In this document: piece by piece, positions 1 to 64,000 of the stretch
Position numbering within the stretch: position 1 is the first letter of the stretch
How the letters are laid out: every line of letters starts with the position of its first letter
Notes under the pieces: generated by a model
What the model was told of the DNA's origin: nothing
The model's input: the letters and a program-made list of their open reading frames with translations, nothing else
Databases searched by the model: none
Assembly: GCA_020349885.1 (NCBI GenBank)
Contig: CP070701.1
Location: 972,040-1,036,039, forward strand
DNA: 64,000 bases
Direction: 5' to 3'
DNA from: Acidobacteriota bacterium
Lineage (GTDB): Bacteria; Acidobacteriota; G020349885
Program-made: the position numbers and the translations under genes

Positions 1-49
1 CGCAGAGCACGCGCAGATCTGCCCCAGCCGTGGCCAAACGGGACCCTCG

Positions 50-364
50 ATGCCCCAGGAGCGCACCCCGGCCAATCGGAGGCGAGAGACTTCCCTGGGG
101 AAGTGGTTCGCGTGGATGGGTGCCGTCCTCACCGTCGCTTCAATCTGCGGGTTTCTGGTCTTGTACACGTTCTACGGGGACTCAGAGGACCCCGAATGGG
201 AACACCAGATAGGGCAGTGGGGAGCCAGTATCTTGTGCGCCGCAGTGATCGGTCTTCCGGTGCTTGTTCTGGGCATCATCGTGCTGGCGTTCGAGAGAAG
301 ATCTGCGCACACTCGGCGTACGGACCCGGGGCCAGGGGGTTCTGAGGGCCACGGCGGCAAGTGA
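50..364 (+). CDS. Small two-helix membrane protein, unknown function
   Basis: A 104-residue frame with a basic N-terminus and two clear hydrophobic stretches, about residues 22-43 and 62-84, separated by an acidic loop; the C-terminus is charged and glycine-rich. This looks like a small two-pass inner-membrane protein. I do not recognise a family. There is no strong ribosome binding site before the ATG, and the gene lies at the window edge, so its upstream context is missing. The hydrophobic pattern is the main argument that it is real; another frame cannot be excluded. Confidence 0.4.
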   Translation: MPQERTPANRRRETSLGKWFAWMGAVLTVASICGFLVLYTFYGDSEDPEWEHQIGQWGASILCAAVIGLPVLVLGIIVLAFERRSAHTRRTDPGPGGSEGHGGK

Positions 365-821
365 GGTTGTTGTGTCTCTGTCATAGAAGAGGACGCCACT
401 CCGGTCCGCCCAACGCTGCGTGGCATCCATCCGTCAGCAGAAGGAAGCGCGGCCGGAGTGGTCAAGCCTCGCACTGCAGAGTCCGCCCAACCCGCCGCTA
501 CGGATGGCGGCCGCCCTGGGAAACCGCCTCACCTCTTGACATCCACTCATACGCTAGGATTCCTGCCTTGAAGGGCCCTGCAGGGCATGCGACCTTTTGC
601 AGGCGGCCCCTCGGCGTCATCCCGCCTGCGGAGCCGGGCCGAACACGCTTGTCCTGTTATCGAGTGAGCAAGGGCAGCGTATCCCCGGAGCGGCTTCGAG
701 GATATCATTGGCCGTTCTTGCCCCATGGAAAGCAGTTCGGTTCTCGAAGACGTAAGCGTATTTCAGGCTCAGGACACTGGGAGCACAGTCTGGCATCTCA
801 CCTACGGGCATTGGAGGAGCG
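365..821. other. 457-base stretch without a convincing gene
   Basis: Several open frames run through this stretch on both strands, but none has a recognisable protein pattern or a good ribosome binding site. A TTGACA lies at 536-541, but no matching -10 stands 16-18 bases downstream. The last few bases hold the GGAGGAG ribosome binding site (813-819) of the next gene. It may be decayed coding sequence. Confidence 0.4.
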
Positions 822-1295
822 ATGGATCTCGTCATGACGGGAGTGGTAGCCGGAGTGTTGGGGACGTTGGTGATGGATTCCTTGAACCATCTCTTCTCCC
901 GAACTGGGATGCTCCTGAAGATCGACGTGAGGATGATCGGGAGAATGTCCGCGGGGTGGGCACGTGGGCGCTTCCGCTATCGCCATCCAGGCGAAATGGA
1001 ACAGGTCGCAAATGAGTTGCTCTATGGCTATATCACGCATTACTCCATCGGTGTGGGCCTCGCGGTCACCTACATGCTCGGCTGGGATCTCTTGGTTGGA
1101 GGGCCTGCATCACCGGCATGGGCCCTTGTCTATGGCGTCGCGACGACGGTAGCCTCTCATTTCTTCGTTCTCCCTTCCATGGGGCTGGGTGTGTTTGGCA
1201 GGCGGTCTCCCGAAGGCATTAGGAGCCCTCTCTCCAGCCTGGCCAACCACCTATTCTATGGAGTGGGTATTGCGGTCGCGGTCGCACTTGCGTGA
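822..1295 (+). CDS. DUF2938 family membrane protein
   Basis: A 157-residue polytopic membrane protein with about four hydrophobic segments (near residues 1-20, 72-92, 100-125 and 137-157). The order of motifs, a GVLGTLVMD start, a GRMSAGWARGRF segment, an H-Y-x-IG helix, then FFVLPSMGLGVFGRR and a final SLANHLFYGVG helix, matches the DUF2938 family, whose function is unknown. The start is supported by a GGAGGAG site five bases upstream. It stands alone, followed by a short iterated repeat and then priA. Confidence 0.75.
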   Translation: MDLVMTGVVAGVLGTLVMDSLNHLFSRTGMLLKIDVRMIGRMSAGWARGRFRYRHPGEMEQVANELLYGYITHYSIGVGLAVTYMLGWDLLVGGPASPAWALVYGVATTVASHFFVLPSMGLGVFGRRSPEGIRSPLSSLANHLFYGVGIAVAVALA

Positions 1296-1391
1296 GTACC
1301 GGGGGAGACAGAATGCGCAGGCGCTTGCGCAGCGTGCGTGAAACACTCTCGTCTTCGCGCTGGGCTTCGGCGTAGCAAGTCTGCCATCCCC

Positions 1392-1419
1392 TATCTGTCA
1401 TCTGTCATTAGTCATTCGG
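1392..1419. repeat. Short iterated repeat (TCTGTCAT-like units)
   Basis: Tandem degenerate units of the type ATCTGTC / ATCTGTC / ATTAGTC / ATTCGG lie in the gap before priA. They resemble the iterated GTCATCGGTCATTGG units found elsewhere in the window, but no inverted partner arm is obvious here. Confidence 0.4.
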
Positions 1420-1457
1420 TCCGAGATTGACACCCCGCGGCGGGGGCACCATCATGC

Positions 1458-3998
1458 ATGGCGCGTATGCGATTCGTTCAGGTCGCCGTCCCCGTCCCCG
1501 TGCGGAAGCTCTTCACCTACCGCGTGCCCGACGCGTGGGAGGAAAAAGCGCTCCTCGGCTGCCGGTGCCGCGTGCCGTTCGGGCGCTCGGGCGAGAAGAT
1601 GGGCTACGTCGTCGCCGAGGCGGAAAAACTTCCCAAAAGCCTCGACCGCGAAAAGATAAAACCCCTCGGCGCCGTCCTGGACGAGCGCCCCACGTTCTCG
1701 CCCGCGATGCTTGATTTCACGCGCTGGGCGGCGGAGCATTACGTTGCCTCGTGGGGCGAGATGCTGCGCGCGGCGCATCCCGTGCGCCTCTCCGCAAAGG
1801 CGCGCAGGCGCTACTCGCTCACGCCCAAGGGCCGGGACGCCGCCACGCAGGGTAAGGGTAAAGGAATTTCTGAAGCCATGTGCCGCGTGCTGGACGCGCT
1901 CGGTTCCGCCGCAGCGGACGAGGCGCGCGAGCTCACATTAAGAGGACTCTCACGCGCCCTGGGAGAGGAAATATCCGCCTCGCGCATGGAGACGCTCGTG
2001 CGCCACGGGTGGGTGCGGGAAGAATCCACGTTCGTGGAGCCGCGTAAAGGTAAATACCGGCTCGCCGTGGAATGCCTCCGCGAGGCCGAGGCCGGGGAGG
2101 CGGGGCCCGCGGAGACGCTCATTCTTCGGGAGCTCAAGAAACGCGGCGAGGCCGTACCGGTGGCGGAGCTTTCCCCTTTCGCCTCCGACCCGCACGCCGT
2201 CGTGCGGCGCCTCCGGGCCAAGGGCCTGGTGAGGGTTTTTCAGCAAAGAATTCTGCGTGACCCGTTCTGGGATAAACCCCCAGAACAGAATCGGGAGCTG
2301 ACGCTGACCGGGCACCAGGAGAAAGTTTTCCGCGCCGCGCTCCCCGCCCTCCGGGAGAGCCGGTTCCAGCCCGTCCTCCTGCACGGCGTGACGGGAAGCG
2401 GCAAGACCGAGGTGTACATCCGCCTCATCCGCGAGGCGCTCGGCATGGGGCGACGCGCGCTCTACCTCGTCCCGGAGATCGGCCTTACGCCCCTCACCGC
2501 GGCTCGCCTTCGCGCCCACTTCGCGGCGAACGTGGCCATACTGCACAGCGGCCTCGACGAGGGCGAGCGCTACGACGAGTGGGAGCGGGTGCGGCGCGGC
2601 GAGGTGGACCTCGTGGTCGGAACCCGTTCCGCCGTGTTCGCCCCGATAGAGTCCCTGGGCCTCGTCGTCGTGGACGAGGAGCACGACCCGTCCTACAAGC
2701 AGGAAGAGTCTCCCTACTACAACGGGCGCGACCTCGCCGTTGTGCGCGCGCAGCGCGACAACGCCGTGGTGTTCCTCGGTTCGGCGACGCCCTCGACGGA
2801 GACGTACTTCAACGCGTGCGGAGATTCTTCCTCTTCCTTCCCGAGCACCCGAAAGCCGCGCAAGGCGGGGTATCTTTCCCTCGCCCTTCCCGAGCGCATC
2901 GAGAAGCGGCCGCTTCCCGGGATGCGCCTCGTGGACATGACGAAAGAGTTCCAGGAGACGGGCGAGCGGAAAATTCTTTCGCGCGCGCTGGAGGAGGCCC
3001 TCATGCAATGCGTCGCGCGCGGGGAGCAGGCGATGCTTCTTCTGAACCGCCGCGGCTACGCGCCGTTCGTGCTCTGCCGAGAGTGCGGCTACACCCCGGA
3101 CTGCGAGCACTGCAGCGTCATGCTGACGCTCCACACGCGAGGCGGGAGACGGGACGCAAACGACGGAAAAATACCCGCCTCGGCATATCTCATGTGCCAC
3201 TACTGCGGCCATCGGGAAAAAATTCCGCGCCGCTGCCCCGAGTGTGAGGGCGAGTTCCTGCAGATGGTAGGCCACGGAACGGAGCAGGTGGAAACGTACG
3301 TGCGGTCTCTCCTTGCGGGCGGGGCGCGGACGCTGCGCCTTGACCGCGACACCGCGTCGCTCAAGGACGCGCACCACCGTATACTGAGCGCCTTCGGGCG
3401 CGGCGAGGCGCAGGTGCTCGTGGGAACGCAGATGATCGCCAAGGGCCACGATTTTCCGAACGTTACGCTCGTGGGCGTCGTCTCGGCCGACACGGGCCTC
3501 GCCTTCCCGGACTTCCGCGCCGCGGAGCGGACGTTCCAGCTCCTGACCCAAGTGGCCGGGCGTGCGGGGCGCGCCGAGCGCCCGGGCGAGGTTTTTATTC
3601 AAACCGTCAACCCCCGCCACTACGCCGTCGAGATGGCCGTGGGCGGCCGCGTCGCGGAGTTTTACCGCAAGGAACTGTGGTTTAGGCGCGTGATGAAGTA
3701 CCCGCCGTATACGGCCATGGCCATCGTGCTCGCGCGCGACCGGAACGAGGAGAAAGCCGTCAAGCTCATCAAGAAGCTGGCGCGCGCGCTGCGCGAGGCG
3801 GGCGACCCGCGGGTTGCGGTGCTCGGGCCGGCGCCGGCGCCCCTTGCGAAAATCAAGGACGTCCACCGCTACCACGTGGTCTTGAAGTCGTCCAGCCGCG
3901 GCCGCCTGCGCAGCGTTCTCGACAAGGCGCTGGGCTCACTCAAGCGACTAAAGCGCGAGAGCGTTCGCATTAATGTTGATCCGGTCAATGTTCTATGA
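1458..3998 (+). CDS. priA: Primosomal protein N' (replication restart helicase PriA)
   Basis: An 846-residue superfamily 2 helicase that rebuilds replication forks. The N-terminal 3'-DNA-binding domain (KLFTYRVPDAW and following) is intact. The Walker A motif GVTGSGKT is at residues 310-317 and the DEEH box at about 406-409. Eight zinc-binding cysteines sit at about 540, 543, 549, 552, 580, 583, 593 and 596. The two cysteine groups are separated by a longer basic loop than usual. GTQMIAKGHDF and the Q-V-A-GRAGRA helicase motif VI follow. Length is slightly above the roughly 730-820 residues usual for PriA, because of the mid-domain linker. Two other ATGs are nearby (1454 out of frame, 1467 in frame). 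A terminator hairpin follows at 4103-4135. Confidence 0.97.
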   Translation: MARMRFVQVAVPVPVRKLFTYRVPDAWEEKALLGCRCRVPFGRSGEKMGYVVAEAEKLPKSLDREKIKPLGAVLDERPTFSPAMLDFTRWAAEHYVASWGEMLRAAHPVRLSAKARRRYSLTPKGRDAATQGKGKGISEAMCRVLDALGSAAADEARELTLRGLSRALGEEISASRMETLVRHGWVREESTFVEPRKGKYRLAVECLREAEAGEAGPAETLILRELKKRGEAVPVAELSPFASDPHAVVRRLRAKGLVRVFQQRILRDPFWDKPPEQNRELTLTGHQEKVFRAALPALRESRFQPVLLHGVTGSGKTEVYIRLIREALGMGRRALYLVPEIGLTPLTAARLRAHFAANVAILHSGLDEGERYDEWERVRRGEVDLVVGTRSAVFAPIESLGLVVVDEEHDPSYKQEESPYYNGRDLAVVRAQRDNAVVFLGSATPSTETYFNACGDSSSSFPSTRKPRKAGYLSLALPERIEKRPLPGMRLVDMTKEFQETGERKILSRALEEALMQCVARGEQAMLLLNRRGYAPFVLCRECGYTPDCEHCSVMLTLHTRGGRRDANDGKIPASAYLMCHYCGHREKIPRRCPECEGEFLQMVGHGTEQVETYVRSLLAGGARTLRLDRDTASLKDAHHRILSAFGRGEAQVLVGTQMIAKGHDFPNVTLVGVVSADTGLAFPDFRAAERTFQLLTQVAGRAGRAERPGEVFIQTVNPRHYAVEMAVGGRVAEFYRKELWFRRVMKYPPYTAMAIVLARDRNEEKAVKLIKKLARALREAGDPRVAVLGPAPAPLAKIKDVHRYHVVLKSSSRGRLRSVLDKALGSLKRLKRESVRINVDPVNVL

Positions 3999-4102
3999 AG
4001 AGTTTCGGTGTTCCGGGATTATTAAGCACTTGCCCAGGTGCAAAGCGGAGAAACGTTTGAAACGACGTGAGTTAGAATGTGCGCCGAGAGATTCTTGCAA
4101 GG

Positions 4103-4135
4103 CTTTTCCACAGAAACTGTGAAAAGAATTTTTTT
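4103..4135 (+). terminator. Rho-independent terminator after priA
   Basis: CTTTTCCACAG, an AAA loop and CTGTGAAAAG form a stem with a single bulge, followed by AATTTTTTT. It lies about 105 bases beyond the priA stop on the same strand. Confidence 0.75.
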
Positions 4136-4214
4136 GCCGCACCGTAAACGTGTTTCGTTCTTCTAAGACCGTGCAAACAGAAACAAAACCCCGAAAATCG
4201 CTCTGGGAGGCTCT

Positions 4215-4550
4215 ATGGTGTACATAGCGTTTACGACTGTTTCGAAACGAAGCGACGCGAGGAAGCTGGCGCGCCTTTTGCTCGACGCGCGCGCCGCGGC
4301 ATGCGTAAATATTCTGCCCGGCACCGTTTCGGTCTACTGCTGGAGAGGGAAACGCTGCGAGGACTCGGAATTTCTCCTCATCATCAAGACGACCAAGGCG
4401 GCGCTTCCCCGCCTCAAGCGCGTTCTCGAAAAGAACCATCCCTACGAGGTGCACGAGCTCGTCGCCTGGCCTGTTTCCGAAGGAAACGCCGCCTACTTAC
4501 GGTGGGTGGGCGAGGAATGCCGCAAGAACAAGAAGCGGCCGCGGGAGTAG
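4215..4550 (+). CDS. cutA: CutA-like divalent ion tolerance protein
   Basis: A 111-residue CutA1 protein, a small ferredoxin-like trimer linked to copper and other metal tolerance, although its molecular role is unsettled. Family signatures are visible: an AACVNILPG stretch at about residues 30-38, YCWRGK at about 43-48, SEFLLIIKT in mid-protein and the near-invariant HPYEVHELVAWPV followed by YLRWV at the end. The start is supported by GGGAGG five bases before the ATG. It appears to be a single-gene unit. Confidence 0.95.
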   Translation: MVYIAFTTVSKRSDARKLARLLLDARAAACVNILPGTVSVYCWRGKRCEDSEFLLIIKTTKAALPRLKRVLEKNHPYEVHELVAWPVSEGNAAYLRWVGEECRKNKKRPRE

Positions 4551-4808
4551 TTTTATTTTTCCCCTCTTTTTTTCCCCCGCCCGAAAGGCGGCCGCCTCGA
4601 GCACTGGCTGAAGCAGCTGCGGTGGATCCTGAGCCTCGGCCATGAGGGCGGGCTTTTTGTCATGATCGGGCGCCGGAAAAGCCGATGAAAAAAAGTGTTA
4701 TAGACACGAATACGCGAATAGGGATTAAGACCCCCGGAGGCCATGAAAACCGCCGATTGGCCCCAAATTGGGGGAAAAAATTTTGTGCTGAAAATCACAT
4801 TTTTTCTC

Positions 4809-4837
4809 TTGACAAACCATTTTGATGGTGATAGATT
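4809..4837 (+). promoter_or_regulatory. Promoter for candidate small RNA
   Basis: TTGACA at 4809-4814, a 17-base spacer and TAGATT at 4832-4837. The inverted pair GATGGT / ACCATC brackets the -10 region and could be an operator. The only thing directly downstream on this strand is the terminator at 4873-4905. Confidence 0.55.
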
Positions 4838-4843
4838 ATAGGT

Positions 4844-4905
4844 AATTACAACCATCTCCTCCCCTGGGAAGGCCCCGGACGATACGTCTGGGGTCTTCTT
4901 TTTTT
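4844..4905 (+). ncRNA. Candidate small RNA of about 62 nt
   Basis: A good sigma70-type promoter ends at 4837 and a strong intrinsic terminator ends at 4905, with no open frame between them. The expected product is a short RNA ending in the terminator hairpin. I recognise no known RNA family, and the 5' end is set only by the usual spacing from the -10. The alternative is that it is an attenuated leader of a lost gene. Confidence 0.35.
4873..4905 (+). terminator. Strong Rho-independent terminator
   Basis: A nine-base stem (CCCCGGACG / CGTCTGGGG, with one G-U pair) and an ATA loop, followed by TCTTCTTTTTTT. Confidence 0.8.
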
Positions 4906-4926
4906 ATCTTTCTACCCTTTTCTGCT

Positions 4927-5346
4927 CTACTTTACTTTCGTGGAGTGGAAAAACCCGCGAATGCGGCGCTCGATCTCGTCGCGCGTGCGGCGAAAGGCCT
5001 CGAGCCTTTCCTCTTCCGTGCCTGCGGCGCCCACCGGGTCCTCAATCGGCCAGTGAAGGCGCGTCAGGGAAGCGCCCAAATGGGGGCATCGGGCGGCCGC
5101 GTAGCCGCACAGGGTGATGAGCGTGTCGATCCGCTCCAGGGGAACCGATCCGACGGATTTGGACGTTTGGCCGGAGATGTCCATTCCCGCCTCTTTCATC
5201 ACCCGCACCGCCAGGGGATGCACCCCGACCGGGGCCACGCCGGCGCTCCAGATTTCCACGCCCCGCGGCGCGTACCGGCGGCCGATGCCTTCGGCCATCT
5301 GGCTGCGGCACGAGTTGCCCGTGCACAGAAAAAGTACGCCTTTCAT
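4927..5346 (-). CDS. arsC: Arsenate reductase, thioredoxin-coupled (low-MW phosphatase fold)
   Basis: A 139-residue cytoplasmic enzyme of the low-molecular-weight tyrosine phosphatase fold that reduces arsenate to arsenite. The P-loop CTGNSCR (Cys8 to Arg14) opens the protein. The two further cysteines of the thioredoxin-type ArsC relay are present at positions 80 and 87 (TLC and ARC), and a DP loop follows (IEDPVG). This separates it from plain phosphatases, which lack the relay cysteines. It is a single gene, divergent from the DUF971-mrp unit. A promoter sits so close that the mRNA may start within about five bases of the ATG. No other ars gene adjoins it. Confidence 0.9.
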   Translation of the reverse strand: MKGVLFLCTGNSCRSQMAEGIGRRYAPRGVEIWSAGVAPVGVHPLAVRVMKEAGMDISGQTSKSVGSVPLERIDTLITLCGYAAARCPHLGASLTRLHWPIEDPVGAAGTEEERLEAFRRTRDEIERRIRGFFHSTKVK

Positions 5347-5357
5347 AGGGCGGCGGG

Positions 5358-5386
5358 ATTCTAACCCGAAACGGCCCCGCGGGCAA
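5358..5386 (-). promoter_or_regulatory. Promoter of arsC
   Basis: On the minus strand, TTGCCC at 5386-5381, a 17-base spacer and TAGAAT at 5363-5358. Only eleven bases separate the -10 from the ATG at 5346, so the leader would be very short and lacks a ribosome binding site. Confidence 0.55.
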
Positions 5387-5400
5387 GGCCTCCTCTTTCC

Positions 5401-5430
5401 TTGACAGGCATGGAGGACGACCTTTAGAAT
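5401..5430 (+). promoter_or_regulatory. Promoter of the DUF971-mrp operon
   Basis: TTGACA at 5401-5406, an 18-base spacer and TAGAAT at 5425-5430, leaving a leader of about 60 bases before the ATG at 5500. Confidence 0.6.
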
Positions 5431-5499
5431 CAGGGAAAAGCGAAACCGCGATACGTTTTTCCCAAGCGTCAAGAAAGAAAAGGGTGTGTCCCGTTCGTT

Positions 5500-5850
5500 A
5501 TGCAAGCCGCAGAGAAGCTCCGTCCCGTGGAAATCGGCCGTGCCGACGAGCACGATATTAAAATTCGCTGGAACAACGGCACCGAAAGCGTATGCAGGGC
5601 CCGCCGCGTGCGCCTCGCCTGCCCCTGCGCGGGCTGCGTGGAAGAAATGACTGGCGCCCAGCGGCTCGACCCCGCGAGCGTGCCCGGGGACGTGCGCCCC
5701 CTGGGGATCGAGCTCGTCGGGCGCTACGCCATCCAAATCCGGTGGAGCGACGGCCATTCGACCGGCCTCTACAGCTTCGACCTTCTGAGGCGGCTCGCAC
5801 AGCCGGATAATTTCGAAGCCGCACGGGGGACGGAAAGGAGCGGCTGCTAA
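5500..5850 (+). CDS. DUF971 (GBBH-like N-terminal) protein
   Basis: A 116-residue protein of the DUF971 fold. It shows the signature KIRWNNGTE, then RVRLACPCAGCVEE with a CxCxxC cysteine cluster, and a second half with GRYAIQIRWSDGHSTGLYSFDLLRRL. Family members often sit beside Mrp-type Fe-S carrier ATPases, as here: the stop is immediately followed by the mrp start. The cysteines suggest metal or Fe-S binding, which is inference. No ribosome binding site is seen at the ATG. Confidence 0.85.
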   Translation: MQAAEKLRPVEIGRADEHDIKIRWNNGTESVCRARRVRLACPCAGCVEEMTGAQRLDPASVPGDVRPLGIELVGRYAIQIRWSDGHSTGLYSFDLLRRLAQPDNFEAARGTERSGC

Positions 5851-7005
5851 ATGGCGAAAGACAAGCCCCGACGTCGTCGGAGCAAGCCCGCCAAGGTCGT
5901 AAGGGCGGACAAGCCGACGCCCGAAAGCGTCGAGAAAATCCTGCGCACGGTTCGGTGGCCCGGCACCGAGCGCGACATCGTATCGCTTGGGATCATCCGG
6001 GAAATCTCGCTCCAGGGCTGCACCATTCATGTCGCTCTGGGCGCCCGCGACCCGAGCCCCGAGGCCTCTCAAGCCGTGGCCGAGGAAGTTCGCAGCCGCC
6101 TCAAGGCCGAGTACGAAAAATTCGCCGTGGACATCGAGCACGTGGCGCCGCCTCCTCCGCCGCACCCGCAGCAGGCGCCGCCACAGGGCTCCCCTTCCCC
6201 CCACTCCCACGCCCAGGCCATTCCGGGCGTTCGCCACATCGTGGCCGTGGGAAGCGGCAAGGGCGGCGTAGGCAAATCCACCGTCGCCGTCAACCTCGCG
6301 CTCGCGCTCAAAAAGCTCGGGCGCCGCGTCGGCGTTATGGACGCCGACGTTTACGGGCCGAGCATTCCGCTTCTGATGGGCGCGAGCGAGAGGCCCAAGG
6401 TCACCGCCCGGAACAGGATTGTCCCGCTCGAGGTCCACGGAGTCCAACTCATGTCCATGGGCTTTCTGGTGGACGAGGACGCGCCCGTCATCTGGCGCGG
6501 CCCCATGGTGATGAAGCTCATCCAGCAGTTTCTGGTCGGCGTCGAGTGGCGCGAGGCGGATTTCCTGGTCGTCGACCTTCCGCCCGGCACGGGCGACACG
6601 CAGCTCACACTGGTGCAGAGCACGCGCCTCTCGGGCGCCGTCGTGGTGACCACGCCGCAGGACCTGGCGCTTCTCGACGCCGCAAGGGCCGCCCAGATGT
6701 TCAACAAGGTGGACGTTCCCGTCCTGGGCATCGTCGAGAACATGAGCGTCTTCGTCTGCCCCCGATGCGGCGAGGAATCGCACATCTTCGGCCAAGGCGG
6801 CGGCCACCGGGAGGCCGAGCGCCTCGGCATTCCTTTCCTCGGTGAGATTCCTCTGAATCCCGCCATCCGCGAGGGCAGCGACACGGGACGCCCCACCGTG
6901 GCCGTCGAGCCGGAGTCGCCCGAGACCAAGATATTTCTCAAGATTGCCGAGCGCGTCGCGAAGGAGACCGAAGCCGCCTCTGAGCCCACCCGCGTGACCT
7001 TCTAG
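5851..7005 (+). CDS. mrp: Mrp/ApbC/NBP35-type iron-sulfur carrier ATPase
   Basis: A 384-residue P-loop ATPase of the Mrp family that assembles and delivers Fe-S clusters in the cytoplasm. Residues about 25-95 form the N-terminal MIP18/DUF59 domain. A proline- and histidine-rich linker follows (about 97-125). The deviant Walker A motif SGKGGVGKST is at about 135-144. The cluster-binding CPRC pair is at about 303 and 306. It is co-transcribed with DUF971, and GGAG precedes the ATG by nine bases. Oddity: the first 17 codons (MAKDKPRRRRSKPAKVV) are laid over a palindromic REP-like sequence that also occurs downstream of cheD. Confidence 0.95.
   Translation: MAKDKPRRRRSKPAKVVRADKPTPESVEKILRTVRWPGTERDIVSLGIIREISLQGCTIHVALGARDPSPEASQAVAEEVRSRLKAEYEKFAVDIEHVAPPPPPHPQQAPPQGSPSPHSHAQAIPGVRHIVAVGSGKGGVGKSTVAVNLALALKKLGRRVGVMDADVYGPSIPLLMGASERPKVTARNRIVPLEVHGVQLMSMGFLVDEDAPVIWRGPMVMKLIQQFLVGVEWREADFLVVDLPPGTGDTQLTLVQSTRLSGAVVVTTPQDLALLDAARAAQMFNKVDVPVLGIVENMSVFVCPRCGEESHIFGQGGGHREAERLGIPFLGEIPLNPAIREGSDTGRPTVAVEPESPETKIFLKIAERVAKETEAASEPTRVTF
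5862..5888. repeat. REP-like palindrome inside the mrp 5' end
   Basis: AGCCCCGAC, GT, CGTCGG and GCAAGCC match 23 of 27 positions of the palindrome at 27397-27423. Here it is translated as basic residues at the Mrp N-terminus. Confidence 0.45.
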
Positions 7006-7034
7006 GACTCGTCGGGATTCCCCCTTTTCGTAAA

Positions 7035-7043
7035 TGATATAAT
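7035..7043 (+). promoter_or_regulatory. Extended -10 promoter
   Basis: A TG at 7035-7036, one base, then a perfect TATAAT at 7038-7043 form an extended -10. The expected transcript start is near 7050, which argues that the next gene begins at the GTG at 7063 rather than the ATG at 7042. Confidence 0.5.
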
Positions 7044-7062
7044 GACCTTCTTGGAGATTTCC

Positions 7063-7881
7063 GTGGACGAACACATCTCGTTCATCGCGAGTTCCCGCCT
7101 GGCGGCCGTCTCCGTGGGAGTGGCGGTCGTCGGGGTGGCGGCCATGGCATGGTTTCTGCTGCGCGCTTTCATGACCGCGCTCAGGAAGGCCGCCGTGGCG
7201 CTGCGCGCCCTCATGCGGCTCTTCCGGCTCTGGGGGCAGCGGATAAAAAACTTTCCCGGAACCGCCTTCTCGGCCTTCTTCGACGAAGTTTCCGACGCCA
7301 AGCGCTTTTTCTTCATCGAAAGCGCCCACATCACCTCGTTCTGGAAGCGCGTGGGGCAAGCCGTCCTTTTTTCTCTGCTGGTTGTCGCCGGCGCGCTGGG
7401 CTACACGACGGCCTACGGTCTCAGGGACTCCTATCCGGCGGCCCATGACGAGCTGGTTTCCCTGGGAGCGCTCCGTCTCGCGGGCGAAGGCATGGTCTGG
7501 GACTCCCCGGACGGCGCGCGAGCGTTCGCCCTCCTTCCGGGCGAGCACCACCTTGTGGTCGAAGGCGAAGAGTTGCGCTTCCCTTCCTGGCTGCACCGCC
7601 TGGGGCTGAAGCGACACCACCGCGTCCTCAGGTTCCGCCTCTACCGCGAGCCTCCCTCGACCGTGAATCCCGGCGTACCCGACCGGAGCATTACCTTCGA
7701 GGACGCACCCTTCTTCACGTTCTGCGCGCGGCACCAAAACCGCCTGCCCCTCAAGCGCGTGACGTTCATCTCGCCCCCAGCGAACCTCGCCGCAGGTGAG
7801 CACTCCTTCTCCGTCCTGCCGATGGGATACGCGATTATGCCCGTCGACTGGGACGCCGCTGAAATAAGTTATGGTCCTTAA
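7063..7881 (+). CDS. Membrane-anchored protein of unknown function
   Basis: A 272-residue protein with two membrane helices, near residues 10-35 and 100-121, and a C-terminal soluble half of about 145 residues with mixed beta-rich character. I recognise no family. The start is taken at GTG 7063 because GGAG lies six bases before it and the only good promoter would start transcription after the alternative ATG at 7042. The last eleven bases overlap acpS, so the two are probably translated together. The connection to phosphopantetheine transfer is unknown. Confidence 0.65.
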   Translation: MDEHISFIASSRLAAVSVGVAVVGVAAMAWFLLRAFMTALRKAAVALRALMRLFRLWGQRIKNFPGTAFSAFFDEVSDAKRFFFIESAHITSFWKRVGQAVLFSLLVVAGALGYTTAYGLRDSYPAAHDELVSLGALRLAGEGMVWDSPDGARAFALLPGEHHLVVEGEELRFPSWLHRLGLKRHHRVLRFRLYREPPSTVNPGVPDRSITFEDAPFFTFCARHQNRLPLKRVTFISPPANLAAGEHSFSVLPMGYAIMPVDWDAAEISYGP

Positions 7882-8287
7882 GGGCCTCGGCGTGGACGTC
7901 GTGGACATGGAGCGCTTCGAGGCGTTGCTCCGGCGCCGGGGGACAGCCTTCCTGAAGCGCGTCTTCACCGAGCGGGAGATTCGCTACTGCCGCGCCCGCC
8001 GCCACAGCGCCCAGCACTTCGCCGCCCGTTGGGCCGCCAAGGAAGCCTTCTTCAAGGCGCTCGGCACGGGCCGGGGCAAGGGCGTAGCGTTCCGAGACGT
8101 CGAAATTCTTCGCAACACAAGCGGCGCCCCGGCACTTCGCCTCGGCGGCAAGGCCCGCGCCCTCGCCGAGCGGGCCCGCGTGCTGCAAACCCTGGTCTCC
8201 CTAAGCCACACCGACCGCGTGGCCGCCGCCGGCGTCGTTCTGACAGCGAGTGAGAAGAAGCCGGGGAAAAAGGTCAAGAAAAAATAA
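7871..8287 (+). CDS. acpS: Holo-[acyl-carrier-protein] synthase
   Basis: A 138-residue trimeric AcpS that transfers 4'-phosphopantetheine from CoA to acyl carrier protein. The N-terminal GLGVDVVDMERF with the metal-binding aspartate, the FTEREIRYC stretch and the ARWAAKEAFFKALGTG motif with the second metal-binding glutamate are all present, and SHTDRVAAA follows at the usual place. The gene overlaps its upstream neighbour by eleven bases. The tail is lysine-rich, and a palindromic element begins right at the TAA. Confidence 0.95.
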   Translation: MVLKGLGVDVVDMERFEALLRRRGTAFLKRVFTEREIRYCRARRHSAQHFAARWAAKEAFFKALGTGRGKGVAFRDVEILRNTSGAPALRLGGKARALAERARVLQTLVSLSHTDRVAAAGVVLTASEKKPGKKVKKK

Positions 8288-8347
8288 CCAATGACCGATA
8301 ACCGATTCAGGAATCGGTAATCGATAATCGGCAATCGGTCATTAAAT
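8282..8347. repeat. Solo copy of an AATGACCGAT palindromic element
   Basis: The arms are 8290-8307 (AATGACCGATAACCGATT) and 8326-8343, matching as inverted repeats at 16 of 18 positions; extra iterated AATCGGTAATCG units lie on the right side of a four-base centre. The ends read AAATAACC and GGTCATTAAAT, the same ends as the four-helix-bundle element at 19424-19894. The left end overlaps the acpS stop codon. Folded as RNA, it gives a long hairpin between the convergent genes acpS and pit. Confidence 0.75.
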
Positions 8348-8360
8348 CCCCTACCCTCTT

Positions 8361-9365
8361 TTAATTGAGCACCCTCGACAACGCTACGTAGAGCACCGCC
8401 GCCACGCCCGCGGAGAAGGGGATCGTCAGGAGCCATGCGTACACGATGCTTTTCGCCACGCCCCAGCGCACCGCCGAAAGCCGCCGTATGGTGCCGACGC
8501 CCATGATGCCGCCCGTGACGGTGTGCGTCGTGGAGACCGGAATGCCGAGGAAGGCCGTGCCCCAGAGCGCGGTCGCCGCGGCGGTTTCGGCGCAGAAGCC
8601 GCCGCTCGGCTGAAGCTTAGTCAGGCGCTGCCCCAGCGTGCGAATCACGCGCCAGCCGCCTATGAGCGTGCCCATCGCGATGACGAAGTGGCACGAGAGA
8701 ATCACCCACCACGGGACGCTGCTTTCCAGGGGGAGATATCTGTTCGTGATGAGCAGAATGTAGATGATGCCCATGATCTTCTGCGCGTCGTTTGCGCCGT
8801 GGCCCAGGCTGAACGCGGCGGAGGAAACCAGCTGGAAAAACCGGAAGTAGCGGTTGACGACGCCGGGGCGAAAGCCGTGGAAGATGCGGGTCACGAGAAA
8901 CATCAACACGAAGCCCAAAATCAAGCCCACTATGGGGGATACAAAAATGAAGGCTATGACCGTGTACCACTTTGCGAGTACGAGCACGTCGAACCCCCCC
9001 CGCATGACGGCGGCGCCGGCGAAGCCCCCTATGAGGGCATGGGAGACGCTGATGGGCATGCCGGCCATCGTGGCCAGATAGGTCCAGACCATGCCCCCGA
9101 CGAGTCCCGTCAGGATCACCTCGTTCGTGACGATGGCCGGGTCGATGAGGCCCTTGCCGATGGTTTTGGCTATCTTCACGCCGAAGAAGAAGGCGGCCAG
9201 GAAATTGAAGAGCGCCGCCCACGCGACCGCCATCCGCGGCGAGAGGACGCGCGTCGAGACGATGGTGGCGATGGAGTTGGCGGCGTCGTTCCAGCCGTTC
9301 AGGAAATCAAACGCGAGCGCCAGCGTGACGATGAAGGCTACGTAGAGCAGGGTTGTGTCCAGCAT
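8361..9365 (-). CDS. pit: Inorganic phosphate transporter, PiT family
   Basis: A 334-residue multi-pass inner-membrane permease for phosphate (and, in this family, arsenate as a phosphate analogue). PiT hallmarks are visible: GWNDAANSIATIVSTRV near residue 23, GHGANDAQKIMGII in the second half and STTHTVTGGIMGVG near the C-terminus. About ten hydrophobic helices can be drawn. The gene follows a DUF47 protein by 35 bases, the usual PiT-accessory pair, and probably ends the unit that starts with the ArsR regulator at 11761. Confidence 0.95.
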   Translation of the reverse strand: MLDTTLLYVAFIVTLALAFDFLNGWNDAANSIATIVSTRVLSPRMAVAWAALFNFLAAFFFGVKIAKTIGKGLIDPAIVTNEVILTGLVGGMVWTYLATMAGMPISVSHALIGGFAGAAVMRGGFDVLVLAKWYTVIAFIFVSPIVGLILGFVLMFLVTRIFHGFRPGVVNRYFRFFQLVSSAAFSLGHGANDAQKIMGIIYILLITNRYLPLESSVPWWVILSCHFVIAMGTLIGGWRVIRTLGQRLTKLQPSGGFCAETAAATALWGTAFLGIPVSTTHTVTGGIMGVGTIRRLSAVRWGVAKSIVYAWLLTIPFSAGVAAVLYVALSRVLN

Positions 9366-9400
9366 TGCTCAAACGTGGAGCGGCGGAAAACGCACGGGCG

Positions 9401-10027
9401 TTACGCGTTCTTGAGAACGACGCCTTCGAGAATGTTGGCGACGTCTTCGCACTTGTCGGTCGCTTCTTCGAGGCGCTCGTAAATTTCCTTCCACTTGATC
9501 ACCAGGATGGGGTCCTTGTGGTCGCGAAAGAGCGCCGCGAGGGCCCTGTGGAGGATGCGGTCGGCCTCGTTCTCGAAGGTGTTGATGCGGACGCAGCGGT
9601 CGAGAATCTCGCGCGGCTTGCGTAGGTTGCGCAGCGCCTTTACCGCGAGCGCCACCTCGTCCACGGAGCGGACCAGCACGTCCGCGAAGGCGCGGCTGGC
9701 CTCGGAGGGCTCCGGAATCCTGTAGAGGTACAGGCGGTAGGCGGCGTTGTCGATGCGGTCGAGCACGTTGTCCACCTCCTCCGCGATGGCATGGATGTCC
9801 TCGCGGTCGATGGGCGTGACGAAGATGCGGTTCAGGTGCTCGATCGTCTCGTGCGTGAGCGTGTCGCCCTTGTGCTCCACCTCCTCGATGCGCTTGATCT
9901 TGACCCCGACGTCCGTGTAGTCATCCAGAAGCGCCTTCAGGAGGTGCGCACCTTCGCGCAGGTTCTCGACGCTGCGGTCGAACAGGTCATAGAACTCTTC
10001 GTGTTTGGGAAAAAAGCCGAAAGCCAT
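9401..10027 (-). CDS. DUF47 (PhoU-like) phosphate transport accessory protein
   Basis: A 208-residue all-helical protein of the DUF47/PhoU-like family, typically encoded beside PiT transporters and thought to modulate them. Features are the opening FGFFPKHEEFYDLFDRSVEN, then IKRIEEVEHKGDTLTHETIEHLN with the E-x-x-D metal-binding pattern, TPIDREDIHAIAEEVDNVLD and EKATDKCEDVANILE-like C-terminal helices. The ATG at 10027 is chosen because GGAGAA stands nine bases upstream; the longer frame to 10084 uses a weak start. Confidence 0.9.
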   Translation of the reverse strand: MAFGFFPKHEEFYDLFDRSVENLREGAHLLKALLDDYTDVGVKIKRIEEVEHKGDTLTHETIEHLNRIFVTPIDREDIHAIAEEVDNVLDRIDNAAYRLYLYRIPEPSEASRAFADVLVRSVDEVALAVKALRNLRKPREILDRCVRINTFENEADRILHRALAALFRDHKDPILVIKWKEIYERLEEATDKCEDVANILEGVVLKNA

Positions 10028-10205
10028 CGTCGATATTTCTCCTTTGCCGTGGTGTATAGAGCCTGTTGCAACACAGCGTAGCACCGCGGCGCGGCGGGTT
10101 CAAGCCTCTTTCGAGCGCGTCGCCGTTTCTCGCCACTTTACGGCGGGCTCGTCGCTTGTAACTGGTCATTTCCTTCGTTGCAAATGTTTGATAGGCGAGA
10201 CTGCA

Positions 10206-11372
10206 TCAGAAAATAAGCTGGATTTGCAAACGTCCCCGGACATCCTTGAGCTCCTTTCCTCCGGGGCCCGTCTTCTCTCGAATTTGCGCCACGTCGGCCG
10301 TCAGCTTGAAGCCGTGGCCGACTTTCTTGATAAACCGGTTCACGCCCACCATGGCCTCCGTTTTCTCGTCGTCCTCGGCGGCGTCGTCGGGATCCACGAG
10401 CGAGTAGCGGACGGCCACTTCCCAGACCTCGAGCACGACCATGTAGCCGGCCTGAGCGTACCAGCCGTCCGAGTCCACGTCCGGAACACCCGCGCTCTCC
10501 GGCACGTCGGGCTTCACGGTGCGCAGGTAGTACTCGCCCTGGGCGTACAGCCCCCGTCCCCGGACGCCGACGCCCGCCACGTAGCGGCGGTCGTCCGCCT
10601 CGTCGATCACCGTGTCGCCGTCGTAGTCCGAGTCGAGGGCGGCCGGAGCATGGTTCCATGCGCCCGCAAAGTCGAGGAACCACTTCCACGAATCCGGGGC
10701 CTCGATGTCCGACTCGGAGTACTTGAAGTCGCCGTCCGGATTGAGCGAAAGTCTTCCCACGACGAGGTGCCCCGTGTCGGAATTTTTTCCGCCCTCGCCC
10801 TCGCCCTCCCAGACGCCGAGGTGGTACTGGAAAATTTTTCCCTCGCCCGCCGAGCCGTGGAACATTACGCCCACGTCGCGGTCGATGCCGAACTCGCTGG
10901 CCGCGAGCGACACGTCCGCGAACGTATGCTTGCCGGACGAGGTCTTCCGCTGGCGGTCGAAAAAGACTTTTCCCTGGCCGACGGTGATTTGCGCCTTCGT
11001 GTGCCTCGCCCACGTGATCTGGGCGTCCTTGAGCGTCGTCTTCTGTTTCTTGGCGAAGTCGGCCTGGAACATGTACTTCCAGTGCTTGAAGGCCTTCCCC
11101 TTCAGGTAGACGCGCATGCGCTTCACCTCGAAGGTGCTCAGGTCCTCCTTGTCCCGGTCGCGGTCGAAGTCCTCGTACGTGTAGCGCAGCTGCATGCGCG
11201 CGCCCAGGGTCATGTCGAAATCGCCGTCCTCGGTCTCGAGCTTGAAGCCCTTGCCGGGTTCGTGCGAGATTTCCGCGGCTTCGACAGCCGGGGCTGCAAC
11301 GTGCACGAGCGCCGCGGCGAGGACGGCCCCGCGGGCGGTCGGCATCGGAACGGCGCGCATGCAGTACCTCAT
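10206..11372 (-). CDS. Phosphate-selective porin, OprO/OprP family
   Basis: A 388-residue outer-membrane beta-barrel with an N-terminal signal peptide (about 1-32). The barrel begins with FKLETEDGDFDMTLGARMQLRYTYEDFD and contains the family segments FEVKRMRVYLKG, WKYMFQADF and ARHTKAQITVGQGKVFFDRQ. It ends in a C-terminal phenylalanine (LQIQLIF), typical of outer-membrane proteins. Its ATG overlaps the stop of the ArsR gene in an ATGA, so the two are co-translated. With DUF47 and Pit downstream, the context is phosphate (or phosphate-like anion) uptake across both membranes. Confidence 0.88.
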   Translation of the reverse strand: MRYCMRAVPMPTARGAVLAAALVHVAAPAVEAAEISHEPGKGFKLETEDGDFDMTLGARMQLRYTYEDFDRDRDKEDLSTFEVKRMRVYLKGKAFKHWKYMFQADFAKKQKTTLKDAQITWARHTKAQITVGQGKVFFDRQRKTSSGKHTFADVSLAASEFGIDRDVGVMFHGSAGEGKIFQYHLGVWEGEGEGGKNSDTGHLVVGRLSLNPDGDFKYSESDIEAPDSWKWFLDFAGAWNHAPAALDSDYDGDTVIDEADDRRYVAGVGVRGRGLYAQGEYYLRTVKPDVPESAGVPDVDSDGWYAQAGYMVVLEVWEVAVRYSLVDPDDAAEDDEKTEAMVGVNRFIKKVGHGFKLTADVAQIREKTGPGGKELKDVRGRLQIQLIF

Positions 11373-11761
11373 TTTTTACCGACGGCCTTCCCGCTCGTTG
11401 CATTCCCGCCGAGCTTCTTCAGACGGTCCCTGTGAAGGGAGGCGGCCCTTCGAAGGTCGCTCTTCATGGTCTCGTCGCTTGCGAAAAACTTCTTGAGGGC
11501 GTCGAGGACATCATTTTGAAGCGGGGACAGGCCCCGGGACAGGCGGTAGAACACCCAGTGGCTTTCCCTCTTGTCCTCGACGAGATCGTAGCGCTTGAGC
11601 CATGCCATGTGGCGCGACACGTTGGGCTGGCTCAGCCCCAGAGCGTCCTGGATGTCGCCCACGCAGAGCCTGTCGTGCGCAAGCAACAGGTTCAGTATGC
11701 GCATCCGCGTCTTGCGCGCGAGCGCCTTGAAGAGGTGTGAGGCCGGCTTGAGGGTATTCAT
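11369..11761 (-). CDS. ArsR-family winged-helix repressor
   Basis: A 130-residue metalloregulator-type repressor. The winged helix spans about residues 10-85, with recognition helix SQPNVSRHMAWLKRYDLV at about 44-61 and wing KRESHWVFYRL. The classical ArsR box ELCVCDL is only partly present (RLCVGDI, one cysteine at 33), so arsenite or metal sensing is not assured. The C-terminal tail of about 45 residues is charged. A near-perfect 20-base palindrome lies just after its own -10, which suggests autoregulation. AGGATG precedes the ATG. Confidence 0.9.
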   Translation of the reverse strand: MNTLKPASHLFKALARKTRMRILNLLLAHDRLCVGDIQDALGLSQPNVSRHMAWLKRYDLVEDKRESHWVFYRLSRGLSPLQNDVLDALKKFFASDETMKSDLRRAASLHRDRLKKLGGNATSGKAVGKK

Positions 11762-11773
11762 AATTTCATCCTT

Positions 11774-11793
11774 CTATTTGAATATTCACATAG
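11774..11793. promoter_or_regulatory. Candidate ArsR operator
   Basis: A 20-base palindrome with arms CTATTTGAAT and ATTCACATAG and one mismatched pair. It covers the expected transcript start of the ArsR operon, between the -10 and the ribosome binding site. Confidence 0.6.
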
Positions 11794-11794
11794 T

Positions 11795-11823
11795 CGTATA
11801 TCATTATGAAACCCGTTTGTCAA
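11795..11823 (-). promoter_or_regulatory. Promoter of the arsR-porin-DUF47-pit unit
   Basis: On the minus strand, TTGACA at 11823-11818, a 17-base spacer and TATACG at 11800-11795. The leader is about 27 bases. Confidence 0.6.
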
Positions 11824-12070
11824 GGGGAAAAATTAAGAAAAACCCTCTCTCCCGCTCCCCCGCCCTTTCGGCATCTGCCGCGCCTTCCGCCCCTTTCTGA
11901 AAAACACCACCGCCGTGAGAGAAAATCCCACAACAAAAAACCTTTTATTTGTAAGCAGTTAACAGATAAACCCTCACGGCGGGGTTAAGTTTACGCCGAT
12001 ATCTGGGATATCGGGGCTTGCCCAAGGCTCGGCTTTCCACCCTCCCCTCCTCAGGCCCCGCAACAAGCGG
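11824..12070. other. Gap after nuoI with two hairpins, no gene
   Basis: Together with the operator and promoter this makes a 309-base gap between nuoI and the ArsR gene. CCGCCGTGAG (11910-11919) pairs with CTCACGGCGG (11973-11982) across an AT-rich 53-base loop. CCGATATC-TGG-GATATCGG (11996-12014) is a tight perfect hairpin. Either could end the nuo transcript, but neither has a clear T-run on the minus strand. No protein frame is convincing. Confidence 0.5.
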
Positions 12071-12583
12071 CTACGCGGCCGTTGCGTTGCCGCCGCCCTC
12101 GCCCGGCGGGCGCTCGGTGTGCACGGAGGCCGCCACCTGCGCTTCAAGCTGAAACTGCCCGGCCTCGCTCCACTTGCGCCCCACGAGCTCCTTGTGGTGG
12201 TAAAGGTCGTCGTAGCTGTAGACCGCCAGCTCGTACTCCTCGTGGTGCAGGATGCAGTCGGTGGGGCAGGCGTCCACGCACAGGCCGCAGAAGGAGCAGC
12301 GGCCGTGGTCGATGGTGAACTCCAGGGGCTCCCTCTTGGTCTTGTCGGGGTTCTTGATGACGGTAATGACGTTCGTGGGGCAGGCGATCTCGCACAGCTT
12401 GCAGGAGATGCAGAGCGGCATGTCCACGATGAGGCGCCCCCGGAAGCGCGGGGGAATGTCGGGCAACTCCTCCGGGTACTGCATCGTGAACTTCTTCTTC
12501 CACTGGTACCTTTCCGTCACGAACAGTCCCTTCCAGAGGTCGATGAAGAGGACCTTCATGAAGAACGCTTTTACCGCAGCCAT
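12071..12583 (-). CDS. nuoI: NADH-quinone oxidoreductase subunit I
   Basis: A 170-residue peripheral-arm subunit carrying the two [4Fe-4S] clusters that pass electrons to NuoB. Two ferredoxin motifs, CISCKLCEIACP and CSFCGLCVDACP, lie about 40 residues apart; RFRGRLIVDMPLC precedes the first as usual. The ATG at 12583 begins MAAVKAFFMKVLFIDLWKG, the normal NuoI start; the longer frame to 12625 uses TTG. It is the last gene of the nuo operon here: nuoJ-N do not follow. Confidence 0.95.
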   Translation of the reverse strand: MAAVKAFFMKVLFIDLWKGLFVTERYQWKKKFTMQYPEELPDIPPRFRGRLIVDMPLCISCKLCEIACPTNVITVIKNPDKTKREPLEFTIDHGRCSFCGLCVDACPTDCILHHEEYELAVYSYDDLYHHKELVGRKWSEAGQFQLEAQVAASVHTERPPGEGGGNATAA

Positions 12584-12632
12584 AGACTTAGTCTGGCCTG
12601 TTTCGCCGGAACTTGCAAGCCGCAAGAAAGGC

Positions 12633-12872
12633 CTACGTCCACTCCTCGACCTTGCGTCCCTCTTTGTCCTTGAAGGCGCCGACGATGATCATAATGAAGT
12701 CAATGAGCGGCCAGATGCCCACGAAGCCGAACAAGGTCACGATGGTAAGAATCCCAGTCCCAATTTTACCGACGTAGAAACGATGGGCCCCCAGGCCGCC
12801 GAGGAAGAGGCAAAGCAGGAACGCCGGCAGGCGCTTCTTATCGGATACTGGCGCAGAAGGTCCGTTTGGCAT
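12633..12872 (-). CDS. TM2 domain membrane protein
   Basis: A 79-residue TM2-domain protein. KKRLPAFLLCLFLGGLGAHRFYVGK forms the first helix with the family's G-x-HRFY turn, followed by TGILTIVTLFGFVGIWPLIDFIMII. Function is unknown for the family. It has the strongest ribosome binding site in the neighbourhood (AAAGGAG eight bases before the ATG), so it may be more highly translated than the nuo genes around it. It sits between nuoH and nuoI, where no gene is normally found. Confidence 0.9.
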   Translation of the reverse strand: MPNGPSAPVSDKKRLPAFLLCLFLGGLGAHRFYVGKIGTGILTIVTLFGFVGIWPLIDFIMIIVGAFKDKEGRKVEEWT

Positions 12873-12929
12873 GGTTCGTTCTCCTTTCGAGAGTTTCGAG
12901 GTCGTGTTTGCGGAACGTTTTTTATACCG

Positions 12930-14015
<1,086 letters not shown>

Positions 14016-14021
14016 GTTTTT

Positions 14022-14876
14022 TTACTCGGCGGTTCCTTTTTCCTTTTTCTTCCTCGCGGGCACCTGCTCGGCCGCTTCGAGAATATCCTCGCTGGGAAGA
14101 ATCACTCGAAGCTCTCTCATATGCGGACCTTGGAAGGCGGAGTATCCGCTCCCGCCGCCGATGGGCGGCCGGCGCAGCAGGAGGACGCCCGCGACTTTGC
14201 CGTCGAGCGAGAAGGCCGGCGTGCCCAGCTGGCCGTTCCCGGCCGCCGCGCCCGGAATGTAGAACGTTCGGGGTTTTTCCACGACGGCCTGCACCTTGTC
14301 GAGCGTGACGGAGGGGGCCCAGCTCGCCACTTTGCCGAGGCGGCCCAGGAGAACCACGGCGTCGAGGACGCCGAGCTCGGCGCTTTTCTTGAGGTTGACG
14401 GCGGGAATCGGCTCCTCGAGAGGCTCGCTCGGGCGCACGAACGCCATGTCCAGGTCCTTGTCCCTGAGCACGATCTCGGCCGGTACCTCGGTCCCGTCCG
14501 AGAGGCGCATCTTCAAGTCGGTCATCTCCGAGTCTATGCTGTACTTGAACTCGTCCTCGCCGCCGAGATCCATCCTGCGATACGCCTCCGCGGGGTCGGT
14601 CTCCGAGAAGGAGAGCACCACGAGCCCCGACGGGTCAATCACGGTGGCCGCGGCCACGGAGGTGCTCTCGGTCTTGTTCACCTCTCGGCCCTGTATGACG
14701 ACGCGGGTGCTGAGCACGAGGCGGACGGTCACGACGGCGTCCTGCCACGCGCGAACCACCTTTCGCCCCGCCGCCGCCTCGTTGGCCCCAAATGCGGGAG
14801 CGCCCGCGGCGGCGAGCGCGACGAGCACTGCCAGCGCGCCACGGAGGAAAGTTTCTCGAAAGCGATTGCGTGCCAT
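14022..14876 (-). CDS. Catalytically dead Deg/HtrA-like protein (pseudoprotease)
   Basis: A 284-residue exported protein with a signal peptide (about 1-30) and a trypsin-like double-barrel pattern. Compared with the active Deg protein encoded just upstream, the catalytic histidine region reads DPSGLVVLSFSETD (no histidine), the aspartate region keeps DLDMAFVRP (Asp143), and the serine loop reads GNGQLGTP in place of GNSGGP. The charge relay is therefore broken while the fold seems kept. There is no PDZ domain. The start at 14876 has AAGGA seven bases upstream. A scaffold or regulator of the neighbouring protease is an inference. Confidence 0.7.
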   Translation of the reverse strand: MARNRFRETFLRGALAVLVALAAAGAPAFGANEAAAGRKVVRAWQDAVVTVRLVLSTRVVIQGREVNKTESTSVAAATVIDPSGLVVLSFSETDPAEAYRRMDLGGEDEFKYSIDSEMTDLKMRLSDGTEVPAEIVLRDKDLDMAFVRPSEPLEEPIPAVNLKKSAELGVLDAVVLLGRLGKVASWAPSVTLDKVQAVVEKPRTFYIPGAAAGNGQLGTPAFSLDGKVAGVLLLRRPPIGGGSGYSAFQGPHMRELRVILPSEDILEAAEQVPARKKKEKGTAE

Positions 14877-14900
14877 GAATCTATCCTTTCTTATCATATG

Positions 14901-17009
14901 CTAGGGTGCCGCCTTGCTCCATGCGGGCTCGAGCTCCAGGTACAGCGTGTGGATGCCCCGCAGGATGCGGAGCACGACGCTTTTGGGTTTTTCTTGTGCC
15001 ACCACCCGCATCCGGGCCTCGAGCGACGCCGCGTCCTCCACCGGCACTCCGTTTACGGCGAGGAGAAGGTCGTCCACGGCAAGCCGCCCCAGGGCCGCCC
15101 AGCCGCCCTCCCCGACGACCTCCACGAGGGCGCCGCGCTGCTCCATGGGCCACTTCTCTCGCGCGCGATCCAGGAACGCCACGTCCCGCGCCGTGAAATC
15201 AAAGACGTCGTCGCGGTATTTTGGAAGCTCCCGTGCAAGCTTCGGCGACGAGCCGAACTCCACCTCCATCGCGCGCTCCCCGCCTTTCCGGATGACCGCG
15301 AGCGCTGCGCTGGAGCCGATCTTGTACTGGCGGATCATGGCGGAGAAAATTTCCGTGTCCTCGGGATACGAAGCGGGAATCTCCTCGCCGTCCAGGGCGA
15401 CGATGACGTCACCCACTTCGAGTCCGGCCGCTTCCGCCGGGCTTTCGGAATACACCTGCGTGACGCGGACGCCCTTCTTGCCGTCCAGGTCCAGGGCCTT
15501 CGCCAGGTCTTTCGTGAGGACCTGAAACGCGACGCCGAGCCATGCCTTGCGCACCTCGAGGCCCGGGTCCTGCAGCTCTTTAAGGCCCACCTTGACGACG
15601 GTCATTAAGCGCCTGGATTTTCTCTCGAACGCCACGGTGACGGGCACCGGCTCGCCCCGGCCGCCGCGCTCCGCCCGCTCCGGGGAAGTCTCTTCCTCAT
15701 CAGAAGCGAGCACGCGCTCCGTGAGCGCCGCAAGCTCGTCGAGGTTCTTGACGGGCACCCCGTCCACTTCCACGATGACGTCGCCCGGGCGGAGCGCCAG
15801 CTTGGCCTCGCCCGAGGGGCCGCCGGGCCGGACGCTCGTGACCAGGACGCCGTCTTTCGTTTTCCGCTTGAGCTCCTTCGACGCGATAAGGGAAAGGCTG
15901 CGCGCCGTGAAGCCCCATTCCTTGAGCTCCGCGCCCTCCGCGCGCACGTTCTCGCGCTCGACGGGCGTGACGCGGAGCGTCTTCTCCTTCCCGTCGCGAA
16001 GCACGACGGCCTCGACCTCCTCGCCGACGGCTAGGCCCATCCGGAGCTGGTTGAAGCGGGGAATTTCTTCCGCGAAGCGGACGCTCACCTCCCGGCCGGC
16101 CAGTTTTTGCAAAATATCGCCGGGAAGAAATTCCGCCTTTTCCGCCGGCGAGCCCTCGAAGGTGCCGCTGACGAGGACGCCGGTTTTTCCGGCCAGCTCT
16201 TTTTGGGACTTAAGAAGGGGCTGCACGTCGAGGCCCAGCCAGCTGCGGCGCACCTTGCCGCGCTCGATAATCTCTTCGGCCACGGCCCTGGCCAGGTTGC
16301 CCGGAATGGCGCCGCCGAGGCCCACCCTGATTTCGTTGACGCCCACGATCTCGCCCGCGAGGTTCACGAGCGGGCCGCCCGAGTTGCCGCCGTAGATTGG
16401 CGCGTCGTGGCCGACCCACAGGACGAGCGAGCCCACGTCCTCGCCTTCGAGCGTGAATTTGGAGAATCCCATCCGGCGGGGTATCACCATCTCGGTGTTG
16501 CTCACGATGCCCAGCGTCACGCTCTGCGAGAGCGCCATGGGGCTCCCCATAGCGAGCACCCTGTCGCCCACGCGGAGGCGCGAGGAATCGCCGAACGAGG
16601 CGAAGGGAAATTCTTCATCTTCGGCGGCGCGGAGCTTTATCACCGCGATGTCGGACAGGGGGTCGGTGCCCACGAGGTCGGCCTCGACCTCGCGCTTGTC
16701 GGAGAGCGTGCAGAGAAGATGCTTGGTGTTTCCGGCGACGTGGTGGTTCGTCACGACGTGGCCCTCGGGCGTGATGATGGCGCCGCTCCCCGACGCCTCG
16801 TACTTGACCTCGCGTCCCTCGCCGTAGTAGTACTGCACGACGTGGATGCGCACCAGCGCCGGCTTGACGCGCGCCACGGCCTCGTCCACGGCGGCGCGCA
16901 CGGAGTCGGAAATCTCGCCGGGCTGTGCCGCCGCCGTCCCGCCGCCCAGCATTACCGCCGTCCCGAGAAGCAGGGCGAAAAGGCGCGGCCCCGTCTTTCG
17001 AAGAAGCAT
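14901..17009 (-). CDS. Deg/HtrA serine protease with multiple PDZ domains
   Basis: A 702-residue exported S1C protease. The signal peptide is about residues 1-29. The catalytic triad is complete: NHH (His90), LSDIAVIKL (Asp120) and GGNSGGPL (Ser210). Four PDZ-like repeats follow, about 245-345, 365-465, 475-570 and 610-695, each with a GDxI/GDVI carboxylate-binding turn. DegP has two PDZ domains, so this is an enlarged version. It starts one base after the nuoD stop with GAGGTGG in the end of nuoD as ribosome site, so it is translated with complex I. A role in assembly or quality control of complex I is inferred from position only. Confidence 0.85.
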   Translation of the reverse strand: MLLRKTGPRLFALLLGTAVMLGGGTAAAQPGEISDSVRAAVDEAVARVKPALVRIHVVQYYYGEGREVKYEASGSGAIITPEGHVVTNHHVAGNTKHLLCTLSDKREVEADLVGTDPLSDIAVIKLRAAEDEEFPFASFGDSSRLRVGDRVLAMGSPMALSQSVTLGIVSNTEMVIPRRMGFSKFTLEGEDVGSLVLWVGHDAPIYGGNSGGPLVNLAGEIVGVNEIRVGLGGAIPGNLARAVAEEIIERGKVRRSWLGLDVQPLLKSQKELAGKTGVLVSGTFEGSPAEKAEFLPGDILQKLAGREVSVRFAEEIPRFNQLRMGLAVGEEVEAVVLRDGKEKTLRVTPVERENVRAEGAELKEWGFTARSLSLIASKELKRKTKDGVLVTSVRPGGPSGEAKLALRPGDVIVEVDGVPVKNLDELAALTERVLASDEEETSPERAERGGRGEPVPVTVAFERKSRRLMTVVKVGLKELQDPGLEVRKAWLGVAFQVLTKDLAKALDLDGKKGVRVTQVYSESPAEAAGLEVGDVIVALDGEEIPASYPEDTEIFSAMIRQYKIGSSAALAVIRKGGERAMEVEFGSSPKLARELPKYRDDVFDFTARDVAFLDRAREKWPMEQRGALVEVVGEGGWAALGRLAVDDLLLAVNGVPVEDAASLEARMRVVAQEKPKSVVLRILRGIHTLYLELEPAWSKAAP

Positions 17010-18125
17010 CTACCGGTCCACCTCGCCGAACACCGGGTCGAGCGTTCCGATGACGGCCACCACGTCCGCCACCAGGTGCCCGCGCACCATCAGGGGGAGC
17101 GCCTGCAGGTTGGCGAAGCACGGCGCCTTCATCTTCCAGCGGTAGGGTTTCGGCTTGCCGTCCGTCACGACGTAGATGCCGAGCTCGCCCTTGGGCGACT
17201 CGACGCGCTGATAGATCTCCCCCGCCGGCGGCTTCAAGGGCTTCGACGCCTTCTTGTTTTCCTCCGCCATCAGCTCGCCCTCGGGAAGTCCCTCGAGCGC
17301 CTGCAGGACGATGCGCGTACTCTGGCGCATCTCCTCCATGCGCACGAGGTAGCGCGCGTAGGTGTCGCCCGCGGGCTCGACTGGAATCTTGAAATCGAAC
17401 TCAGGGTACACTTCGTAAGGGTTCGATTTGCGGATGTCCCAGTCTATTCCGGAGCCGCGCGCAACGGGCCCGGAGGCGCCGATGGCGATGGCGTCCTCCC
17501 TCGACAAGACGCCGACACCCTGCGTGCGGCGCAGCCAGATGCGGTTCTTCGTGAGGATGGTCTCGTACTCGGCGAGGTAGCCGGGGAATTCGTCGCAGAA
17601 CTTCTTGATGCGCAGCGCCATGGGAGGCGTGATGTCGTGGTAGAAACCGCCGATGCGGAAGATGTTCAGCGTAAGGCGCGCGCCGCAGAAATCGGTGAAC
17701 ATGTCCAGAATTGCCTCGCGCTCGCGGAAAGTGTACAGGAAAATCGTCATCGCGCCGATGTCGAGGGCGTGCGTGGCGAGCCACAGGAGGTGCGAGGCGA
17801 TGCGTGAGAGCTCGGTGTAGACGACCCTCAGGTACTGCGCGCGGCGCGGCACCTTGATCTGCATGAGCCTCTCGGCCGCCTCGACCCACACGAGGTTGCC
17901 GTGGGCGGCGGCCACGTAGTCAGTGCGGTCGGTGTAGTAGGTGGCCTGGCGGAAGTCCCTCTCCTCGGCGAGTTTTTCCGTGCCGCGGTGGAGGTAGCCG
18001 ATGACGGGCTCGCACTCGACGATGCGCTCGCCGTCGAGCCACAGCTTCACCCGGAACACGCCGTGCGTGGCCGGGTGCTGCGGCCCCATGTTTATTTCGA
18101 GGAGTTCACCGGAGAGCTCGGGCAT
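17010..18125 (-). CDS. nuoD: NADH-quinone oxidoreductase subunit D
   Basis: A 371-residue 49-kDa-type subunit that forms the quinone-binding site with NuoB. NMGPQHPATHGVFR opens the protein. GYLHRGTEKLAE, SRIASHLLWLATHALDIGA and FREREAILDMFTDFCGARLT are present in order. The C-terminus (PSFANLQALP-like stretch PCFANLQALPLMVRGHLVADVVAVIGTLDPVFGE, shortened here) is standard. Length matches stand-alone NuoD, so it is not fused to NuoC. It is separated from nuoC by a low-GC inserted gene. Confidence 0.97.
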   Translation of the reverse strand: MPELSGELLEINMGPQHPATHGVFRVKLWLDGERIVECEPVIGYLHRGTEKLAEERDFRQATYYTDRTDYVAAAHGNLVWVEAAERLMQIKVPRRAQYLRVVYTELSRIASHLLWLATHALDIGAMTIFLYTFREREAILDMFTDFCGARLTLNIFRIGGFYHDITPPMALRIKKFCDEFPGYLAEYETILTKNRIWLRRTQGVGVLSREDAIAIGASGPVARGSGIDWDIRKSNPYEVYPEFDFKIPVEPAGDTYARYLVRMEEMRQSTRIVLQALEGLPEGELMAEENKKASKPLKPPAGEIYQRVESPKGELGIYVVTDGKPKPYRWKMKAPCFANLQALPLMVRGHLVADVVAVIGTLDPVFGEVDR

Positions 18126-18140
18126 ACGGCGTATTACCTG

Positions 18141-18800
18141 TTACAGAAAAAATTTACGGAACGAGCCAACGGAACGAGCCAACTCATTCTCGTCGAGATA
18201 CATAACATCTATGGGAGCCTGTTTTCCATATAATTCTTGACTTTCTTTCACGGTAACGACGGGAGGATCTTCATAGGAGTCGGGCCGTGTTTGCAGGCGG
18301 ATCATCGGTTTTCCTTCCACCAGGCCATACTCCATCCGTCCCTGGCCGGATCCTACGATTTGATAGAGTATTTCCCTATCTTCTCCCCAAATAGAAAAAA
18401 GGGCTTTCCAAAAACGGCCAAAATCACCATCTTCTTTCTTCCGTTCGCGCTTAACTTGTTCTAGAAACAAGACGACGGTTTCGCCTTCAATTGCCGTGCT
18501 ATTGTCACAAGTCCATGTGGGAGAAGCGATGAATCTTACTTTTTCCTTTTGCTTTACGTTTCCTTTAAAAACGCGTTCCACATTGGCCGTGGCAATCTTA
18601 ATGTGCGTAATAAATCCCCACAACTCTTCAGAAGTTTCCGATGTTTCAATACTCTCAACCTTGGCCTTCACAATAACATCAGCCTGCTGAGCAAGTTCCT
18701 TAAGAGAATGCCATATGGCCTTAGCATGCAGGTTGTGATCCGCGGATAAGACGAGAGCGGCTAGTAAGCAGCAAGAACCCGTGAAACGCCTAATAGACAT
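18141..18800 (-). CDS. Exported protein of unknown function, low GC
   Basis: A 219-residue protein with an N-terminal signal sequence (about residues 1-27, hydrophobic CCLLAALVLS core). The mature part has the feel of a small beta-rich domain that starts ADVIVKAKVESIE and runs through NVERVFKGN, KVRFIASP and ETVVLFLEQ, a pattern seen in uncharacterised secreted proteins. I give no function. Base composition is clearly more AT-rich than the nuo genes on either side, which argues for recent insertion into the operon. A perfect 13-base tandem duplication near the stop shifts the C-terminal frame. Confidence 0.65.
   Translation of the reverse strand: MSIRRFTGSCCLLAALVLSADHNLHAKAIWHSLKELAQQADVIVKAKVESIETSETSEELWGFITHIKIATANVERVFKGNVKQKEKVRFIASPTWTCDNSTAIEGETVVLFLEQVKRERKKEDGDFGRFWKALFSIWGEDREILYQIVGSGQGRMEYGLVEGKPMIRLQTRPDSYEDPPVVTVKESQELYGKQAPIDVMYLDENELARSVGSFRKFFL
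18158..18183. repeat. 13-base tandem duplication
   Basis: GGAACGAGCCAAC is repeated twice without interruption at 18158-18170 and 18171-18183, inside the last codons of the low-GC gene. Thirteen is not a multiple of three, so the duplication changes the C-terminal residues. Confidence 0.8.
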
Positions 18801-18804
18801 GCCC

Positions 18805-19422
18805 TCACCACCCCCTGCTTCCGGCCCCCGGGCCGAAGTCCTCGTCGCCGGCGGATTCTTTCAAGACGGTGTCGATGACGCCGTCCTCGTCGGGGCCGAC
18901 CATGGGGTAATCCTTCCTCAGCGGGTAGCCGTCCCACCACTCGGGCAAAAGAATGCGCTTGAGCCCGGGATGGCCCTCGAAGCGGATCCCGTACAGGTCG
19001 TACGCCTCGCGCTCGTTCCAGTCCGCGGCGGGCCAGACGCCCGTGACCGAGGGAATCGGCTCGTCCTCCTTCGTGTGGACGCGCAGGTAGATGCTGTGCC
19101 ACTTGCCGACGCTGTAGAGTCCGTAGACGCACTCGAGCGGCGCGTCCGCGCGCTTGGGGTAGTGAGCGCCCGCGATGAAGGACAGGTAATTGAAATTGAG
19201 CGCGGGATCGTCCCTCAGGAAGCGGCAAATTTCCAAAAGCGAATACTTCTTTACGGTGAGAAACAAATCGTCGCGGCAGAGTTTTCCTTCCACGACGGCG
19301 TCTGGAAATTTCTCCTTCACGCGCTTCGTGAAGGCATGCTCGTCGGCGGGATTGGGAGGCGGCGGCGCAGCTTCCGTCTTTGGGGGCCCTGTAGGTGGAA
19401 CGGGAGGTTTTTCGTCGCTCAT
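18805..19422 (-). CDS. nuoC: NADH-quinone oxidoreductase subunit C
   Basis: A 205-residue 30-kDa-type subunit. After a proline-rich N-terminus, the core contains [39 protein letters not shown] and the signature [34 protein letters not shown], ending in [10 protein letters not shown]. There is no ribosome binding site before the ATG; the 14 bases upstream belong to the palindromic element that carries the four-helix-bundle gene. Translation probably depends on coupling to that inserted gene. Confidence 0.95.
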
Positions 19423-19423
19423 T

Positions 19424-19894
19424 ATTTAATGACCGATTATCGATGACCGATGACCGATTTAAAAACCTGCGAAGAGGGCAATTCGTTTTTCTTCAAGGTC
19501 TGGATGAATGCCGTAATTTGACGTGCCACGCTCTCCAGCTGTGAGGCAATTTCCTTACGTTGAGTTTCCGTGATGTAGTCAAGCTCTTTGGCAATTTCGA
19601 GTTGGCTTCGGACTTCGCCGGCGGAGGCCCTAGCGATGTGAAGATAGCGTATAAATTCCTTCCGTGTGCCGCATTCAAATCCCTCGGCGATGTTGCTGGA
19701 AATAGAAAGGGAGGCGCGCCGCACTTGATCGCGGATCGCAAAGTCTTTGGAAAAGGCCCCTCTAGACGTCAGCCGGTAAATGTCCACCGCTACGGCCTTT
19801 GCAAGTTGCCATATCGGCATGTCCTCAAAGCGGTTATAAAAGGCCACTTTTACGCTTCTTTCATCGGTAATCGGTCATTGGTCATCGGTTATTT
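19424..19894 (-). mobile_element. Palindrome-bounded element carrying a four-helix-bundle gene
   Basis: Inverted arms at 19428-19446 (AATGACCGATTATCGATGA) and 19861-19879 match at 18 of 19 positions and enclose one gene. Read on the minus strand the element starts AAATAACC, overlapping the nuoB stop codon, and ends GGTCATTAAAT five bases before the nuoC ATG. The solo palindrome at 8282-8347 has the same two ends. In RNA the arms would pair and loop out the gene, the same architecture as the intervening sequences of some 23S rRNAs that encode this protein family. Confidence 0.65.
19437..19847 (-). CDS. Four-helix-bundle protein (23S rRNA IVS / S23 family)
   Basis: A 136-residue protein of the family first found encoded inside intervening sequences of 23S rRNA genes. 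The pattern FEDMPIWQLAKAVAVDIYRLT, then DQVRRASLSISSNIAEGFE, then KEFIRYLHIARASAGEVRSQL and a final helix is diagnostic. It starts with GTG. The last seven codons and the TAA are encoded by the inverted-repeat arm itself. It lies between nuoB and nuoC. The molecular function is not known; related proteins serve as Avd in diversity-generating retroelements, but no reverse transcriptase is present here. Confidence 0.92.
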   Translation of the reverse strand: MAFYNRFEDMPIWQLAKAVAVDIYRLTSRGAFSKDFAIRDQVRRASLSISSNIAEGFECGTRKEFIRYLHIARASAGEVRSQLEIAKELDYITETQRKEIASQLESVARQITAFIQTLKKNELPSSQVFKSVIGHR

Positions 19895-20368
19895 TCTTAA
19901 AACCTTCATCTTCTTGATCTTCTCCTGCAACTTAATCACGCCGTAGAGAAGCGCCTCGGGCCGGGGTGGGCAGCCCGCGATGTAGACGTCCACGGGGACT
20001 ATCTTGTCGATGCCCTGCAGGACGCTGTATGCGGGGTAGGGGCCGCCCGTGTTGGAGCACGCGCCCATCGAGATGACCCACTTCGGGGAGGGCATCTGGT
20101 CGTAGAGGCGCTTGATGGCGGGCGCCATCTTGTAGGTCACGGTGCCCGCGACGATCATGAGGTCGCTCTGGCGGGGGGTGGCGCGGAAGATGCCCGCGCC
20201 GAAGCGGTCCATGTCGAAGCGCGAGGCCCCGGTGGCCATCATCTCGATGGCGCAACACGCCAGGCCGAGCGTCATCGGCCAGAGCGCCGATTTGCGCGAC
20301 CAGTTGAAAAGAGAATCCACCGTCGTCGTGATGACCGTTTCGTTGAATTTTCTTTCTAAGATGCTCAC
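19889..20368 (-). CDS. nuoB: NADH-quinone oxidoreductase subunit B
   Basis: A 159-residue subunit holding the terminal [4Fe-4S] cluster N2 next to quinone. The adjacent cysteines ([23 protein letters not shown]) and the remaining ligands in [13 protein letters not shown] and [16 protein letters not shown] are all present. Length is normal. The stop codon coincides with the left end of the palindromic element downstream, and a short iterated repeat fills the gap from nuoA. Confidence 0.97.
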
Positions 20369-20369
20369 G

Positions 20370-20396
20370 GGGGTAGTGGGTGGTGATTAGTGGGTC
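20370..20396. repeat. Short iterated repeat between nuoA and nuoB
   Basis: GGTAGTGGG, TGGTGATTAG and TGGGTC units follow each other in the 26 bases between the nuoA stop and the nuoB start. The style resembles the other iterated elements in the window. Confidence 0.4.
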
Positions 20397-20778
20397 AGAG
20401 TCTGCCGAACTCCTCGTCCGAGAAAATCCACTCGAGCGCGCCCTTGCGCCAGGCGTAGGCGTAACCTAGAAGCAGGATGGCGATAAAGAGCGCCATCTCG
20501 ACGAGGCCGAAGAGGGCGAGGGCGTCGAACTTGACGGCCCAGGGAAAGAGAAAAATCGTCTCCACGTCGAAGATGAGAAACAGGACGGCGATGACGTAGT
20601 AGTGAATGGAAACCCTGCCGTGCGCGTCGCCCTTCGCCTGGATGCCGCACTCGTAGGCTTGCAGCTTGACGCGGCCGGGGCTCGAGGCGCGGAAAAAGCG
20701 CGCGATGAAAAGCGTCACGATGCCGAAGCCCACGGCCACCATCAGAAACAGCGCGACGGGGATGTAGCTGCCGGTCAT
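20395..20778 (-). CDS. nuoA: NADH-quinone oxidoreductase subunit A
   Basis: A 127-residue membrane subunit with three helices, first gene of the nuo operon. YECGIQAKGDAHGRVSIHYYVIAVLFLIFDVETIFLFPWA is the conserved loop and second helix (quoted in part: YECGIQ with its exposed cysteine, FDVETIFLFPWA). A strong promoter lies about 20 bases upstream and diverges from the chemotaxis promoter. Confidence 0.95.
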   Translation of the reverse strand: MTGSYIPVALFLMVAVGFGIVTLFIARFFRASSPGRVKLQAYECGIQAKGDAHGRVSIHYYVIAVLFLIFDVETIFLFPWAVKFDALALFGLVEMALFIAILLLGYAYAWRKGALEWIFSDEEFGRL

Positions 20779-20799
20779 AGGCGTGTTTTTCCAGGATTC

Positions 20800-20828
20800 A
20801 GCATAGCTTTCGCGCGGGGCAGTGTCAA
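20800..20828 (-). promoter_or_regulatory. Promoter of the nuo operon
   Basis: On the minus strand, TTGACA at 20828-20823, a 17-base spacer and TATGCT at 20805-20800. The transcript would begin about 15 bases before the nuoA ATG. Confidence 0.65.
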
Positions 20829-20925
20829 GGTGAAAGCCCCTCCGCCGAAACGGAGAATCAAGCTCCGAAGACCAAAAAACTGCTCTTTCACGTTGTCCAT
20901 GTCGGGGTTTGGGGGCTCCTCGCCG

Positions 20926-20954
20926 TTGACAAGGCCTAGCTATCCCGTTATGCT
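20926..20954 (+). promoter_or_regulatory. Promoter of the chemotaxis operon
   Basis: TTGACA at 20926-20931, a 17-base spacer and TATGCT at 20949-20954: the same two hexamers and spacing as the divergent nuo promoter. The ATG of cheR begins six bases after the -10, so the mRNA is predicted to be leaderless; no ribosome binding site is present. Confidence 0.65.
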
Positions 20955-20960
20955 TAAAAA

Positions 20961-21866
20961 ATGGACATAGGCGAGGACCGAATCCCTAACGACGTGAGCG
21001 GCGAGTCCGTTACCCCGCAGGATGAAGTTTTTCTGGAAAAGATGCACGATGTCATTCTTGCCTACAGCGGCGTTGACATCGGTCCTTACAAGAAGCGCTA
21101 TCTCCTGCGCCGCATCGGTGTGCGGGAGCGCGCGCTGAATCTTCCGGACCACGCGGCGTATTTCGAGTACCTTCAGACCCACGCCGAGGAGTTCCCCCGC
21201 TGCCTTGAGGAGCTGACCATCAACGTCACGGAATTCCTGCGCGACGCCCATGTCTTCGAGATTCTCAAAAGCCGCTTTCTGTCCTGCCTCGTCCGGAACA
21301 TTCTGCCCTCGCCCAAGCGTCCCCTGCGGATGTGGTCCGCCGGCTGCGCCTCGGGCGAGGAGGTCTATTCGCTTGCGATGCTCGCCGAGGATGTGCTGCG
21401 TGATTGCTCCTTCGTCACCGACTACCGCATCGTGGCGACCGACGTCGATTTCCGCGCCTTGGAGACGGCGGTGCTGGGCGCGTATCCGGCAGAGAAGGTG
21501 CAGGGGATTCCCGAGACGTGGAAAACGCTGTATTTCCGCTCCCCCAACAGCCGCGGCGGACGCTTCGTCATCAAATCGGCTCTAAAGTCCCACATCTCCT
21601 TCGAGCGGCACAACGTGCTCACTCCCTTCGAACAGAAGGATTTCGACGTGATCCTATGCCGCAATACCCTGATGTATTTCACGGTGCCTTTGCAGGAAAA
21701 AATTTTAAGGAACTTGGCGGCGAGCCTGCGTCCCGGTGGCTTCCTGGTGCTGGGGCAGGTGGAACGGCTCATAGGCCCCGCTCGAAAGGAGCTTCAGTGC
21801 GTTTCGGCCGAGGCCAACATCTTTCAAAAACACCCTTTCAGCGAGGAGGAAAGTCATGCCCATTAA
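20961..21866 (+). CDS. cheR: Chemotaxis protein methyltransferase CheR
   Basis: A 301-residue SAM-dependent methyltransferase that methylates glutamates on chemoreceptors. The N-terminal helical domain ([17 protein letters not shown]) is followed by [16 protein letters not shown], the SAM-binding [14 protein letters not shown] at about residue 128, the ATDVD motif and [13 protein letters not shown]. It is the first gene of the operon and overlaps the receptor gene by eleven bases. Confidence 0.95.
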
Positions 21867-23229
21867 ATTAAAGCTCGTCATCAGCTATCTGTTCATCGCT
21901 CTCATGGCCACGTGGGCTGCGCTGTATCTGCCGAAGTGGTTGGACGTAGGACAGGGCTTAACGCTTGTGTTTTCCGTGAACATTCTCGTCGCCACGGTCG
22001 CAGGTACAGCCCTTTCTTTCTATTTTACGCTGAAGATCAAGCGCCTCGTGACCGCGACGCGCGTCATCAGCCAGGGCGACCTCACCCGCAAGTCCGAGGT
22101 GCGCGCGAACGACGAAATTGGAGACTTGGCCGAAAGCTTCGATCTCATGGTGGACAATCTGATCCAGCTCGTCGGAAGCGTCCAGCACACGTCGGATGAA
22201 ATCTTTAAAGCGGCGCAGAACCTTTCGGCGACCTCCGAGGAGATGAACGCCTCGACGGAGGAAATCGCCGCCAACGTCGTCAACATCTCCCGCGGCGCCG
22301 AAACGCAGGCCGAGATGGTCGTGAAGGCGTCCAACATCACGAAAGGGCTCGCGCAGTCGGTGAAGGACGTGGCGGAGAAATCCTCCACGGCCGCAGGCGC
22401 GGGAGAGAGCGCGACGAAGAAAGCCACGGAGGGCGGCGATTCGGCCAAGCACGCCATCGCCGAGATCTTCCGCGTCGTCGAAGCGATTGAGAAAGCCTCG
22501 GCGCTTGTGGAGGGGTTCCGCGCGCGGGCGCTCGACATCAACAGCGCCGTCGAGATGATTACCTCCATCGCCCAGCAGACGCACCTCCTCGCGCTCAACG
22601 CCACGATCGAGGCCGCCCGTGCGGGGGAGCACGGACGCGGCTTTGCGGTGGTGGCCGAGGAGATTCGCAAGCTCGCCCAAAACGCACGCAACTTCGCCTC
22701 CCAGATTTCCGAACTCGCCCAGTCCATCAACAAGGAGAGCGAGGTCGTTCTCGGCGCCATGACCGAAAGCACCCAGGCGGCCTCGGGCGGAAGCGAGGCC
22801 GTGGGCGATGTCGGCCATAAGCTCGATGCCATCGTCGAAAGCGTCGCGACGACCGTCAAGATGGTCGAGGAAATTTCCACCCTCACCCATGAGCAGAGCG
22901 AGGGCGCGAACAGGATGGTCGAGTCCATTGACGAGATATCGCGCATCGCCGAGGAGAATGCTTCGAGCACCCAGGAGGCCTCGGCCGCGGGACAGCAGAT
23001 TACCGCCTCCATGGACGAGATGGCGAGGGCGGCCCAGGGCCTTGCGCGCCTCTCCGACCGCCTCAAGGAGGTTGTCTCCACATTCCATCTGAGCGAGGGA
23101 GCCGGGGTGGTGTCCATGCCTGCGGAAGAAGAAAAAGCAGAAGAGAAAGAAGAAAAATCTGGAGAAGCGGAAGTTTCTTCCATCGAAAGCCGCCGCCAGG
23201 CCAAGGAAAAGGAGCAGGCGGCCTCGTAA
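21856..23229 (+). CDS. Methyl-accepting chemotaxis protein without a periplasmic sensor
   Basis: A 457-residue receptor. Two membrane helices (about residues 6-23 and 34-56) are separated by only about ten residues, so there is no extracytoplasmic ligand-binding domain. A HAMP domain follows (about 57-110, [24 protein letters not shown]). A long coiled-coil signalling domain contains the hairpin tip [37 protein letters not shown] (quoted in part: [20 protein letters not shown]). The C-terminus is charged and ends without an NWETF-type tether. Signal input must come from the membrane, the cytoplasm or a partner. Confidence 0.93.
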
Positions 23230-23231
23230 GC

Positions 23232-23771
23232 ATGCCCGCTTCCAGCCGGTCTTTCGATTCCTCGCCCCCCGTGCTCTCCGGGTCTTCGGAGGGAGTCTTC
23301 CTCTGGTTTGAAGGAGGGGGCGAGCGCTACGCCGCCCCGGTTGCGGAGGCCTCGGAAATCTGTGAGCTCGAAAATTTGCGCGCCGTTCCCGGAGCCGCTT
23401 CTCCTGTTAATGGCATCATGGATCTGCGGGGGCGTATTGTCACGGTGATCGATTTGTTCTTCCGCCCCTCGCCGGAGCGCCCAGAGAAACCGAACGGCTC
23501 AAACGGCGCCACCCTGAAGAATCAGGTGCTGGTGTTTCATGAACCCTACTTGCACCTGGGGCTTCGACTTCCGTCCGAGGTCGGCACGTTTCGCCACCCG
23601 AAGGCCAAGATTCTCGAAGACTTTTCTGCCTCCGAGGAGCGCGCCGGAGACAAGCGGGCGCCGTGGATTCGGGGCGTGCTGGAACACGAGGGCCGGCTTT
23701 ACAACATCCTCTCGGGCGAGCGCGTCGCGGCCTACGCGCGCTTGCGCATCGTCGAGAGCTTCAAACGCTGA
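23232..23771 (+). CDS. cheW: CheW-like coupling protein
   Basis: A 179-residue SH3-like coupling protein joining CheA to the receptor. The CheW fold is recognisable from FEGGGERYAAPVAEASEICE, AVPGAASPVNGIMDLRGRIVTVIDL and the C-terminal GVLEHEGRLYNILSGERVA. The protein is slightly longer than single-domain CheW because of a serine-rich N-terminus. It lies two bases after the receptor gene in a tight operon. Confidence 0.9.
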   Translation: MPASSRSFDSSPPVLSGSSEGVFLWFEGGGERYAAPVAEASEICELENLRAVPGAASPVNGIMDLRGRIVTVIDLFFRPSPERPEKPNGSNGATLKNQVLVFHEPYLHLGLRLPSEVGTFRHPKAKILEDFSASEERAGDKRAPWIRGVLEHEGRLYNILSGERVAAYARLRIVESFKR

Positions 23772-23795
23772 CCACCGCAGGAGAAACGGAAATTT

Positions 23796-24164
23796 ATGCC
23801 GACGAAAGTGCTCATCGTGGACGACGCAATGTTCATGCGCGCCATCCTGAAGGACGTTCTTCTTAATGCAGGCGATTTTGAAGTCGTGGGCGAGGCGACA
23901 GACGGCGAGGAGGCCGTAAAGTTTGCCAAAGAACTCAGCCCCGACCTGATCACCATGGACATCGTCATGCCCAACATGGACGGCATCGAGGCCACGAAGC
24001 AAATCATGAAGGTGACCCCCTCGGTTAAGATTGTCATGTGCAGCGCCCTCGGGCAGGAGCCGCTCATTATGGAATCGCTTGCTTCGGGTGCCAAGGATTT
24101 CGTCGTGAAACCGTTTTCGGCCGAGAAGGTGCTCAAGGTAATTCAAGGCGTTTTGAGCAAGTAG
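23796..24164 (+). CDS. cheY: Chemotaxis response regulator CheY
   Basis: A 122-residue single receiver domain. The acidic pair DD at 9-10, phosphoacceptor Asp55 (LITMDIVMPNMDG), the serine of MCSALGQ and the lysine of FVVKPF form a complete active site. It resembles the CheY type found with CheC/CheD systems. Together with CheA and the CheC phosphatase it forms the output of this operon. GGAG and AACGG precede the next gene by a 119-base gap. Confidence 0.93.
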   Translation: MPTKVLIVDDAMFMRAILKDVLLNAGDFEVVGEATDGEEAVKFAKELSPDLITMDIVMPNMDGIEATKQIMKVTPSVKIVMCSALGQEPLIMESLASGAKDFVVKPFSAEKVLKVIQGVLSK

Positions 24165-24283
24165 GAGGAACGGCCAATGGCGACCGTCGGGCGAGTTGAA
24201 GGGTTATGGGGTTCGTGAGATTTTTTTCGCGACTCGTCACTCCCGCACACTCTATCTTTTGATTCTCGACGAGGATTTTTGAA

Positions 24284-26278
24284 ATGGACGAAAAATACAT
24301 CGCCCTCTTCGTGGACGAGGCGCGCGAGCTTACGGCGAAGATGGCCGAGGCGCTCGGGCGCCTCCGCTCGGAAGGGTTCGACGAGAGCGCCGTGCAGGAA
24401 TTCTTCCGAGACGTCCATACCCTCAAGGGCATGGCGAGCGCCATGGGTTTCGACGAGATGGCCTCGCTCACGCACCGGCTGGAGGATCTTTTCCAAAAAG
24501 CGAAGGAGGAGCGCCAGCAGCCTTCCGAAACCATACTGAGCGCGGCCTACGAGGCGGTGGATTTCATCGCCAATTCCCTCGACGAAGTTTCACAAACAGG
24601 GCAGCCGCAAACCGGCGCCGCCGCCCTCCTGGAGGCGCTTGAAAGGGAGGCTTCCGGCGCAGCGCCTTCTGTTTCGGAAGCCGAAGCTGTGGCCGGGCAG
24701 GAAGCGCCGGGCGAAGAACCGATTCCTTCCCCTCCGGCGGCCTCCGCTCCGGACGAGGGCGCTTCGGAACCGACCGCCGCCGAAGGCTCGCGCTACCGCA
24801 TTACGTTTAAAGTCGAGCCCACCGACCCGCTTCCCGCGGCGCGCGCCATGGTCGCCTACAAGGGGCTCGAAGCGCTCAGCACCGCCGTGTTGGAAGCGTC
24901 CCCTTCGCTTGACCTCGTCATGGCCGGCAAGTTTTCCGGGGAGATGACGCTTCATGTCGCAAGCACGCATTCCCGCGCCGCCTTTGAAAGCGCCTTCTTG
25001 GGGTTTTCATCCATTGCGGAATACCGGATCGAGGACGAACAACTCGTCGTGGCCGACGTGGAAGCCGAAGAGGCTCCCGCGCGCGAGCCCGCGGCCAAGG
25101 CGGAGACGGCAGATGCCACGGTGCGCATTCCCATCAAGCACCTCGATTACTTTTTTAATTGCGCGAGCGAGTTCATCGTCCACCATGGCCGCCTCGAGGC
25201 GGCAGCCGAAGCGGGTTCCACCACCCGTGTTCTCGGGCGCCTCGAGCGCTTGAAATCGCTTATTCGCGAATTCTACGAAGAGATCGTGGCGCTTCGCATG
25301 ATGCCGTTTGAGACGCTCGTGCCGCGCCTCGAGCGGGTGGTGCGCGACGCCGCGCGGCAGTGCAGCAAGGACGTGCGCCTCGAGATCGAGGGCCAGGACG
25401 TGGCGCTCGACCGCTCCGTCCTTGACGAGATTCTCGGGCCCCTGACCCATGTGCTCCGAAACGCCGTGGACCATGGCATCGATTCGGCGGAGGAGCGCCG
25501 GGCGGCGAAAAAGCCCGCCCAGGGCATGATCCGCGTTGCGCTTGCGCGCCGGGGCGACGCCGTGGAAATCACCGTCCAAGACGACGGCGGGGGGATGGAC
25601 CCCGAAAAAATCAAGGCGGCGGCCGTCGAGCGCGGCTACATGGACGCAAAGCGCGCCGCCGCGCTCTCGGTGGAAGAGACGCTTCTCTTGTGCACGTTGC
25701 CGGGCTTCAGCATCCGCTCCGAGATCTCGGCCCTTTCGGGCCGCGGCGTGGGGCTCGATGCCGTGCGCACCAAGGTGGAAACTCTCGGGGGTCACTTGCA
25801 TCTTGCCTCCGAGCGGGGCCGGGGAACGACGGTTCGCTTTGTGCTTCCTCCTACCATGAGCATCCTGAGCGCCTTCCTGGTGGAGGTGCAGGGTGAGGCC
25901 TACGCCGTGCCGCTTCATCAGGTGCACCGCACCATCCGAGTGGAGCGCAGTGCTCTTCAAAAAGCGCAGAGCCAAACGGTATTTTGGTGGCGAAGACAGC
26001 CCGTTGAGGTGCATGCCTTTGCACAGCTCCTCGGCATATCCCAAGACGGCGCACTGGCCAAGAAGGAGTTCCCGTGCCTTGTGGTGCAGCGGGGCAAGCG
26101 CTTGGTTGCCCTCGTCGTGGACAGCATCGAAGGGACTGCGGAAATCGTCGTGAAGCCTCTGCACACGCCGCTTGAAGAACTGCGTCAGTATTCGGGCTGC
26201 ACCGTGTTCGGAGACGGGCGTCTGGCGCTTATTGTAGACGTGGAAAACCTCCTCACCCACACGCAAGGAGCCGCATGA
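24284..26278 (+). CDS. cheA: Chemotaxis histidine kinase CheA
   Basis: A 664-residue kinase. The P1 domain carries phosphoacceptor His45 (RDVHTLKGMASAMGF). An acidic alanine-rich linker (about 110-165) leads to a P2-like CheY-docking domain (about 167-255). P3 dimerisation follows, then the P4 ATP-binding domain with N-box HVLRNAVDHGIDSAEERR, G1 DDGGGMD and G2 GRGVGLDAV. A P5 CheW-like domain closes the protein. All catalytic boxes are intact. The stop overlaps the cheC start by four bases. Confidence 0.95.
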   Translation: MDEKYIALFVDEARELTAKMAEALGRLRSEGFDESAVQEFFRDVHTLKGMASAMGFDEMASLTHRLEDLFQKAKEERQQPSETILSAAYEAVDFIANSLDEVSQTGQPQTGAAALLEALEREASGAAPSVSEAEAVAGQEAPGEEPIPSPPAASAPDEGASEPTAAEGSRYRITFKVEPTDPLPAARAMVAYKGLEALSTAVLEASPSLDLVMAGKFSGEMTLHVASTHSRAAFESAFLGFSSIAEYRIEDEQLVVADVEAEEAPAREPAAKAETADATVRIPIKHLDYFFNCASEFIVHHGRLEAAAEAGSTTRVLGRLERLKSLIREFYEEIVALRMMPFETLVPRLERVVRDAARQCSKDVRLEIEGQDVALDRSVLDEILGPLTHVLRNAVDHGIDSAEERRAAKKPAQGMIRVALARRGDAVEITVQDDGGGMDPEKIKAAAVERGYMDAKRAAALSVEETLLLCTLPGFSIRSEISALSGRGVGLDAVRTKVETLGGHLHLASERGRGTTVRFVLPPTMSILSAFLVEVQGEAYAVPLHQVHRTIRVERSALQKAQSQTVFWWRRQPVEVHAFAQLLGISQDGALAKKEFPCLVVQRGKRLVALVVDSIEGTAEIVVKPLHTPLEELRQYSGCTVFGDGRLALIVDVENLLTHTQGAA

Positions 26279-26907
26279 GTTATCGCGAACTTTCTCCCGT
26301 TGAACTGGACGCCCTGCGCGAGCTGAGTAACATCGGCGCGGGCCACGCCGCCACGGCCCTATCGCAGATGCTCGGCAGGGCCATTACGCTTGAGGTGCCC
26401 TCGGTTCGATCGCTTCCTTTCAAAGACGTGCCGGTTACGGTAGGCGGCGCGGAGGCGCTCGTCGTGGGCCTTTTCATGCGCATCTACGGCGACACGAAAG
26501 GGAACGTCCTGCTTGTGCTTCCCCAGGAAAGCTCAGCGGCCCTCATCGGCTCCCTCACCGGCAAGGCACCCGAGGAAAAGGTGTTCCGCGAGGAGCTTCG
26601 CCTTGAGACAATGCAGGAGTCGATCCTCAAGGAGATCGGGAACATTCTGGCAGGCGCGTTCCTGAGCACGCTGAGTCAGGCGCTCACAATTAATCTCGTG
26701 CCCTCGGTGCCGGGTCTTGCCTACGACATGGCGGGCGCCGTGCTCGACGCCCTCTTTATCGAGCTCGGACAAGTGGGCGACACGGCGCTCCTCGTCGAGA
26801 CCGAATTCCTCGAGATGTCGAAGGAGGTGCAGGGGCACTTTTTCCTCATTCCCGATCCCCAGTCGCTCGAGGTGATTCTGGGCGCCATGGCGAAGATGAA
26901 GTGGTAA
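26275..26907 (+). CDS. cheC: CheY-P phosphatase CheC
   Basis: A 210-residue CheC/CheX/FliY-family phosphatase that dephosphorylates CheY-P and is activated by CheD. Both signature helices are present: LDALRELSNIGAGHAATALSQ and ESILKEIGNILAGAFLSTLSQ, each with the paired Glu and Asn of the active site, so both sites look functional. It overlaps cheA and cheD at single-codon junctions. Confidence 0.93.
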   Translation: MSYRELSPVELDALRELSNIGAGHAATALSQMLGRAITLEVPSVRSLPFKDVPVTVGGAEALVVGLFMRIYGDTKGNVLLVLPQESSAALIGSLTGKAPEEKVFREELRLETMQESILKEIGNILAGAFLSTLSQALTINLVPSVPGLAYDMAGAVLDALFIELGQVGDTALLVETEFLEMSKEVQGHFFLIPDPQSLEVILGAMAKMKW

Positions 26908-27389
26908 TGGAGTCGATTACCGTCGAAATCGGCACGGTCGTCGTAACGGACGAGCCGACGCGCCTCGTCATGCAGGGGCTCGGCTCATGCCTTGGAATTT
27001 TTTTGTACGAGGACCGGAAAAAGATTGCGGCCGCCGCCCATGTGCTTCTCCCGTCGGGCCCGGAGAAAAAAATGAAAGAGCGCCCCGGAAAATACGTCGA
27101 AAGCGCCCTGCGCTACATGCTCGAGGAAATCGAGCGCCGGGGCGGCGAGCGGCGTCACGTGCGCGCCAAGATGGCCGGCGGGGCGCGCATGTTCCACTTC
27201 GACTCGCGCGAGGAACATATGACCATCGGCGAGCAAAACATCCACGCCGCCCATGAAGCCTTGGCGGCCCACAACATCGAACTGGTGGCTCACGATACGG
27301 GAGGCCGCCAGGGGCGCTCGCTGGTGGTGGATACGGCGAGCGGCAAGATTGGGGTGCACACGATTCGCGGCCCCGTCACTACGCTATAA
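26907..27389 (+). CDS. cheD: Chemoreceptor glutamine deamidase CheD
   Basis: A 160-residue deamidase that converts receptor glutamines to glutamate and partners CheC. Catalytic Cys28 (GLGSCLGIFLYE) and His45 (AAAHVLLPS) are present, as is the second-half KMAGGARMF and the GGRQGRSLVVDTASG C-terminus. The ATG shares bases with the cheC stop (TAATG). It ends the operon: no CheB methylesterase follows, so adaptation would rest on CheR, CheC and CheD unless cheB is elsewhere. Confidence 0.93.
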   Translation: MESITVEIGTVVVTDEPTRLVMQGLGSCLGIFLYEDRKKIAAAAHVLLPSGPEKKMKERPGKYVESALRYMLEEIERRGGERRHVRAKMAGGARMFHFDSREEHMTIGEQNIHAAHEALAAHNIELVAHDTGGRQGRSLVVDTASGKIGVHTIRGPVTTL

Positions 27390-27392
27390 GCA

Positions 27393-27423
27393 GGGGCCAG
27401 CCCCGACATCGTCGGGACAAGCC
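27393..27423. repeat. REP-like palindrome after cheD
   Basis: GGGGCCAGCCCCGAC, ATC, GTCGGGACAAGCC: a six-base perfect stem (CCCGAC / GTCGGG) with flanking symmetry. Related copies lie inside the mrp 5' end (5862-5888) and the holA 3' end (53229-53266). Confidence 0.5.
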
Positions 27424-27504
27424 GTTGGCAGTTGGTAGTTGGCGACTGGAAATTAGAAAAAATGGATTCCGCTCGCCAACGGCCAAAGGCTAACGACCAA
27501 CGGC
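27421..27504. repeat. Iterated-unit palindrome (GTTGGCAGTTGGTAGTTGG type)
   Basis: The left arm has GTTGGC-AGTTGGT-AGTTGGC-GACTGG units and the right arm CGCCAACGGCC-AAAGGCTAACGA-CCAACGGC. The outermost eight bases pair perfectly (GCCGTTGG / CCAACGGC) around an AT-rich centre. It lies between the convergent cheD and propeller-protein genes. Confidence 0.6.
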
Positions 27505-27507
27505 TTC

Positions 27508-30462
27508 TTACGGGCACGGTCCCGTGGCGGGCCAGCCGGGCCGGATGCTGCGCCCCGCTCCATCGCTGTCCGCGCCGCAGCTCGACTCCCCGCAGCCACT
27601 CGCCGCCGATACCACCACCCAGCGGTCACCGGGGTCCATCGCGTGGTTAATCCGCACCGTCGCGCCCAAATCCTCTACAGCCCCTCCCGACAGGCACGAG
27701 CGCGCGGGCGTGTCCCACGCGCCGATGGCGCCTTCGTAGACGACGTAGCCCGTTTCGTCCGTCACGTTCTCGACGATGACTTTATTCTCCGTCGGCGCGG
27801 GAATGACCAACGGCTCCGGCATGCCGGAAGAGGACGGCTCGTCGGGCAGCGCGCCGCATCCGCACACCGCCGGGCTGCAATCGAACATCATGCCCTTTAC
27901 GTCTACCTCATCTACCGCCCAGTGCATCTCCCAATTGGCGTTGTAATAATGCCAGTTCACCTCCAGGTCCGGCACGCCCGCCGCTTCCGCGGTGATGTCC
28001 AGAACCACCGTGCCCGACGCGGGCGCTTTGGTATACTTCGCTCTCGTAACCCAGGCGCCCCCCGTGTTCGCACTCCGCACCTTCACCTCGGCCACCTCGA
28101 AGTCCCAATCGACGAAATCGTGCTCGAACTGAAGCTCCACCGTCTTCGACGAGCTGCAGTCTATGGGCGGCGTGATGAGCTGCTCGTCCATGTCCATGGG
28201 GCCGGCGCAGTCGCTATTCACAATCATGTGCGTACCGGGAAGCGCGCCGAGGGAGCAGGGGTCCAGATCCGTCCACATGCACACCTCGTCACCGCAGAAC
28301 ATATTGGTTCCGCCGTTTATGACCGTCCACGTTCCCGGAAGGCCCGCTTCGAAGTTCTCTGAAAGGAGGGAAAGGGGCGTGCCGCTTCCCACTCGCACCT
28401 GAAACACTATGGGGTTTGAAAAAGGGCTCCCGCCACCGTCTTCGTAGGAAAGGGCCAGTGTGAAATCAATGGGCGTTCCGCAGGATACGCCCGAGCTCAC
28501 GACAAATTGAAACGGCGTGAGCGACGTTCCAGTGAGTCCCACGGAAATATCGGGAAACGAGGCGCTGTTTGCGGGTATCGCTATCCCCGGGGTTGCGGTG
28601 GAAAGCGCTCCACTTACCTTAGATGCGTTATTGACGCCGACATTCTGCACCGTGACGTCAAGAGTGATGGTTTCCCCGGGGTCCACGACGCTGTCTCCAT
28701 TTCCGCAGTCGGTGGACGAAAGCGAGTCGTATTCCAGGTACGGGGTGCTGGTGCACTGCATGTTAATCACTGCGGCGGAATCCGCGCCCCCCACGGAAGT
28801 ATCCGTCACCGTCACGGTGGGGTCCTCCACCGGCGTTACGTCGGTGATGGCGATGGCAGCCGCGGTGGGGGTTACATCGGCCGTCGTTTCAGCGACGAAC
28901 GTGCAGGAGGGGTCGGTATTCCCGTTTGAGTCCAGCTTCAGAATCCAACCGTCCTGCAGTCCCGCGCCGAACGAATAGACCCAGCCCGCCGACGCGAATC
29001 CACCGTCCGTGGCCTCACGCGGAGACCAGATTATATCCTCCGCTGCACCGCCGTGGGCCCTTTCCCATTGGATGCCGCCCGAGGCGTCCAGCTTCAAGGT
29101 CCAGAAATCCCTGCCCCCCGCGCCAAAGGACTGCGTGTCTCCTCCCGCGATAAAACCGCCGTCCGAAGTCTGTCGAATCCTCCAGCCGGCATCGTCGCTC
29201 AAATCGCCGTACCTATTCTCCCATTGGATTATATTGCCTGAATCGTTCAACTTTAAAATCCATAAATCGCTACCCCCTGCGCCGAAGGACTTCGTTTCCC
29301 CCGTGATGACAAAACCGTCGTCCGAGGTTTGCTGGGCGAAGTAGCCCCAGTCTTCGGAAAGGCCGCCGTAGGCTCTTTGCCACTCGATGTCTCCCGTGTC
29401 GTACAATTTGAGAATCCAGAAGTCATTATCGCCCTCCCCGAAGGACCACGTGTGCCCCCCCACGACATACCCGTCGTCCGAGGTTTGCTGGACGGACAGA
29501 GCATAGTCGGAATCCGTGTTGCCGTAGGTGTATTGCCATTCGATGCTTCCCGAGTCGTACAGCTTCAGGACCCAGGCGTCCGCGCCGCCCGCGCCGAAGG
29601 AATGGGTAACCCCGGCCATGACGAAGCCGTCGTCCGAGGTCTGTTGCACAAGCCATAAATAATCGTCCGAAGCGCCGCCATACGCCTTCTGCCACTCCGC
29701 GGCGCCAGAGGCGTCCAGCTTCAGAACCCAGAACTCGCTACCCCCCGCGCCAAAGGACTGCGTCTCTCCTCCCACGACAAAACCGCCGTCCGAGGTCTGC
29801 TGGACGGAATATCCAGCATCAAAGTCGGCGCCGCCGTAGGTTTTTTGCCATTCGATGTTTCCCGATGCGTCCAGTTTCAAAACCCAGCAATCGTCATCGC
29901 CTGTGCCGGAAGAGTTTGACCGCCCCGTCGCGATGAAACCGCCGTCCGAAGTTTGCTGCATGGAAAACACGGTGTCGTCTCTTGCCCCGCCGTAGGTGCG
30001 CATCCACGTAGCACATGGCGACGTATCCCCCGTAAGCGTCAAATCGTAATTGCGGTTGTCGCCGAAGGTCGCGTCGAACTGCCGCACCTTGATGTGATAC
30101 GTCCCGCCCGCCGGGGCCGTCCACATGATGGAGGCCGGTGCTCCCGGGGCGCCGCCGTAATTCGAATCAAGAAGCGACGCGCAGTCCGTGTCGTAAAGCT
30201 CTAAGGCAACGTCCGCAAGCGGGCCAATGGGAACTGCGTCAATCGTGTAAGAGCGCCCCGCGCAGGCGTTGAACTTCAGCCAGTCCTCGGCATCTTGACA
30301 GAAATTGTGAGATTGGGTGTCGCCGCCGTGGATGACCGTCTTCGAGGGAATGCACGCGTCGTCCTCCTCGTACGCGTCCGCCGTGCACTGTGCCGCAAGC
30401 GGGGGACCGAAAAAAGTCCACAGCGCTGCTGCCAGGAACACGAGGACACCCTTGCAATTCAT
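27508..30462 (-). CDS. Secreted protein with PPC domain and seven-bladed propeller
   Basis: A 984-residue exported protein with a signal peptide (about 1-23). Residues about 24-170 resemble a bacterial pre-peptidase C-terminal (PPC) domain. Then exactly seven copies of a unit of about 51 residues follow (about 170-545), each with QQTSDGGF, SFGAGG, DxWVLKLDASG and IEWQKxYGG. Seven blades predict a closed beta-propeller. Two further beta-sandwich-like domains follow: one with a VTVQNVGVNNAS repeat-type motif, then a cysteine-bearing one. No anchor is visible. Cysteine pairs suggest disulfides outside the cytoplasm. The role is unknown, perhaps adhesion or binding. The start has AAGGGA six bases upstream. 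Confidence 0.8.
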   Translation of the reverse strand: MNCKGVLVFLAAALWTFFGPPLAAQCTADAYEEDDACIPSKTVIHGGDTQSHNFCQDAEDWLKFNACAGRSYTIDAVPIGPLADVALELYDTDCASLLDSNYGGAPGAPASIMWTAPAGGTYHIKVRQFDATFGDNRNYDLTLTGDTSPCATWMRTYGGARDDTVFSMQQTSDGGFIATGRSNSSGTGDDDCWVLKLDASGNIEWQKTYGGADFDAGYSVQQTSDGGFVVGGETQSFGAGGSEFWVLKLDASGAAEWQKAYGGASDDYLWLVQQTSDDGFVMAGVTHSFGAGGADAWVLKLYDSGSIEWQYTYGNTDSDYALSVQQTSDDGYVVGGHTWSFGEGDNDFWILKLYDTGDIEWQRAYGGLSEDWGYFAQQTSDDGFVITGETKSFGAGGSDLWILKLNDSGNIIQWENRYGDLSDDAGWRIRQTSDGGFIAGGDTQSFGAGGRDFWTLKLDASGGIQWERAHGGAAEDIIWSPREATDGGFASAGWVYSFGAGLQDGWILKLDSNGNTDPSCTFVAETTADVTPTAAAIAITDVTPVEDPTVTVTDTSVGGADSAAVINMQCTSTPYLEYDSLSSTDCGNGDSVVDPGETITLDVTVQNVGVNNASKVSGALSTATPGIAIPANSASFPDISVGLTGTSLTPFQFVVSSGVSCGTPIDFTLALSYEDGGGSPFSNPIVFQVRVGSGTPLSLLSENFEAGLPGTWTVINGGTNMFCGDEVCMWTDLDPCSLGALPGTHMIVNSDCAGPMDMDEQLITPPIDCSSSKTVELQFEHDFVDWDFEVAEVKVRSANTGGAWVTRAKYTKAPASGTVVLDITAEAAGVPDLEVNWHYYNANWEMHWAVDEVDVKGMMFDCSPAVCGCGALPDEPSSSGMPEPLVIPAPTENKVIVENVTDETGYVVYEGAIGAWDTPARSCLSGGAVEDLGATVRINHAMDPGDRWVVVSAASGCGESSCGADSDGAGRSIRPGWPATGPCP

Positions 30463-30479
30463 GGTAAATCCCTTCTTAT

Positions 30480-30507
30480 AAGATACGCTCTCTCCTCTGG
30501 AAATCAA
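30480..30507 (-). promoter_or_regulatory. Candidate promoter of the propeller gene
   Basis: On the minus strand, TTGATT at 30507-30502, a 16-base spacer and TATCTT at 30485-30480. A CCACCG / CGGTGG hairpin at 30517-30533 separates it from the upstream methyltransferase gene, but lacks a good T-run. Confidence 0.4.
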
Positions 30508-30566
30508 ATACCCAAACCACCGAAAACCGGTGGCTTTGAAAAGCGGCGAATCCACTGTGGGGCGCC

Positions 30567-31913
30567 TCAAGAACCGCCGCTCCGCAGGTGCGCCACGGTC
30601 TCCACGTGGTAGGTCTGCGGGAACATGTCGATGGGCGTGAGGCTCGCGAGGCGGTAGCCGCCGTCCACGAGCGCGCGAAGGTCCCGCGCGAGCGTGGCGG
30701 GGTTGCAGGAGACGTAGGCGAGGTGCGGGGGCCGGAGCTTGAGGAGGCGTGCGCAGAGGCGGGGCGTGAGTCCAGCGCGCGGCGGATCGACCACGACGAC
30801 GTCCGAATCGGTGAGCGCGTCGAGGTGCTCGTCCACGTCACCCTCGAGGAACGCCGCGCCCGGGACGGCGTTCTCTTTCGCGCTCACCCGCGCGTCCTCG
30901 GTCGCCGCGGCGCTGCGCTCGATGCCGACGGCACGGCCGAAACGCTTCGCGAGGGGAAGCGTGAGAAACCCGGCGCCGCAATACACGTCCGCGGGCTGGT
31001 GCGCTGCCTCGGGGAGCCCGTCGAGCACCGTCTTCAGCAACGCCTCGGATTGCTCGCGGTTCGATTGCTCGAAACTCCCGTGCGTGAAACGAAACCGCAT
31101 GCCGGCCACTTCGTCCCAGTAGAAGTCGCGGCCCCGAAGCACGTTCTTTTGTTTTCCCGCGTCGTGGATGACGCCCACCACGGACGCGGGAAGCGCCTCG
31201 AGCCACGGCGCAAGGCCCTCCGCGGTGAGCTTCGCCGTCCGGTCGGTTCGCAGGACGACGAGGAACTCCCGCGTGGCGCCGCTTCCCCGCACGAACACTT
31301 CACGAACCGTTCCCTCGCCCTGCACGCTGCGGAGAAGAAGGGGGTAGTGGCTTCCGAGGATGACGAAAATCTCCTGCAAGAGCGGCTCCTGAATCAGGCA
31401 CCGCTCCACTGGGATGACGCGGTGGGAATTGAGAAAATGCATGCCGAAGACGCCGCGGTCCTGCGTGAAGCCGAACTTGTTGCGGTAGTCGAGTGTGCGC
31501 GGGGCGGGAACGGCGTCGCGCATGGGAAATTTTTGGAATTGACCGATGCGCACGAGAGTCTCCCGGAGCATTTCGACTTTCGCCCGGAGCTGCGCCTCGT
31601 AGGAGAGGTTCTGCCACTGGCAGCCGCCGCATCCTTCGAGGAAGTGGGGGCATGGCGGCTCGACGCGCTCGGGAGACTCGCGCAGGACGCGCACCGCGCG
31701 GCCGCGCGCGAAGCGGCGCTTCACTTGAAAAATTTCGACCTCGACCTCCTCGCCCGCAAGCGCCCGGTCCACGAAGACGACGCGGCCGTCCAGGCGGCCT
31801 ATGCCCGCGCCGCCCTCAACGAGCTTTTCAATCGTCAGGCGAACGCGCGCGCCCTCTTCGAGCACAGGCGCGGCGGACTTCTCAGGGGAAATATTCTCGG
31901 GTTCCGTGGTCAT
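30567..31913 (-). CDS. 23S rRNA (uracil-5-)-methyltransferase, RlmD/TrmA family
   Basis: A 448-residue class I RNA methyltransferase. The N-terminal TRAM domain spans about residues 20-80 (VRLTIEKLVEGGAGIGR). A [4Fe-4S] cluster motif PCPHFLEGCGGCQWQ with a later cysteine (ERCLIQ) matches RumA/RlmD. The SAM region DVYCGAGFLTLPLA follows, then the catalytic VSCNPATLARDL with its nucleophilic cysteine. This enzyme forms 5-methyluridine in 23S rRNA; whether it targets the RlmD or RlmC site cannot be told by eye. Confidence 0.9.
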   Translation of the reverse strand: MTTEPENISPEKSAAPVLEEGARVRLTIEKLVEGGAGIGRLDGRVVFVDRALAGEEVEVEIFQVKRRFARGRAVRVLRESPERVEPPCPHFLEGCGGCQWQNLSYEAQLRAKVEMLRETLVRIGQFQKFPMRDAVPAPRTLDYRNKFGFTQDRGVFGMHFLNSHRVIPVERCLIQEPLLQEIFVILGSHYPLLLRSVQGEGTVREVFVRGSGATREFLVVLRTDRTAKLTAEGLAPWLEALPASVVGVIHDAGKQKNVLRGRDFYWDEVAGMRFRFTHGSFEQSNREQSEALLKTVLDGLPEAAHQPADVYCGAGFLTLPLAKRFGRAVGIERSAAATEDARVSAKENAVPGAAFLEGDVDEHLDALTDSDVVVVDPPRAGLTPRLCARLLKLRPPHLAYVSCNPATLARDLRALVDGGYRLASLTPIDMFPQTYHVETVAHLRSGGS

Positions 31914-31978
31914 AAGAAAAAATTACGCTCCAGGTGAAATCATAGAGCGTGCCGAGCCGAATTTCCAGCGCCGGCGTG

Positions 31979-32008
31979 AAACAAAACGCCCGGCACGGCT
32001 GGCCGGGC
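31979..32008 (-). terminator. Rho-independent terminator after the ArsG-like gene
   Basis: On the minus strand, GCCCGGC, a seven-base loop and GCCGGGC form a perfect seven-base stem, followed by GTTTTGTTTC. Confidence 0.7.
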
Positions 32009-32023
32009 CGCCGCGTCGCTCCC

Positions 32024-32725
32024 TTACAGCGGGACGCGAAAAATGTACACGAGCGAAAAGTAAATCCCTATTCCAATAAACAACACGCCCGTAATCCGGC
32101 GGGCCCAGCGCTCAAACTGGACCAGACTATTAAAAGCCTTTCCGACCCTATGGACGCCGAACGCGAGCAGGAAAGCAAACACAGCCGCCGGAAGCGCCGT
32201 CCCCACTCCATAGAGGAAAGGCAGAACGATGACGGAGCCGAATTTCGCGGCTAGAGGGACGAGGCTTCCAAAAAACAGGGCCGCTGAAATCGGGCAAAAG
32301 GAAAGCGCGAACACCATTCCCAGCAAAGCCGCACCTCCCGTGCCCACACGCTCAAAGCGGCTCTGCAGCTTCGCCCCCATCCTCCCGCCCCACCCGCCTC
32401 CCAAATTCATCTGCAAGAGCTCGAGCAAATACATGCCCACGAGGATGAGAAGAGGCCCCAAGAGCTTGTTCATATGTTTTTGAAGCGCATGCGACACGGA
32501 GGGAACCGAGAGGACAGCCAACACCAAAAGCGCCGCCAGCATCACGTAAACGAAGGTTCTTCCCAGCGTATACAAACAACCGGCCACCAAAACGCGGCGG
32601 GGACTTTCGACCCGTCTTCCGATAAATGAAACCGCCGCCAGGTTCGTCGCAAGGGGGCACGGGCTGATTGACGTCAAAATGCCCAGCCAGAACGCCAGGG
32701 CCGCACCAAGAAAGAAATCGCCCAC
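32024..32725 (-). CDS. CcdA-like membrane protein, ArsG-type permease
   Basis: A 233-residue protein with six predicted helices, of the CcdA/DsbD transmembrane family. The two cysteine-proline motifs are present: SISPCPLATN near residue 20 and ALSFCPISAA near 142. Within this family, forms next to a thioredoxin-like protein and an ArsF-like protein are called ArsG, an efflux permease for aromatic arsenicals in the arsEFG system. Without functional data, plain thiol-disulfide electron transfer across the membrane is equally possible. GTG 32725 is chosen because it follows the ArsF stop by one base; a longer frame would overlap ArsF by 68 bases. Confidence 0.75.
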   Translation of the reverse strand: MGDFFLGAALAFWLGILTSISPCPLATNLAAVSFIGRRVESPRRVLVAGCLYTLGRTFVYVMLAALLVLAVLSVPSVSHALQKHMNKLLGPLLILVGMYLLELLQMNLGGGWGGRMGAKLQSRFERVGTGGAALLGMVFALSFCPISAALFFGSLVPLAAKFGSVIVLPFLYGVGTALPAAVFAFLLAFGVHRVGKAFNSLVQFERWARRITGVLFIGIGIYFSLVYIFRVPL

Positions 32726-32726
32726 T

Positions 32727-33524
32727 TTACAGTCCCAGGTAATCTGCCGTCTCTTTCTGGATATAGGCGACAAACGCCTCTTTGTCGCCAACAAGCTTCC
32801 ATACCTTATCCAGACTCTTCCATTTTTCCGTTTTCCCGTTCTTCACTTCCACAAGAACGACGGAGCGGGTTGCCAGCTCGAAATCCCGGACGAAGTGCTC
32901 GTTCTCGGGCTCCTCCACATTAAGCGCCCGCCACGTGAGCCTTCCGGTTTCGAGCTCCTGAGGGAATCCGGCTTTCAGGGACTCGTCCGCGTACGCTTCG
33001 ATGGTCAGGCAGGTCTTGCAGCGCCTGGTCCCGTGGAAATAGTAGGCAATCACCGTGGATGGAGTTTCGCTCGCGTCCGGCTTTTGGTCACTGCCCGCCT
33101 CCTTCGCCGCACCCTCCAGGGGAACGGCGGACTGAGAGGCCGGAGCAGTGATTGCGCTCTGGGGAGCTTCCGGCTCTTGGCCGCTGTCCGCCTCCGTCGC
33201 CGCACCCTCCTGGGAAACGGCGGACTGAGAAACCGGAGCGGTGGCCGTGCGCCGGGGAGCTTCCGGCTCTTGCCCGCTGCCCGCCTCCGCCGCTGCATCC
33301 TCCTCAGGAACGGCGGGCTGAGTGGCTGGAGCGGTGGCCGTGCGCTGGGGGGCTTCTGTCTCTTGACCACTGCCCGCCTCCGTCGCTGCATCCTCCTGGG
33401 GGACGGCGGGCTGTGAGACCGGAGCGGTGACCGCGCGCTGGCGAATTTCTGTGACTGCAAGGTATGCCACGCTTGCCCCTACGAAAAGTAAAAGGACGGC
33501 AGTGGCGATGGTTTTCGGGTTCAT
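32727..33524 (-). CDS. ArsF-like protein with tandem-repeat linker
   Basis: A 265-residue protein. A single N-terminal membrane helix (about 7-26) is followed by four tandem 31-residue repeats rich in Ala, Pro, Glu and Gln (about 31-154), then a thioredoxin-like domain of about 110 residues (VIAYYFHGTRRCKTCLTIEAY with a CKTC pair, ending ADYLGL). The C-terminal domain matches the ArsF-type nitroreductase-subunit family usually found beside ArsG. The repeats probably act as a flexible spacer that places the CxxC domain away from the membrane. The ATG at 33524 has GGAG ten bases upstream. Confidence 0.75.
   Translation of the reverse strand: MNPKTIATAVLLLFVGASVAYLAVTEIRQRAVTAPVSQPAVPQEDAATEAGSGQETEAPQRTATAPATQPAVPEEDAAAEAGSGQEPEAPRRTATAPVSQSAVSQEGAATEADSGQEPEAPQSAITAPASQSAVPLEGAAKEAGSDQKPDASETPSTVIAYYFHGTRRCKTCLTIEAYADESLKAGFPQELETGRLTWRALNVEEPENEHFVRDFELATRSVVLVEVKNGKTEKWKSLDKVWKLVGDKEAFVAYIQKETADYLGL
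33063..33434. repeat. Four tandem 93-base coding repeats
   Basis: Four consecutive 31-codon units encode variants of TAPVSQxAVPxEGAAxEAGSGQEPEAP. Units are similar at the DNA level and in frame, so copy number can change without breaking the gene. On both strands this gives long open frames that are shadows. Confidence 0.85.
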
Positions 33525-33582
33525 GTCATGCGATCTCCAGTGTGTTGTACGGCTTTCAATTCCGTATTCGGCCGCCAATCGG

Positions 33583-33816
33583 TCAACCGAGCATGGTCTT
33601 AATCTCATCCGGTGATGGGACTCTTCCCACGACCTTGACCTCGCCGTCCACCACAAGGGCCGGCGTTGTCATGACGCCGAATTTGAGTATGGCAATGATG
33701 TCGCTGACTTTGACAATTTCATACTCGATGCCGAGCGCTTTGGCGGCCTCTTCCGTGTTCTGAGCCAACTTTTTGCAGTTTGGGCAGCCCGGGCCCAAAA
33801 TCGTCAGTTTCTTCAT
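33583..33816 (-). CDS. Small thioredoxin-like protein (ArsE-type)
   Basis: A 77-residue thioredoxin-fold protein with the redox pair CPNC at residues 11-14 (ILGPGCPNCKKL) and the cis-proline segment VMTTPALVVDGEVKVVGRVPS. It belongs to the redox-active disulfide protein family seen beside UPF0718 permeases, called ArsE in the arsEFG system. AAAGGAG stands eight bases before the ATG. It lies between the permease and ArsF genes on one strand. Confidence 0.88.
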   Translation of the reverse strand: MKKLTILGPGCPNCKKLAQNTEEAAKALGIEYEIVKVSDIIAILKFGVMTTPALVVDGEVKVVGRVPSPDEIKTMLG

Positions 33817-33865
33817 GGGGCGTCTCCTTTCCTGTTAAATGTTTTTACAAGGCCGTGCCATGGTG

Positions 33866-35182
33866 TTATCCGAGGAAAGCGCCGAAGAGCTTTCCGCTTA
33901 CGGCGGCGACGATGACGATCGCCGCGCAAAAAACCGCCGTCTTTTTCCATCCCATCACTTTCGTAATGACCAGCAGGTTGGGAAGCGAGAGCGCCGGACC
34001 CGCCAAAAGCAACGCAATGACCGGCCCCGAGTGCATGCCCAGTTTCATGAGCGCCTGTGTGATGGGAATTTCCGTCAGCGTCGCAAAATACCAAAAGGCT
34101 CCGATGACGGAGGCCGCGAGGTTGGCGCCCCAGCCGTTGTCTCCCACAAAACCGGCGACGTAAGCGGGCGGGAGGAACGGCGTCACGAAACCGACGACGA
34201 ACACGCCGCCAAACAAAAGAGGAACCAGGATTTTTGTAAACTCCCATGTGTTTTGCATCCAGTCTCTAACCTCGTCCCGGGCAAACCACCGGTGAGCCAT
34301 GCCGAGCACCGCAAGGCCCATAAGCGCCGCCAAGTACCACTTAAGATGAAATATCCTGATCACCCACGCCTCTACTTCCTCCACCTCGGCGAGAGCTTGC
34401 TTCGGAACGGTGATGTGAGCTCCCGCCTCGTATCCTCCAAAGGGCTCCTCCAGCTGAAACACGATTTCGTCGCGCATCTCCTGCAGGACAACGGCGCGGA
34501 ACCGTGCGCCGTCGCTCTTGTGCACGATAACGTTGCCCGGGTTGTACCAGTCGCTAAAGACCAAAAAAGCCGTCATGGCGGAAAAGAAAAGGGCGGTTTT
34601 CCAGAGAGCGCGGCGCTTAGGAGCTTCGGGCGGCGCCGCTAGGATCTGTGAGGGAAGGCGTTCCTCCCTGCGGAACACCGCGGCCATGAACAGTCCGATG
34701 AGGAAAGCGAAGGCGACGGCGCCTACCGCCCTTCCCAGCCCGATTGAGAATCCCAAAATGCGCGCGGTAAGAAAGATGGCCAAGACGTTTATGGCGGGGC
34801 CCGAGTAAAGGAAGGCGCATGCCGGACCGAGTCCCGCTCCCAGGCGATAAATCCCCGCAAAAACCGGCAAAACGCTGCACGAACAGACCGCCAAAACCGC
34901 CCCGGAAACCGATGCAACGGAATAGGCGAGCACCTTGTTCGATGTCGGCCCCAAATAACGCATCACCGACTCTTTCGACAGGAACGTGACAACCGCTCCC
35001 GCGATGAAGAGTGCCGGCACGACGCAAGTAAGCGTGTGATTGCGCACATACCACTGAAGGAGCTTGAACGCCTCGATGATGGCGCCCGTGACCTTCGGGG
35101 TTGAAAGGGGCATGAAGTAAGCGGCGAGAAACACGCCGAGGAAAGCGCCCAGGATTTTCAGCTCTCTGTTCATGCTCTCCAT
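33866..35182 (-). CDS. UPF0718/ArsP-type permease
   Basis: A 438-residue inner-membrane permease with about eight to ten helices in two halves. The conserved CSCSVLPVFAGIYRLGAGLGPACAFLYSGPAINVLA block (quoted in part: CSCSVLPVFAGIY, YSGPAINVLA) marks the UPF0718 family; the second half carries FVVGFVTPFLPP and GPALSLPNLLVI. Family members include ArsP, which exports trivalent organoarsenicals. A central non-membrane loop of about 70 residues holds a small beta domain. It is the second gene of the ArsR-led operon, ten bases after the regulator. Confidence 0.85.
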   Translation of the reverse strand: MESMNRELKILGAFLGVFLAAYFMPLSTPKVTGAIIEAFKLLQWYVRNHTLTCVVPALFIAGAVVTFLSKESVMRYLGPTSNKVLAYSVASVSGAVLAVCSCSVLPVFAGIYRLGAGLGPACAFLYSGPAINVLAIFLTARILGFSIGLGRAVGAVAFAFLIGLFMAAVFRREERLPSQILAAPPEAPKRRALWKTALFFSAMTAFLVFSDWYNPGNVIVHKSDGARFRAVVLQEMRDEIVFQLEEPFGGYEAGAHITVPKQALAEVEEVEAWVIRIFHLKWYLAALMGLAVLGMAHRWFARDEVRDWMQNTWEFTKILVPLLFGGVFVVGFVTPFLPPAYVAGFVGDNGWGANLAASVIGAFWYFATLTEIPITQALMKLGMHSGPVIALLLAGPALSLPNLLVITKVMGWKKTAVFCAAIVIVAAVSGKLFGAFLG

Positions 35183-35192
35183 CTACCCTGCG

Positions 35193-35501
35193 TTATTTCT
35201 TCGCACGAAGGGTCGCGTCAATGCACCGGAAAATGTCAAGAACACAGGGCGTCAGCAGGCTGTAGTACACCTGGAGGCCGCGCTTCTCGTTCTCGACGAT
35301 GCCGGCTTCCCGGAGAACCGAAAGGTGACGCGACACGGTAGAAATATCGTCGCCCACAAGGTCACGCAGCTCGTACACGCAGCGCTCCCTCCGGGAGAGC
35401 GTATCCAGTATCAGAAGACGCGAGGGGTGGGCAAGGGCCTTCGCCACCTTGACGCGCGCTTCGTAGCGGGAAGTGATCTTACGCTTTCTCGAGTTGCCCA
35501 T
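35193..35501 (-). CDS. ArsR-family repressor of the permease operon
   Basis: A 102-residue winged-helix repressor. The helix-turn-helix DLVGDDISTVSRHLSVLREAGIV is clear, with wing KRGLQVYYSLL. The metal-binding box reads RERCVYELRDL with one cysteine at 41, so it differs from the classical CVC pair; arsenic ligands would have to come from elsewhere. The start is taken at ATG 35501. The promoter places the mRNA 5' end within a few bases of it, so it may be leaderless. An inverted repeat within its own promoter suggests autoregulation. Confidence 0.9.
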   Translation of the reverse strand: MGNSRKRKITSRYEARVKVAKALAHPSRLLILDTLSRRERCVYELRDLVGDDISTVSRHLSVLREAGIVENEKRGLQVYYSLLTPCVLDIFRCIDATLRAKK

Positions 35502-35508
35502 ATCTGTA

Positions 35509-35537
35509 TATTTTACCAAATTGCAAAATAATGTCAA
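35509..35537 (-). promoter_or_regulatory. Promoter with embedded operator, ArsR-permease operon
   Basis: On the minus strand, TTGACA at 35537-35532, a 16-base spacer and TAAAAT at 35515-35510. A perfect six-base inverted repeat, TATTTT / AAAATA with a ten-base centre (35509-35530), fills the spacer and -10, a position where a bound repressor would block polymerase. Confidence 0.6.
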
Positions 35538-35592
35538 CCCCCCCCTTCAAAAACCCGGCACGGCGGCGGACGCGGCTGAAAATGAAAGAGCT

Positions 35593-35621
35593 TTGCCTCC
35601 CCCACCCTTCTCCGCTATGAT
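35593..35621 (+). promoter_or_regulatory. Candidate promoter of ubiD
   Basis: TTGCCT at 35593-35598, a 17-base spacer and TATGAT at 35616-35621. Eight bases separate the -10 from the ATG at 35630, and no ribosome binding site is present, which points to a leaderless mRNA. Confidence 0.5.
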
Positions 35622-35629
35622 AGTTCTCT

Positions 35630-37081
35630 ATGCCCTACGAGAGCCTTCGCGCCTTCGTCGAATTCCTTGAATCCAAAGGCGAGCTCGTCCGCGTCCGCGA
35701 GCGCGTCAGCCCCGTCCTCGAAATCACCGAGATCGCCGACCGCGTGATGAAGCGCGAAGGCCCGGCGCTCCTCTTCGAGAACGTCGAAGGCTCCTCCTTC
35801 CCGCTCCTCATCAACACGTTCGGCTCGAGGAAACGCATGTCGTGGGCGCTCGGAGTGGAGGACATCGAGGAGGCGGCGAAACGCATCGAGGGCCTGATGA
35901 AACTCCAGCCGCCCGAAGGATTCTTGGAAAAATTAAAAATGCTTCCCCTCCTCTCGGAGCTCGGCTCGTACCCGCCGAAGCTCGTCAAGCGCGGCGCCTC
36001 GCAGGACGTGGTCCACGACGAGCCGGACCTCTTCGTGATGCCAGTCCCCCAGTGCTGGCCGCTCGACGGCGGGCGCTACCTCGCGATGACCGAAGTCTTC
36101 TCCAAGGACCCGGACACTGGCATGCGGAACGTCGGGATGTACCGCGTGCAGGTGCTCGACAAGAAGACGTGCGCTATGCACTGGCAGCTCCACAAGGGCG
36201 GCGCGCGGCACTGGCGGCGGGCGAAGGAGCGCGGCGAGCGCATCGAGGCGGCCGTCGCCATGGGCGGCGACCCGGCGGAGATGTTTTCGGCGTCGGCGCC
36301 GCTCCCGGACCCGTTCGACGAGATGATCTTCGCCGGCTTCCTCAGAAAACGCGCCGTCGAGATGGTCAAGTGCAAAACCATAGACGTCGAGGTGCCCGCC
36401 GACTCGGACTTCGTCGTCGAGGGCGTCATCGACCCGAACGAGCCGCTCGTGAAGGAAGGCCCCTTCGGCGACCACCGGGGCTTCTACTCGCTCGAGGACG
36501 ACTACCCGGCCTTCCACGTCACCTGCATCACGCACCGCCGCGACCCCATCTACCCATCGACCATCGTGGGCGCGCCGCCGATGGAGGACAAGTGGATGGG
36601 CTACGCCTCGGTGCGGCTTCTACTTCCGGCCATCCGCATGCTCCTGCCCGAGATCGTGGACATGGCTCTTCCCTGCGAGGGCGCCTTCCACAACCTGGCC
36701 GTCGTCAGCATCAGGAAGCAGTACCCGGGGCACGCGAAGAAGGTGATGCACGCGCTCTGGGGCCTGGGGCAGATGATGTTCCAAAAGATCGTCGTCGTCG
36801 TGGACGAGGACGTGAACGTCGAGGACTGGACGGAGGTGACGTGGCGCGCGACGAGCTCCTTCGACCCCAAGCGCGACCTGGTGCTCGTCGAGGGCCCCGT
36901 GGACGTCCTCGACCATGCGTCCGTTCTGCCCAACTACGGCGGCAAGATGGGCCTCGACTGCACGACGAAGCTTTCTTCAGAGGGCTTCGACCGCCCCTGG
37001 CCGCCGCTCATCAAGATGAGCGACGAGGTCAAGAAGAAGGTGGACGCGATGTGGGAGAAGCTGGGGATTAAGCTCGACTAA
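35630..37081 (+). CDS. ubiD: UbiD family decarboxylase
   Basis: A 483-residue prenyl-FMN-dependent decarboxylase of the UbiD family. ALLFENVEGSSFPLLINTFGS opens the flavin domain, and KEGPFGDHRGFYSLEDDYPAFHV in mid-protein holds the conserved Arg and Glu region of the active site. TRRDPIYPSTIVG-like sequence and a C-terminal DCTTKL domain follow. Length fits the UbiD or menaquinone-type 3-octaprenyl-4-hydroxybenzoate decarboxylase class; the substrate cannot be assigned. UbiX is not nearby. It converges with the ABC ATPase gene and overlaps it by four bases. Confidence 0.92.
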   Translation: MPYESLRAFVEFLESKGELVRVRERVSPVLEITEIADRVMKREGPALLFENVEGSSFPLLINTFGSRKRMSWALGVEDIEEAAKRIEGLMKLQPPEGFLEKLKMLPLLSELGSYPPKLVKRGASQDVVHDEPDLFVMPVPQCWPLDGGRYLAMTEVFSKDPDTGMRNVGMYRVQVLDKKTCAMHWQLHKGGARHWRRAKERGERIEAAVAMGGDPAEMFSASAPLPDPFDEMIFAGFLRKRAVEMVKCKTIDVEVPADSDFVVEGVIDPNEPLVKEGPFGDHRGFYSLEDDYPAFHVTCITHRRDPIYPSTIVGAPPMEDKWMGYASVRLLLPAIRMLLPEIVDMALPCEGAFHNLAVVSIRKQYPGHAKKVMHALWGLGQMMFQKIVVVVDEDVNVEDWTEVTWRATSSFDPKRDLVLVEGPVDVLDHASVLPNYGGKMGLDCTTKLSSEGFDRPWPPLIKMSDEVKKKVDAMWEKLGIKLD

Positions 37082-37809
37082 TCGGCCTCTTCCCGCGTGA
37101 GCGTCAGGAACGCGCTTTCGAGTGCGGGCGAGGGCGCTTTAGCGAGGGCCTTCACCTCGGCGACGGTGCCTTCGGCGATGAGTTTTCCGTGATGGATGAT
37201 GCCGATGCGGGAGCAGAGCGCCTCGACGACCTCGAGGGAATGCGTGCTCATGAAGACCGTGCCGCCCCGCTCGCAGTGCTCGCCCATGAGTCGCTTCACG
37301 ATGGTGATGCCCTCCGGGTCGAGCCCCACGAGCGGCTCGTCCACCACGAGCGCCCTCGGCCGGTGAAGAAGCGCCGCGGCGAAGACCAGCTTCTGCCGCA
37401 TCCCGTGTGAATAGGCTTCAATGAGCTCGTGCCGCCAGTCCCTGAGGCGGAATAATTTCAGAAAATGCTCGATGCGCTCCCTGCGCTCGGCGCCGTCCAC
37501 GCCGTAGAGGTCGGCGGCGAAGTTCAGAAATTCCTCGCCGCGAAGGCGCGTGTAAAGAAACGGCCGGTCGGGAACGAGCCCGATGAGGCGCTTGGCCTCG
37601 ATGGTCTCGCGCGCCATGTCGTGGCCGCACACGAGAACCCGCCCCGCCGTGGGCCGCGCCAGGCCCGCGAGCATGCGCACCGTCGTCGTCTTGCCCGCCC
37701 CGTTGGGGCCCAGGAAGCCGAAAAACTCTCCTTCCTTGATGTGAAGCGAAAGATTGGAGACGGCCTCGAGGTTGCCGTAGCGCTTGCTGACGTTATCTAG
37801 AACGAGCAT
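37078..37809 (-). CDS. ABC transporter ATP-binding protein
   Basis: A 243-residue ABC ATPase. Walker A GPNGAGKTTTVRML, a Q-loop region, the signature YSHGMRQK, Walker B RALVVDEPLVGLD and the switch histidine in FMSTHSLEVVEAL are complete. The sequence type is that of exporters of the ABC-2 class (DrrA/CcmA-like). No membrane partner lies next to it: UbiD converges on one side and an FkbM methyltransferase stands upstream. The permease must be encoded elsewhere. Confidence 0.9.
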   Translation of the reverse strand: MLVLDNVSKRYGNLEAVSNLSLHIKEGEFFGFLGPNGAGKTTTVRMLAGLARPTAGRVLVCGHDMARETIEAKRLIGLVPDRPFLYTRLRGEEFLNFAADLYGVDGAERRERIEHFLKLFRLRDWRHELIEAYSHGMRQKLVFAAALLHRPRALVVDEPLVGLDPEGITIVKRLMGEHCERGGTVFMSTHSLEVVEALCSRIGIIHHGKLIAEGTVAEVKALAKAPSPALESAFLTLTREEAD

Positions 37810-37881
37810 CTCAGAAAATCTCCGCCGCCCCCGCCTGGAGAAACATTGCTTCTTGAAGGTACATGGCTCCGTTAGAGAATC

Positions 37882-38742
37882 TCATGTTCGGGGGCTCCGT
37901 TGCACCATGTAATGACCCGACGAAAAATCCGCGGCGGAATCTATCTCCGTTCGAACGTCCCCGAGGCGAAAGACTCGATAGTTTTCCGATCTCAAGACGG
38001 GCCAAACCTCTTGTCCCGCAGCCGGGCCATGGATCTCGATGACCATCGTGGGCGAGGACTTTTTCAGCAGACGCTTCATTCCTTTAAGCGCCTTGCCTTC
38101 CCCTCCCTCGATATCCATCTTGAGGAAGTCCGGAGCGGGATGCCCCTGCTCGTAGACGAACCGGTCCAGCGTGATGGTTGACACCGTCACCGCATCGAGG
38201 AAACGCTCGTCCTTGTCGCCCAGCCGCCCCATGGCCGTGCTCGCATGGCGCGCGAAGGCCGCATCGCCCTCGGAGTCGGACACGGCGCAAGGCACGGCCG
38301 TCACGTGGCTCATCGAGGGATTGGCCTGCAGTTGCTTGCACAGGCGGTCGTAATTTTCCGCAAGGGGCTCAAAGGAAAACACCTTGCCCCCGGGTCCAGT
38401 CAATCTTCCGAGCAGAAGGGAGAAAAAGCCCACGTGGGCGCCGACATCGTAAGCCACCATTCCCGATCTCACATATTCGCAAAGGACGTTTTGCATCGGG
38501 GCCTCATACGTTCCCAGCCAATAGTGTTTCTCGCGGCGAAGATCCACCCAAAGTGTGCACCCCTTCAGAGTTCCTCCCTGGACGGTCACGAGCACTTCCC
38601 CGGCGGGTGCGAAGCGCGTGAGCAAGACACGCAAAGCACCCGCCAGCCACGGGACGCGATAAACGCCGAGCCGCCACGCCTCGGGAAGGCAGCGACTCAA
38701 CCAGCCGACGGCACGGTGAAGTACGGGAACCCTGGGCGGCAT
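37882..38742 (-). CDS. FkbM family methyltransferase
   Basis: A 286-residue protein with a SAM-binding Rossmann domain of the FkbM type. VAYDVGAHVGFFSLLLGRL is the SAM loop at about residues 106-124, followed by VFSFEPLAENYDRL and DFLKMDIEGGEGKALKGM, the family signature. Members methylate sugars and natural products. The ATG at 38742 is preferred over a TTG 36 bases upstream. It carries no obvious partner genes. Confidence 0.88.
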   Translation of the reverse strand: MPPRVPVLHRAVGWLSRCLPEAWRLGVYRVPWLAGALRVLLTRFAPAGEVLVTVQGGTLKGCTLWVDLRREKHYWLGTYEAPMQNVLCEYVRSGMVAYDVGAHVGFFSLLLGRLTGPGGKVFSFEPLAENYDRLCKQLQANPSMSHVTAVPCAVSDSEGDAAFARHASTAMGRLGDKDERFLDAVTVSTITLDRFVYEQGHPAPDFLKMDIEGGEGKALKGMKRLLKKSSPTMVIEIHGPAAGQEVWPVLRSENYRVFRLGDVRTEIDSAADFSSGHYMVQRSPRT

Positions 38743-38792
38743 CGCGTCATCATAACGCCGCGGTCGAACGGGGGTCAACCGCCGGCGCGGCG

Positions 38793-40850
38793 CTAGGCAA
38801 ACATGACCTGCGCCTTCAGAGCCTTGATCTGGTCGCGGATGGCGGCGGCCTTTTCGAACTCCAGGCGCTCCGCGCAGGCGCGCATCTCGCGCTCCAGGCG
38901 GCCGAGCTCTTTCTCGGCGCCCTGCGTGTCCCCGTAGGCGGCCGCCCCCTCTTCAGGGCTCGGGGCAGGCTTTTCCCGAACGGACGCGGCGGCGCGCCCC
39001 CTCCGTTTCCGCGCCGGGCGTTCCAGGGGCGGCGGGAGCTTGTAATAATCCGTGGCGGCGGCGCTCCCCAGCACCTCCGAGACGGGCTTCTCGATCGAGC
39101 GCGGCGTGATGCCGTGCTCCCGGTTGTACGCCAGCTGCTTGCGGCGGCGGCGCGTGGTTTCCTCCATCGCGTCCCGCATGGAGCGCGTCACGGTCGAGGC
39201 GTACAGAAGAACCTTGCCGCGCACGTTGCGCGCCGCGCGCCCCGCCGTCTGGATGAGCGCCGTCGTGGAGCGGAGAAAACCCTCCTTGTCGGCGTCGAAG
39301 ACGGCCACGAGGGAAACCTCGGGCAGATCCAGTCCCTCGCGAAGAAGATTCACGCCGACGAGCACGTCAAAGTCCCCCTTTCGCAGGCCCCGCAGAATCT
39401 CCACCCTCTCCAGCGTGTCCACTTCCGAATGCAGGTATTTCACCCTGACCCCCACGTTCTCGTAGTAGCGCTTGAGCTCCTCGGCCATCCTCTTCGTGAG
39501 CGTGGTGACGAGAACGCGCTCTTTCCGTCTCACGCGCTCGCGCACCTCGTGGAGAAGGTCGTCCACCTGGCGCTCGACGGGGCGCACCTCGATCTCGGGA
39601 TCCATCAGGCCCGTCGGGCGTATGACCTGCTCGGCAAATTCACCCTTCGTCAGCTTCAATTCGTATGGCCCGGGCGTGGCGGAGACGAAGACGGTCTGGC
39701 CGCGCTTGCGCTCGAACTCCTTGAAGCGAAGGGGGCGGTTGTCAAGCGCCGAAGGCAGGCGGAACCCGTGCTCGACCAGGACGCTTTTGCGGGAGCGGTC
39801 GCCCTCGAACATGCCCCGCAGCTGGGGCAGGCTCTGGTGGCTCTCGTCCACGATGAGAAGAAAGTCTTCGGGGAGATAATCGAGAAGCGTATACGGCGGC
39901 TCTCCGGGCGCACGTCCGTCGAAATGCCTCGAATAGTTCTCGATGCCGTGGCAGTATTGGAGCTCCTGCAGCATTTCGAGGTCGTAGAGGGTGCGCCGTT
40001 CGAGGCGCTCCGCTTCGAGCGCTTTCTCCTGACGGCGCAGCTCCTCGAGGCGCAGGCCGAGCTCGAGGCGGATGGAAGCCAGGGCGTCGTCCAGCCCATG
40101 GGGCCCCGTGACGTAATGCGTTTTCGGATAAATGGAAATTCTTTCCACGTTTTCCATGCGCCGACCGCTCAGGGGATCCACGCGGGCAATGGCGTCCAGC
40201 TCGCTCCCGAAAAACTCAAGCCGATACGCCGCGTCTCCGTAGGAGGGAAGCACCTCCACCGTATCCCCGCGCGCCCGGAAGGAGCCGCGCTCGAGGAAGG
40301 CGTCCTGGCGGCTGTACTGGAGCGAGACGAGAAGATTCAAAAACTCCTCGCGCCCCATCTTCTGTCCGACCTGCACGAGGTGGCGCTGGGCGTAGTAAGA
40401 CTCCGGAGAGCCCAGTCCGTAGATGCAGGAAACGCTCGCGACGATGAGCACGTCGCGGCGCTCGTACACCGAGCGGGTAGCCGAGTGGCGAAGGCGGTCG
40501 ATGTCCTCGTTGATGCGCGCGTCTTTCTCGATGTAGGTGTCCGTCACGGGAAGATAGGCCTCAGGCTGGTAGTAGTCGTAGTAGGAGACGAAATACTCGA
40601 CGGCGTTTTCGGGAAAGAATTCCTTGAATTCCTGAAAGAGCTGCGCCGCGAGCGTCTTGTTGTGGGCGATCACGAGGGTGGAGCGGTTCACCGCCTCCAC
40701 AATCTTGGCTATGGTGTAGGTTTTTCCGGAGCCGGTGACGCCGAGGAGAACCTGGTCGCGCCGCCCTTCACGGATGCCTTCCGCAAGGTCCTGAATGGCC
40801 TGCGGCTGGTCCCCGCAGGGACCATAGGGCGCATGGAGGCGGAAGTTCAT
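38793..40850 (-). CDS. uvrB: Excinuclease ABC subunit B
   Basis: A 685-residue nucleotide excision repair helicase-like protein. It has the [12 protein letters not shown] start, Walker [11 protein letters not shown], the damage-probing beta-hairpin [12 protein letters not shown], the DESHQSLPQ box and helicase motifs V-VI ([22 protein letters not shown]). A C-terminal UVR domain ([24 protein letters not shown]) recruits UvrC. The ATG at 40850 gives the usual [11 protein letters not shown] start; a longer frame to 40946 reads through a palindrome and is unlikely. Confidence 0.96.
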
Positions 40851-40905
40851 GATAGAAGGCGAGAAAGGAACGGCTCCGCCGTTACTTGCCTGCGCAAATC
40901 CCCAT

Positions 40906-40919
40906 CCCGCCATGGCGGG
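40906..40919. repeat. Perfect 14-base palindrome upstream of uvrB
   Basis: CCCGCCATGGCGGG lies in the gap between uvrB and the cNMP-binding gene, with GGGACAAGTC nearby, reminiscent of the REP-like palindromes elsewhere in the window. Confidence 0.5.
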
Positions 40920-40988
40920 GTCAAGGATCCTCGCTCTGCGGGACAAGTCAGCAGAACAGCATTCCTCGTCAAAAGATGCCGCGCCCGA

Positions 40989-41435
40989 TTAAAGCGCCAG
41001 AATGTAGTAGTCGTTCGTACGGCGCAGCTTCTGGCAAAGGTCCAGGAGGAACGCGCCGTAGAGCTTTTTCTCCAATTTGGCGTCCTGCTTGAGAAGTTCC
41101 TCAAAATCCTTTTTGCTGATCTTAAGAAGACCACCGTCCTCGGTGGCCGTGACGGTGGCGGAGCGGGGCTTGTGGTCGATAAGAGAAACCTCTCCGAAGT
41201 GATCGCCGCGGCCGAGGGTGCCCAAAAGCTTCCGGTCGCCGTTGATCTCCTTCGTCACCGCAAAGGTTCCCGACTTGATGATGTAGAGCGCGCCGGCCTG
41301 CGTGTCCTCCACCACGACCTCATCCCCGCGCTTGACTTTCTGGTACGTCACGACGCGCGAGATCTGCACCATTTCCAGTGCGGAAAAATCCTTAAAGAGA
41401 TTCATCTGCTTCAGCAGTCGGGTATCTTCAACCAT
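40989..41435 (-). CDS. Cyclic nucleotide-binding domain protein
   Basis: A 148-residue stand-alone cNMP-binding domain. The beta-barrel pattern VKRGDEVVVEDTQAGALYIIKSG and the phosphate-binding cassette GDHFGEVSLIDHKPRSATV are intact, with the Glu and Arg that contact cyclic nucleotide. No DNA-binding helix-turn-helix follows; the tail is two helices. It therefore probably acts as a sensor for a partner protein. The gene is divergent from the HD-GYP gene. Confidence 0.9.
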   Translation of the reverse strand: MVEDTRLLKQMNLFKDFSALEMVQISRVVTYQKVKRGDEVVVEDTQAGALYIIKSGTFAVTKEINGDRKLLGTLGRGDHFGEVSLIDHKPRSATVTATEDGGLLKISKKDFEELLKQDAKLEKKLYGAFLLDLCQKLRRTNDYYILAL

Positions 41436-41583
41436 GGCGAACCCATGATAATCCTTTGCATCGAAAAAGTAAATGCGAGCGGTCCCGTCTCCCCCGAAAA
41501 GCGGCTCCGCGCACCGGGTCGGAGTTGCTTTTTTCGCCCTTTATGACTACCATAAAAAAATAACATAAAGCAAGGAAAGTGGC

Positions 41584-43437
41584 GTGTTACAGGAAGAGCC
41601 GATAAAAGTTTCTCGCTGGAGCAAACTCGTCTATTCGCTGCTCGGCATGATGGTGCTGGTGGCCATGGTGCCGCTGGCGTACGCGACATGGCGACTGGTC
41701 ACGATCAATAAAGATTCCCTGCAACTCAACTTGAAGGAGTACCAGATGCTTGCGGCGTCCTCCCTGTCAAGCGAGATCGAGCTTTTTTTCGACCGCATAG
41801 AGGCCCAGGTGGAGCAAATCAACACGGCCTTTGAGTGGGGCGGCGAGGTGGTCGGCGCACGCAGCATGTTCGACAAAGCGGCCCAGACCAAGTTCCTCCA
41901 GAGGTATCTGGGACGCGATATGCTTTACATTCGTCTCTCCAATCTTGAGGAAAGGTCCTGGGACGCCACGCTCTTTGAAACGCTCAGCCCGCCTCTTGAG
42001 AAGGAGATCCTTCAAGCCAGCCGGGAGGCGCAACAGGACCGCACCTTCGTGAGTAAGCCGTTTTTCCTGGAACAAGACCTGACGCCCATTCTCATTATGG
42101 GCTTCCCGCTTCATATCCGTGAGCGAAAGGTCGGAGCGCTCGCCACCGTGGTAAGCCTCGAAAGCATCGTCCAAGCCGCCAAACAGCGCGCGCTGACGTC
42201 GGGCTTCACCCTCCACATCGTGGATCACGAGGGGCGCGCCCTCGTGACCACCGCGCTGCGGAGCGGCGCGTCCGAGTTGCCGCCCGGCCATCCCCTGCTG
42301 GAGTCGTTCCTTGAAGCCATGCGGCGCTCCCCCAATACACGCGCATCGACCACGATCCCCTTTGAGCGCGCGGTTCGCCGCGAGGGTCCGGATCAACCCG
42401 ACATCTCCAAGGAGCCGATGGTCGGCACGTTCACCACGATTCCGGCGCTGGGCTGGGGCATTCTGGTCGAAATCGAGCAGGCAAGAGCCTACGCCGCCAT
42501 TCGCGACATGCGCCGAGCCGCCCTCCACATCAGCCTCGCCGTGCTCGGGATTGCCGTCGTGGCCTCGGCGCTTTTGGCGCGCTATCTGACGAACCCGCTT
42601 CGAAGCCTCACGGAAAGCGCGCGGCGGATTGCGTCGGGGGATTTCTCCACGCGCGTCTCCGTGCGCGCCCGAAACGAAATCGGCGTCCTGGCCGACACCT
42701 TCAATAAAATGGCGTCGGACATGGAGGCTTCCATCGAGCGCTTAACACGCATGTCCGAAGAAAACCAAAAGATGTTCATGGGAACCATCCGCGTGCTCAC
42801 GGCGGCCATCGACGCAAAGGACCCCTATACGAGCGGCCACTCCGAGCGCGTCACCCGCTACTCCATGGCCATCGCTAAGCACCTGGGCTTCGATGCCGAG
42901 CAACTGAAGCGCGTGCGCATCGGGGCCCTTCTTCATGACGTGGGAAAAATCGGCATCGAGGACGCCATTCTGGGAAAGACTTCCCAGCTCGACGACGAAG
43001 AGTTCGAAATCATGAAGCAGCACCCGGAAAAAGGGGCGCGCATCATGGCGCAAATCGAGCCCCTCCGGGACGTTGTGGGCGCCATCCGCTACCACCATGA
43101 GCGCTACAGCGGAGGCGGCTATCCCACTGGGGTAAGCGGCGATAACATTCCCCTCATCGCCCGCATCATCGCCGTGGCCGACACGTTCGACGCCATGACG
43201 ACGGAGCGCCCCTACCAGAAAGCGTTTACGCTCGATTACGCGACGGCCAAAATTTACGAGCTGCGCGGCTCGAAGTATGATCCCAAAGTGGTGGAGGCCC
43301 TGGTGAAAGCCTATCGCGCGGGTGACATCAAGGAGGGAATGCGCGATTCCGTTTTCGAGCAGAGCGAGGGTGAAGGCGGGTCCGGCGCCGCCAAGCCCGC
43401 CTCCACGCCAAGCGCCGCCGCGCCTACCAACAAGTAG
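41584..43437 (+). CDS. HD-GYP domain cyclic di-GMP phosphodiesterase with sensor
   Basis: A 617-residue membrane sensor enzyme. A helix at about residues 17-38 is followed by an extracytoplasmic Cache-like domain (about 40-305), a second helix (about 318-340) and a HAMP domain (SLTESARRIASGDFSTR and on). The catalytic HD-GYP domain (about 405-590) has HSERVTRYS, LLHDVGKIGI, RYHHERYSGGGYPTG and ADTFDAMTTERPYQKA, all metal ligands present. GTG start with AAGGAA seven bases upstream. The C-terminal alanine/proline tail is low complexity. It links external signals to c-di-GMP breakdown. Confidence 0.92.
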   Translation: MLQEEPIKVSRWSKLVYSLLGMMVLVAMVPLAYATWRLVTINKDSLQLNLKEYQMLAASSLSSEIELFFDRIEAQVEQINTAFEWGGEVVGARSMFDKAAQTKFLQRYLGRDMLYIRLSNLEERSWDATLFETLSPPLEKEILQASREAQQDRTFVSKPFFLEQDLTPILIMGFPLHIRERKVGALATVVSLESIVQAAKQRALTSGFTLHIVDHEGRALVTTALRSGASELPPGHPLLESFLEAMRRSPNTRASTTIPFERAVRREGPDQPDISKEPMVGTFTTIPALGWGILVEIEQARAYAAIRDMRRAALHISLAVLGIAVVASALLARYLTNPLRSLTESARRIASGDFSTRVSVRARNEIGVLADTFNKMASDMEASIERLTRMSEENQKMFMGTIRVLTAAIDAKDPYTSGHSERVTRYSMAIAKHLGFDAEQLKRVRIGALLHDVGKIGIEDAILGKTSQLDDEEFEIMKQHPEKGARIMAQIEPLRDVVGAIRYHHERYSGGGYPTGVSGDNIPLIARIIAVADTFDAMTTERPYQKAFTLDYATAKIYELRGSKYDPKVVEALVKAYRAGDIKEGMRDSVFEQSEGEGGSGAAKPASTPSAAAPTNK

Positions 43438-43455
43438 AAAGCACTGAAAAAAACA

Positions 43456-43830
43456 ATGCCGACACCAATCCGCGTCGTCGTGGGATCGGTAACGTTGGAC
43501 GCCGAGCTTTCCGACACCCCATGCGCCAGGGCCGTCGCCGAGGCGCTTCCCATCGAAGCCTCAATCAGCACGTGGGGCGATGAATTCTATTTTAGCGTCC
43601 CCGTCCGCCAGTCCGCCGACGACACGGCGACGCTCGAGGTCAAGGTCGGCGACATCGGTTACTGGCCGCCGGGCGAGGCGCTGGCCATTTTCTTCGGTCC
43701 CACGCCCGCGAGCACGGGCGACGATCCCGTTCCGGCGAGCGAGGTGAACGTGGTGGGCCGCGTTCTCGGCGACGCGCGCTCGCTCAAAAACATCGCCCGC
43801 GAGCGCCTCATCCGCATCGAGCGGTCTTAG
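43456..43830 (+). CDS. Cyclophilin-like fold protein
   Basis: A 124-residue protein of the small cyclophilin-like family (Cyclophil_like), with ISTWGDEFYFSVPV, VGDIGYWPPGEALAIFFGPTPAS and EVNVVGRVLGD in order. Members share the peptidyl-prolyl isomerase barrel but lack a proven isomerase activity. It lies 18 bases after the HD-GYP gene on the same strand, so the two may be co-transcribed. Confidence 0.88.
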   Translation: MPTPIRVVVGSVTLDAELSDTPCARAVAEALPIEASISTWGDEFYFSVPVRQSADDTATLEVKVGDIGYWPPGEALAIFFGPTPASTGDDPVPASEVNVVGRVLGDARSLKNIARERLIRIERS

Positions 43831-43836
43831 CATTAA

Positions 43837-43873
43837 AAGAAAAACGCCCTGCCCCCTCCTTCCGGCGGGCGCT
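43837..43873 (-). terminator. Candidate terminator after mnmE
   Basis: On the minus strand, GCGCCC, a GC-rich interior and GGGCGT form a stem, followed by TTTTCTTTT. It lies between the convergent mnmE and cyclophilin-like genes. Confidence 0.45.
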
Positions 43874-43878
43874 CCCTC

Positions 43879-45249
43879 TTACTTCCCGATGCAGAAGTTT
43901 CCGAACACGTAGTCGAGCACGTCCTCGGTCGTGATGACGCCCGTGAGCTCTCCCAGCGACTGGATGGCGAGGCGCACGTCGGAGGCGACGAGCTCTTCGG
44001 ACATGCGGGCTTTGAGCGAGGCGCCCGCCCGCTCGACGGCCTCCCGGGCCCGCCCCACAAGATCGCGGTGGCGGGCGTTGGTCAGCAGGAGCTCGTCGCC
44101 GCGCGGCGGCTCTCCCACAAGTTTCTCCTCGAGCAGCCGTTCGAGGGCATCGAGGCCCTCGCCGGTTTTCGCGGATATCCGCGGCGCGTCCGCGAGCCGG
44201 AACTCCTCGAACGCGGCGCCTTTTTTCGACTTGGACGGGGAGGCGGGCTTCAAGTCGCACTTGTTCCAGACGGTTACATGGGAGCGGTTTCGGGTCTCTT
44301 CCAAAACAGCCGTGTCCCGCGCCGTGAGCCCGCGCGAGGAATCGAGGAGGACCAGGAGCAGGTCGGTCTCCCGAACGGCCTGCTCGCTCCGGCGGACGCC
44401 CTCCCGCTCCACGCGGCCGCGCGCCTTTCGCATGCCGGCCGTGTCGAAAAACGTCACGGCGAGTCCGCCCACGTCCACCGTCTCGCTCACCGCGTCGCGC
44501 GTCGTTCCCGGCACGTCCGTGACGATGGCGCGGTCGCGCCCCACGAGGCGGTTGAAAAGCGTGGACTTTCCGACGTTCGGAGCGCCCACCAGCGCGACGC
44601 AGGCCCCCTCGCGCAGAAGGCGGCCCCGCTCGTAGCTCGCGTGAAGGCGCGCGAGGCGCCCGGCGAGCTCTTCCATCTCCTCCTCCACCGAGCCGAAGTC
44701 CACGTCCTCCTCCACGAAGTCCACGGCGGCGCTCAGGCGCCCGAAAACGCTGACAAGAAGGTTCCGCACCGCGCCGATCTCTCCGGAAAGTTTTCCCTCC
44801 ATCTGCGCGCGCGCCGCCTGCGCGGCAAACTCGGTGCGGGCGCGGATCAAATCGTTCAGAGCCTCCGCCTGCGCGAGGTCCAGCTTGCCGTGGAGGAACG
44901 CGCGAAAAGAGAATTCCCCCGGCTCGGCGGGGCGGCCGCCGGCCTCGTAGAGGGCCTCGAGAATCCGCTCCGCAACGTAAGGGCTTCCGTGGCACGAGAT
45001 TTCCACGACGTCCTCGCCCGTGAACGAGCGCGGTGCCCGGAAGTACGTGACCAGCGCCCGGTCGAGAGATTTTCCCTTCCACCGAAGCTCGGCGAGGAAA
45101 GGTCTCTGAACGGGGAAATCGGCCGTCCCGCCCGGAGCCATGAGCCGCTCGACTAGGGAGCGCGCCTCCGCGCCGCTCACCCGCAGGACGGCCAGCGCGC
45201 CCACGCCGCGGGGCGTCGAGAGCGCCGCAATGGTGTCGCCGGTCTGCAT
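43879..45249 (-). CDS. mnmE: tRNA modification GTPase MnmE
   Basis: A 456-residue GTPase that, with MnmG, forms the carboxymethylaminomethyl group at U34 of tRNAs. The N-terminal tetrahydrofolate-binding domain starts DTIAALSTPRGVGALAVLR and includes FTGEDVVEISCHG. The G domain has GAPNVGKSTLFN, DTAG and WNKCDL. The C-terminal CIGK carries the catalytic cysteine. The ATG at 45249 gives the standard start. It is the last gene of a four-gene run behind the aldolase cluster. Confidence 0.95.
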   Translation of the reverse strand: MQTGDTIAALSTPRGVGALAVLRVSGAEARSLVERLMAPGGTADFPVQRPFLAELRWKGKSLDRALVTYFRAPRSFTGEDVVEISCHGSPYVAERILEALYEAGGRPAEPGEFSFRAFLHGKLDLAQAEALNDLIRARTEFAAQAARAQMEGKLSGEIGAVRNLLVSVFGRLSAAVDFVEEDVDFGSVEEEMEELAGRLARLHASYERGRLLREGACVALVGAPNVGKSTLFNRLVGRDRAIVTDVPGTTRDAVSETVDVGGLAVTFFDTAGMRKARGRVEREGVRRSEQAVRETDLLLVLLDSSRGLTARDTAVLEETRNRSHVTVWNKCDLKPASPSKSKKGAAFEEFRLADAPRISAKTGEGLDALERLLEEKLVGEPPRGDELLLTNARHRDLVGRAREAVERAGASLKARMSEELVASDVRLAIQSLGELTGVITTEDVLDYVFGNFCIGK

Positions 45250-45259
45250 GAATCGAGGC

Positions 45260-47365
45260 TCAGCGGGGCGTGGCGTCGGGAAGCCCGCCGTCCACGGGAA
45301 GCGTGGCGCCGGTCGTAGGGGTCTGCCGCGTCGCAAAGAACAGCACGGCGTTCGCAACGTGGTCGGCCGTGATTCGCGCCTTGAGAAGATTGCGGTTGCG
45401 GTAGTGCTCCTCAAGGTCCTTTTCGTCGAGGCCTCTCGCGCGCATGCGGTCGGGCCCCACCTCCTGCCACAGGCCGGACTTGCGGTCGCCGTCCGCGAAG
45501 ACCGCGTCCGGGGCCACCATGTTCACGCGCACCCCTATGGGAGCCAGCTCGAGGCTCGCGATGCGGCCCAGCTGGTGGGCGGCGGCCTTGGTCGCGCTGT
45601 AGGCCCCGAATTTCGCGCCGGGCGCAAACACGTTCTTCGTGGAAACCAAAATAACGTCCCCGCCGGTACCCTGAAGCTCGAAATGGCGCGCCACCTCGCG
45701 GAGCACTAGAAGTGCTCCTTCCACGTTAACCCGCTCCAGCTTGCGAAACTTTTCCACGTCCATCTCCGCGAGGGAAGCCACCGCGGCTGCCCCGGCGTTC
45801 ACCACGGCGATGTCCACGCCGCCCCACGTCCGGACGACGGCCTCCACGCCCCGGGAAACCGAGGCCGGGTCCGTCACGTCGAGGGGAACGCCGATAACGC
45901 GGTCTGCGAACCCCGCCCTCAGCTCGTCCACCAGGCCGTCGAGGGCGGAGCCGGGCAAGTCAGTTGCGGCCACGTGGCACCCCTCCTTGAGAAGCCCGCG
46001 GCATATGCCGGAGCCGATGGCCCCAGCCGCACCGGTGACGAGTGCGACGTGGCCGCTAAGGGGAAGCTCTTTCTCCCGGGAAGCGAGCTTCGCGCGCTGG
46101 AACAGGTTGTACTCCATGTCGAAAAGATGCTCTTCCGGCAGTCCCCGGTAAGAACCCATCGCCGCGATGCGGCTTTTGGCCGCGAGGGTGCGGGCCGTGA
46201 TGTCCGAAGCGATGGCGGCTTCGGAAGAATCCCCGCCCGCGCACAGCGCCCCGAGTCCCGGAAGCAGTACCACGCGGGGCATGGAATCGGAGCGAGAAAT
46301 TTCCTTCTTCGTCCGCTTGGCGTTCCGGGCAACGTACGCGTCGTATTCTTTCGCGTAGCCGGCGACCGCCTCGGAGAGTTGTTTCTTAAGCGCCCCGGGA
46401 TCGCCGTAGGCGGGCGCGTCGATCCAAAGGGGAAAGGCCTTCGTGAAAATCAGGTGGTCGGGCGTGAGCGGCGGAGAGAGCACGATCTCCTTGCCGCGCT
46501 CCGAGTCCACGAGGCTCAGAACCTCGCGGTCGAGGAGCGGCCGGAGGATAACGCGGCGGTAGGGCCTGTCGGGATTCTTCAACGGCCGGGCCAGAAGTCC
46601 CCGAAGGACGGGGGCCGTCTCGCCCAGCCGCTCCTGCGCCGCTTCGAGGGACGTAGAAGTCTTGAAAGAAGGCGCGGCGTGCTTCGCAAGATATTTCTCG
46701 GCCCGAGTCACAAGGGAAATCATCTTGTCGTAAGACTCCCGCGCCGTCTCCCCCCAGGTCACGATGCCGTGGTGCATCCAGACCATGCCCGCGGCCTTCG
46801 GGTTTTTCTCGAAGGCGGCCGCGGCCTTTTTGGCGAGCTCGAAGCCGGCCCGGACGTAGCCCAGCACGATCACCTCTTTCCCCAGCGCGTCCCGGAGAAT
46901 TTTCTCGCCGCCGGACTGATTCGTCAGAGCAAGAATCGCGTCGGGGTGGGCGTGGTCGATGTACTTGGGAGGCAGGAAGGCATGCACCAGCGCCTCGATG
47001 GACGGCGTGGGGGACTGGAAATGGAGAAGGCGGGAGCGGAGCTCGCCGAGCATGGCGTCGTCCGACAGCTCCGGCAGGGCGCGCAGCTTCCGAAGCGGCT
47101 CGAGAGCCATTCCCGGATGATCCTCGGGCTCGGCCCGCGACATGTCGCAACCGGAAGCCTTGACGAAGACGGCGGGAACGCTCTCGCCCAGGAGGTCGGT
47201 GTGCGTGCTTTTGACCGAGGTGTTTCCCCCGCCGTGGAGCACGAGGCCTTCCTCACCGCCGAGCAGGCGGCTGGAGTAAGTTCTCAGCGCGAGGTCCGTC
47301 CCCCACCGGGCGCCGTAGCGCTCGGTGAATTCGGACGCCTCGCGTTCCGACCACTTGTTTTCCAT
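45260..47365 (-). CDS. Fused class II aldolase / short-chain dehydrogenase
   Basis: A 701-residue two-domain enzyme. The N-terminal class II aldolase/adducin domain (about 1-400) has GLVLHGGGNTSVK, the zinc-binding DHAHPDAIL and a later MHHGIVTWG. The C-terminal SDR (about 440-701) has the NAD loop VTGAAGAIGSG, VNAG and the catalytic YSATK. This is the layout of rhamnulose-1-phosphate aldolase/lactaldehyde dehydrogenase fusions. Here it sits with mtnA and an LsrF-type aldolase instead of rhamnose genes, so it may cleave a methylthioribulose- or deoxyribulose-phosphate and reduce the aldehyde. That substrate is inferred from context. Confidence 0.85.
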   Translation of the reverse strand: MENKWSEREASEFTERYGARWGTDLALRTYSSRLLGGEEGLVLHGGGNTSVKSTHTDLLGESVPAVFVKASGCDMSRAEPEDHPGMALEPLRKLRALPELSDDAMLGELRSRLLHFQSPTPSIEALVHAFLPPKYIDHAHPDAILALTNQSGGEKILRDALGKEVIVLGYVRAGFELAKKAAAAFEKNPKAAGMVWMHHGIVTWGETARESYDKMISLVTRAEKYLAKHAAPSFKTSTSLEAAQERLGETAPVLRGLLARPLKNPDRPYRRVILRPLLDREVLSLVDSERGKEIVLSPPLTPDHLIFTKAFPLWIDAPAYGDPGALKKQLSEAVAGYAKEYDAYVARNAKRTKKEISRSDSMPRVVLLPGLGALCAGGDSSEAAIASDITARTLAAKSRIAAMGSYRGLPEEHLFDMEYNLFQRAKLASREKELPLSGHVALVTGAAGAIGSGICRGLLKEGCHVAATDLPGSALDGLVDELRAGFADRVIGVPLDVTDPASVSRGVEAVVRTWGGVDIAVVNAGAAAVASLAEMDVEKFRKLERVNVEGALLVLREVARHFELQGTGGDVILVSTKNVFAPGAKFGAYSATKAAAHQLGRIASLELAPIGVRVNMVAPDAVFADGDRKSGLWQEVGPDRMRARGLDEKDLEEHYRNRNLLKARITADHVANAVLFFATRQTPTTGATLPVDGGLPDATPR

Positions 47366-47379
47366 CTGTCCCTTCGGGT

Positions 47380-48282
47380 TTACCGCCCCTTCTTCTTCCC
47401 CGCCGTCTTCCGCTTCACGGTAAGGTAGAAATCGTGTGCCTTGTCGGGTTTTTCCCCTTTGTGGACGACCTTCCGCACCGCCTGGATCATGGCGGCGGGG
47501 GCCTCGGACTGGAAAATGTTCCGGCCCATGTCCACACCCAGCGCCCCTTCCTGCACCGCGGCGGAGGCGAACTTCAGGGCGTCGAGCTCCGGCACCTTCT
47601 TTCCGCCCGCGACGACGATGGGAACGGGACAGGACGCCGCGACGGTCTCGAACCCCTCGTACACGTAGTACGTCTTGACGTAGGAGGCCCCCAGCTCGGC
47701 GCACATCCGGCACGCCAGGCGCAGGTACTTCGCGTCCCGCGTCATGTCCTTGCCGACGGCCGTGACCGCCAGAACGGGAATCCCGTTGCGGTTCCCCATG
47801 TCCACGAGGCGCGTCATGTTGCGAATCGACTGGGTCTCGTACTCGCCCCCGACGAACACCTGGACCGCGAGCGCGGCGGCGTTGAGCCGGACGGCGTCCT
47901 CGATGTCCAGGGCGAGCCGCTCGTTCGAGAGCTCCTTCAGGATGCTCGGGCCGCCGCTCGCCCTCAGGACGATCCCCTTGGTGAACGTCGGGGGGATCAC
48001 GGAGCGCAGGATGCCGCGGGTCAGCATGAGCGTGTCGGCGTAGCGAAGCAGTGGGACGATCGTGACGTCGACGCGCTCAAGGCCCGTCGTGGGGCCCTGG
48101 AAATAGCCGTGGTCGACGGCCAGCATAACGGTCCTTCCGGTATCCGGGCGGAAGATCCGGGAGAGCCGGTTCTTCATCCCCCAGTCGAGGGAATTGGACC
48201 CCCGAAGGAAGAAGGGCTCGCTCTTCATTGGAACGTCCGTGTAAAAGTTCTTGGCTTCCTTTCTCGCGTCCACGTCGGCCAT
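47380..48282 (-). CDS. LsrF/DhnA-type class I aldolase or thiolase
   Basis: A 300-residue TIM-barrel enzyme very like E. coli LsrF, the thiolase that acts on phosphorylated autoinducer-2. It has [39 protein letters not shown] (quoted in part: [16 protein letters not shown]), [16 protein letters not shown], the Schiff-base lysine in [13 protein letters not shown] and [11 protein letters not shown]. None of the other lsr genes (lsrK, lsrR, lsrACDB, lsrG) is present. With mtnA and the aldolase/SDR fusion next to it, a role in C5-phosphate salvage is more likely than signal breakdown, but this is inference. AAAGGAG stands eight bases before the ATG. Confidence 0.88.
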
Positions 48283-48297
48283 ACTAATTTTCTCCTT

Positions 48298-49416
48298 TCA
48301 ATTAGGGCGTTGCCGGTGCTCGGGGAACAGGCTCAAGATGCCGTCCTCGCTCGCCGGGCAGACGCCTCTTTCCGTAATCAGGCCCGTGACCAGTCTCGCC
48401 GGAGTCACGTCGAAGGCGTAATTCCTCGCCGGACTGCCCTCCGGCGCCGTGCGAATTTTTACTATCTTTCCGTCGAGAGTCCCCTCGACGTGGGTGACCT
48501 CGTCCGGGTCGCGCTCCTCGATGGGAATTTCCTTGATTCCGTTCCTCGCCCGCCAGTCGATGCTCGAGGAAGGGAGCGCGACGTAAAACGGAACGCCGTT
48601 GTCGCGGGCGGCCAGCGCCGTCTTGTAGGTTCCGATCTTGTTGCAGACGTCGCCCGTGACGGTGGTGCGGTCGGTGCCGGTGATGACCAGGTCCACCAGG
48701 CCAAGCTGCATGACGTGGCCGCCGGCGTTGTCCACGATGATGTCGTGGGGCACGCCGAATTCTTTCAACTCCCAGGCGGTCAAGCCGGCGCCCTGGTTGC
48801 GGGGCCTCGTCTCCTCCACCCACACGTGAACCTTGATTCCTTTTTCCACGGCGGCGTAGACCGGGGCCGTGGCCGTGCCGCGGTCCACGAAGGCCAGCCA
48901 GCCCGCGTTGCAGTGCGTCAATATGTTAACGGGCTCGCCTTTCTTCTCGCGGCTCATCTTCTCGACGATTTCCAATCCATGCTCGCCGATCCGGCGGCAG
49001 CAGTCCACGTCCTCCCGCACAATTTCCTGGGCCGTCTCGAAGGTCGCGCTCACCTTCTCCTCGGCGGAGCGGGCGGCTCGGACGGCCTCGATCTGGCGCT
49101 CCACGGCCCGCGCAAGGTTGACGGCGGTCGGCCGGGTCGCCTTGAGCCGCTCTCCGGCCTGGAGGAAGTACTCGTCGAACGAGCCGTCGCGTGGGGCCTC
49201 CAGCGCGGCCAGGTACATGCCGTAGCCCGCCGTGACCCCGATGAGCCCCGCGCCCCGGACGGCCATTTCCTTGATGGCGGCCGCCGCCTGGTCCGCCGTC
49301 GTCAGGTCCAGGACCTCGTAGGCGTGCGGAAGCTTTCGCTGGTCGATGACCTGGACGACGCGCGAATCCCCTTCCTTCACCCAGATCGTGCGGCGACGGT
49401 CGTCACGGTTCGGCAT
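48298..49416 (-). CDS. mtnA: Methylthioribose-1-phosphate isomerase family protein
   Basis: A 372-residue eIF2B-alpha-like isomerase that opens 5-methylthioribose-1-phosphate (or 5-deoxyribose-1-phosphate) to the ribulose form. MAVRGAGLIGVTAGYGM near residue 50, NILTHCNAGWLAFVDRGTA with the catalytic cysteine, VDETRPRNQGAGLT-like VEETRPRNQGAGLTAWEL and TGTDRTTVTGDVCNKIGTY with the aspartate are all present. No mtnB-D follows; an LsrF-type enzyme and an aldolase/SDR fusion do, so the carbon may leave by aldol cleavage rather than by the methionine cycle. Confidence 0.9.
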   Translation of the reverse strand: MPNRDDRRRTIWVKEGDSRVVQVIDQRKLPHAYEVLDLTTADQAAAAIKEMAVRGAGLIGVTAGYGMYLAALEAPRDGSFDEYFLQAGERLKATRPTAVNLARAVERQIEAVRAARSAEEKVSATFETAQEIVREDVDCCRRIGEHGLEIVEKMSREKKGEPVNILTHCNAGWLAFVDRGTATAPVYAAVEKGIKVHVWVEETRPRNQGAGLTAWELKEFGVPHDIIVDNAGGHVMQLGLVDLVITGTDRTTVTGDVCNKIGTYKTALAARDNGVPFYVALPSSSIDWRARNGIKEIPIEERDPDEVTHVEGTLDGKIVKIRTAPEGSPARNYAFDVTPARLVTGLITERGVCPASEDGILSLFPEHRQRPN

Positions 49417-49471
49417 AAAACGGGCGCTCCTCAGAGGAAATTTCCCGGCAGTTGCGGTCCATGGGATAACA

Positions 49472-49500
49472 TTGTTAAAAAGAGCAGTGAGTGTTATTTT
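49472..49500 (+). promoter_or_regulatory. Promoter of rseP operon
   Basis: TTGTTA at 49472-49477, a 17-base spacer and TATTTT at 49495-49500. It places transcription after any start codon upstream of about 49507, which supports the rseP ATG at 49587. Confidence 0.5.
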
Positions 49501-49586
49501 ATCATAAAGGGAGATTCCTGAAAAAATCCTGCCCCGGCCGCGGGTCCAGACGCGGTTGCATGCGGGGAGAGGATGCGGGAAAATAC

Positions 49587-50921
49587 ATGGTAATGCTCAA
49601 CCCCCAAGTAATAAACATCCTCTGGAACATCTTCTGGGCCGCGGTGGCGCTCGGCGTCTTGATCTTTCTCCACGAGGCGGGCCACTTCCTCGTGGCGAGG
49701 CGCACGGGCGTGGGCGTCGAGACGTTCTCTTTCGGATTCGGTCCGCGCCTTTTTGGAAAGCGCATCGGCGAGACCGATTACCGCGTAAGCCTCATTCCCC
49801 TCGGCGGCTACGTGAAGCTTCTCGGCGAGGAGCCGGATGAGGAGCTTCGCGGCTCGCCGCGCGAGTTCGGCTCGCGCACGCGATGGGAGCGCGCGAAGAT
49901 TTACTTGGCCGGCCCCGGCACCAACCTCCTCCTCGCCTACGTCTTAATCGTGGTCGTCTACACGCTCGGCGTCGAGGAGCCCGCCTACCTTCAAGAGCCG
50001 CCGGTCGTCGGCTACCTCCACGAATACTCTCCGGCGCTTGAGGCCGGCCTCCAGGAAGGCGACCTCGTTCTTTCCCTGGACGGCGAAGCCGTCGCCGACT
50101 GGGATGCGCTCAAGAAAAAGATACTGCTCAATCCGGGGCGGGCATTTCCCATTGTGTGGGAGCGGGAGGGGGCGCGATACGAAGAGACGATCCACATCGA
50201 CGAGACCGACCGCTACCGCATCGGCGAGGTCGGCCTGGAGCCGGCTCTTCCCTTCCGCGTTCTCGAAACGCAGGAAGGATACGCCGCCCAAGACGCGGGC
50301 CTTCAACCGGGCGACCTTCTTTCCGCCGTGGACGGAACCCCCGTGTTCCACTACGAGCGCGGAAAAGAACTCATCTCGGCGCACGCACCGGGCGAGCCGG
50401 TCGCCCTTACCATCGAGCGGCAGGGGAAGCGCTTCGAGGTGGACGTGGCGCTCTCCGAACGCGAGGGGAAGGGCTACCTCGGCGTTGTCCTCGAAAACCC
50501 GCCCACGACGCTTCGGCGCTACGCTTTTCCCGCCGCGCTTGCGGCGGGCGGGCGGTGGATGGGCGAGACGACGGTTTTTTTCTTTGAGGCCGTCCGAAAA
50601 CTCGTGACGGGCCGCCTGTCGCTCCGCACCATGTCGGGCCCCGTGGACATTGCGAAATTCTCCGGCGCCGCCGCCCGCGCGTCGTCCGCGCACTATATCT
50701 ATTTCCTCGCCTTCCTGAGCCTCAACCTCGGGATTATCAATCTCCTGCCCATTCCCCTGCTCGACGGCGGCCACCTTTTCTTCCTGCTCATCGAGGGCCT
50801 CAGGCGGCGCGACCTCAGCCTCGCGCTCAAGGAGCGCCTCACGCAGGTGGGCTTTGTGTTCTTGATAAGCCTCATGGGCGTCATCGTGATCCTGGACATT
50901 CTCAAAAATCTAGATTTTTAA
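49587..50921 (+). CDS. rseP: Site-2 zinc metalloprotease RseP
   Basis: A 444-residue intramembrane M50 protease that cleaves anti-sigma factors and signal-peptide remnants. HEAGH at about residues 28-32 (LIFLHEAGHFLVARR) and the C-terminal NLLPIPLLDGGH supply the zinc ligands. Two PDZ domains lie between (about 130-215 and 220-300). Four helices are visible. The ATG at 49587 has GGGA eight bases upstream. It begins a plus-strand run of tightly spaced genes through thiE. Confidence 0.95.
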   Translation: MVMLNPQVINILWNIFWAAVALGVLIFLHEAGHFLVARRTGVGVETFSFGFGPRLFGKRIGETDYRVSLIPLGGYVKLLGEEPDEELRGSPREFGSRTRWERAKIYLAGPGTNLLLAYVLIVVVYTLGVEEPAYLQEPPVVGYLHEYSPALEAGLQEGDLVLSLDGEAVADWDALKKKILLNPGRAFPIVWEREGARYEETIHIDETDRYRIGEVGLEPALPFRVLETQEGYAAQDAGLQPGDLLSAVDGTPVFHYERGKELISAHAPGEPVALTIERQGKRFEVDVALSEREGKGYLGVVLENPPTTLRRYAFPAALAAGGRWMGETTVFFFEAVRKLVTGRLSLRTMSGPVDIAKFSGAAARASSAHYIYFLAFLSLNLGIINLLPIPLLDGGHLFFLLIEGLRRRDLSLALKERLTQVGFVFLISLMGVIVILDILKNLDF

Positions 50922-50924
50922 GGA

Positions 50925-51665
50925 ATGCCGGAAGCCGCGAGGAACGAAGCCGCCCCTGACATCGCCTCCGCACCGTGCGGAGAAGTCCACGCCTGGGTGC
51001 AGCGGCACGACCTTTCGCCCGACGACGTGGTGCGCCTGCTGCGCCGCCAGGACCTGACAGAAGAAATTGTCACCTCCATCGTCGACCACCACCCGTGGAT
51101 TTCGCTCCACAAGGTGCAGGTCGGCGTCGTCAACAACCCGGCCACGCCGAAGATGGTGGCGCAAAAGTACGTCTACCATCTCTACTGGCGGGAGCTGGTG
51201 GGCGTGATGTCGAACCTTCGCGTGGAGCCGGCGGTGCGCCACGCCGCAGAGAATCTCCTGGAGGAAAAGTTCGGCGACATGTCGCTCGGCGAAAAAATCG
51301 CCCTCGCCAAAATTCCCCAGCGCGGCATCGTCAAGGCCGTACGAAGGATGGACTCGGTCGATGTGCTGAAGGCGCTCCTGCGCAACCCCGCGCTGGTCGA
51401 GGAAGACGTGCTCTTCATCCTGCACTACCCGAACCTTTCGGGCCAGGTGCTCGACGCCGTCGCCCGTTCCCCCAAGTGGCGACCCCGCCCGGCCGTGTGC
51501 TACGGGCTCATCCGCCACCCCCGCACGCCGCAACCCACGGCACTTCGGCTTCTCGCATCGATGCCCCAGAAAGAGCTGCGGGAGCTCGCCTCGAATTTCC
51601 AGGTGCCCCGCCCCCTGCGCGACCGGGCGCGCAAGCTTTACATCAAGCGTAGGGCCGGGCGATGA
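50925..51665 (+). CDS. HEAT-like helical repeat protein, unknown function
   Basis: A 246-residue soluble all-helical protein. Repeated helix pairs with NPATPKMVAQ, NPALVEEDVLFIL, RSPKWRPRPAVCYGLI and HPRTPQPTALRLL look like degenerate HEAT or variant leucine-rich repeats of 35-40 residues. I recognise no named family. It begins three bases after rseP and overlaps lptE by four bases, so it is firmly embedded in an envelope-biogenesis operon and may serve as a protein-protein scaffold. Confidence 0.7.
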   Translation: MPEAARNEAAPDIASAPCGEVHAWVQRHDLSPDDVVRLLRRQDLTEEIVTSIVDHHPWISLHKVQVGVVNNPATPKMVAQKYVYHLYWRELVGVMSNLRVEPAVRHAAENLLEEKFGDMSLGEKIALAKIPQRGIVKAVRRMDSVDVLKALLRNPALVEEDVLFILHYPNLSGQVLDAVARSPKWRPRPAVCYGLIRHPRTPQPTALRLLASMPQKELRELASNFQVPRPLRDRARKLYIKRRAGR

Positions 51666-52189
51666 GGCGCCTGCGCTCCCCCGCGGCCGCGCTTGCGGCC
51701 CTGGCGCTCCTTCTCGCCCCCGGCTGCGGCTACCGGCTTGCCGGCACGGGCTCGCTTCTTCCCCCGCATGTGAAAACGGTTCACATTCCCTACTTCGAGA
51801 ACGAGACCCCGCGCTTCGAGCTCGAGCAGCGCCTCACGGAGCACGTCCAGCGCGAGTTCACCGTCCGGGCCAAGCTAGAGATCGAAAATTCCTGGAGCGA
51901 GGCCGACGCGGTGCTTGAAGGCACCATTATCGGTTTCACGGTCATTCCCGTCGGCTTCAACGACCAGACCCAGGCCAACCGCTATCAGGTAACGATCCAG
52001 ATGCGGGCCTCGCTGCTGGACAACAAAACGCACAATGCGCTGTGGGAAAGCCAGAGCTTCACTTTCCGGAGCGAGTACGAGTCCCCGGAAAGCATCACCG
52101 ACTACTACAACCAGGAGATTGACGCCATCGAGGATATCGCCGCGAACTTCGCCGAGACCCTCGTCGCCACCATCACGCAGGGTTTCTGA
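51662..52189 (+). CDS. lptE: LPS assembly lipoprotein LptE-like
   Basis: A 175-residue outer-membrane lipoprotein. The signal peptide ends in lipobox LAPGC with lipidated Cys22, followed by GYRLAGTGSLLPPHVKTVHIPYFEN, then an EQRLTEHVQREFTVR helix and the beta strands of the LptE/RlpB fold. It plugs the LptD barrel during lipopolysaccharide insertion. It is followed two bases later by holA, a common lptE-holA arrangement. Confidence 0.85.
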   Translation: MRRLRSPAAALAALALLLAPGCGYRLAGTGSLLPPHVKTVHIPYFENETPRFELEQRLTEHVQREFTVRAKLEIENSWSEADAVLEGTIIGFTVIPVGFNDQTQANRYQVTIQMRASLLDNKTHNALWESQSFTFRSEYESPESITDYYNQEIDAIEDIAANFAETLVATITQGF

Positions 52190-52191
52190 GC

Positions 52192-53277
52192 ATGCCGACG
52201 CTTTCATGCCTGGATTTCCTGGGAGGAGCCCGTGGTGCGCGCGCGGCAAAGGAAGCGTTCGCCTCCGTCTACGTGCTCGCGGGCGAAGACGACTACTTTC
52301 GGCGCCAGGTGCGCCGGACGCTCGCCGAGCGCCTGCGCGAAGCGCACGGCGACGCGGATGTGCGCTTCCTCGACCGAAGCGAGATCAAGAATTTGGCAGC
52401 GCTCTGCGCGGAGGCGCGGGCGGCTCCGATGTGGACTCCCGCCCAGATGCTCGTGATGGACATGGACAAGAGGCTGGCCCGCTCCGACGCCGAACCGGTC
52501 GAAGCGTACCTCGCCTCTCCCTCTCCTTCCTCGCTGCTGGTCCTGGAGTGGAAGGCGCCCGACGAGCGCCTCAAGTTCGCGCTTGTTTGCAAAAAACACG
52601 CCCGGAAGGCCGCCGGCCCCGTGGCGTGGGTCAAGTGCGAGCCGCTGCGCGAGCCGGCGCTCCGCACGTGGCTCGAGAGCTACGCCCGCAAGCGCGGCGC
52701 GCGCTTCGCCCCCGGAGCGCTCGACATGCTCCTCGACACGGTCGGCACGAAGACGGCGCTTTTGGTGGAGGAGGTCGAGAAAGCGCTGCTCTACGCCCCG
52801 GAGGAAAAGACGCTTGCCGCCGAAACGCTCCGACGGGTCGCCGTCGCGTCGCGGGACTTCGCATGGTACGACCTCACGGACGCCCTGGGCGCGCGCGACG
52901 GCGACGCCGCGCTGCGCGTCCTCAAGCGGCTGCTCGAGCGGGGTGAGAGCCCAGTCGGCCTCGTCGTCCTCATGGCGAGCCACGTGCGGAAGCTTCTCAA
53001 GGGACGCGTGCTTCTTGACCAGGGGCATGACGAGCGCGCGATCTTGCAGGACCTGGGCGTCCGATTCTACGGGGACAAATTCCTGCGGCAGGTGAAGACT
53101 TTCTCCTCTTCCGAGCTGAACCGGGCGCTCGAGGCATGTTTTCAAACCGACCGCGCGCTCAAGACGAGCGCCCTGCCCAACCGCGTCGCCCTGGAAAAGT
53201 TCGCGCTCTCCCTGCTCGCACGGGCGGCGCCGGGGCAAGCCCCGGGCACGCCCCCCGGGACAGGCCCGAGAGCCTGA
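52192..53277 (+). CDS. holA: DNA polymerase III delta subunit
   Basis: A 361-residue clamp-loader subunit that opens the beta clamp. The N-terminal domain starts VYVLAGEDDYFRRQ and the lid and collar domains have the usual helical pattern (WYDLTDALGARDGDAALRVLKRLLERGESPVGLVVLMASHVRKLL in part: LGARDGDAALRVLKRLLERG). The C-terminus ends in a proline/glycine-rich stretch, PGQAPGTPPGTGPRA, encoded by a REP-like palindrome and probably not part of the fold. Confidence 0.9.
   Translation: MPTLSCLDFLGGARGARAAKEAFASVYVLAGEDDYFRRQVRRTLAERLREAHGDADVRFLDRSEIKNLAALCAEARAAPMWTPAQMLVMDMDKRLARSDAEPVEAYLASPSPSSLLVLEWKAPDERLKFALVCKKHARKAAGPVAWVKCEPLREPALRTWLESYARKRGARFAPGALDMLLDTVGTKTALLVEEVEKALLYAPEEKTLAAETLRRVAVASRDFAWYDLTDALGARDGDAALRVLKRLLERGESPVGLVVLMASHVRKLLKGRVLLDQGHDERAILQDLGVRFYGDKFLRQVKTFSSSELNRALEACFQTDRALKTSALPNRVALEKFALSLLARAAPGQAPGTPPGTGPRA
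53229..53266. repeat. REP-like palindrome in the holA 3' end
   Basis: GGGGCAAGCCCCGGGCAC and CCCCGGGACAGGCCC follow the same plan as the palindrome after cheD (GGGGCCAGCCCCGACATC, GGGACAAGCC). It extends holA by low-complexity codons. Confidence 0.4.
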
Positions 53278-53283
53278 GCGACG

Positions 53284-53976
53284 ATGTGCCGCAGCTTTTC
53301 CCGCAAGGCCCGGTCCATGGGGCGGCGGCTCAGGCTGCCGCGTCTCTATCCCATCACCGACCTCAAGCTGGCGCGCGCCCGAAGCCACGCCGCACTCGTG
53401 CGGGCGCTCGCGCGCGAGGGATTCCCGCTCGTCCAGATGCGCGACCACGCGCTCGCGGGGCGCGGCTTCTACGAGCAGGCCCTGGGCGCGGCGTCCGCGG
53501 CGCGGCGGCTCGGCGTCACGCTTTTGATAAACGACCGCGTGGACGTCGCGCTCGCGGTGGGCGCCGACGGCGTTCACCTGGGCGACAGCGACATCCCACC
53601 GAAGGAGGCGCGAAGAATCCTGGGGAAAAAATCCATCATCGGGTATTCGACTCACTCGCTCAAGGAAGCCCTGCAGGCCGTGCGGAGCGGCGGGATGGAT
53701 TACATAGCCATCGGCCCCATCTTCGAGACTAAAACCAAGCCGAGCAGCCGGCGCCTCCTGGGGCCGGACGTGATTCGCCACATCAAGCGGCGCATCGACT
53801 TGCCCCTCGTGGCCATCAGCGGCATAACGCCTCGAAACGTTTCCGAGATCTGGGAAGCGGGGGCGGACAGCGCCGCGGTGATCTCAGCCCTGATGCGCGG
53901 CTCGCTGAGCCGCAACGTCGAGAAATTCCGGAAGGCGCAAAAACTTTTCGAAGACGGAGCGGCCGCCCCCTCGTAG
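53284..53976 (+). CDS. thiE: Thiamine-phosphate synthase
   Basis: A 230-residue TIM-barrel enzyme that joins HMP-PP and thiazole phosphate into thiamine phosphate. LYPITDLKLARAR opens the barrel. LINDRVDVALAVGADGVHLGDSD binds pyrophosphate. IGPIFETKTKPSS carries the conserved T-K-x-K/P loop, and ISGITPRNVSEIWEAGADSAAVIS closes the barrel. No other thi genes adjoin it. A second ATG at 53317 is possible. Confidence 0.9.
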   Translation: MCRSFSRKARSMGRRLRLPRLYPITDLKLARARSHAALVRALAREGFPLVQMRDHALAGRGFYEQALGAASAARRLGVTLLINDRVDVALAVGADGVHLGDSDIPPKEARRILGKKSIIGYSTHSLKEALQAVRSGGMDYIAIGPIFETKTKPSSRRLLGPDVIRHIKRRIDLPLVAISGITPRNVSEIWEAGADSAAVISALMRGSLSRNVEKFRKAQKLFEDGAAAPS

Positions 53977-54028
53977 GGACTCGCCCGCAGGGGAACCTCA
54001 TCAAACCCGAAAAGGCGCGGACGGGCGT

Positions 54029-54058
54029 TTGACGCAATCTCTCCGTACGCGCTATACT
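54029..54058 (+). promoter_or_regulatory. Promoter upstream of mutL
   Basis: TTGACG at 54029-54034, an 18-base spacer and TATACT at 54053-54058. The expected start lies at 54065-54067, right at an ATG that opens a 19-codon frame. Confidence 0.6.
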
Positions 54059-54066
54059 CGGGCCTG

Positions 54067-54126
54067 ATGTTCCCGGGCCTCATCGGTTTCCGGGACGCGA
54101 TTACACCGACGCTTCTTTCGGGATAA
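54067..54126 (+). CDS. Possible leaderless 19-codon leader peptide
   Basis: An ATG eight bases after the TATACT -10 opens a 19-residue frame (MFPGLIGFRDAITPTLLSG) that stops 25 bases before the mutL start. It has no ribosome binding site, as expected for a leaderless message. It may be chance; its interest is that mutL itself starts with a weak TTG. Confidence 0.25.
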   Translation: MFPGLIGFRDAITPTLLSG

Positions 54127-54151
54127 CGTTTTTATACCGGACAAGCAGCCG

Positions 54152-55951
54152 TTGCCGCGCATCCAAAAACTTCCCGAGGCGCTCGTGCGGCAGATTGCCG
54201 CGGGCGAGGTCGTGGAGCGGCCGGCCTCGGTCGTCAAGGAGCTTATCGAAAACGCCCTCGACGCCGGGGCGCGGCGCATCGACGTGCGCATCGAGGGGGG
54301 CGGCGCGCGGCTCGTCTCGGTTCGCGACGACGGCTGCGGCATAGGAAGCGAGGACGCCGCGCTCGCCTTCGAGCGCCACGCGACTAGCAAGATTTCCTCG
54401 CCGGAGGATTTGCAAAAGATCCGCTCGCTCGGCTTCCGCGGCGAGGCGCTTCCCTCCATAGCCTCGGTCGCGCGCGTGCGGCTCCTCTCGACGCCCCGGG
54501 GAGAGAGCGAGGGCGTCGAGGCCGTCCTCGAAGGAGGCACCGCGCCGGCCGTCCGCCCGGCGGCGGCGCGGCCGGGCACCGAGGTCGAGGTGCGCGACCT
54601 CTTCTTCAACACCCCCGCCCGCAAGAAATTCCTTCGCACGCCCCAGACCGAGGCGCGCCGCATCGCGGCCGCGGTCTCGCGCCTCGCCCTCGCGCACCCC
54701 GGGGTGCACGTGACGCTCCGGAGCGAGCGCAAAACCATGCTCGACTGCCCTCCCGTCGAAACGCTCAAGGAGCGCATGGTGCAGGTGCTCGGGCGCGACC
54801 TCGCCGCCGGCCTCGTGCCCCTCAAGGCGCGGGAGGGACTCCTCGCGGTCGAAGGGTTCGCCACCCCGCCCCAGTCGCCGCTGCCGAACCGCGACACGCT
54901 CCACTTCTTCGTCAACCGCCGCCCCGTCCAGGACCGGCTGCTCACGGGCGCCCTTCTCCGCGCCTACCCCAATCTCCCCGCGCGAAGCTACCCGGGCGCG
55001 GTCCTCTTCCTCGAAGCCCCGACCGAGGCCGTGGACGTAAACGTCCACCCGACGAAGGCCGAGGTGCGCTTCCGCGACTCAAGCGCCGTCTTCCGCCTGA
55101 TCGAGCTCGCCGTAGGCGAAGCGCTCGGCCCGCGGGCCGTGTTTTCCAGAAAGAGCCCGACGCACGCGCCGGTACAGGCGCCGGATCGCACCGCCTCCAC
55201 GGCGAGCCCGGTGCAGCGGCCCGCGAGCTCCTCCATCCGCGAGCGCGCCGCGCCCGATTCCATGACCTCCCGCCCCCAGGACCCGGTCGAGCTGGCCGCC
55301 GCGCCCGAAAAATTCTTGGCGGAAGCGCCGCCCCGCCTCGTCGGCGGGACGGAATTTCCAGAGCCGCTCGCGCAGTACGCGGGCACCTACATCGTGGCGC
55401 AGGACGACGAGGGACTTCTCCTCTTCGACCAGCACGCGGCGCACGAGCGCGTGCTCTACGAAAGCCTGCACGCCTCCTTCGAGGCGCGGCGCATGGAGCG
55501 TCAGGCGCTTCTTTTCCCGCTGGTGCTCGAGCTCTCCGCTGAACAGGCCGCTTCCCTCGAAGACAGCGCGCTCGCGACGCTCGCCGCGCTCGGCTTCGAG
55601 GCCGAGGCCTTCGGGGCGGCGACGGTCCGCATCCGCGCCGTCCCCTCGCTTCTCGGCGAGGCCAACGCCGACGCCCTGGTGCGCGACGTCGTCTTCGCGC
55701 TCGCCGACGACCCCGCCCTCCGCAGCAGCTCCGCTTCAGAGGGCGGAAAGGAGCCGAACACCGACCGCCTTATCGCCACCATGGCCTGCCGCGCCGCCGT
55801 GACCAAGAACATGACGCTTTCCATGCCGAAGATGCGCGAGATCCTGGCCGGGCTCTATCAGACCAAGAACCCCGCCACCTGCCCCCACGGCCGCCCCACG
55901 CTGCTCCGGTACCCGCTCGCGGAAATCGAGCGCGGCTTCGGACGCCGCTGA
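54152..55951 (+). CDS. mutL: DNA mismatch repair protein MutL
   Basis: A 599-residue GHKL ATPase. RQIAAGEVVERPASVVKELIENALDAG holds motif I (quoted in part: IAAGEVVERPASV), DDGCGI motif II and SLGFRGEALPSIASV motif III. NVHPTKAEVRF ends the N-terminal domain. A linker of about 80 residues is followed by the dimerisation domain with QHAAHERVLYE and CPHGRPT. The DQHAAHE-x-x-x-YE endonuclease-type motif suggests an active nicking MutL. The start is TTG 54152, because MPRIQKLPEALVRQIAAGE is the normal opening. Confidence 0.95.
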   Translation: MPRIQKLPEALVRQIAAGEVVERPASVVKELIENALDAGARRIDVRIEGGGARLVSVRDDGCGIGSEDAALAFERHATSKISSPEDLQKIRSLGFRGEALPSIASVARVRLLSTPRGESEGVEAVLEGGTAPAVRPAAARPGTEVEVRDLFFNTPARKKFLRTPQTEARRIAAAVSRLALAHPGVHVTLRSERKTMLDCPPVETLKERMVQVLGRDLAAGLVPLKAREGLLAVEGFATPPQSPLPNRDTLHFFVNRRPVQDRLLTGALLRAYPNLPARSYPGAVLFLEAPTEAVDVNVHPTKAEVRFRDSSAVFRLIELAVGEALGPRAVFSRKSPTHAPVQAPDRTASTASPVQRPASSSIRERAAPDSMTSRPQDPVELAAAPEKFLAEAPPRLVGGTEFPEPLAQYAGTYIVAQDDEGLLLFDQHAAHERVLYESLHASFEARRMERQALLFPLVLELSAEQAASLEDSALATLAALGFEAEAFGAATVRIRAVPSLLGEANADALVRDVVFALADDPALRSSSASEGGKEPNTDRLIATMACRAAVTKNMTLSMPKMREILAGLYQTKNPATCPHGRPTLLRYPLAEIERGFGRR

Positions 55952-56011
55952 ACAGGAAGGCGCGGTAGGGCTACTCTTCCGAAATCGTATTCGGTGACGC
56001 CCCGACCCCGC

Positions 56012-56040
56012 TTGGCCGCCCCCTCGGCGCGTGCTATACT
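56012..56040 (+). promoter_or_regulatory. Promoter of the kds operon
   Basis: TTGGCC at 56012-56017, a 17-base spacer and TATACT at 56035-56040. It lies after mutL and excludes the GTG at 56043 as the kdsA start. Confidence 0.55.
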
Positions 56041-56063
56041 GAGTGTCCACGGCACGCCCGGCC

Positions 56064-56909
56064 ATGACGATGAAAAACTCCTTCTCCATCACCGACACCG
56101 TTCGCATCGGAAGCGACCTCTCCCGCCCCGTGCTCTTTGCGGGCCCCTGTGTGATCGAGCGCCGCGAGCACGCGCTCAAGATGGCCCGCGCCATCCAGAG
56201 CATCGCCCAGGACCTGAATCTCCCCTACGTCTTCAAGTCCTCCTACGACAAGGCCAACCGCACGTCCATCACGTCGTTCCGGGGCCCCGGCCTCAAGGGC
56301 GGCGTCGAAATCCTGGGCGAGGTGAAAGAGGTCGTGGACGTCGGCATTCTTACGGACTTCCACACGCCGCAGGAGGCCGAGCCGGTGGCGAAGGTCGCCG
56401 ACGTTCTGCAAATCCCCGCGTTCCTTTCACGCCAGACGGACATGATCGTGGCGGCCGCCAAGACCGGGAAAGCCGTGAACATCAAGAAGGGGCAATTCCT
56501 CTCCCCCTGGGACGTGAAGGAGGCCGTGGCGAAGGCGCGCGCCGCGGGGAGCGAAAAGATTATGGTTACCGAGCGCGGCACGTCCTTCGGCTACAACAAC
56601 CTCGTCGTGGACTTCCGCTCGTTTCCAGTCATACGCGAGGAGGCGGAGGTGCCCGTCGTGTTCGACGTCACGCACAGCCTGCAGCTTCCGGGCGGCGCGG
56701 GGAGCTGCTCGGGCGGCATGGTGCAGTACGCGAAGCACCTCGTGCGCGCGGGCGCCGCAGTGGGCGTGGACGGCCTCTTCATGGAGGTGCACGACAACCC
56801 CGCGGAGGCGCTCTCGGACGGCCCCAACTCCATAGCTCTCGACGAGCTTCCCGCCCTCCTGAAGGCGGTCGCCCACATCGCGCGCGTTGCGGCGGAGGCG
56901 GAGTCTTGA
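56064..56909 (+). CDS. kdsA: 3-deoxy-8-phosphooctulonate synthase
   Basis: A 281-residue TIM-barrel enzyme that condenses phosphoenolpyruvate and arabinose-5-phosphate to Kdo-8-phosphate. It has LFAGPCVIERREHAL, FKSSYDKANRTSITSFRGPG, ILTDFHTPQEAEPVA, RQTDMIVAAAKTGKAVNIKKGQF and FDVTHSLQLPGG (each quoted in part). An NNLVVDFRS segment in mid-protein resembles the metal-independent class, where an Asn replaces the metal-binding Cys. ATG 56064 or 56070 are both possible; neither has a clear ribosome site. It overlaps kdsD by four bases. Confidence 0.95.
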   Translation: MTMKNSFSITDTVRIGSDLSRPVLFAGPCVIERREHALKMARAIQSIAQDLNLPYVFKSSYDKANRTSITSFRGPGLKGGVEILGEVKEVVDVGILTDFHTPQEAEPVAKVADVLQIPAFLSRQTDMIVAAAKTGKAVNIKKGQFLSPWDVKEAVAKARAAGSEKIMVTERGTSFGYNNLVVDFRSFPVIREEAEVPVVFDVTHSLQLPGGAGSCSGGMVQYAKHLVRAGAAVGVDGLFMEVHDNPAEALSDGPNSIALDELPALLKAVAHIARVAAEAES

Positions 56910-57859
56910 GTCAGAAGACCGCACGCTCCGTCCTCGAGGCCGAGGCGCGCGCCGTCAAGGCGCTCGCCTCCCGGCTCGACGCGCGCTTCGACGAGGCCGT
57001 CGAGATTATTCTCGCCTGCCGCGGCCGCGTCGTGCTGACGGGCATGGGAAAGAGCGGCCTCGTGGCGCGCAAGGTCGCCGCGACGCTCTCCTCGACCGGA
57101 ACGCCCGCGCTCTACCTCCATCCCGCGGAGGCGCTCCACGGCGACGCCGGCATGGTGGCCGAGGGCGACGTCGTCGTGGCGCTCTCGGCGAGCGGCGAGA
57201 CGCGCGAGATTCTGGAGCTTCTCGGCGTCCTGAAGCGCCTGGGCGTAAAGCTCGTATCCATCACGAAGCCCGACACTTCGCTCGCCCGCGCAAGCGACGC
57301 GGCGCTCGACGCCGGCGTCGAGCGGGAGGCCTCGTCGCTCTCACTCGTGCCGATGGCCTCCACCGCCGCGGCGATGGCCATGGGCGACGCCCTCTCCGTG
57401 GCGGTCTTCGAGCGGCGCGGCCTCGACGAGGACAAGTTCGCAAAATACCACCCGGGCGGCCAGATCGGAAAGCGCCTCATGAAAGTGGCCGACCTGATGC
57501 ACACCGGCGAGGTGCTTCCCGTCGCGCGCCCCGACGACACGCTGAAGGAAAGCCTGCCGGTCATGAGCGAGAAGGGTTTCGGCGCGCTCCTCGTGACCGA
57601 CAAGGCGGGGAAAAAGCTCGCGGGAATTTTCACGGACGGCGACCTGCGGCGCTTCCTTCAGCGGAAGGGCGGCACCGACGCCCCCATGTCGCGCGCCATG
57701 GTACGAAACCCGACGACGGTGCGGCCCTCGGACCACGCCGGCGAAGCCCTGAAGCTCATGGAGGAGAAAAAGATCACGGCGCTCCCCGTCGTGGACGAGC
57801 ACGGGAAGCTCGAAGGACTTCTTCATCTCCATGACCTGTGGAGAACGCAGTTGTTCTAA
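56906..57859 (+). CDS. kdsD: Arabinose-5-phosphate isomerase KdsD
   Basis: A 317-residue isomerase supplying arabinose-5-phosphate for Kdo. The SIS domain (about 30-165) has VVLTGMGKSGLVARKVAATLSSTGTPA and VALSASGETREILELL. Two CBS domains follow (about 200-317, VMSEKGFGALLVTD and KITALPVVDEHGKLEGLLHLHDL). The start is a TTG in the kdsA stop, with GGAGG eight bases upstream, so the two are translationally coupled. Confidence 0.93.
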   Translation: MSQKTARSVLEAEARAVKALASRLDARFDEAVEIILACRGRVVLTGMGKSGLVARKVAATLSSTGTPALYLHPAEALHGDAGMVAEGDVVVALSASGETREILELLGVLKRLGVKLVSITKPDTSLARASDAALDAGVEREASSLSLVPMASTAAAMAMGDALSVAVFERRGLDEDKFAKYHPGGQIGKRLMKVADLMHTGEVLPVARPDDTLKESLPVMSEKGFGALLVTDKAGKKLAGIFTDGDLRRFLQRKGGTDAPMSRAMVRNPTTVRPSDHAGEALKLMEEKKITALPVVDEHGKLEGLLHLHDLWRTQLF

Positions 57860-57893
57860 TAAGATGGATCGCGACGACGGCTTTTGAGAACCA

Positions 57894-58670
57894 GTGGCAG
57901 AAGCACTTCAAAACTCATCGGAAGACGCCATCAATAGGAAACCTTCCCTTTGGCGTCGTGCCGCCGCTTTTTACATAGACCTTCTGATCGCCCAATGCGC
58001 CATCCTAATAGCGTTTTGGCTTTTGAAAGTACAATTCGGAACGTGGCCTGTCGCGATAGCTTTCACGCTGATCGAATATGCCGCTCTGGCGCACTTCGGT
58101 CGCCTCACGCCGGGCGAGCGTTTATTGGGCATACAAACGGAAATTATCGAGACCCCAAGAGGGCCGAAGCGCACAAAACTCGTGGAGCCGCAATTCATCA
58201 TGAAAAGAAGCGTCCCTCTAATCATACTGGGAACAATAGAAAGCTGGGACGCCAGTCGAATTGTCGTTTCTCTAATCCGCAACGAGACTCCCCGATACAT
58301 TCTTGCCAATGAGGTTTATACTGGTACCATGGGAGTGGGATTGCTGTTTTTTCATCTGTTTCTTGCTTGCTTCATCGTGTATAGCGTGCTCCGGCTGAAA
58401 ATATGGGGAGGGATTTCCCTATTGATCTACCAAGCCTTATATACCGCCAATAACGTGTGGAGCTTCCCGCGTGCCGTAGAAATCGCGGAAGAAGCGCTGG
58501 TCAACAAATCAGCCGGAAATCTGGAGAGCTCGCCTTTCCTTCCCGAACATGCGGCCCTGGTGGTCGTAGGTTCCTCAATCGTATATCTTATTGCCGTGGT
58601 AGTCGTTACAATGTGCGAGAGAAACAAATTCCGTTCACGACCCATGATCGGAGAGCGTCATGCCGCCTAG
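57894..58670 (+). CDS. RDD family membrane protein, AT-richer insert in kds operon
   Basis: A 258-residue polytopic protein. RRAAAFYIDLLIAQCAIL near residue 21 and GRLTPGERLLGIQTEII near 68 carry the RDD-family Arg and Asp residues; about five helices are predicted. Function in this family is unclear (ion or solute transport has been proposed for some). Its base composition is visibly more AT-rich than kdsD and kdsC on either side, suggesting later insertion. GTG start without a good ribosome site; the end overlaps kdsC by eleven bases. Confidence 0.75.
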   Translation: MAEALQNSSEDAINRKPSLWRRAAAFYIDLLIAQCAILIAFWLLKVQFGTWPVAIAFTLIEYAALAHFGRLTPGERLLGIQTEIIETPRGPKRTKLVEPQFIMKRSVPLIILGTIESWDASRIVVSLIRNETPRYILANEVYTGTMGVGLLFFHLFLACFIVYSVLRLKIWGGISLLIYQALYTANNVWSFPRAVEIAEEALVNKSAGNLESSPFLPEHAALVVVGSSIVYLIAVVVVTMCERNKFRSRPMIGERHAA

Positions 58671-59241
58671 CCAAGATATTTCCTCGCGCGCCCGAAACAT
58701 CTCCCTCGTCCTCCTCGACGTGGACGGGGTGCTGACGCGCGGCGACATCGTCTACGCCGAGTCGAACGCCGACGGCGCCGCCGAGGGACTGGAGCTGAAG
58801 ATGTTCTCCGTGCGCGACGGCTCGGCCATGCGCTGGGCGCTGCGCGAGGGCCTCAAAATAGGGCTAATCACCGGCCGCACCTCGCGCGTCGTGGAGTGCC
58901 GCGCCGAGGACCTGGACATTTCCCTGCTCTGGCAAGGCGTCGTGGACAAGGCGGCCGGCTTCGAGCGCGTTCTTTCGGAAACGAAGGAAGAGCCCGGGCG
59001 CATCGCCTACATGGGTGACGACATCCTAGACTTGCCCATCCTCACGCGGGCGGGGCTCGCCGCCTGCCCCGCGGACGCACACGAAGAGGTAAAATCGCGC
59101 TGCCACTTCGTGAGCCGCTTTCCGGGGGGAGGCGGCGCCGTGCGGGAGCTTCTCGAAGAAATTTTCAAGGCGCAGGGACGCTGGGAGCGCATCCTGGGAC
59201 GATACCTGCGCGCCGACCCCGAAGCCACGAAAGGAAATTAA
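58660..59241 (+). CDS. kdsC: 3-deoxy-D-manno-octulosonate 8-phosphate phosphatase
   Basis: A 193-residue HAD phosphatase of the KdsC type (no large cap domain) that releases Kdo from Kdo-8-phosphate. LVLLDVDGVLTRGDIVY carries the nucleophile and acid aspartates. FSVRDGSAMRWALREGLKIGLITGRTS, the lysine of VDKAAGF and YMGDDILDLPIL complete the HAD motifs. The C-terminal FPGGGGAVRELLEEI is conserved in KdsC. GGAG lies six bases before the ATG. Confidence 0.93.
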   Translation: MPPSQDISSRARNISLVLLDVDGVLTRGDIVYAESNADGAAEGLELKMFSVRDGSAMRWALREGLKIGLITGRTSRVVECRAEDLDISLLWQGVVDKAAGFERVLSETKEEPGRIAYMGDDILDLPILTRAGLAACPADAHEEVKSRCHFVSRFPGGGGAVRELLEEIFKAQGRWERILGRYLRADPEATKGN

Positions 59242-59243
59242 CC

Positions 59244-59525
59244 ATGCGGATTATCAGCACGCTTTTTATCCTGGTCCTCTTCTTCGCTCTCGGCATATTC
59301 ATTGCGCAGAACACGCACCGCGTCCCGCTCACCTACTTTTGGAGCGAGTGGGACGTGCCCTTGCGGGTCGTGGTGCTCGTGCCGTTGGTGCTGGGGCTCG
59401 TGTACGCGCTCGTGGCGCAGGTCCTCGAGCGCGTCGGCGCGGAACGCAAGACGCGCCGGCTTGAAAAGAAGCTGCGCGAGCTCGAGCAGGAGGTGGAGCG
59501 CCTGCGGGGCGCGGAAGACGCGTGA
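59244..59525 (+). CDS. LapA domain protein
   Basis: A 93-residue LapA/DUF1049-type membrane protein: two helices (about 4-22 and 40-62) with NTHRVPLTYFWSEWDVPLRVVVLVPLVLG between them (in part VPLTYFWSEWDVPLRVV), then a charged coiled coil (KTRRLEKKLRELEQEVERL). In E. coli the homologue works in the LapAB complex that controls LPS synthesis, which fits its place after the kds genes. LapB is not adjacent. Confidence 0.88.
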   Translation: MRIISTLFILVLFFALGIFIAQNTHRVPLTYFWSEWDVPLRVVVLVPLVLGLVYALVAQVLERVGAERKTRRLEKKLRELEQEVERLRGAEDA

Positions 59526-60781
59526 TTCGCAAGAGCAGGCTCTCGAACGGCATCTCGGTCCTCACCGAGCCCATGCCCCACCTTCGCTCGGTCTCCGTGG
59601 CCGTCTGGCTCCGGAAAGGCTCGCGCCACGAGCTTTCCCGCCACGCCGGCATTTCCCACTTCGTCGAGCACATGGTCTTCAAGGGCACGAAGAACCGCTC
59701 GGCCAGGGACATCGCCGTGGCCATCGATTCCATCGGCGGCTCCTTCGACGCCTTCACTGCGAAGGAGCACACGGCGTTCTATTTCCGCGTCCTCGACGAG
59801 CACCTTACGCTCGCGCTCGACCTGGTGGCCGACATCGTCCTCAATCCCCTCTTCAAGCTCGAGGACATGCAGAAGGAGCGGCAGGTGATCGAGGAAGAGA
59901 TCCGGATGTCGGAGGACGACCCGACCGACATCGTGCACGAGCTTTTCGCAAAGGCCGTTTTTCCGCGCCACCCGCTCGGCCGCCCCATCGCCGGCACGCG
60001 CGAGACGCTCCACCGCATCACGCCGCACATCCTGGGAAATTTCTTCAAGGACTCTTACGTGCCGCGCAACATGGTGGTGGCCCTCGCAGGAAGGGTGCGG
60101 CACCGCCGCACCGTGGACGCGCTCGAAAAACTTTTCCGAGGCCTCAAGAGCACTCGGCAAAAGCCCACGCCCCGCCAGACGCCGCGCTTCCGGCCCGCGA
60201 CGCGCATCCGTCGCAAGCCCGCCCTGGAGCAGGCACATTTCCTCCTCGGCGTCGAGGGCGTGAACGCCCGCAGCCCCCTGCGCTATCCCCTGAGCATCAT
60301 GAACACCGTCCTCGGGGACGGCATGAGCAGCCGCCTCTTCCAGAAAATCCGCGAGGAGGCCGGCCTCGCCTATTCCGTGTACTCCTTTCTGCAGAGCTAC
60401 GCGGACACGGGATTCTTCGCCGTCTACGCGGGCGTGGCGCCGCGGAACCTCAAGCGCGCGCTCGCCATGGCCGTGCGGGAGATCCGCGGCATGGCCAGGG
60501 ACGGCCTCACGAAGGAGGAGCTCCGGCGCGCCAAGGAGCAGCTCAAGGGGGGCTTCATGCTCGCAAGCGAGAGCTCGGCGCAGCGGATGACGCGCATCGC
60601 CATTACGGAGATTCTCGGACGCCGCCAGGAAACGCTGAACAAGACGCTCGACCGCATAGAGCGCGTCAGGCGGAGCGACGTCCTCCGCGCCGCCCGGACG
60701 CTCTTCGCCAAGGAGCGCTTCGCCCTCTCCCTCGTCGGCGGCAAGGGAATGAGGAAGATGAAGGTGGAGGATGTGTTGTAG
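59522..60781 (+). CDS. M16 family zinc peptidase (processing peptidase-like)
   Basis: A 419-residue insulinase/mitochondrial-processing-peptidase-like enzyme. The inverted zinc motif HFVEH (HAGISHFVEHMVFKGT, about residues 44-48) and the downstream EEEIRM glutamate complete the site. The second half contains the RHPLGRPIAGTRET loop and the R-Y pair region SRLFQKIREEAGLAYSVYSF. It starts with GTG overlapping the lapA stop and ends the operon. Confidence 0.92.
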   Translation: MIRKSRLSNGISVLTEPMPHLRSVSVAVWLRKGSRHELSRHAGISHFVEHMVFKGTKNRSARDIAVAIDSIGGSFDAFTAKEHTAFYFRVLDEHLTLALDLVADIVLNPLFKLEDMQKERQVIEEEIRMSEDDPTDIVHELFAKAVFPRHPLGRPIAGTRETLHRITPHILGNFFKDSYVPRNMVVALAGRVRHRRTVDALEKLFRGLKSTRQKPTPRQTPRFRPATRIRRKPALEQAHFLLGVEGVNARSPLRYPLSIMNTVLGDGMSSRLFQKIREEAGLAYSVYSFLQSYADTGFFAVYAGVAPRNLKRALAMAVREIRGMARDGLTKEELRRAKEQLKGGFMLASESSAQRMTRIAITEILGRRQETLNKTLDRIERVRRSDVLRAARTLFAKERFALSLVGGKGMRKMKVEDVL

Positions 60782-60820
60782 GGGCTAGGACAACTTGTAG
60801 GGCGCGGCTACCACATTTTG

Positions 60821-60884
60821 TCGATGATCAATGGTCAATGGTCAAAAAAGACTATTGACAACCGACCGCCGACTATCGACCGTT
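60821..60884. repeat. Iterated-unit palindrome (GATCAATGGTCAATGGTC type)
   Basis: The left arm has GATCAAT-GGTCAAT-GGTC units; the right arm GACTATTGACAACCGACC-GCCGACTATCGACC. GTCAATGGTC (60834-60843) and GACTATTGAC (60850-60859) pair with one mismatch across an AAAAAA loop. It lies between convergent genes. Confidence 0.6.
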
Positions 60885-60888
60885 TCCG

Positions 60889-62046
60889 TCACTCTTCCGC
60901 CCCGGCCTGCTTGAGAAGCTCCACGATCTCGGTGTGGCCCTTCCCCTCCGCATACATCATGGCAGTCTGGTCTTCCATGTCCTTCACGTTCACATCCGCG
61001 TTCGCATCAATCAGAATCTTCACGACTTCGGTTTGGCCCCTCTTTGCCGCATGCATCAAGGCCGTCCGGTCTTCTATGTCCTTCACGTTCACGTCCGCGT
61101 TCACATCCATCAGCATCTTCGCAATCTCGGCGTTGCCCGAAATCGCCGCCCCCATCAGGGCGGTCGTGCCTATTCCCGTCATGGCGTTCACGTCCGAGCC
61201 CACGTCAATCAGGGCCTTCACCGTCTCGGCGTGGCCGTTCCGTGCCGCCAACATCAGGGAGGTCGTTCCGAAAATGCTCTTTGCGTACACATCGGCACCC
61301 GCCTCAATCAGGGTCTTCACCATCTCGGTGCGGCCATCCCCTGCCGCCCGTATGAGAGCGGTCACGCCGTCATTGGTTTTCGCGTTTACGTCCACGTCCG
61401 CATCAATCAGGACCTTCACCGCCTCCATACGATTGGAGCGCACCGCAACCATCAGGGCGGTCGTACCATCTTCTTTCATCGCGTTTACGTCCACGCCCGC
61501 GTCAATCAGAATCTTCACCGTCTCGGCGTGGCCCGTATCGGCCGCCCTCATAAAGACAGTCGCGCTGCTTCTGTCCCTCGCGTTTAAATCCGCGCCCGCT
61601 TCAATCAGGGCTTTCACCGTCTCCGTACGGCTCTCCCGCGCCGCCGTCATCAGAGCGGTCCGGCTGAATCCGTCCTTCGCGTTCACGTCCGCGCCCGCGT
61701 CAATCAAAGCCTTAATTGTCTCGGTATGGCCATAGAATGCCGCCCACATCAGGGCGGTCCGGCTGAATTCGTCCTTCGCGTTCACGCCCGCGCCCGCGTC
61801 AACCACGGCCTTCACCGCCTCGATGCTACCCTCCCTCGCCGCAATCATCAGGACGGTCAAACCGTTTTCGCCCCTCGCGTCCACGTCCGCGCCTTGCTTG
61901 AGCAATTGTTTCATTTCGGCGGTATCACCTGCCGCTGCCGCTTTGAGCAAGTCTGAATTGATATCCCCGCCGCGCCCGGCTGGGTAGACCGCCTGCACGA
62001 AAAGCAGCGGGAGCAAGAGCAGGATCGCCTTAAAGGTAGGCCTCAT
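60889..62046 (-). CDS. Exported ankyrin-repeat protein (about 11 repeats)
   Basis: A 385-residue protein: signal peptide (about 1-24, ILLLLPLLFVQAV core), then about eleven ankyrin repeats of 33 residues with the pattern DGTTALMxAAxxGHTETVKxLIDAGADVNAK. The whole mature protein is repeat, so it is a binding scaffold outside the cytoplasm; the partner is unknown. Its last residues (LKQAGAEE) equal those of the upstream paralogue, which points to a tandem duplication. The ribosome site lies in the end of the upstream gene. Confidence 0.88.
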   Translation of the reverse strand: MRPTFKAILLLLPLLFVQAVYPAGRGGDINSDLLKAAAAGDTAEMKQLLKQGADVDARGENGLTVLMIAAREGSIEAVKAVVDAGAGVNAKDEFSRTALMWAAFYGHTETIKALIDAGADVNAKDGFSRTALMTAARESRTETVKALIEAGADLNARDRSSATVFMRAADTGHAETVKILIDAGVDVNAMKEDGTTALMVAVRSNRMEAVKVLIDADVDVNAKTNDGVTALIRAAGDGRTEMVKTLIEAGADVYAKSIFGTTSLMLAARNGHAETVKALIDVGSDVNAMTGIGTTALMGAAISGNAEIAKMLMDVNADVNVKDIEDRTALMHAAKRGQTEVVKILIDANADVNVKDMEDQTAMMYAEGKGHTEIVELLKQAGAEE

Positions 62047-62052
62047 TTTTTA

Positions 62053-62748
62053 TCACTCCTCCGCCCCGGCCTGTTTGAGAATCTCCGCAACCTCGGTGTG
62101 GCCTTTCCTTGCCGCCAGCGTCAAGGCGGTATAGCCGCCTTCTTCCTGCGCGTTCACGTCCGCGCCCGCGCTAAGGAGGGCATTCACCGCCTCGGGACTG
62201 CCATTCTGCGCCGCCATCATCAGGGCGGTCGCGCCGCTATCGGTCTCCGCGTTCGCGTCCGCGCCGTTGCCGAGCAAAATCTCCACAGTCCCGCCGTGGC
62301 CTCCCTGCGCCGCGGCCATCAGGGCGGTCGCGCCGTCCTCCGTGAACTTCGCGTCCACGTCCGCGCCCGCGTCAATCAGGGCCGTTACCGCCTCGGTGTA
62401 GCCAAAGCGCGCCGCAACCATCAGGGCGGTGTCGCCGTAACTGTTCCTCGCGTCCACGTCCGCACCGGCGGCAACTAGGGCCTTCGCCGTCTCGGTGTGG
62501 CCGTAGCGCGCCGAAAGCATCAGAGCGGTCACGCCGCTTTTGTCCTTGGCGTTCACGTCCATGCCCGCCTCCAAGAATAAATTAACGGCTGTTGTGTCGT
62601 TGTTCACGACACGCTCAAAAAAGCCTTTCTGGCTGTAGGGGATATCCATCTGCTCCAGTTCCTTACGAGCATCCTCCGGGCCCCGTCCGCATGCGACCGA
62701 TACGAGGAAAAGGCTCATCCAAAACAGCAGTTTGTTTGGCTGGTTCAT
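62053..62748 (-). CDS. Ankyrin-repeat lipoprotein (about 6 repeats)
   Basis: A 231-residue protein with a lipoprotein-type signal: LFLVSVACGRG places a lipid-modified cysteine at about residue 20. Six ankyrin repeats follow (SGVTALMLSARYGHTETAKALVAAGADVDAR type). It is the first gene of a two-gene unit with the longer paralogue six bases downstream. Both being exported suggests a complex at the envelope, one member anchored. Confidence 0.88.
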   Translation of the reverse strand: MNQPNKLLFWMSLFLVSVACGRGPEDARKELEQMDIPYSQKGFFERVVNNDTTAVNLFLEAGMDVNAKDKSGVTALMLSARYGHTETAKALVAAGADVDARNSYGDTALMVAARFGYTEAVTALIDAGADVDAKFTEDGATALMAAAQGGHGGTVEILLGNGADANAETDSGATALMMAAQNGSPEAVNALLSAGADVNAQEEGGYTALTLAARKGHTEVAEILKQAGAEE

Positions 62749-62798
62749 GGTGGCCTCTTATATCATTGGTAATCTTTGGATATCCCTATGCAATTCTA

Positions 62799-63485
62799 TT
62801 ACAGCATGGGAGGCGGTGCAAACGGCTCGATGCAGGAGGGGTCGTCGTTCCTGGGGCTGTTCACACGCAGGCCGACGGCGTGGGAGGCGATCTCATCCTG
62901 CGGATAGGCTTTCATCAGGAGAGGCCGGAGTTTCTCTTCCCCTTGCATCCCGGGGTCGAGCCACGCCTCGTAATCCTTCGGGTCGAGAATCACCGGCATG
63001 CGCTCGTGGAAGGAGCGCAGCAGCTCGTTTGCGTCCGTGGTGAGGAGCGTGCACGACTCGACGGCGTCGCCCTGCCCTTCCCAGCGCTCCCAGAGCCCGG
63101 CGAAGGCGAAGAGCCCCCCGCCGCGCAGGCGGAAATAGAACGGCTGCTTTCTCTTCCCCTCGCGCCGCCACTCGTAGAAGCCGTCCGCGGGGATGAGGCA
63201 GCGCCGATGTTTGAAGGCCTCGCGGAAGGCGGGTCTCTGGGAAAGGGTCTCGGCGCGGGCGTTGATCATACGCGCCCCGATTCTCAGGCTCTTTACCCAT
63301 GGGGGAACGAGACCCCAGCGCAGGAGCGCGAGCTCCCGCTTCGAGCCGCTCTCCCTCCGCCGCACAGCGGCGACCGGCTGCGTCGGCGCTATGTTGTAGC
63401 GCGGCTCGAGCGAGGGGATCTCTTCGAGGTCGAACGCCTCGGCCAGCTCCCCGGCCGGCGTGACGAGTGTAAAGCGGGCGCACAT
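62799..63485 (-). CDS. SRAP domain protein (HMCES/YedK family)
   Basis: A 228-residue SOS-response-associated peptidase-fold protein that crosslinks to abasic sites in single-stranded DNA. Catalytic Cys2 follows the initiator Met (MCARFTL). RYNIAPTQPVAAV, RWGLVPPWV, INARAETL and PADGFYEWRR with the conserved Asn, Arg and Glu come next. The C-terminal histidine lies in ASHAVGLRVNSPRND. All catalytic residues are present. Confidence 0.95.
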   Translation of the reverse strand: MCARFTLVTPAGELAEAFDLEEIPSLEPRYNIAPTQPVAAVRRRESGSKRELALLRWGLVPPWVKSLRIGARMINARAETLSQRPAFREAFKHRRCLIPADGFYEWRREGKRKQPFYFRLRGGGLFAFAGLWERWEGQGDAVESCTLLTTDANELLRSFHERMPVILDPKDYEAWLDPGMQGEEKLRPLLMKAYPQDEIASHAVGLRVNSPRNDDPSCIEPFAPPPML

Positions 63486-63551
63486 GCGTTTCCAGTGTTC
63501 CTATATCGGAGCACAAAATCGTTTTGAGGCTGCTGTATTCGACGAACGTAC

Positions 63552-63612
63552 TGAAGGTGCGGGAAGTGCGGAATGTGCGGTCTGCACCTGCGGCACCTGC
63601 AGCACTCCGAAG
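63552..63612. repeat. Iterated-unit palindrome (GGTGCGGGAAGTGCGG type)
   Basis: The left arm has GGTGCGG-GAAGTGCGG-AATGTGCGG units; the right arm has TGCACCTGCGG-CACCTGC-AGCACTCCG. It sits in the 186-base gap between carA and the SRAP gene. Confidence 0.55.
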
Positions 63613-63671
63613 CCTCCGATGAAGTCAACTATTTTATTTATGCTCCCCGTAATAACTGCACGATGGCCACC

Positions 63672-64000
63672 CTACCGCCGCTCCCCCATCATCTTCAAGA
63701 ATTCCCCGAAGAGCCACTGCGCGTCGTGGGGGCCGGGCGCGGCCTCGGGGTGGTACTGGACGGCCATCACGGGAAGCGAGCGGTGGCGGAAGCCCTCGAG
63801 CGTCTGGTCGTTGAGGTTGATGTGCGTCGCCTCCACGTCCTGGCCGAGCGAGTCGGCGTCGACGGAGAAGCCGTGGTTCTGCGACGTGATGTCCACCTTG
63901 CCGGTGCGGAGGTCCTTGATGGGATGGTTCGCCCCGTGGTGGCCGAACGGCAGCTTGTAGGTCCTGCCGCCGAGGGCGAGCCCCAGCACCTGGTGCCCCA
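63672..64000 (-). CDS. carA: Carbamoyl-phosphate synthase small subunit (3' part)
   Basis: The C-terminal 109 residues of the glutamine amidotransferase subunit; the gene runs off the window end. The visible part starts [11 protein letters not shown], just after the nucleophile cysteine. It then has [24 protein letters not shown] and [14 protein letters not shown], and ends with [15 protein letters not shown], which carries the catalytic His-x-Glu pair. It supplies ammonia for carbamoyl phosphate in arginine and pyrimidine synthesis. Confidence 0.93.

Follow-up and report, generated by a model that had tools for sequence, protein, structure and literature searches.

A probable gene-less member of an IVP-linked family of dispersed hairpins behind acpS in an Acidobacteriota genome

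Introduction

The REP/BIME sequences and their RAYT (Y1) genes are dispersed intergenic palindromes that match the sequence around a single resident gene, and their gene-less copies outnumber that gene. The palindromes considered here are likewise intergenic and dispersed, with the sequence found around one resident gene. Unlike in REP/RAYT, however, their arms are short tandem repeats and the associated gene belongs to PF05635. They also resemble MITEs in being short, in having terminal inverted repeats and in that a gene-less copy has the same termini as an element with a gene, but no target duplication was seen and searches for Y1_Tnp and RVT_1 yielded no transposase. Heptanucleotide repeats are known as the cyanobacterial STRR, one of which is TTGGTCA. 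In Beggiatoaceae, TAACTGA heptanucleotide repeats have been described (PMC4679880). The repeats analyzed here resemble both in being intergenic tandem 7-nt units of unexplained origin, and some of the described units resemble GGTCATT. Those repeats were, however, described as direct and have no associated gene, whereas the present ones form inverted pairs linked to IVP genes.

The closest likeness in gene content is to the intervening sequences (IVS) of 23S rRNA, which have been proposed to be mobile or selfish (PMC4990558). In IVS with an S23p/IVP gene, such as those of Coxiella and Leptospira, a PF05635 gene lies between terminal inverted repeats able to form a stem, as is the case here. IVS lie inside the 23S rRNA gene, whereas the elements here lie in operon gaps (nuoB-nuoC for the gene-bearing element and acpS/phosphate permease for the solo palindrome). 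Unlike IVS, they have tandem arrays of 6-9-nt units as arms, gene-less solo copies and a unit that varies with the protein lineage. PF05635 is, furthermore, homologous to Avd, the accessory protein of diversity-generating retroelements (DGR) (PMC10053308). The likeness to DGR lies in this homologous fold of Avd and PF05635, while the genome considered here has no reverse transcriptase match. In the literature that was searched, with most subscription journals and bioRxiv lying outside the search, we found no report linking four-helix-bundle or IVP genes to heptamer repeats.

Results

The palindrome and its gene-bearing counterpart

The window, i.e., the whole 64-kb stretch of DNA analyzed, corresponds to C1:972040-1036039 of a 2.4-Mb single-contig genome. 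The solo palindrome at 8282-8347 (66 bases, AAATAACCAATGACCGATAACCGATTCAGGAATCGGTAATCGATAATCGGCAATCGGTCATTAAAT) is gene-free and consists of two inverted arrays of degenerate 7-nt repeats with a short loop between them. The left arm (8284-8306, plus strand) reads ATAACCA, ATGACCG, ATAACCG and AT, while the inverted heptamers of the right arm (8313-8343) read AATGACC, GATTGCC, GATTATC, GATTACC and GAT on the minus strand. The palindrome lies in the gap between acpS (PF01648, 7871-8287, plus strand) and a convergent phosphate transporter/permease gene (PF01384, 8361-9365, minus strand), the stop of which is found about 14 nt past the palindrome.

A gene-bearing element of the same family lies at 19424-19894 on the minus strand, in the nuoB-nuoC gap. 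Its gene (19437-19847, minus strand, 136 aa) encodes a 23S rRNA intervening-sequence protein (IVP; PF05635, E 2.3e-33), relatives of which have PDB structures (2gsc and 2rld). One arm lies on the 5' side of the gene (19863-19892, minus strand, ATAACCGATGACCAATGACCGATTACCGAT) and the other on its 3' side (19428-19459, plus strand, AATGACCGATTATCGATGACCGATGACCGATT), with the 3' end of the reading frame extending into the latter. Read on the minus strand, the element starts with AAATAACC and finishes with GGTCATTAAAT. In both the palindrome and the ends of the element, the repeat unit is a degenerate 7-base ATNACCR, arranged head-to-tail inside one arm and inverted between arms.

An earlier note on this DNA had claimed that the two objects share their termini, and indeed their outermost 8 and 11 bases are identical when the element is taken on the minus strand. 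The common arm core that it also claimed is shared, although not in identical form (AATGACCGATAACCGATT on the left and AATGACCGATTGCCGATTATCGATTACCGATT on the right). Its statement that the left end overlaps a TAA stop at both places was likewise borne out: the stops of acpS (8285-8287) and nuoB (19889-20368, minus strand; stop at 19889-19891) each lie inside the first heptamer. Immediately upstream of the nuoB start, at 20369-20400, a heptamer-like run (GTAGTGGGTGGTGATTAGTGGGTCAGAG) is seen, which is perhaps a relic of another unit.

As degenerate repeats are found in AT-rich gaps of this GC-rich genome, it should be considered that the likeness of the palindrome to the IVP element is a chance similarity of AT-rich spacers. 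The word ATGACCGAT, however, occurs six times in the window, where 0.29 occurrences are expected. None of 2000 shuffles equalled the palindromicity of the 66-mer, the windows of which ranked first of 10,656 across the 64 kb, and its RNA folding gave z = -3.7. Allowing at most one mismatch, ATGACCGATNACCGAT matched the genome 45 times, as compared with two matches for the reversed pattern. A chance palindrome is ruled out by this word excess, the shuffle tests and the 45 versus 2 matches, and chance similarity, its probability being negligible, is counted as refuted.

Five period-7 arrays were detected in the window, three of which come from the palindrome and the IVP element. Two more period-7 arrays, at 1393-1416 (ATCTGTCATCTGTCATTAGTCATT) and 60821-60845 (TCGATGATCAATGGTCAATGGTCAA), contain related words, the second being followed by an imperfect inverted partner; these are possibly decayed members of the palindrome's family. 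The window also contains long in-phase repeats at 29047-29964, 33073-33444 and 60946-62563, with units of 156, 93 and 99 nt, respectively, which are probably repeat proteins.

Copies in the host genome

The 45 matches group into about 18 clusters, comprising the IVP element, about 11 solo palindromes (that at 8282-8347 included) and several single arrays. The earlier note's expectation of further copies thus held. Only one copy has the gene, as the genome contains a single PF05635 gene. The terminal signature given in that note, AAATAACC...GGTCATTAAAT, did not hold as a genome-wide rule, as the left end recurs at only 2-3 copies. The TAA coincidence, which arises because the heptamer variant ATAACC contains TAA, is also seen at 2-3 copies only. 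Neither this signature nor this heptamer is universal, as every IVP gene has its own unit (see below).

When the solos were compared with shuffled sequences, 10 had at most 1 in 300 shuffles as palindromic and one was weak. None of the 11 is more than about 36 nt away from the stop of a gene; most occupy operon gaps, and they often come within 5 nt of the stop or overlap it. It should be noted that the neighboring genes were picked by length and codon-position G+C, with several being confirmed by Pfam. Stop codons as a preferred target, as had been proposed, are thus found beside nearly all copies, although what is preferred seems to be the short gap as a whole, from a stop to the next start. 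A stop lies near the left border of 48 of 58 elements and of 11% of random points, a comparison that is too generous because the null used random points rather than spacer points and because stop triplets inside arrays inflate it. Such a random-point null does not separate stop-codon targeting from mere confinement to short gaps.

A loop with GATTCCTGA is found at three sites with unrelated flanks (in the palindrome at 8282-8347, on the opposite strand), and a common inner hairpin lies on either side of the DUF58 gene in a MoxR-DUF58 operon. Such sharing of loops at different flanks indicates the copying of whole hairpins. Four copies lie behind ankyrin-repeat genes that are paralogs of one another, and duplication of these genes may have spread them. 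As a separate observation, four loci of the same genome (L033, L042, L043 and L047) present a second dispersed repeat family, in which TAGGTTCGTTCCTAGG..., GGGGAGGATGCACCCCCTCCC and runs of 7-mers resembling CATACTCC are common to spacers, beside ATGACC arrays.

Inverted arrays around IVP genes across the phylum

Sampling of 297 genomes of the phylum revealed IVP (PF05635) genes in 146, with up to 15 copies in one genome among the matches listed. Loci were chosen by HMM score order, blind to repeats, and 73 had usable flanks, among them the locus described above and two from a protein scan of named genomes. A tandem array was present in the 5' flank of the IVP gene at 55 of these 73 loci and in the 3' flank also at 55, whereas of 219 control segments taken from these loci, 10 had one. 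Units of 7 nt predominate, with 6, 8 or 9 nt in some cases, and the two flanking arrays are inverted relative to each other. The unit differs from locus to locus. Where arrays were found at both ends (57 loci), the units of the two arms agreed within one mismatch at 45, while such agreement between loci was 2.4%. Twenty further IVP loci presented a like architecture. The scan of named genomes revealed only two relatives, of which that from Patescibacteria is bracketed by 7-nt repeats and the other is not. The members of the family are thus inverted arrays in which a short unit is repeated in tandem, and these may or may not enclose an IVP gene.

The unit goes with the protein lineage. When pairs at orthologous sites were excluded, the unit was shared (with at most one mismatch) by 45% of protein pairs that are at least 60% identical, by 5-8% of those at 45-60% and by 0-3% of those below 45%. 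When units were permuted, sharing in the top identity class was 4.4% and none of 5000 permutations reached 45%, although relatedness inflates this significance because loci were treated as independent. For example, the unit AGTGGNC is common to four genomes of three families (L059, L073, L078 and L093), and the AGGAAGTCT 9-mer group is another case of the unit tracking the protein.

Gene-free arrays present the same correspondence. In G066, whose IVP carries AGGGATC, AGGGATCAGGGATCAG matched 108 times. Elsewhere it matched six and eight times in two genomes with AGGGATC or a near unit, twice each in two genomes and not at all in 45 of 50 genomes. With one mismatch allowed, CAGCTATCAGCTATCAGC matched 53 times in G189 (IVP unit AGCTATC) and 74 times in G120 (AGCTCTC), 12-19 times in three other genomes and 0-2 times in the remainder. 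Abundant gene-free arrays were thus found only in genomes with the matching unit at an IVP gene. Many arrays in G066 have no IVP gene. Some enclose other DNA, for example a gene which, from reading its sequence, we take to be D-aminoacyl-tRNA deacylase-like.

These findings bear on the main alternative, namely that the heptamer hairpins are independent dispersed repeats, produced by slippage and template switching or moved by another enzyme, inside which IVP genes hitchhike. The great excess of solos over IVP genes would fit such an origin, as would the bracketing of unrelated DNA, e.g., the deacylase-like gene, and the presence of hairpins without a clear short period at the rpsG-fusA junction described below. 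Hitchhiking, however, predicts that the gene should carry a locally common unit, yet the unit tracks the IVP lineage across families, a single genome with many IVP genes has a different unit on each, and 75% of IVP genes are bracketed. We therefore regard hitchhiking as unlikely.

Empty, solo and gene-bearing versions of one site

At the junction preceding a response-regulator gene, three genomes of one genus differ: G148 has an IVP element whose arms are AGGGACG, G180 has a gene-less array made up of related units, and G282 has no array. The gap between rpsG and fusA was compared in 30 genomes of the same genus. In three, 'TA' alone (a 2-nt gap) separates the stop from the start. In one (G172), an IVP element with GTAAATC arms fills the gap exactly, and in 26 there are inserts of 43-98 nt. 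The ungapped palindromicity of 17 of these 26 inserts is above the 95% shuffle level. Most inserts have a 7-9-nt period, with widely varying units, while some are hairpins without a clear short period. The flanks of G172 are 95% identical to those of G148, which instead contains an unrelated AGAGACGC-type insert. Comparison of empty and filled rpsG-fusA gaps revealed no evident target-site duplication, the borders being ones that cannot be placed exactly, and no events at the level of strains were seen. Other IVP elements fill gaps of what are presumably the pdhA-pdhB and asd-lysC types, the genes being named by reading protein ends.

The earlier view of an autonomous element and its gene-less derivative is thus upheld insofar as relatives have the same site in gene-bearing, gene-less or empty form. 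That the element is autonomous is unproven, because IVP is without known transposase chemistry.

An alternative that should be weighed here is that the hairpins act on RNA, as intercistronic processing or stabilizing stem-loops that IVP binds or regulates, with dispersal being incidental. Indeed, the hairpins sit in operon gaps, RNase III cuts the stems at the ends of rRNA intervening sequences (PMC4990558), and the inserts at rpsG-fusA keep their hairpin shape through changes of sequence. However, the insert is absent altogether in three genomes, close relatives differ in its sequence, unit length and size, and no loop or structure is conserved across the family. A role of this kind thus appears quite improbable.

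Two further observations were made at these junctions. Five rpsG-fusA inserts (L147, L152, L159, L163 and L168) contain different heptamers and a common TTGCTAAG-like loop, and some share a right border (ACATTGCT/ACATTGTT before the ATG). Units may thus also be rewritten in place, with both arms changing in concert within one old hairpin. At L125 (G148:C42, ~1208-1799, minus strand), an antitoxin-like and PemK/MazF-like gene pair lies beside one remaining array, where G180 and G282 have the IVP element. The junction in G148 looks as if its cargo had been exchanged.

Discussion

The arrays described above are dispersed in short intercistronic gaps, their unit is specific to the lineage of the resident IVP, and the content of a given site turns over rapidly. 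We consider it probable that the palindrome at 8282-8347 is a gene-less, non-autonomous member of an IVP-linked family of small dispersed hairpins, the part ascribed to IVP in recognition and dispersal being inferred. This protein, a small helical bundle with homology to Avd, would recognize the hairpin's unit in the form of either DNA or RNA, and together with a putative host enzyme would promote the copying of its own element and of the solos into gaps just behind stops. Insertion behind stop codons would be tolerated, since no gene is broken.

A check for a cognate transposase covered Y1_Tnp and RVT_1: neither the Y1 (RAYT) transposase (PF01797) nor a reverse transcriptase (PF00078) gave a match in this genome, which is 95% complete. 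No REP/RAYT or DGR machinery was thus found within the genome itself, and another host protein would have to join the DNA.

Several points count against the IVP-linked reading and should be considered. IVP has no known DNA-joining chemistry, and in some genomes the arrays bracket DNA other than an IVP gene. The negative searches for Y1_Tnp and RVT_1, the lack of an evident target-site duplication and the rpsG-fusA hairpins that have no clear short period also weigh against it. The agreement between unit and protein could, moreover, reflect co-inheritance rather than binding.

A broader reading, which we offer tentatively as possible rather than probable, is that IVPs are the sequence-specific recognition factors of an undescribed class of hairpin mobile elements without a known transposase. 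Each lineage would be matched to a 6-9-nt unit and would move gene-less hairpins as well as itself into gaps between cistrons, with 23S rRNA intervening sequences being copies that happened to land in rRNA.

PF05635 is a widespread orphan family, and a matched unit together with solo hairpins gives it a testable role outside rRNA. The present analysis suggests that the IVP gene is part of mobile elements of a little-noticed kind that sit between genes. The link between IVP and unit could account for many of the heptamer repeats in bacterial spacers that have so far had no explanation, and it would make 23S rRNA intervening sequences part of a general element family. If IVP is indeed specific for its unit, this would constitute a natural and compact protein-repeat code for which dozens of pairs are already at hand.
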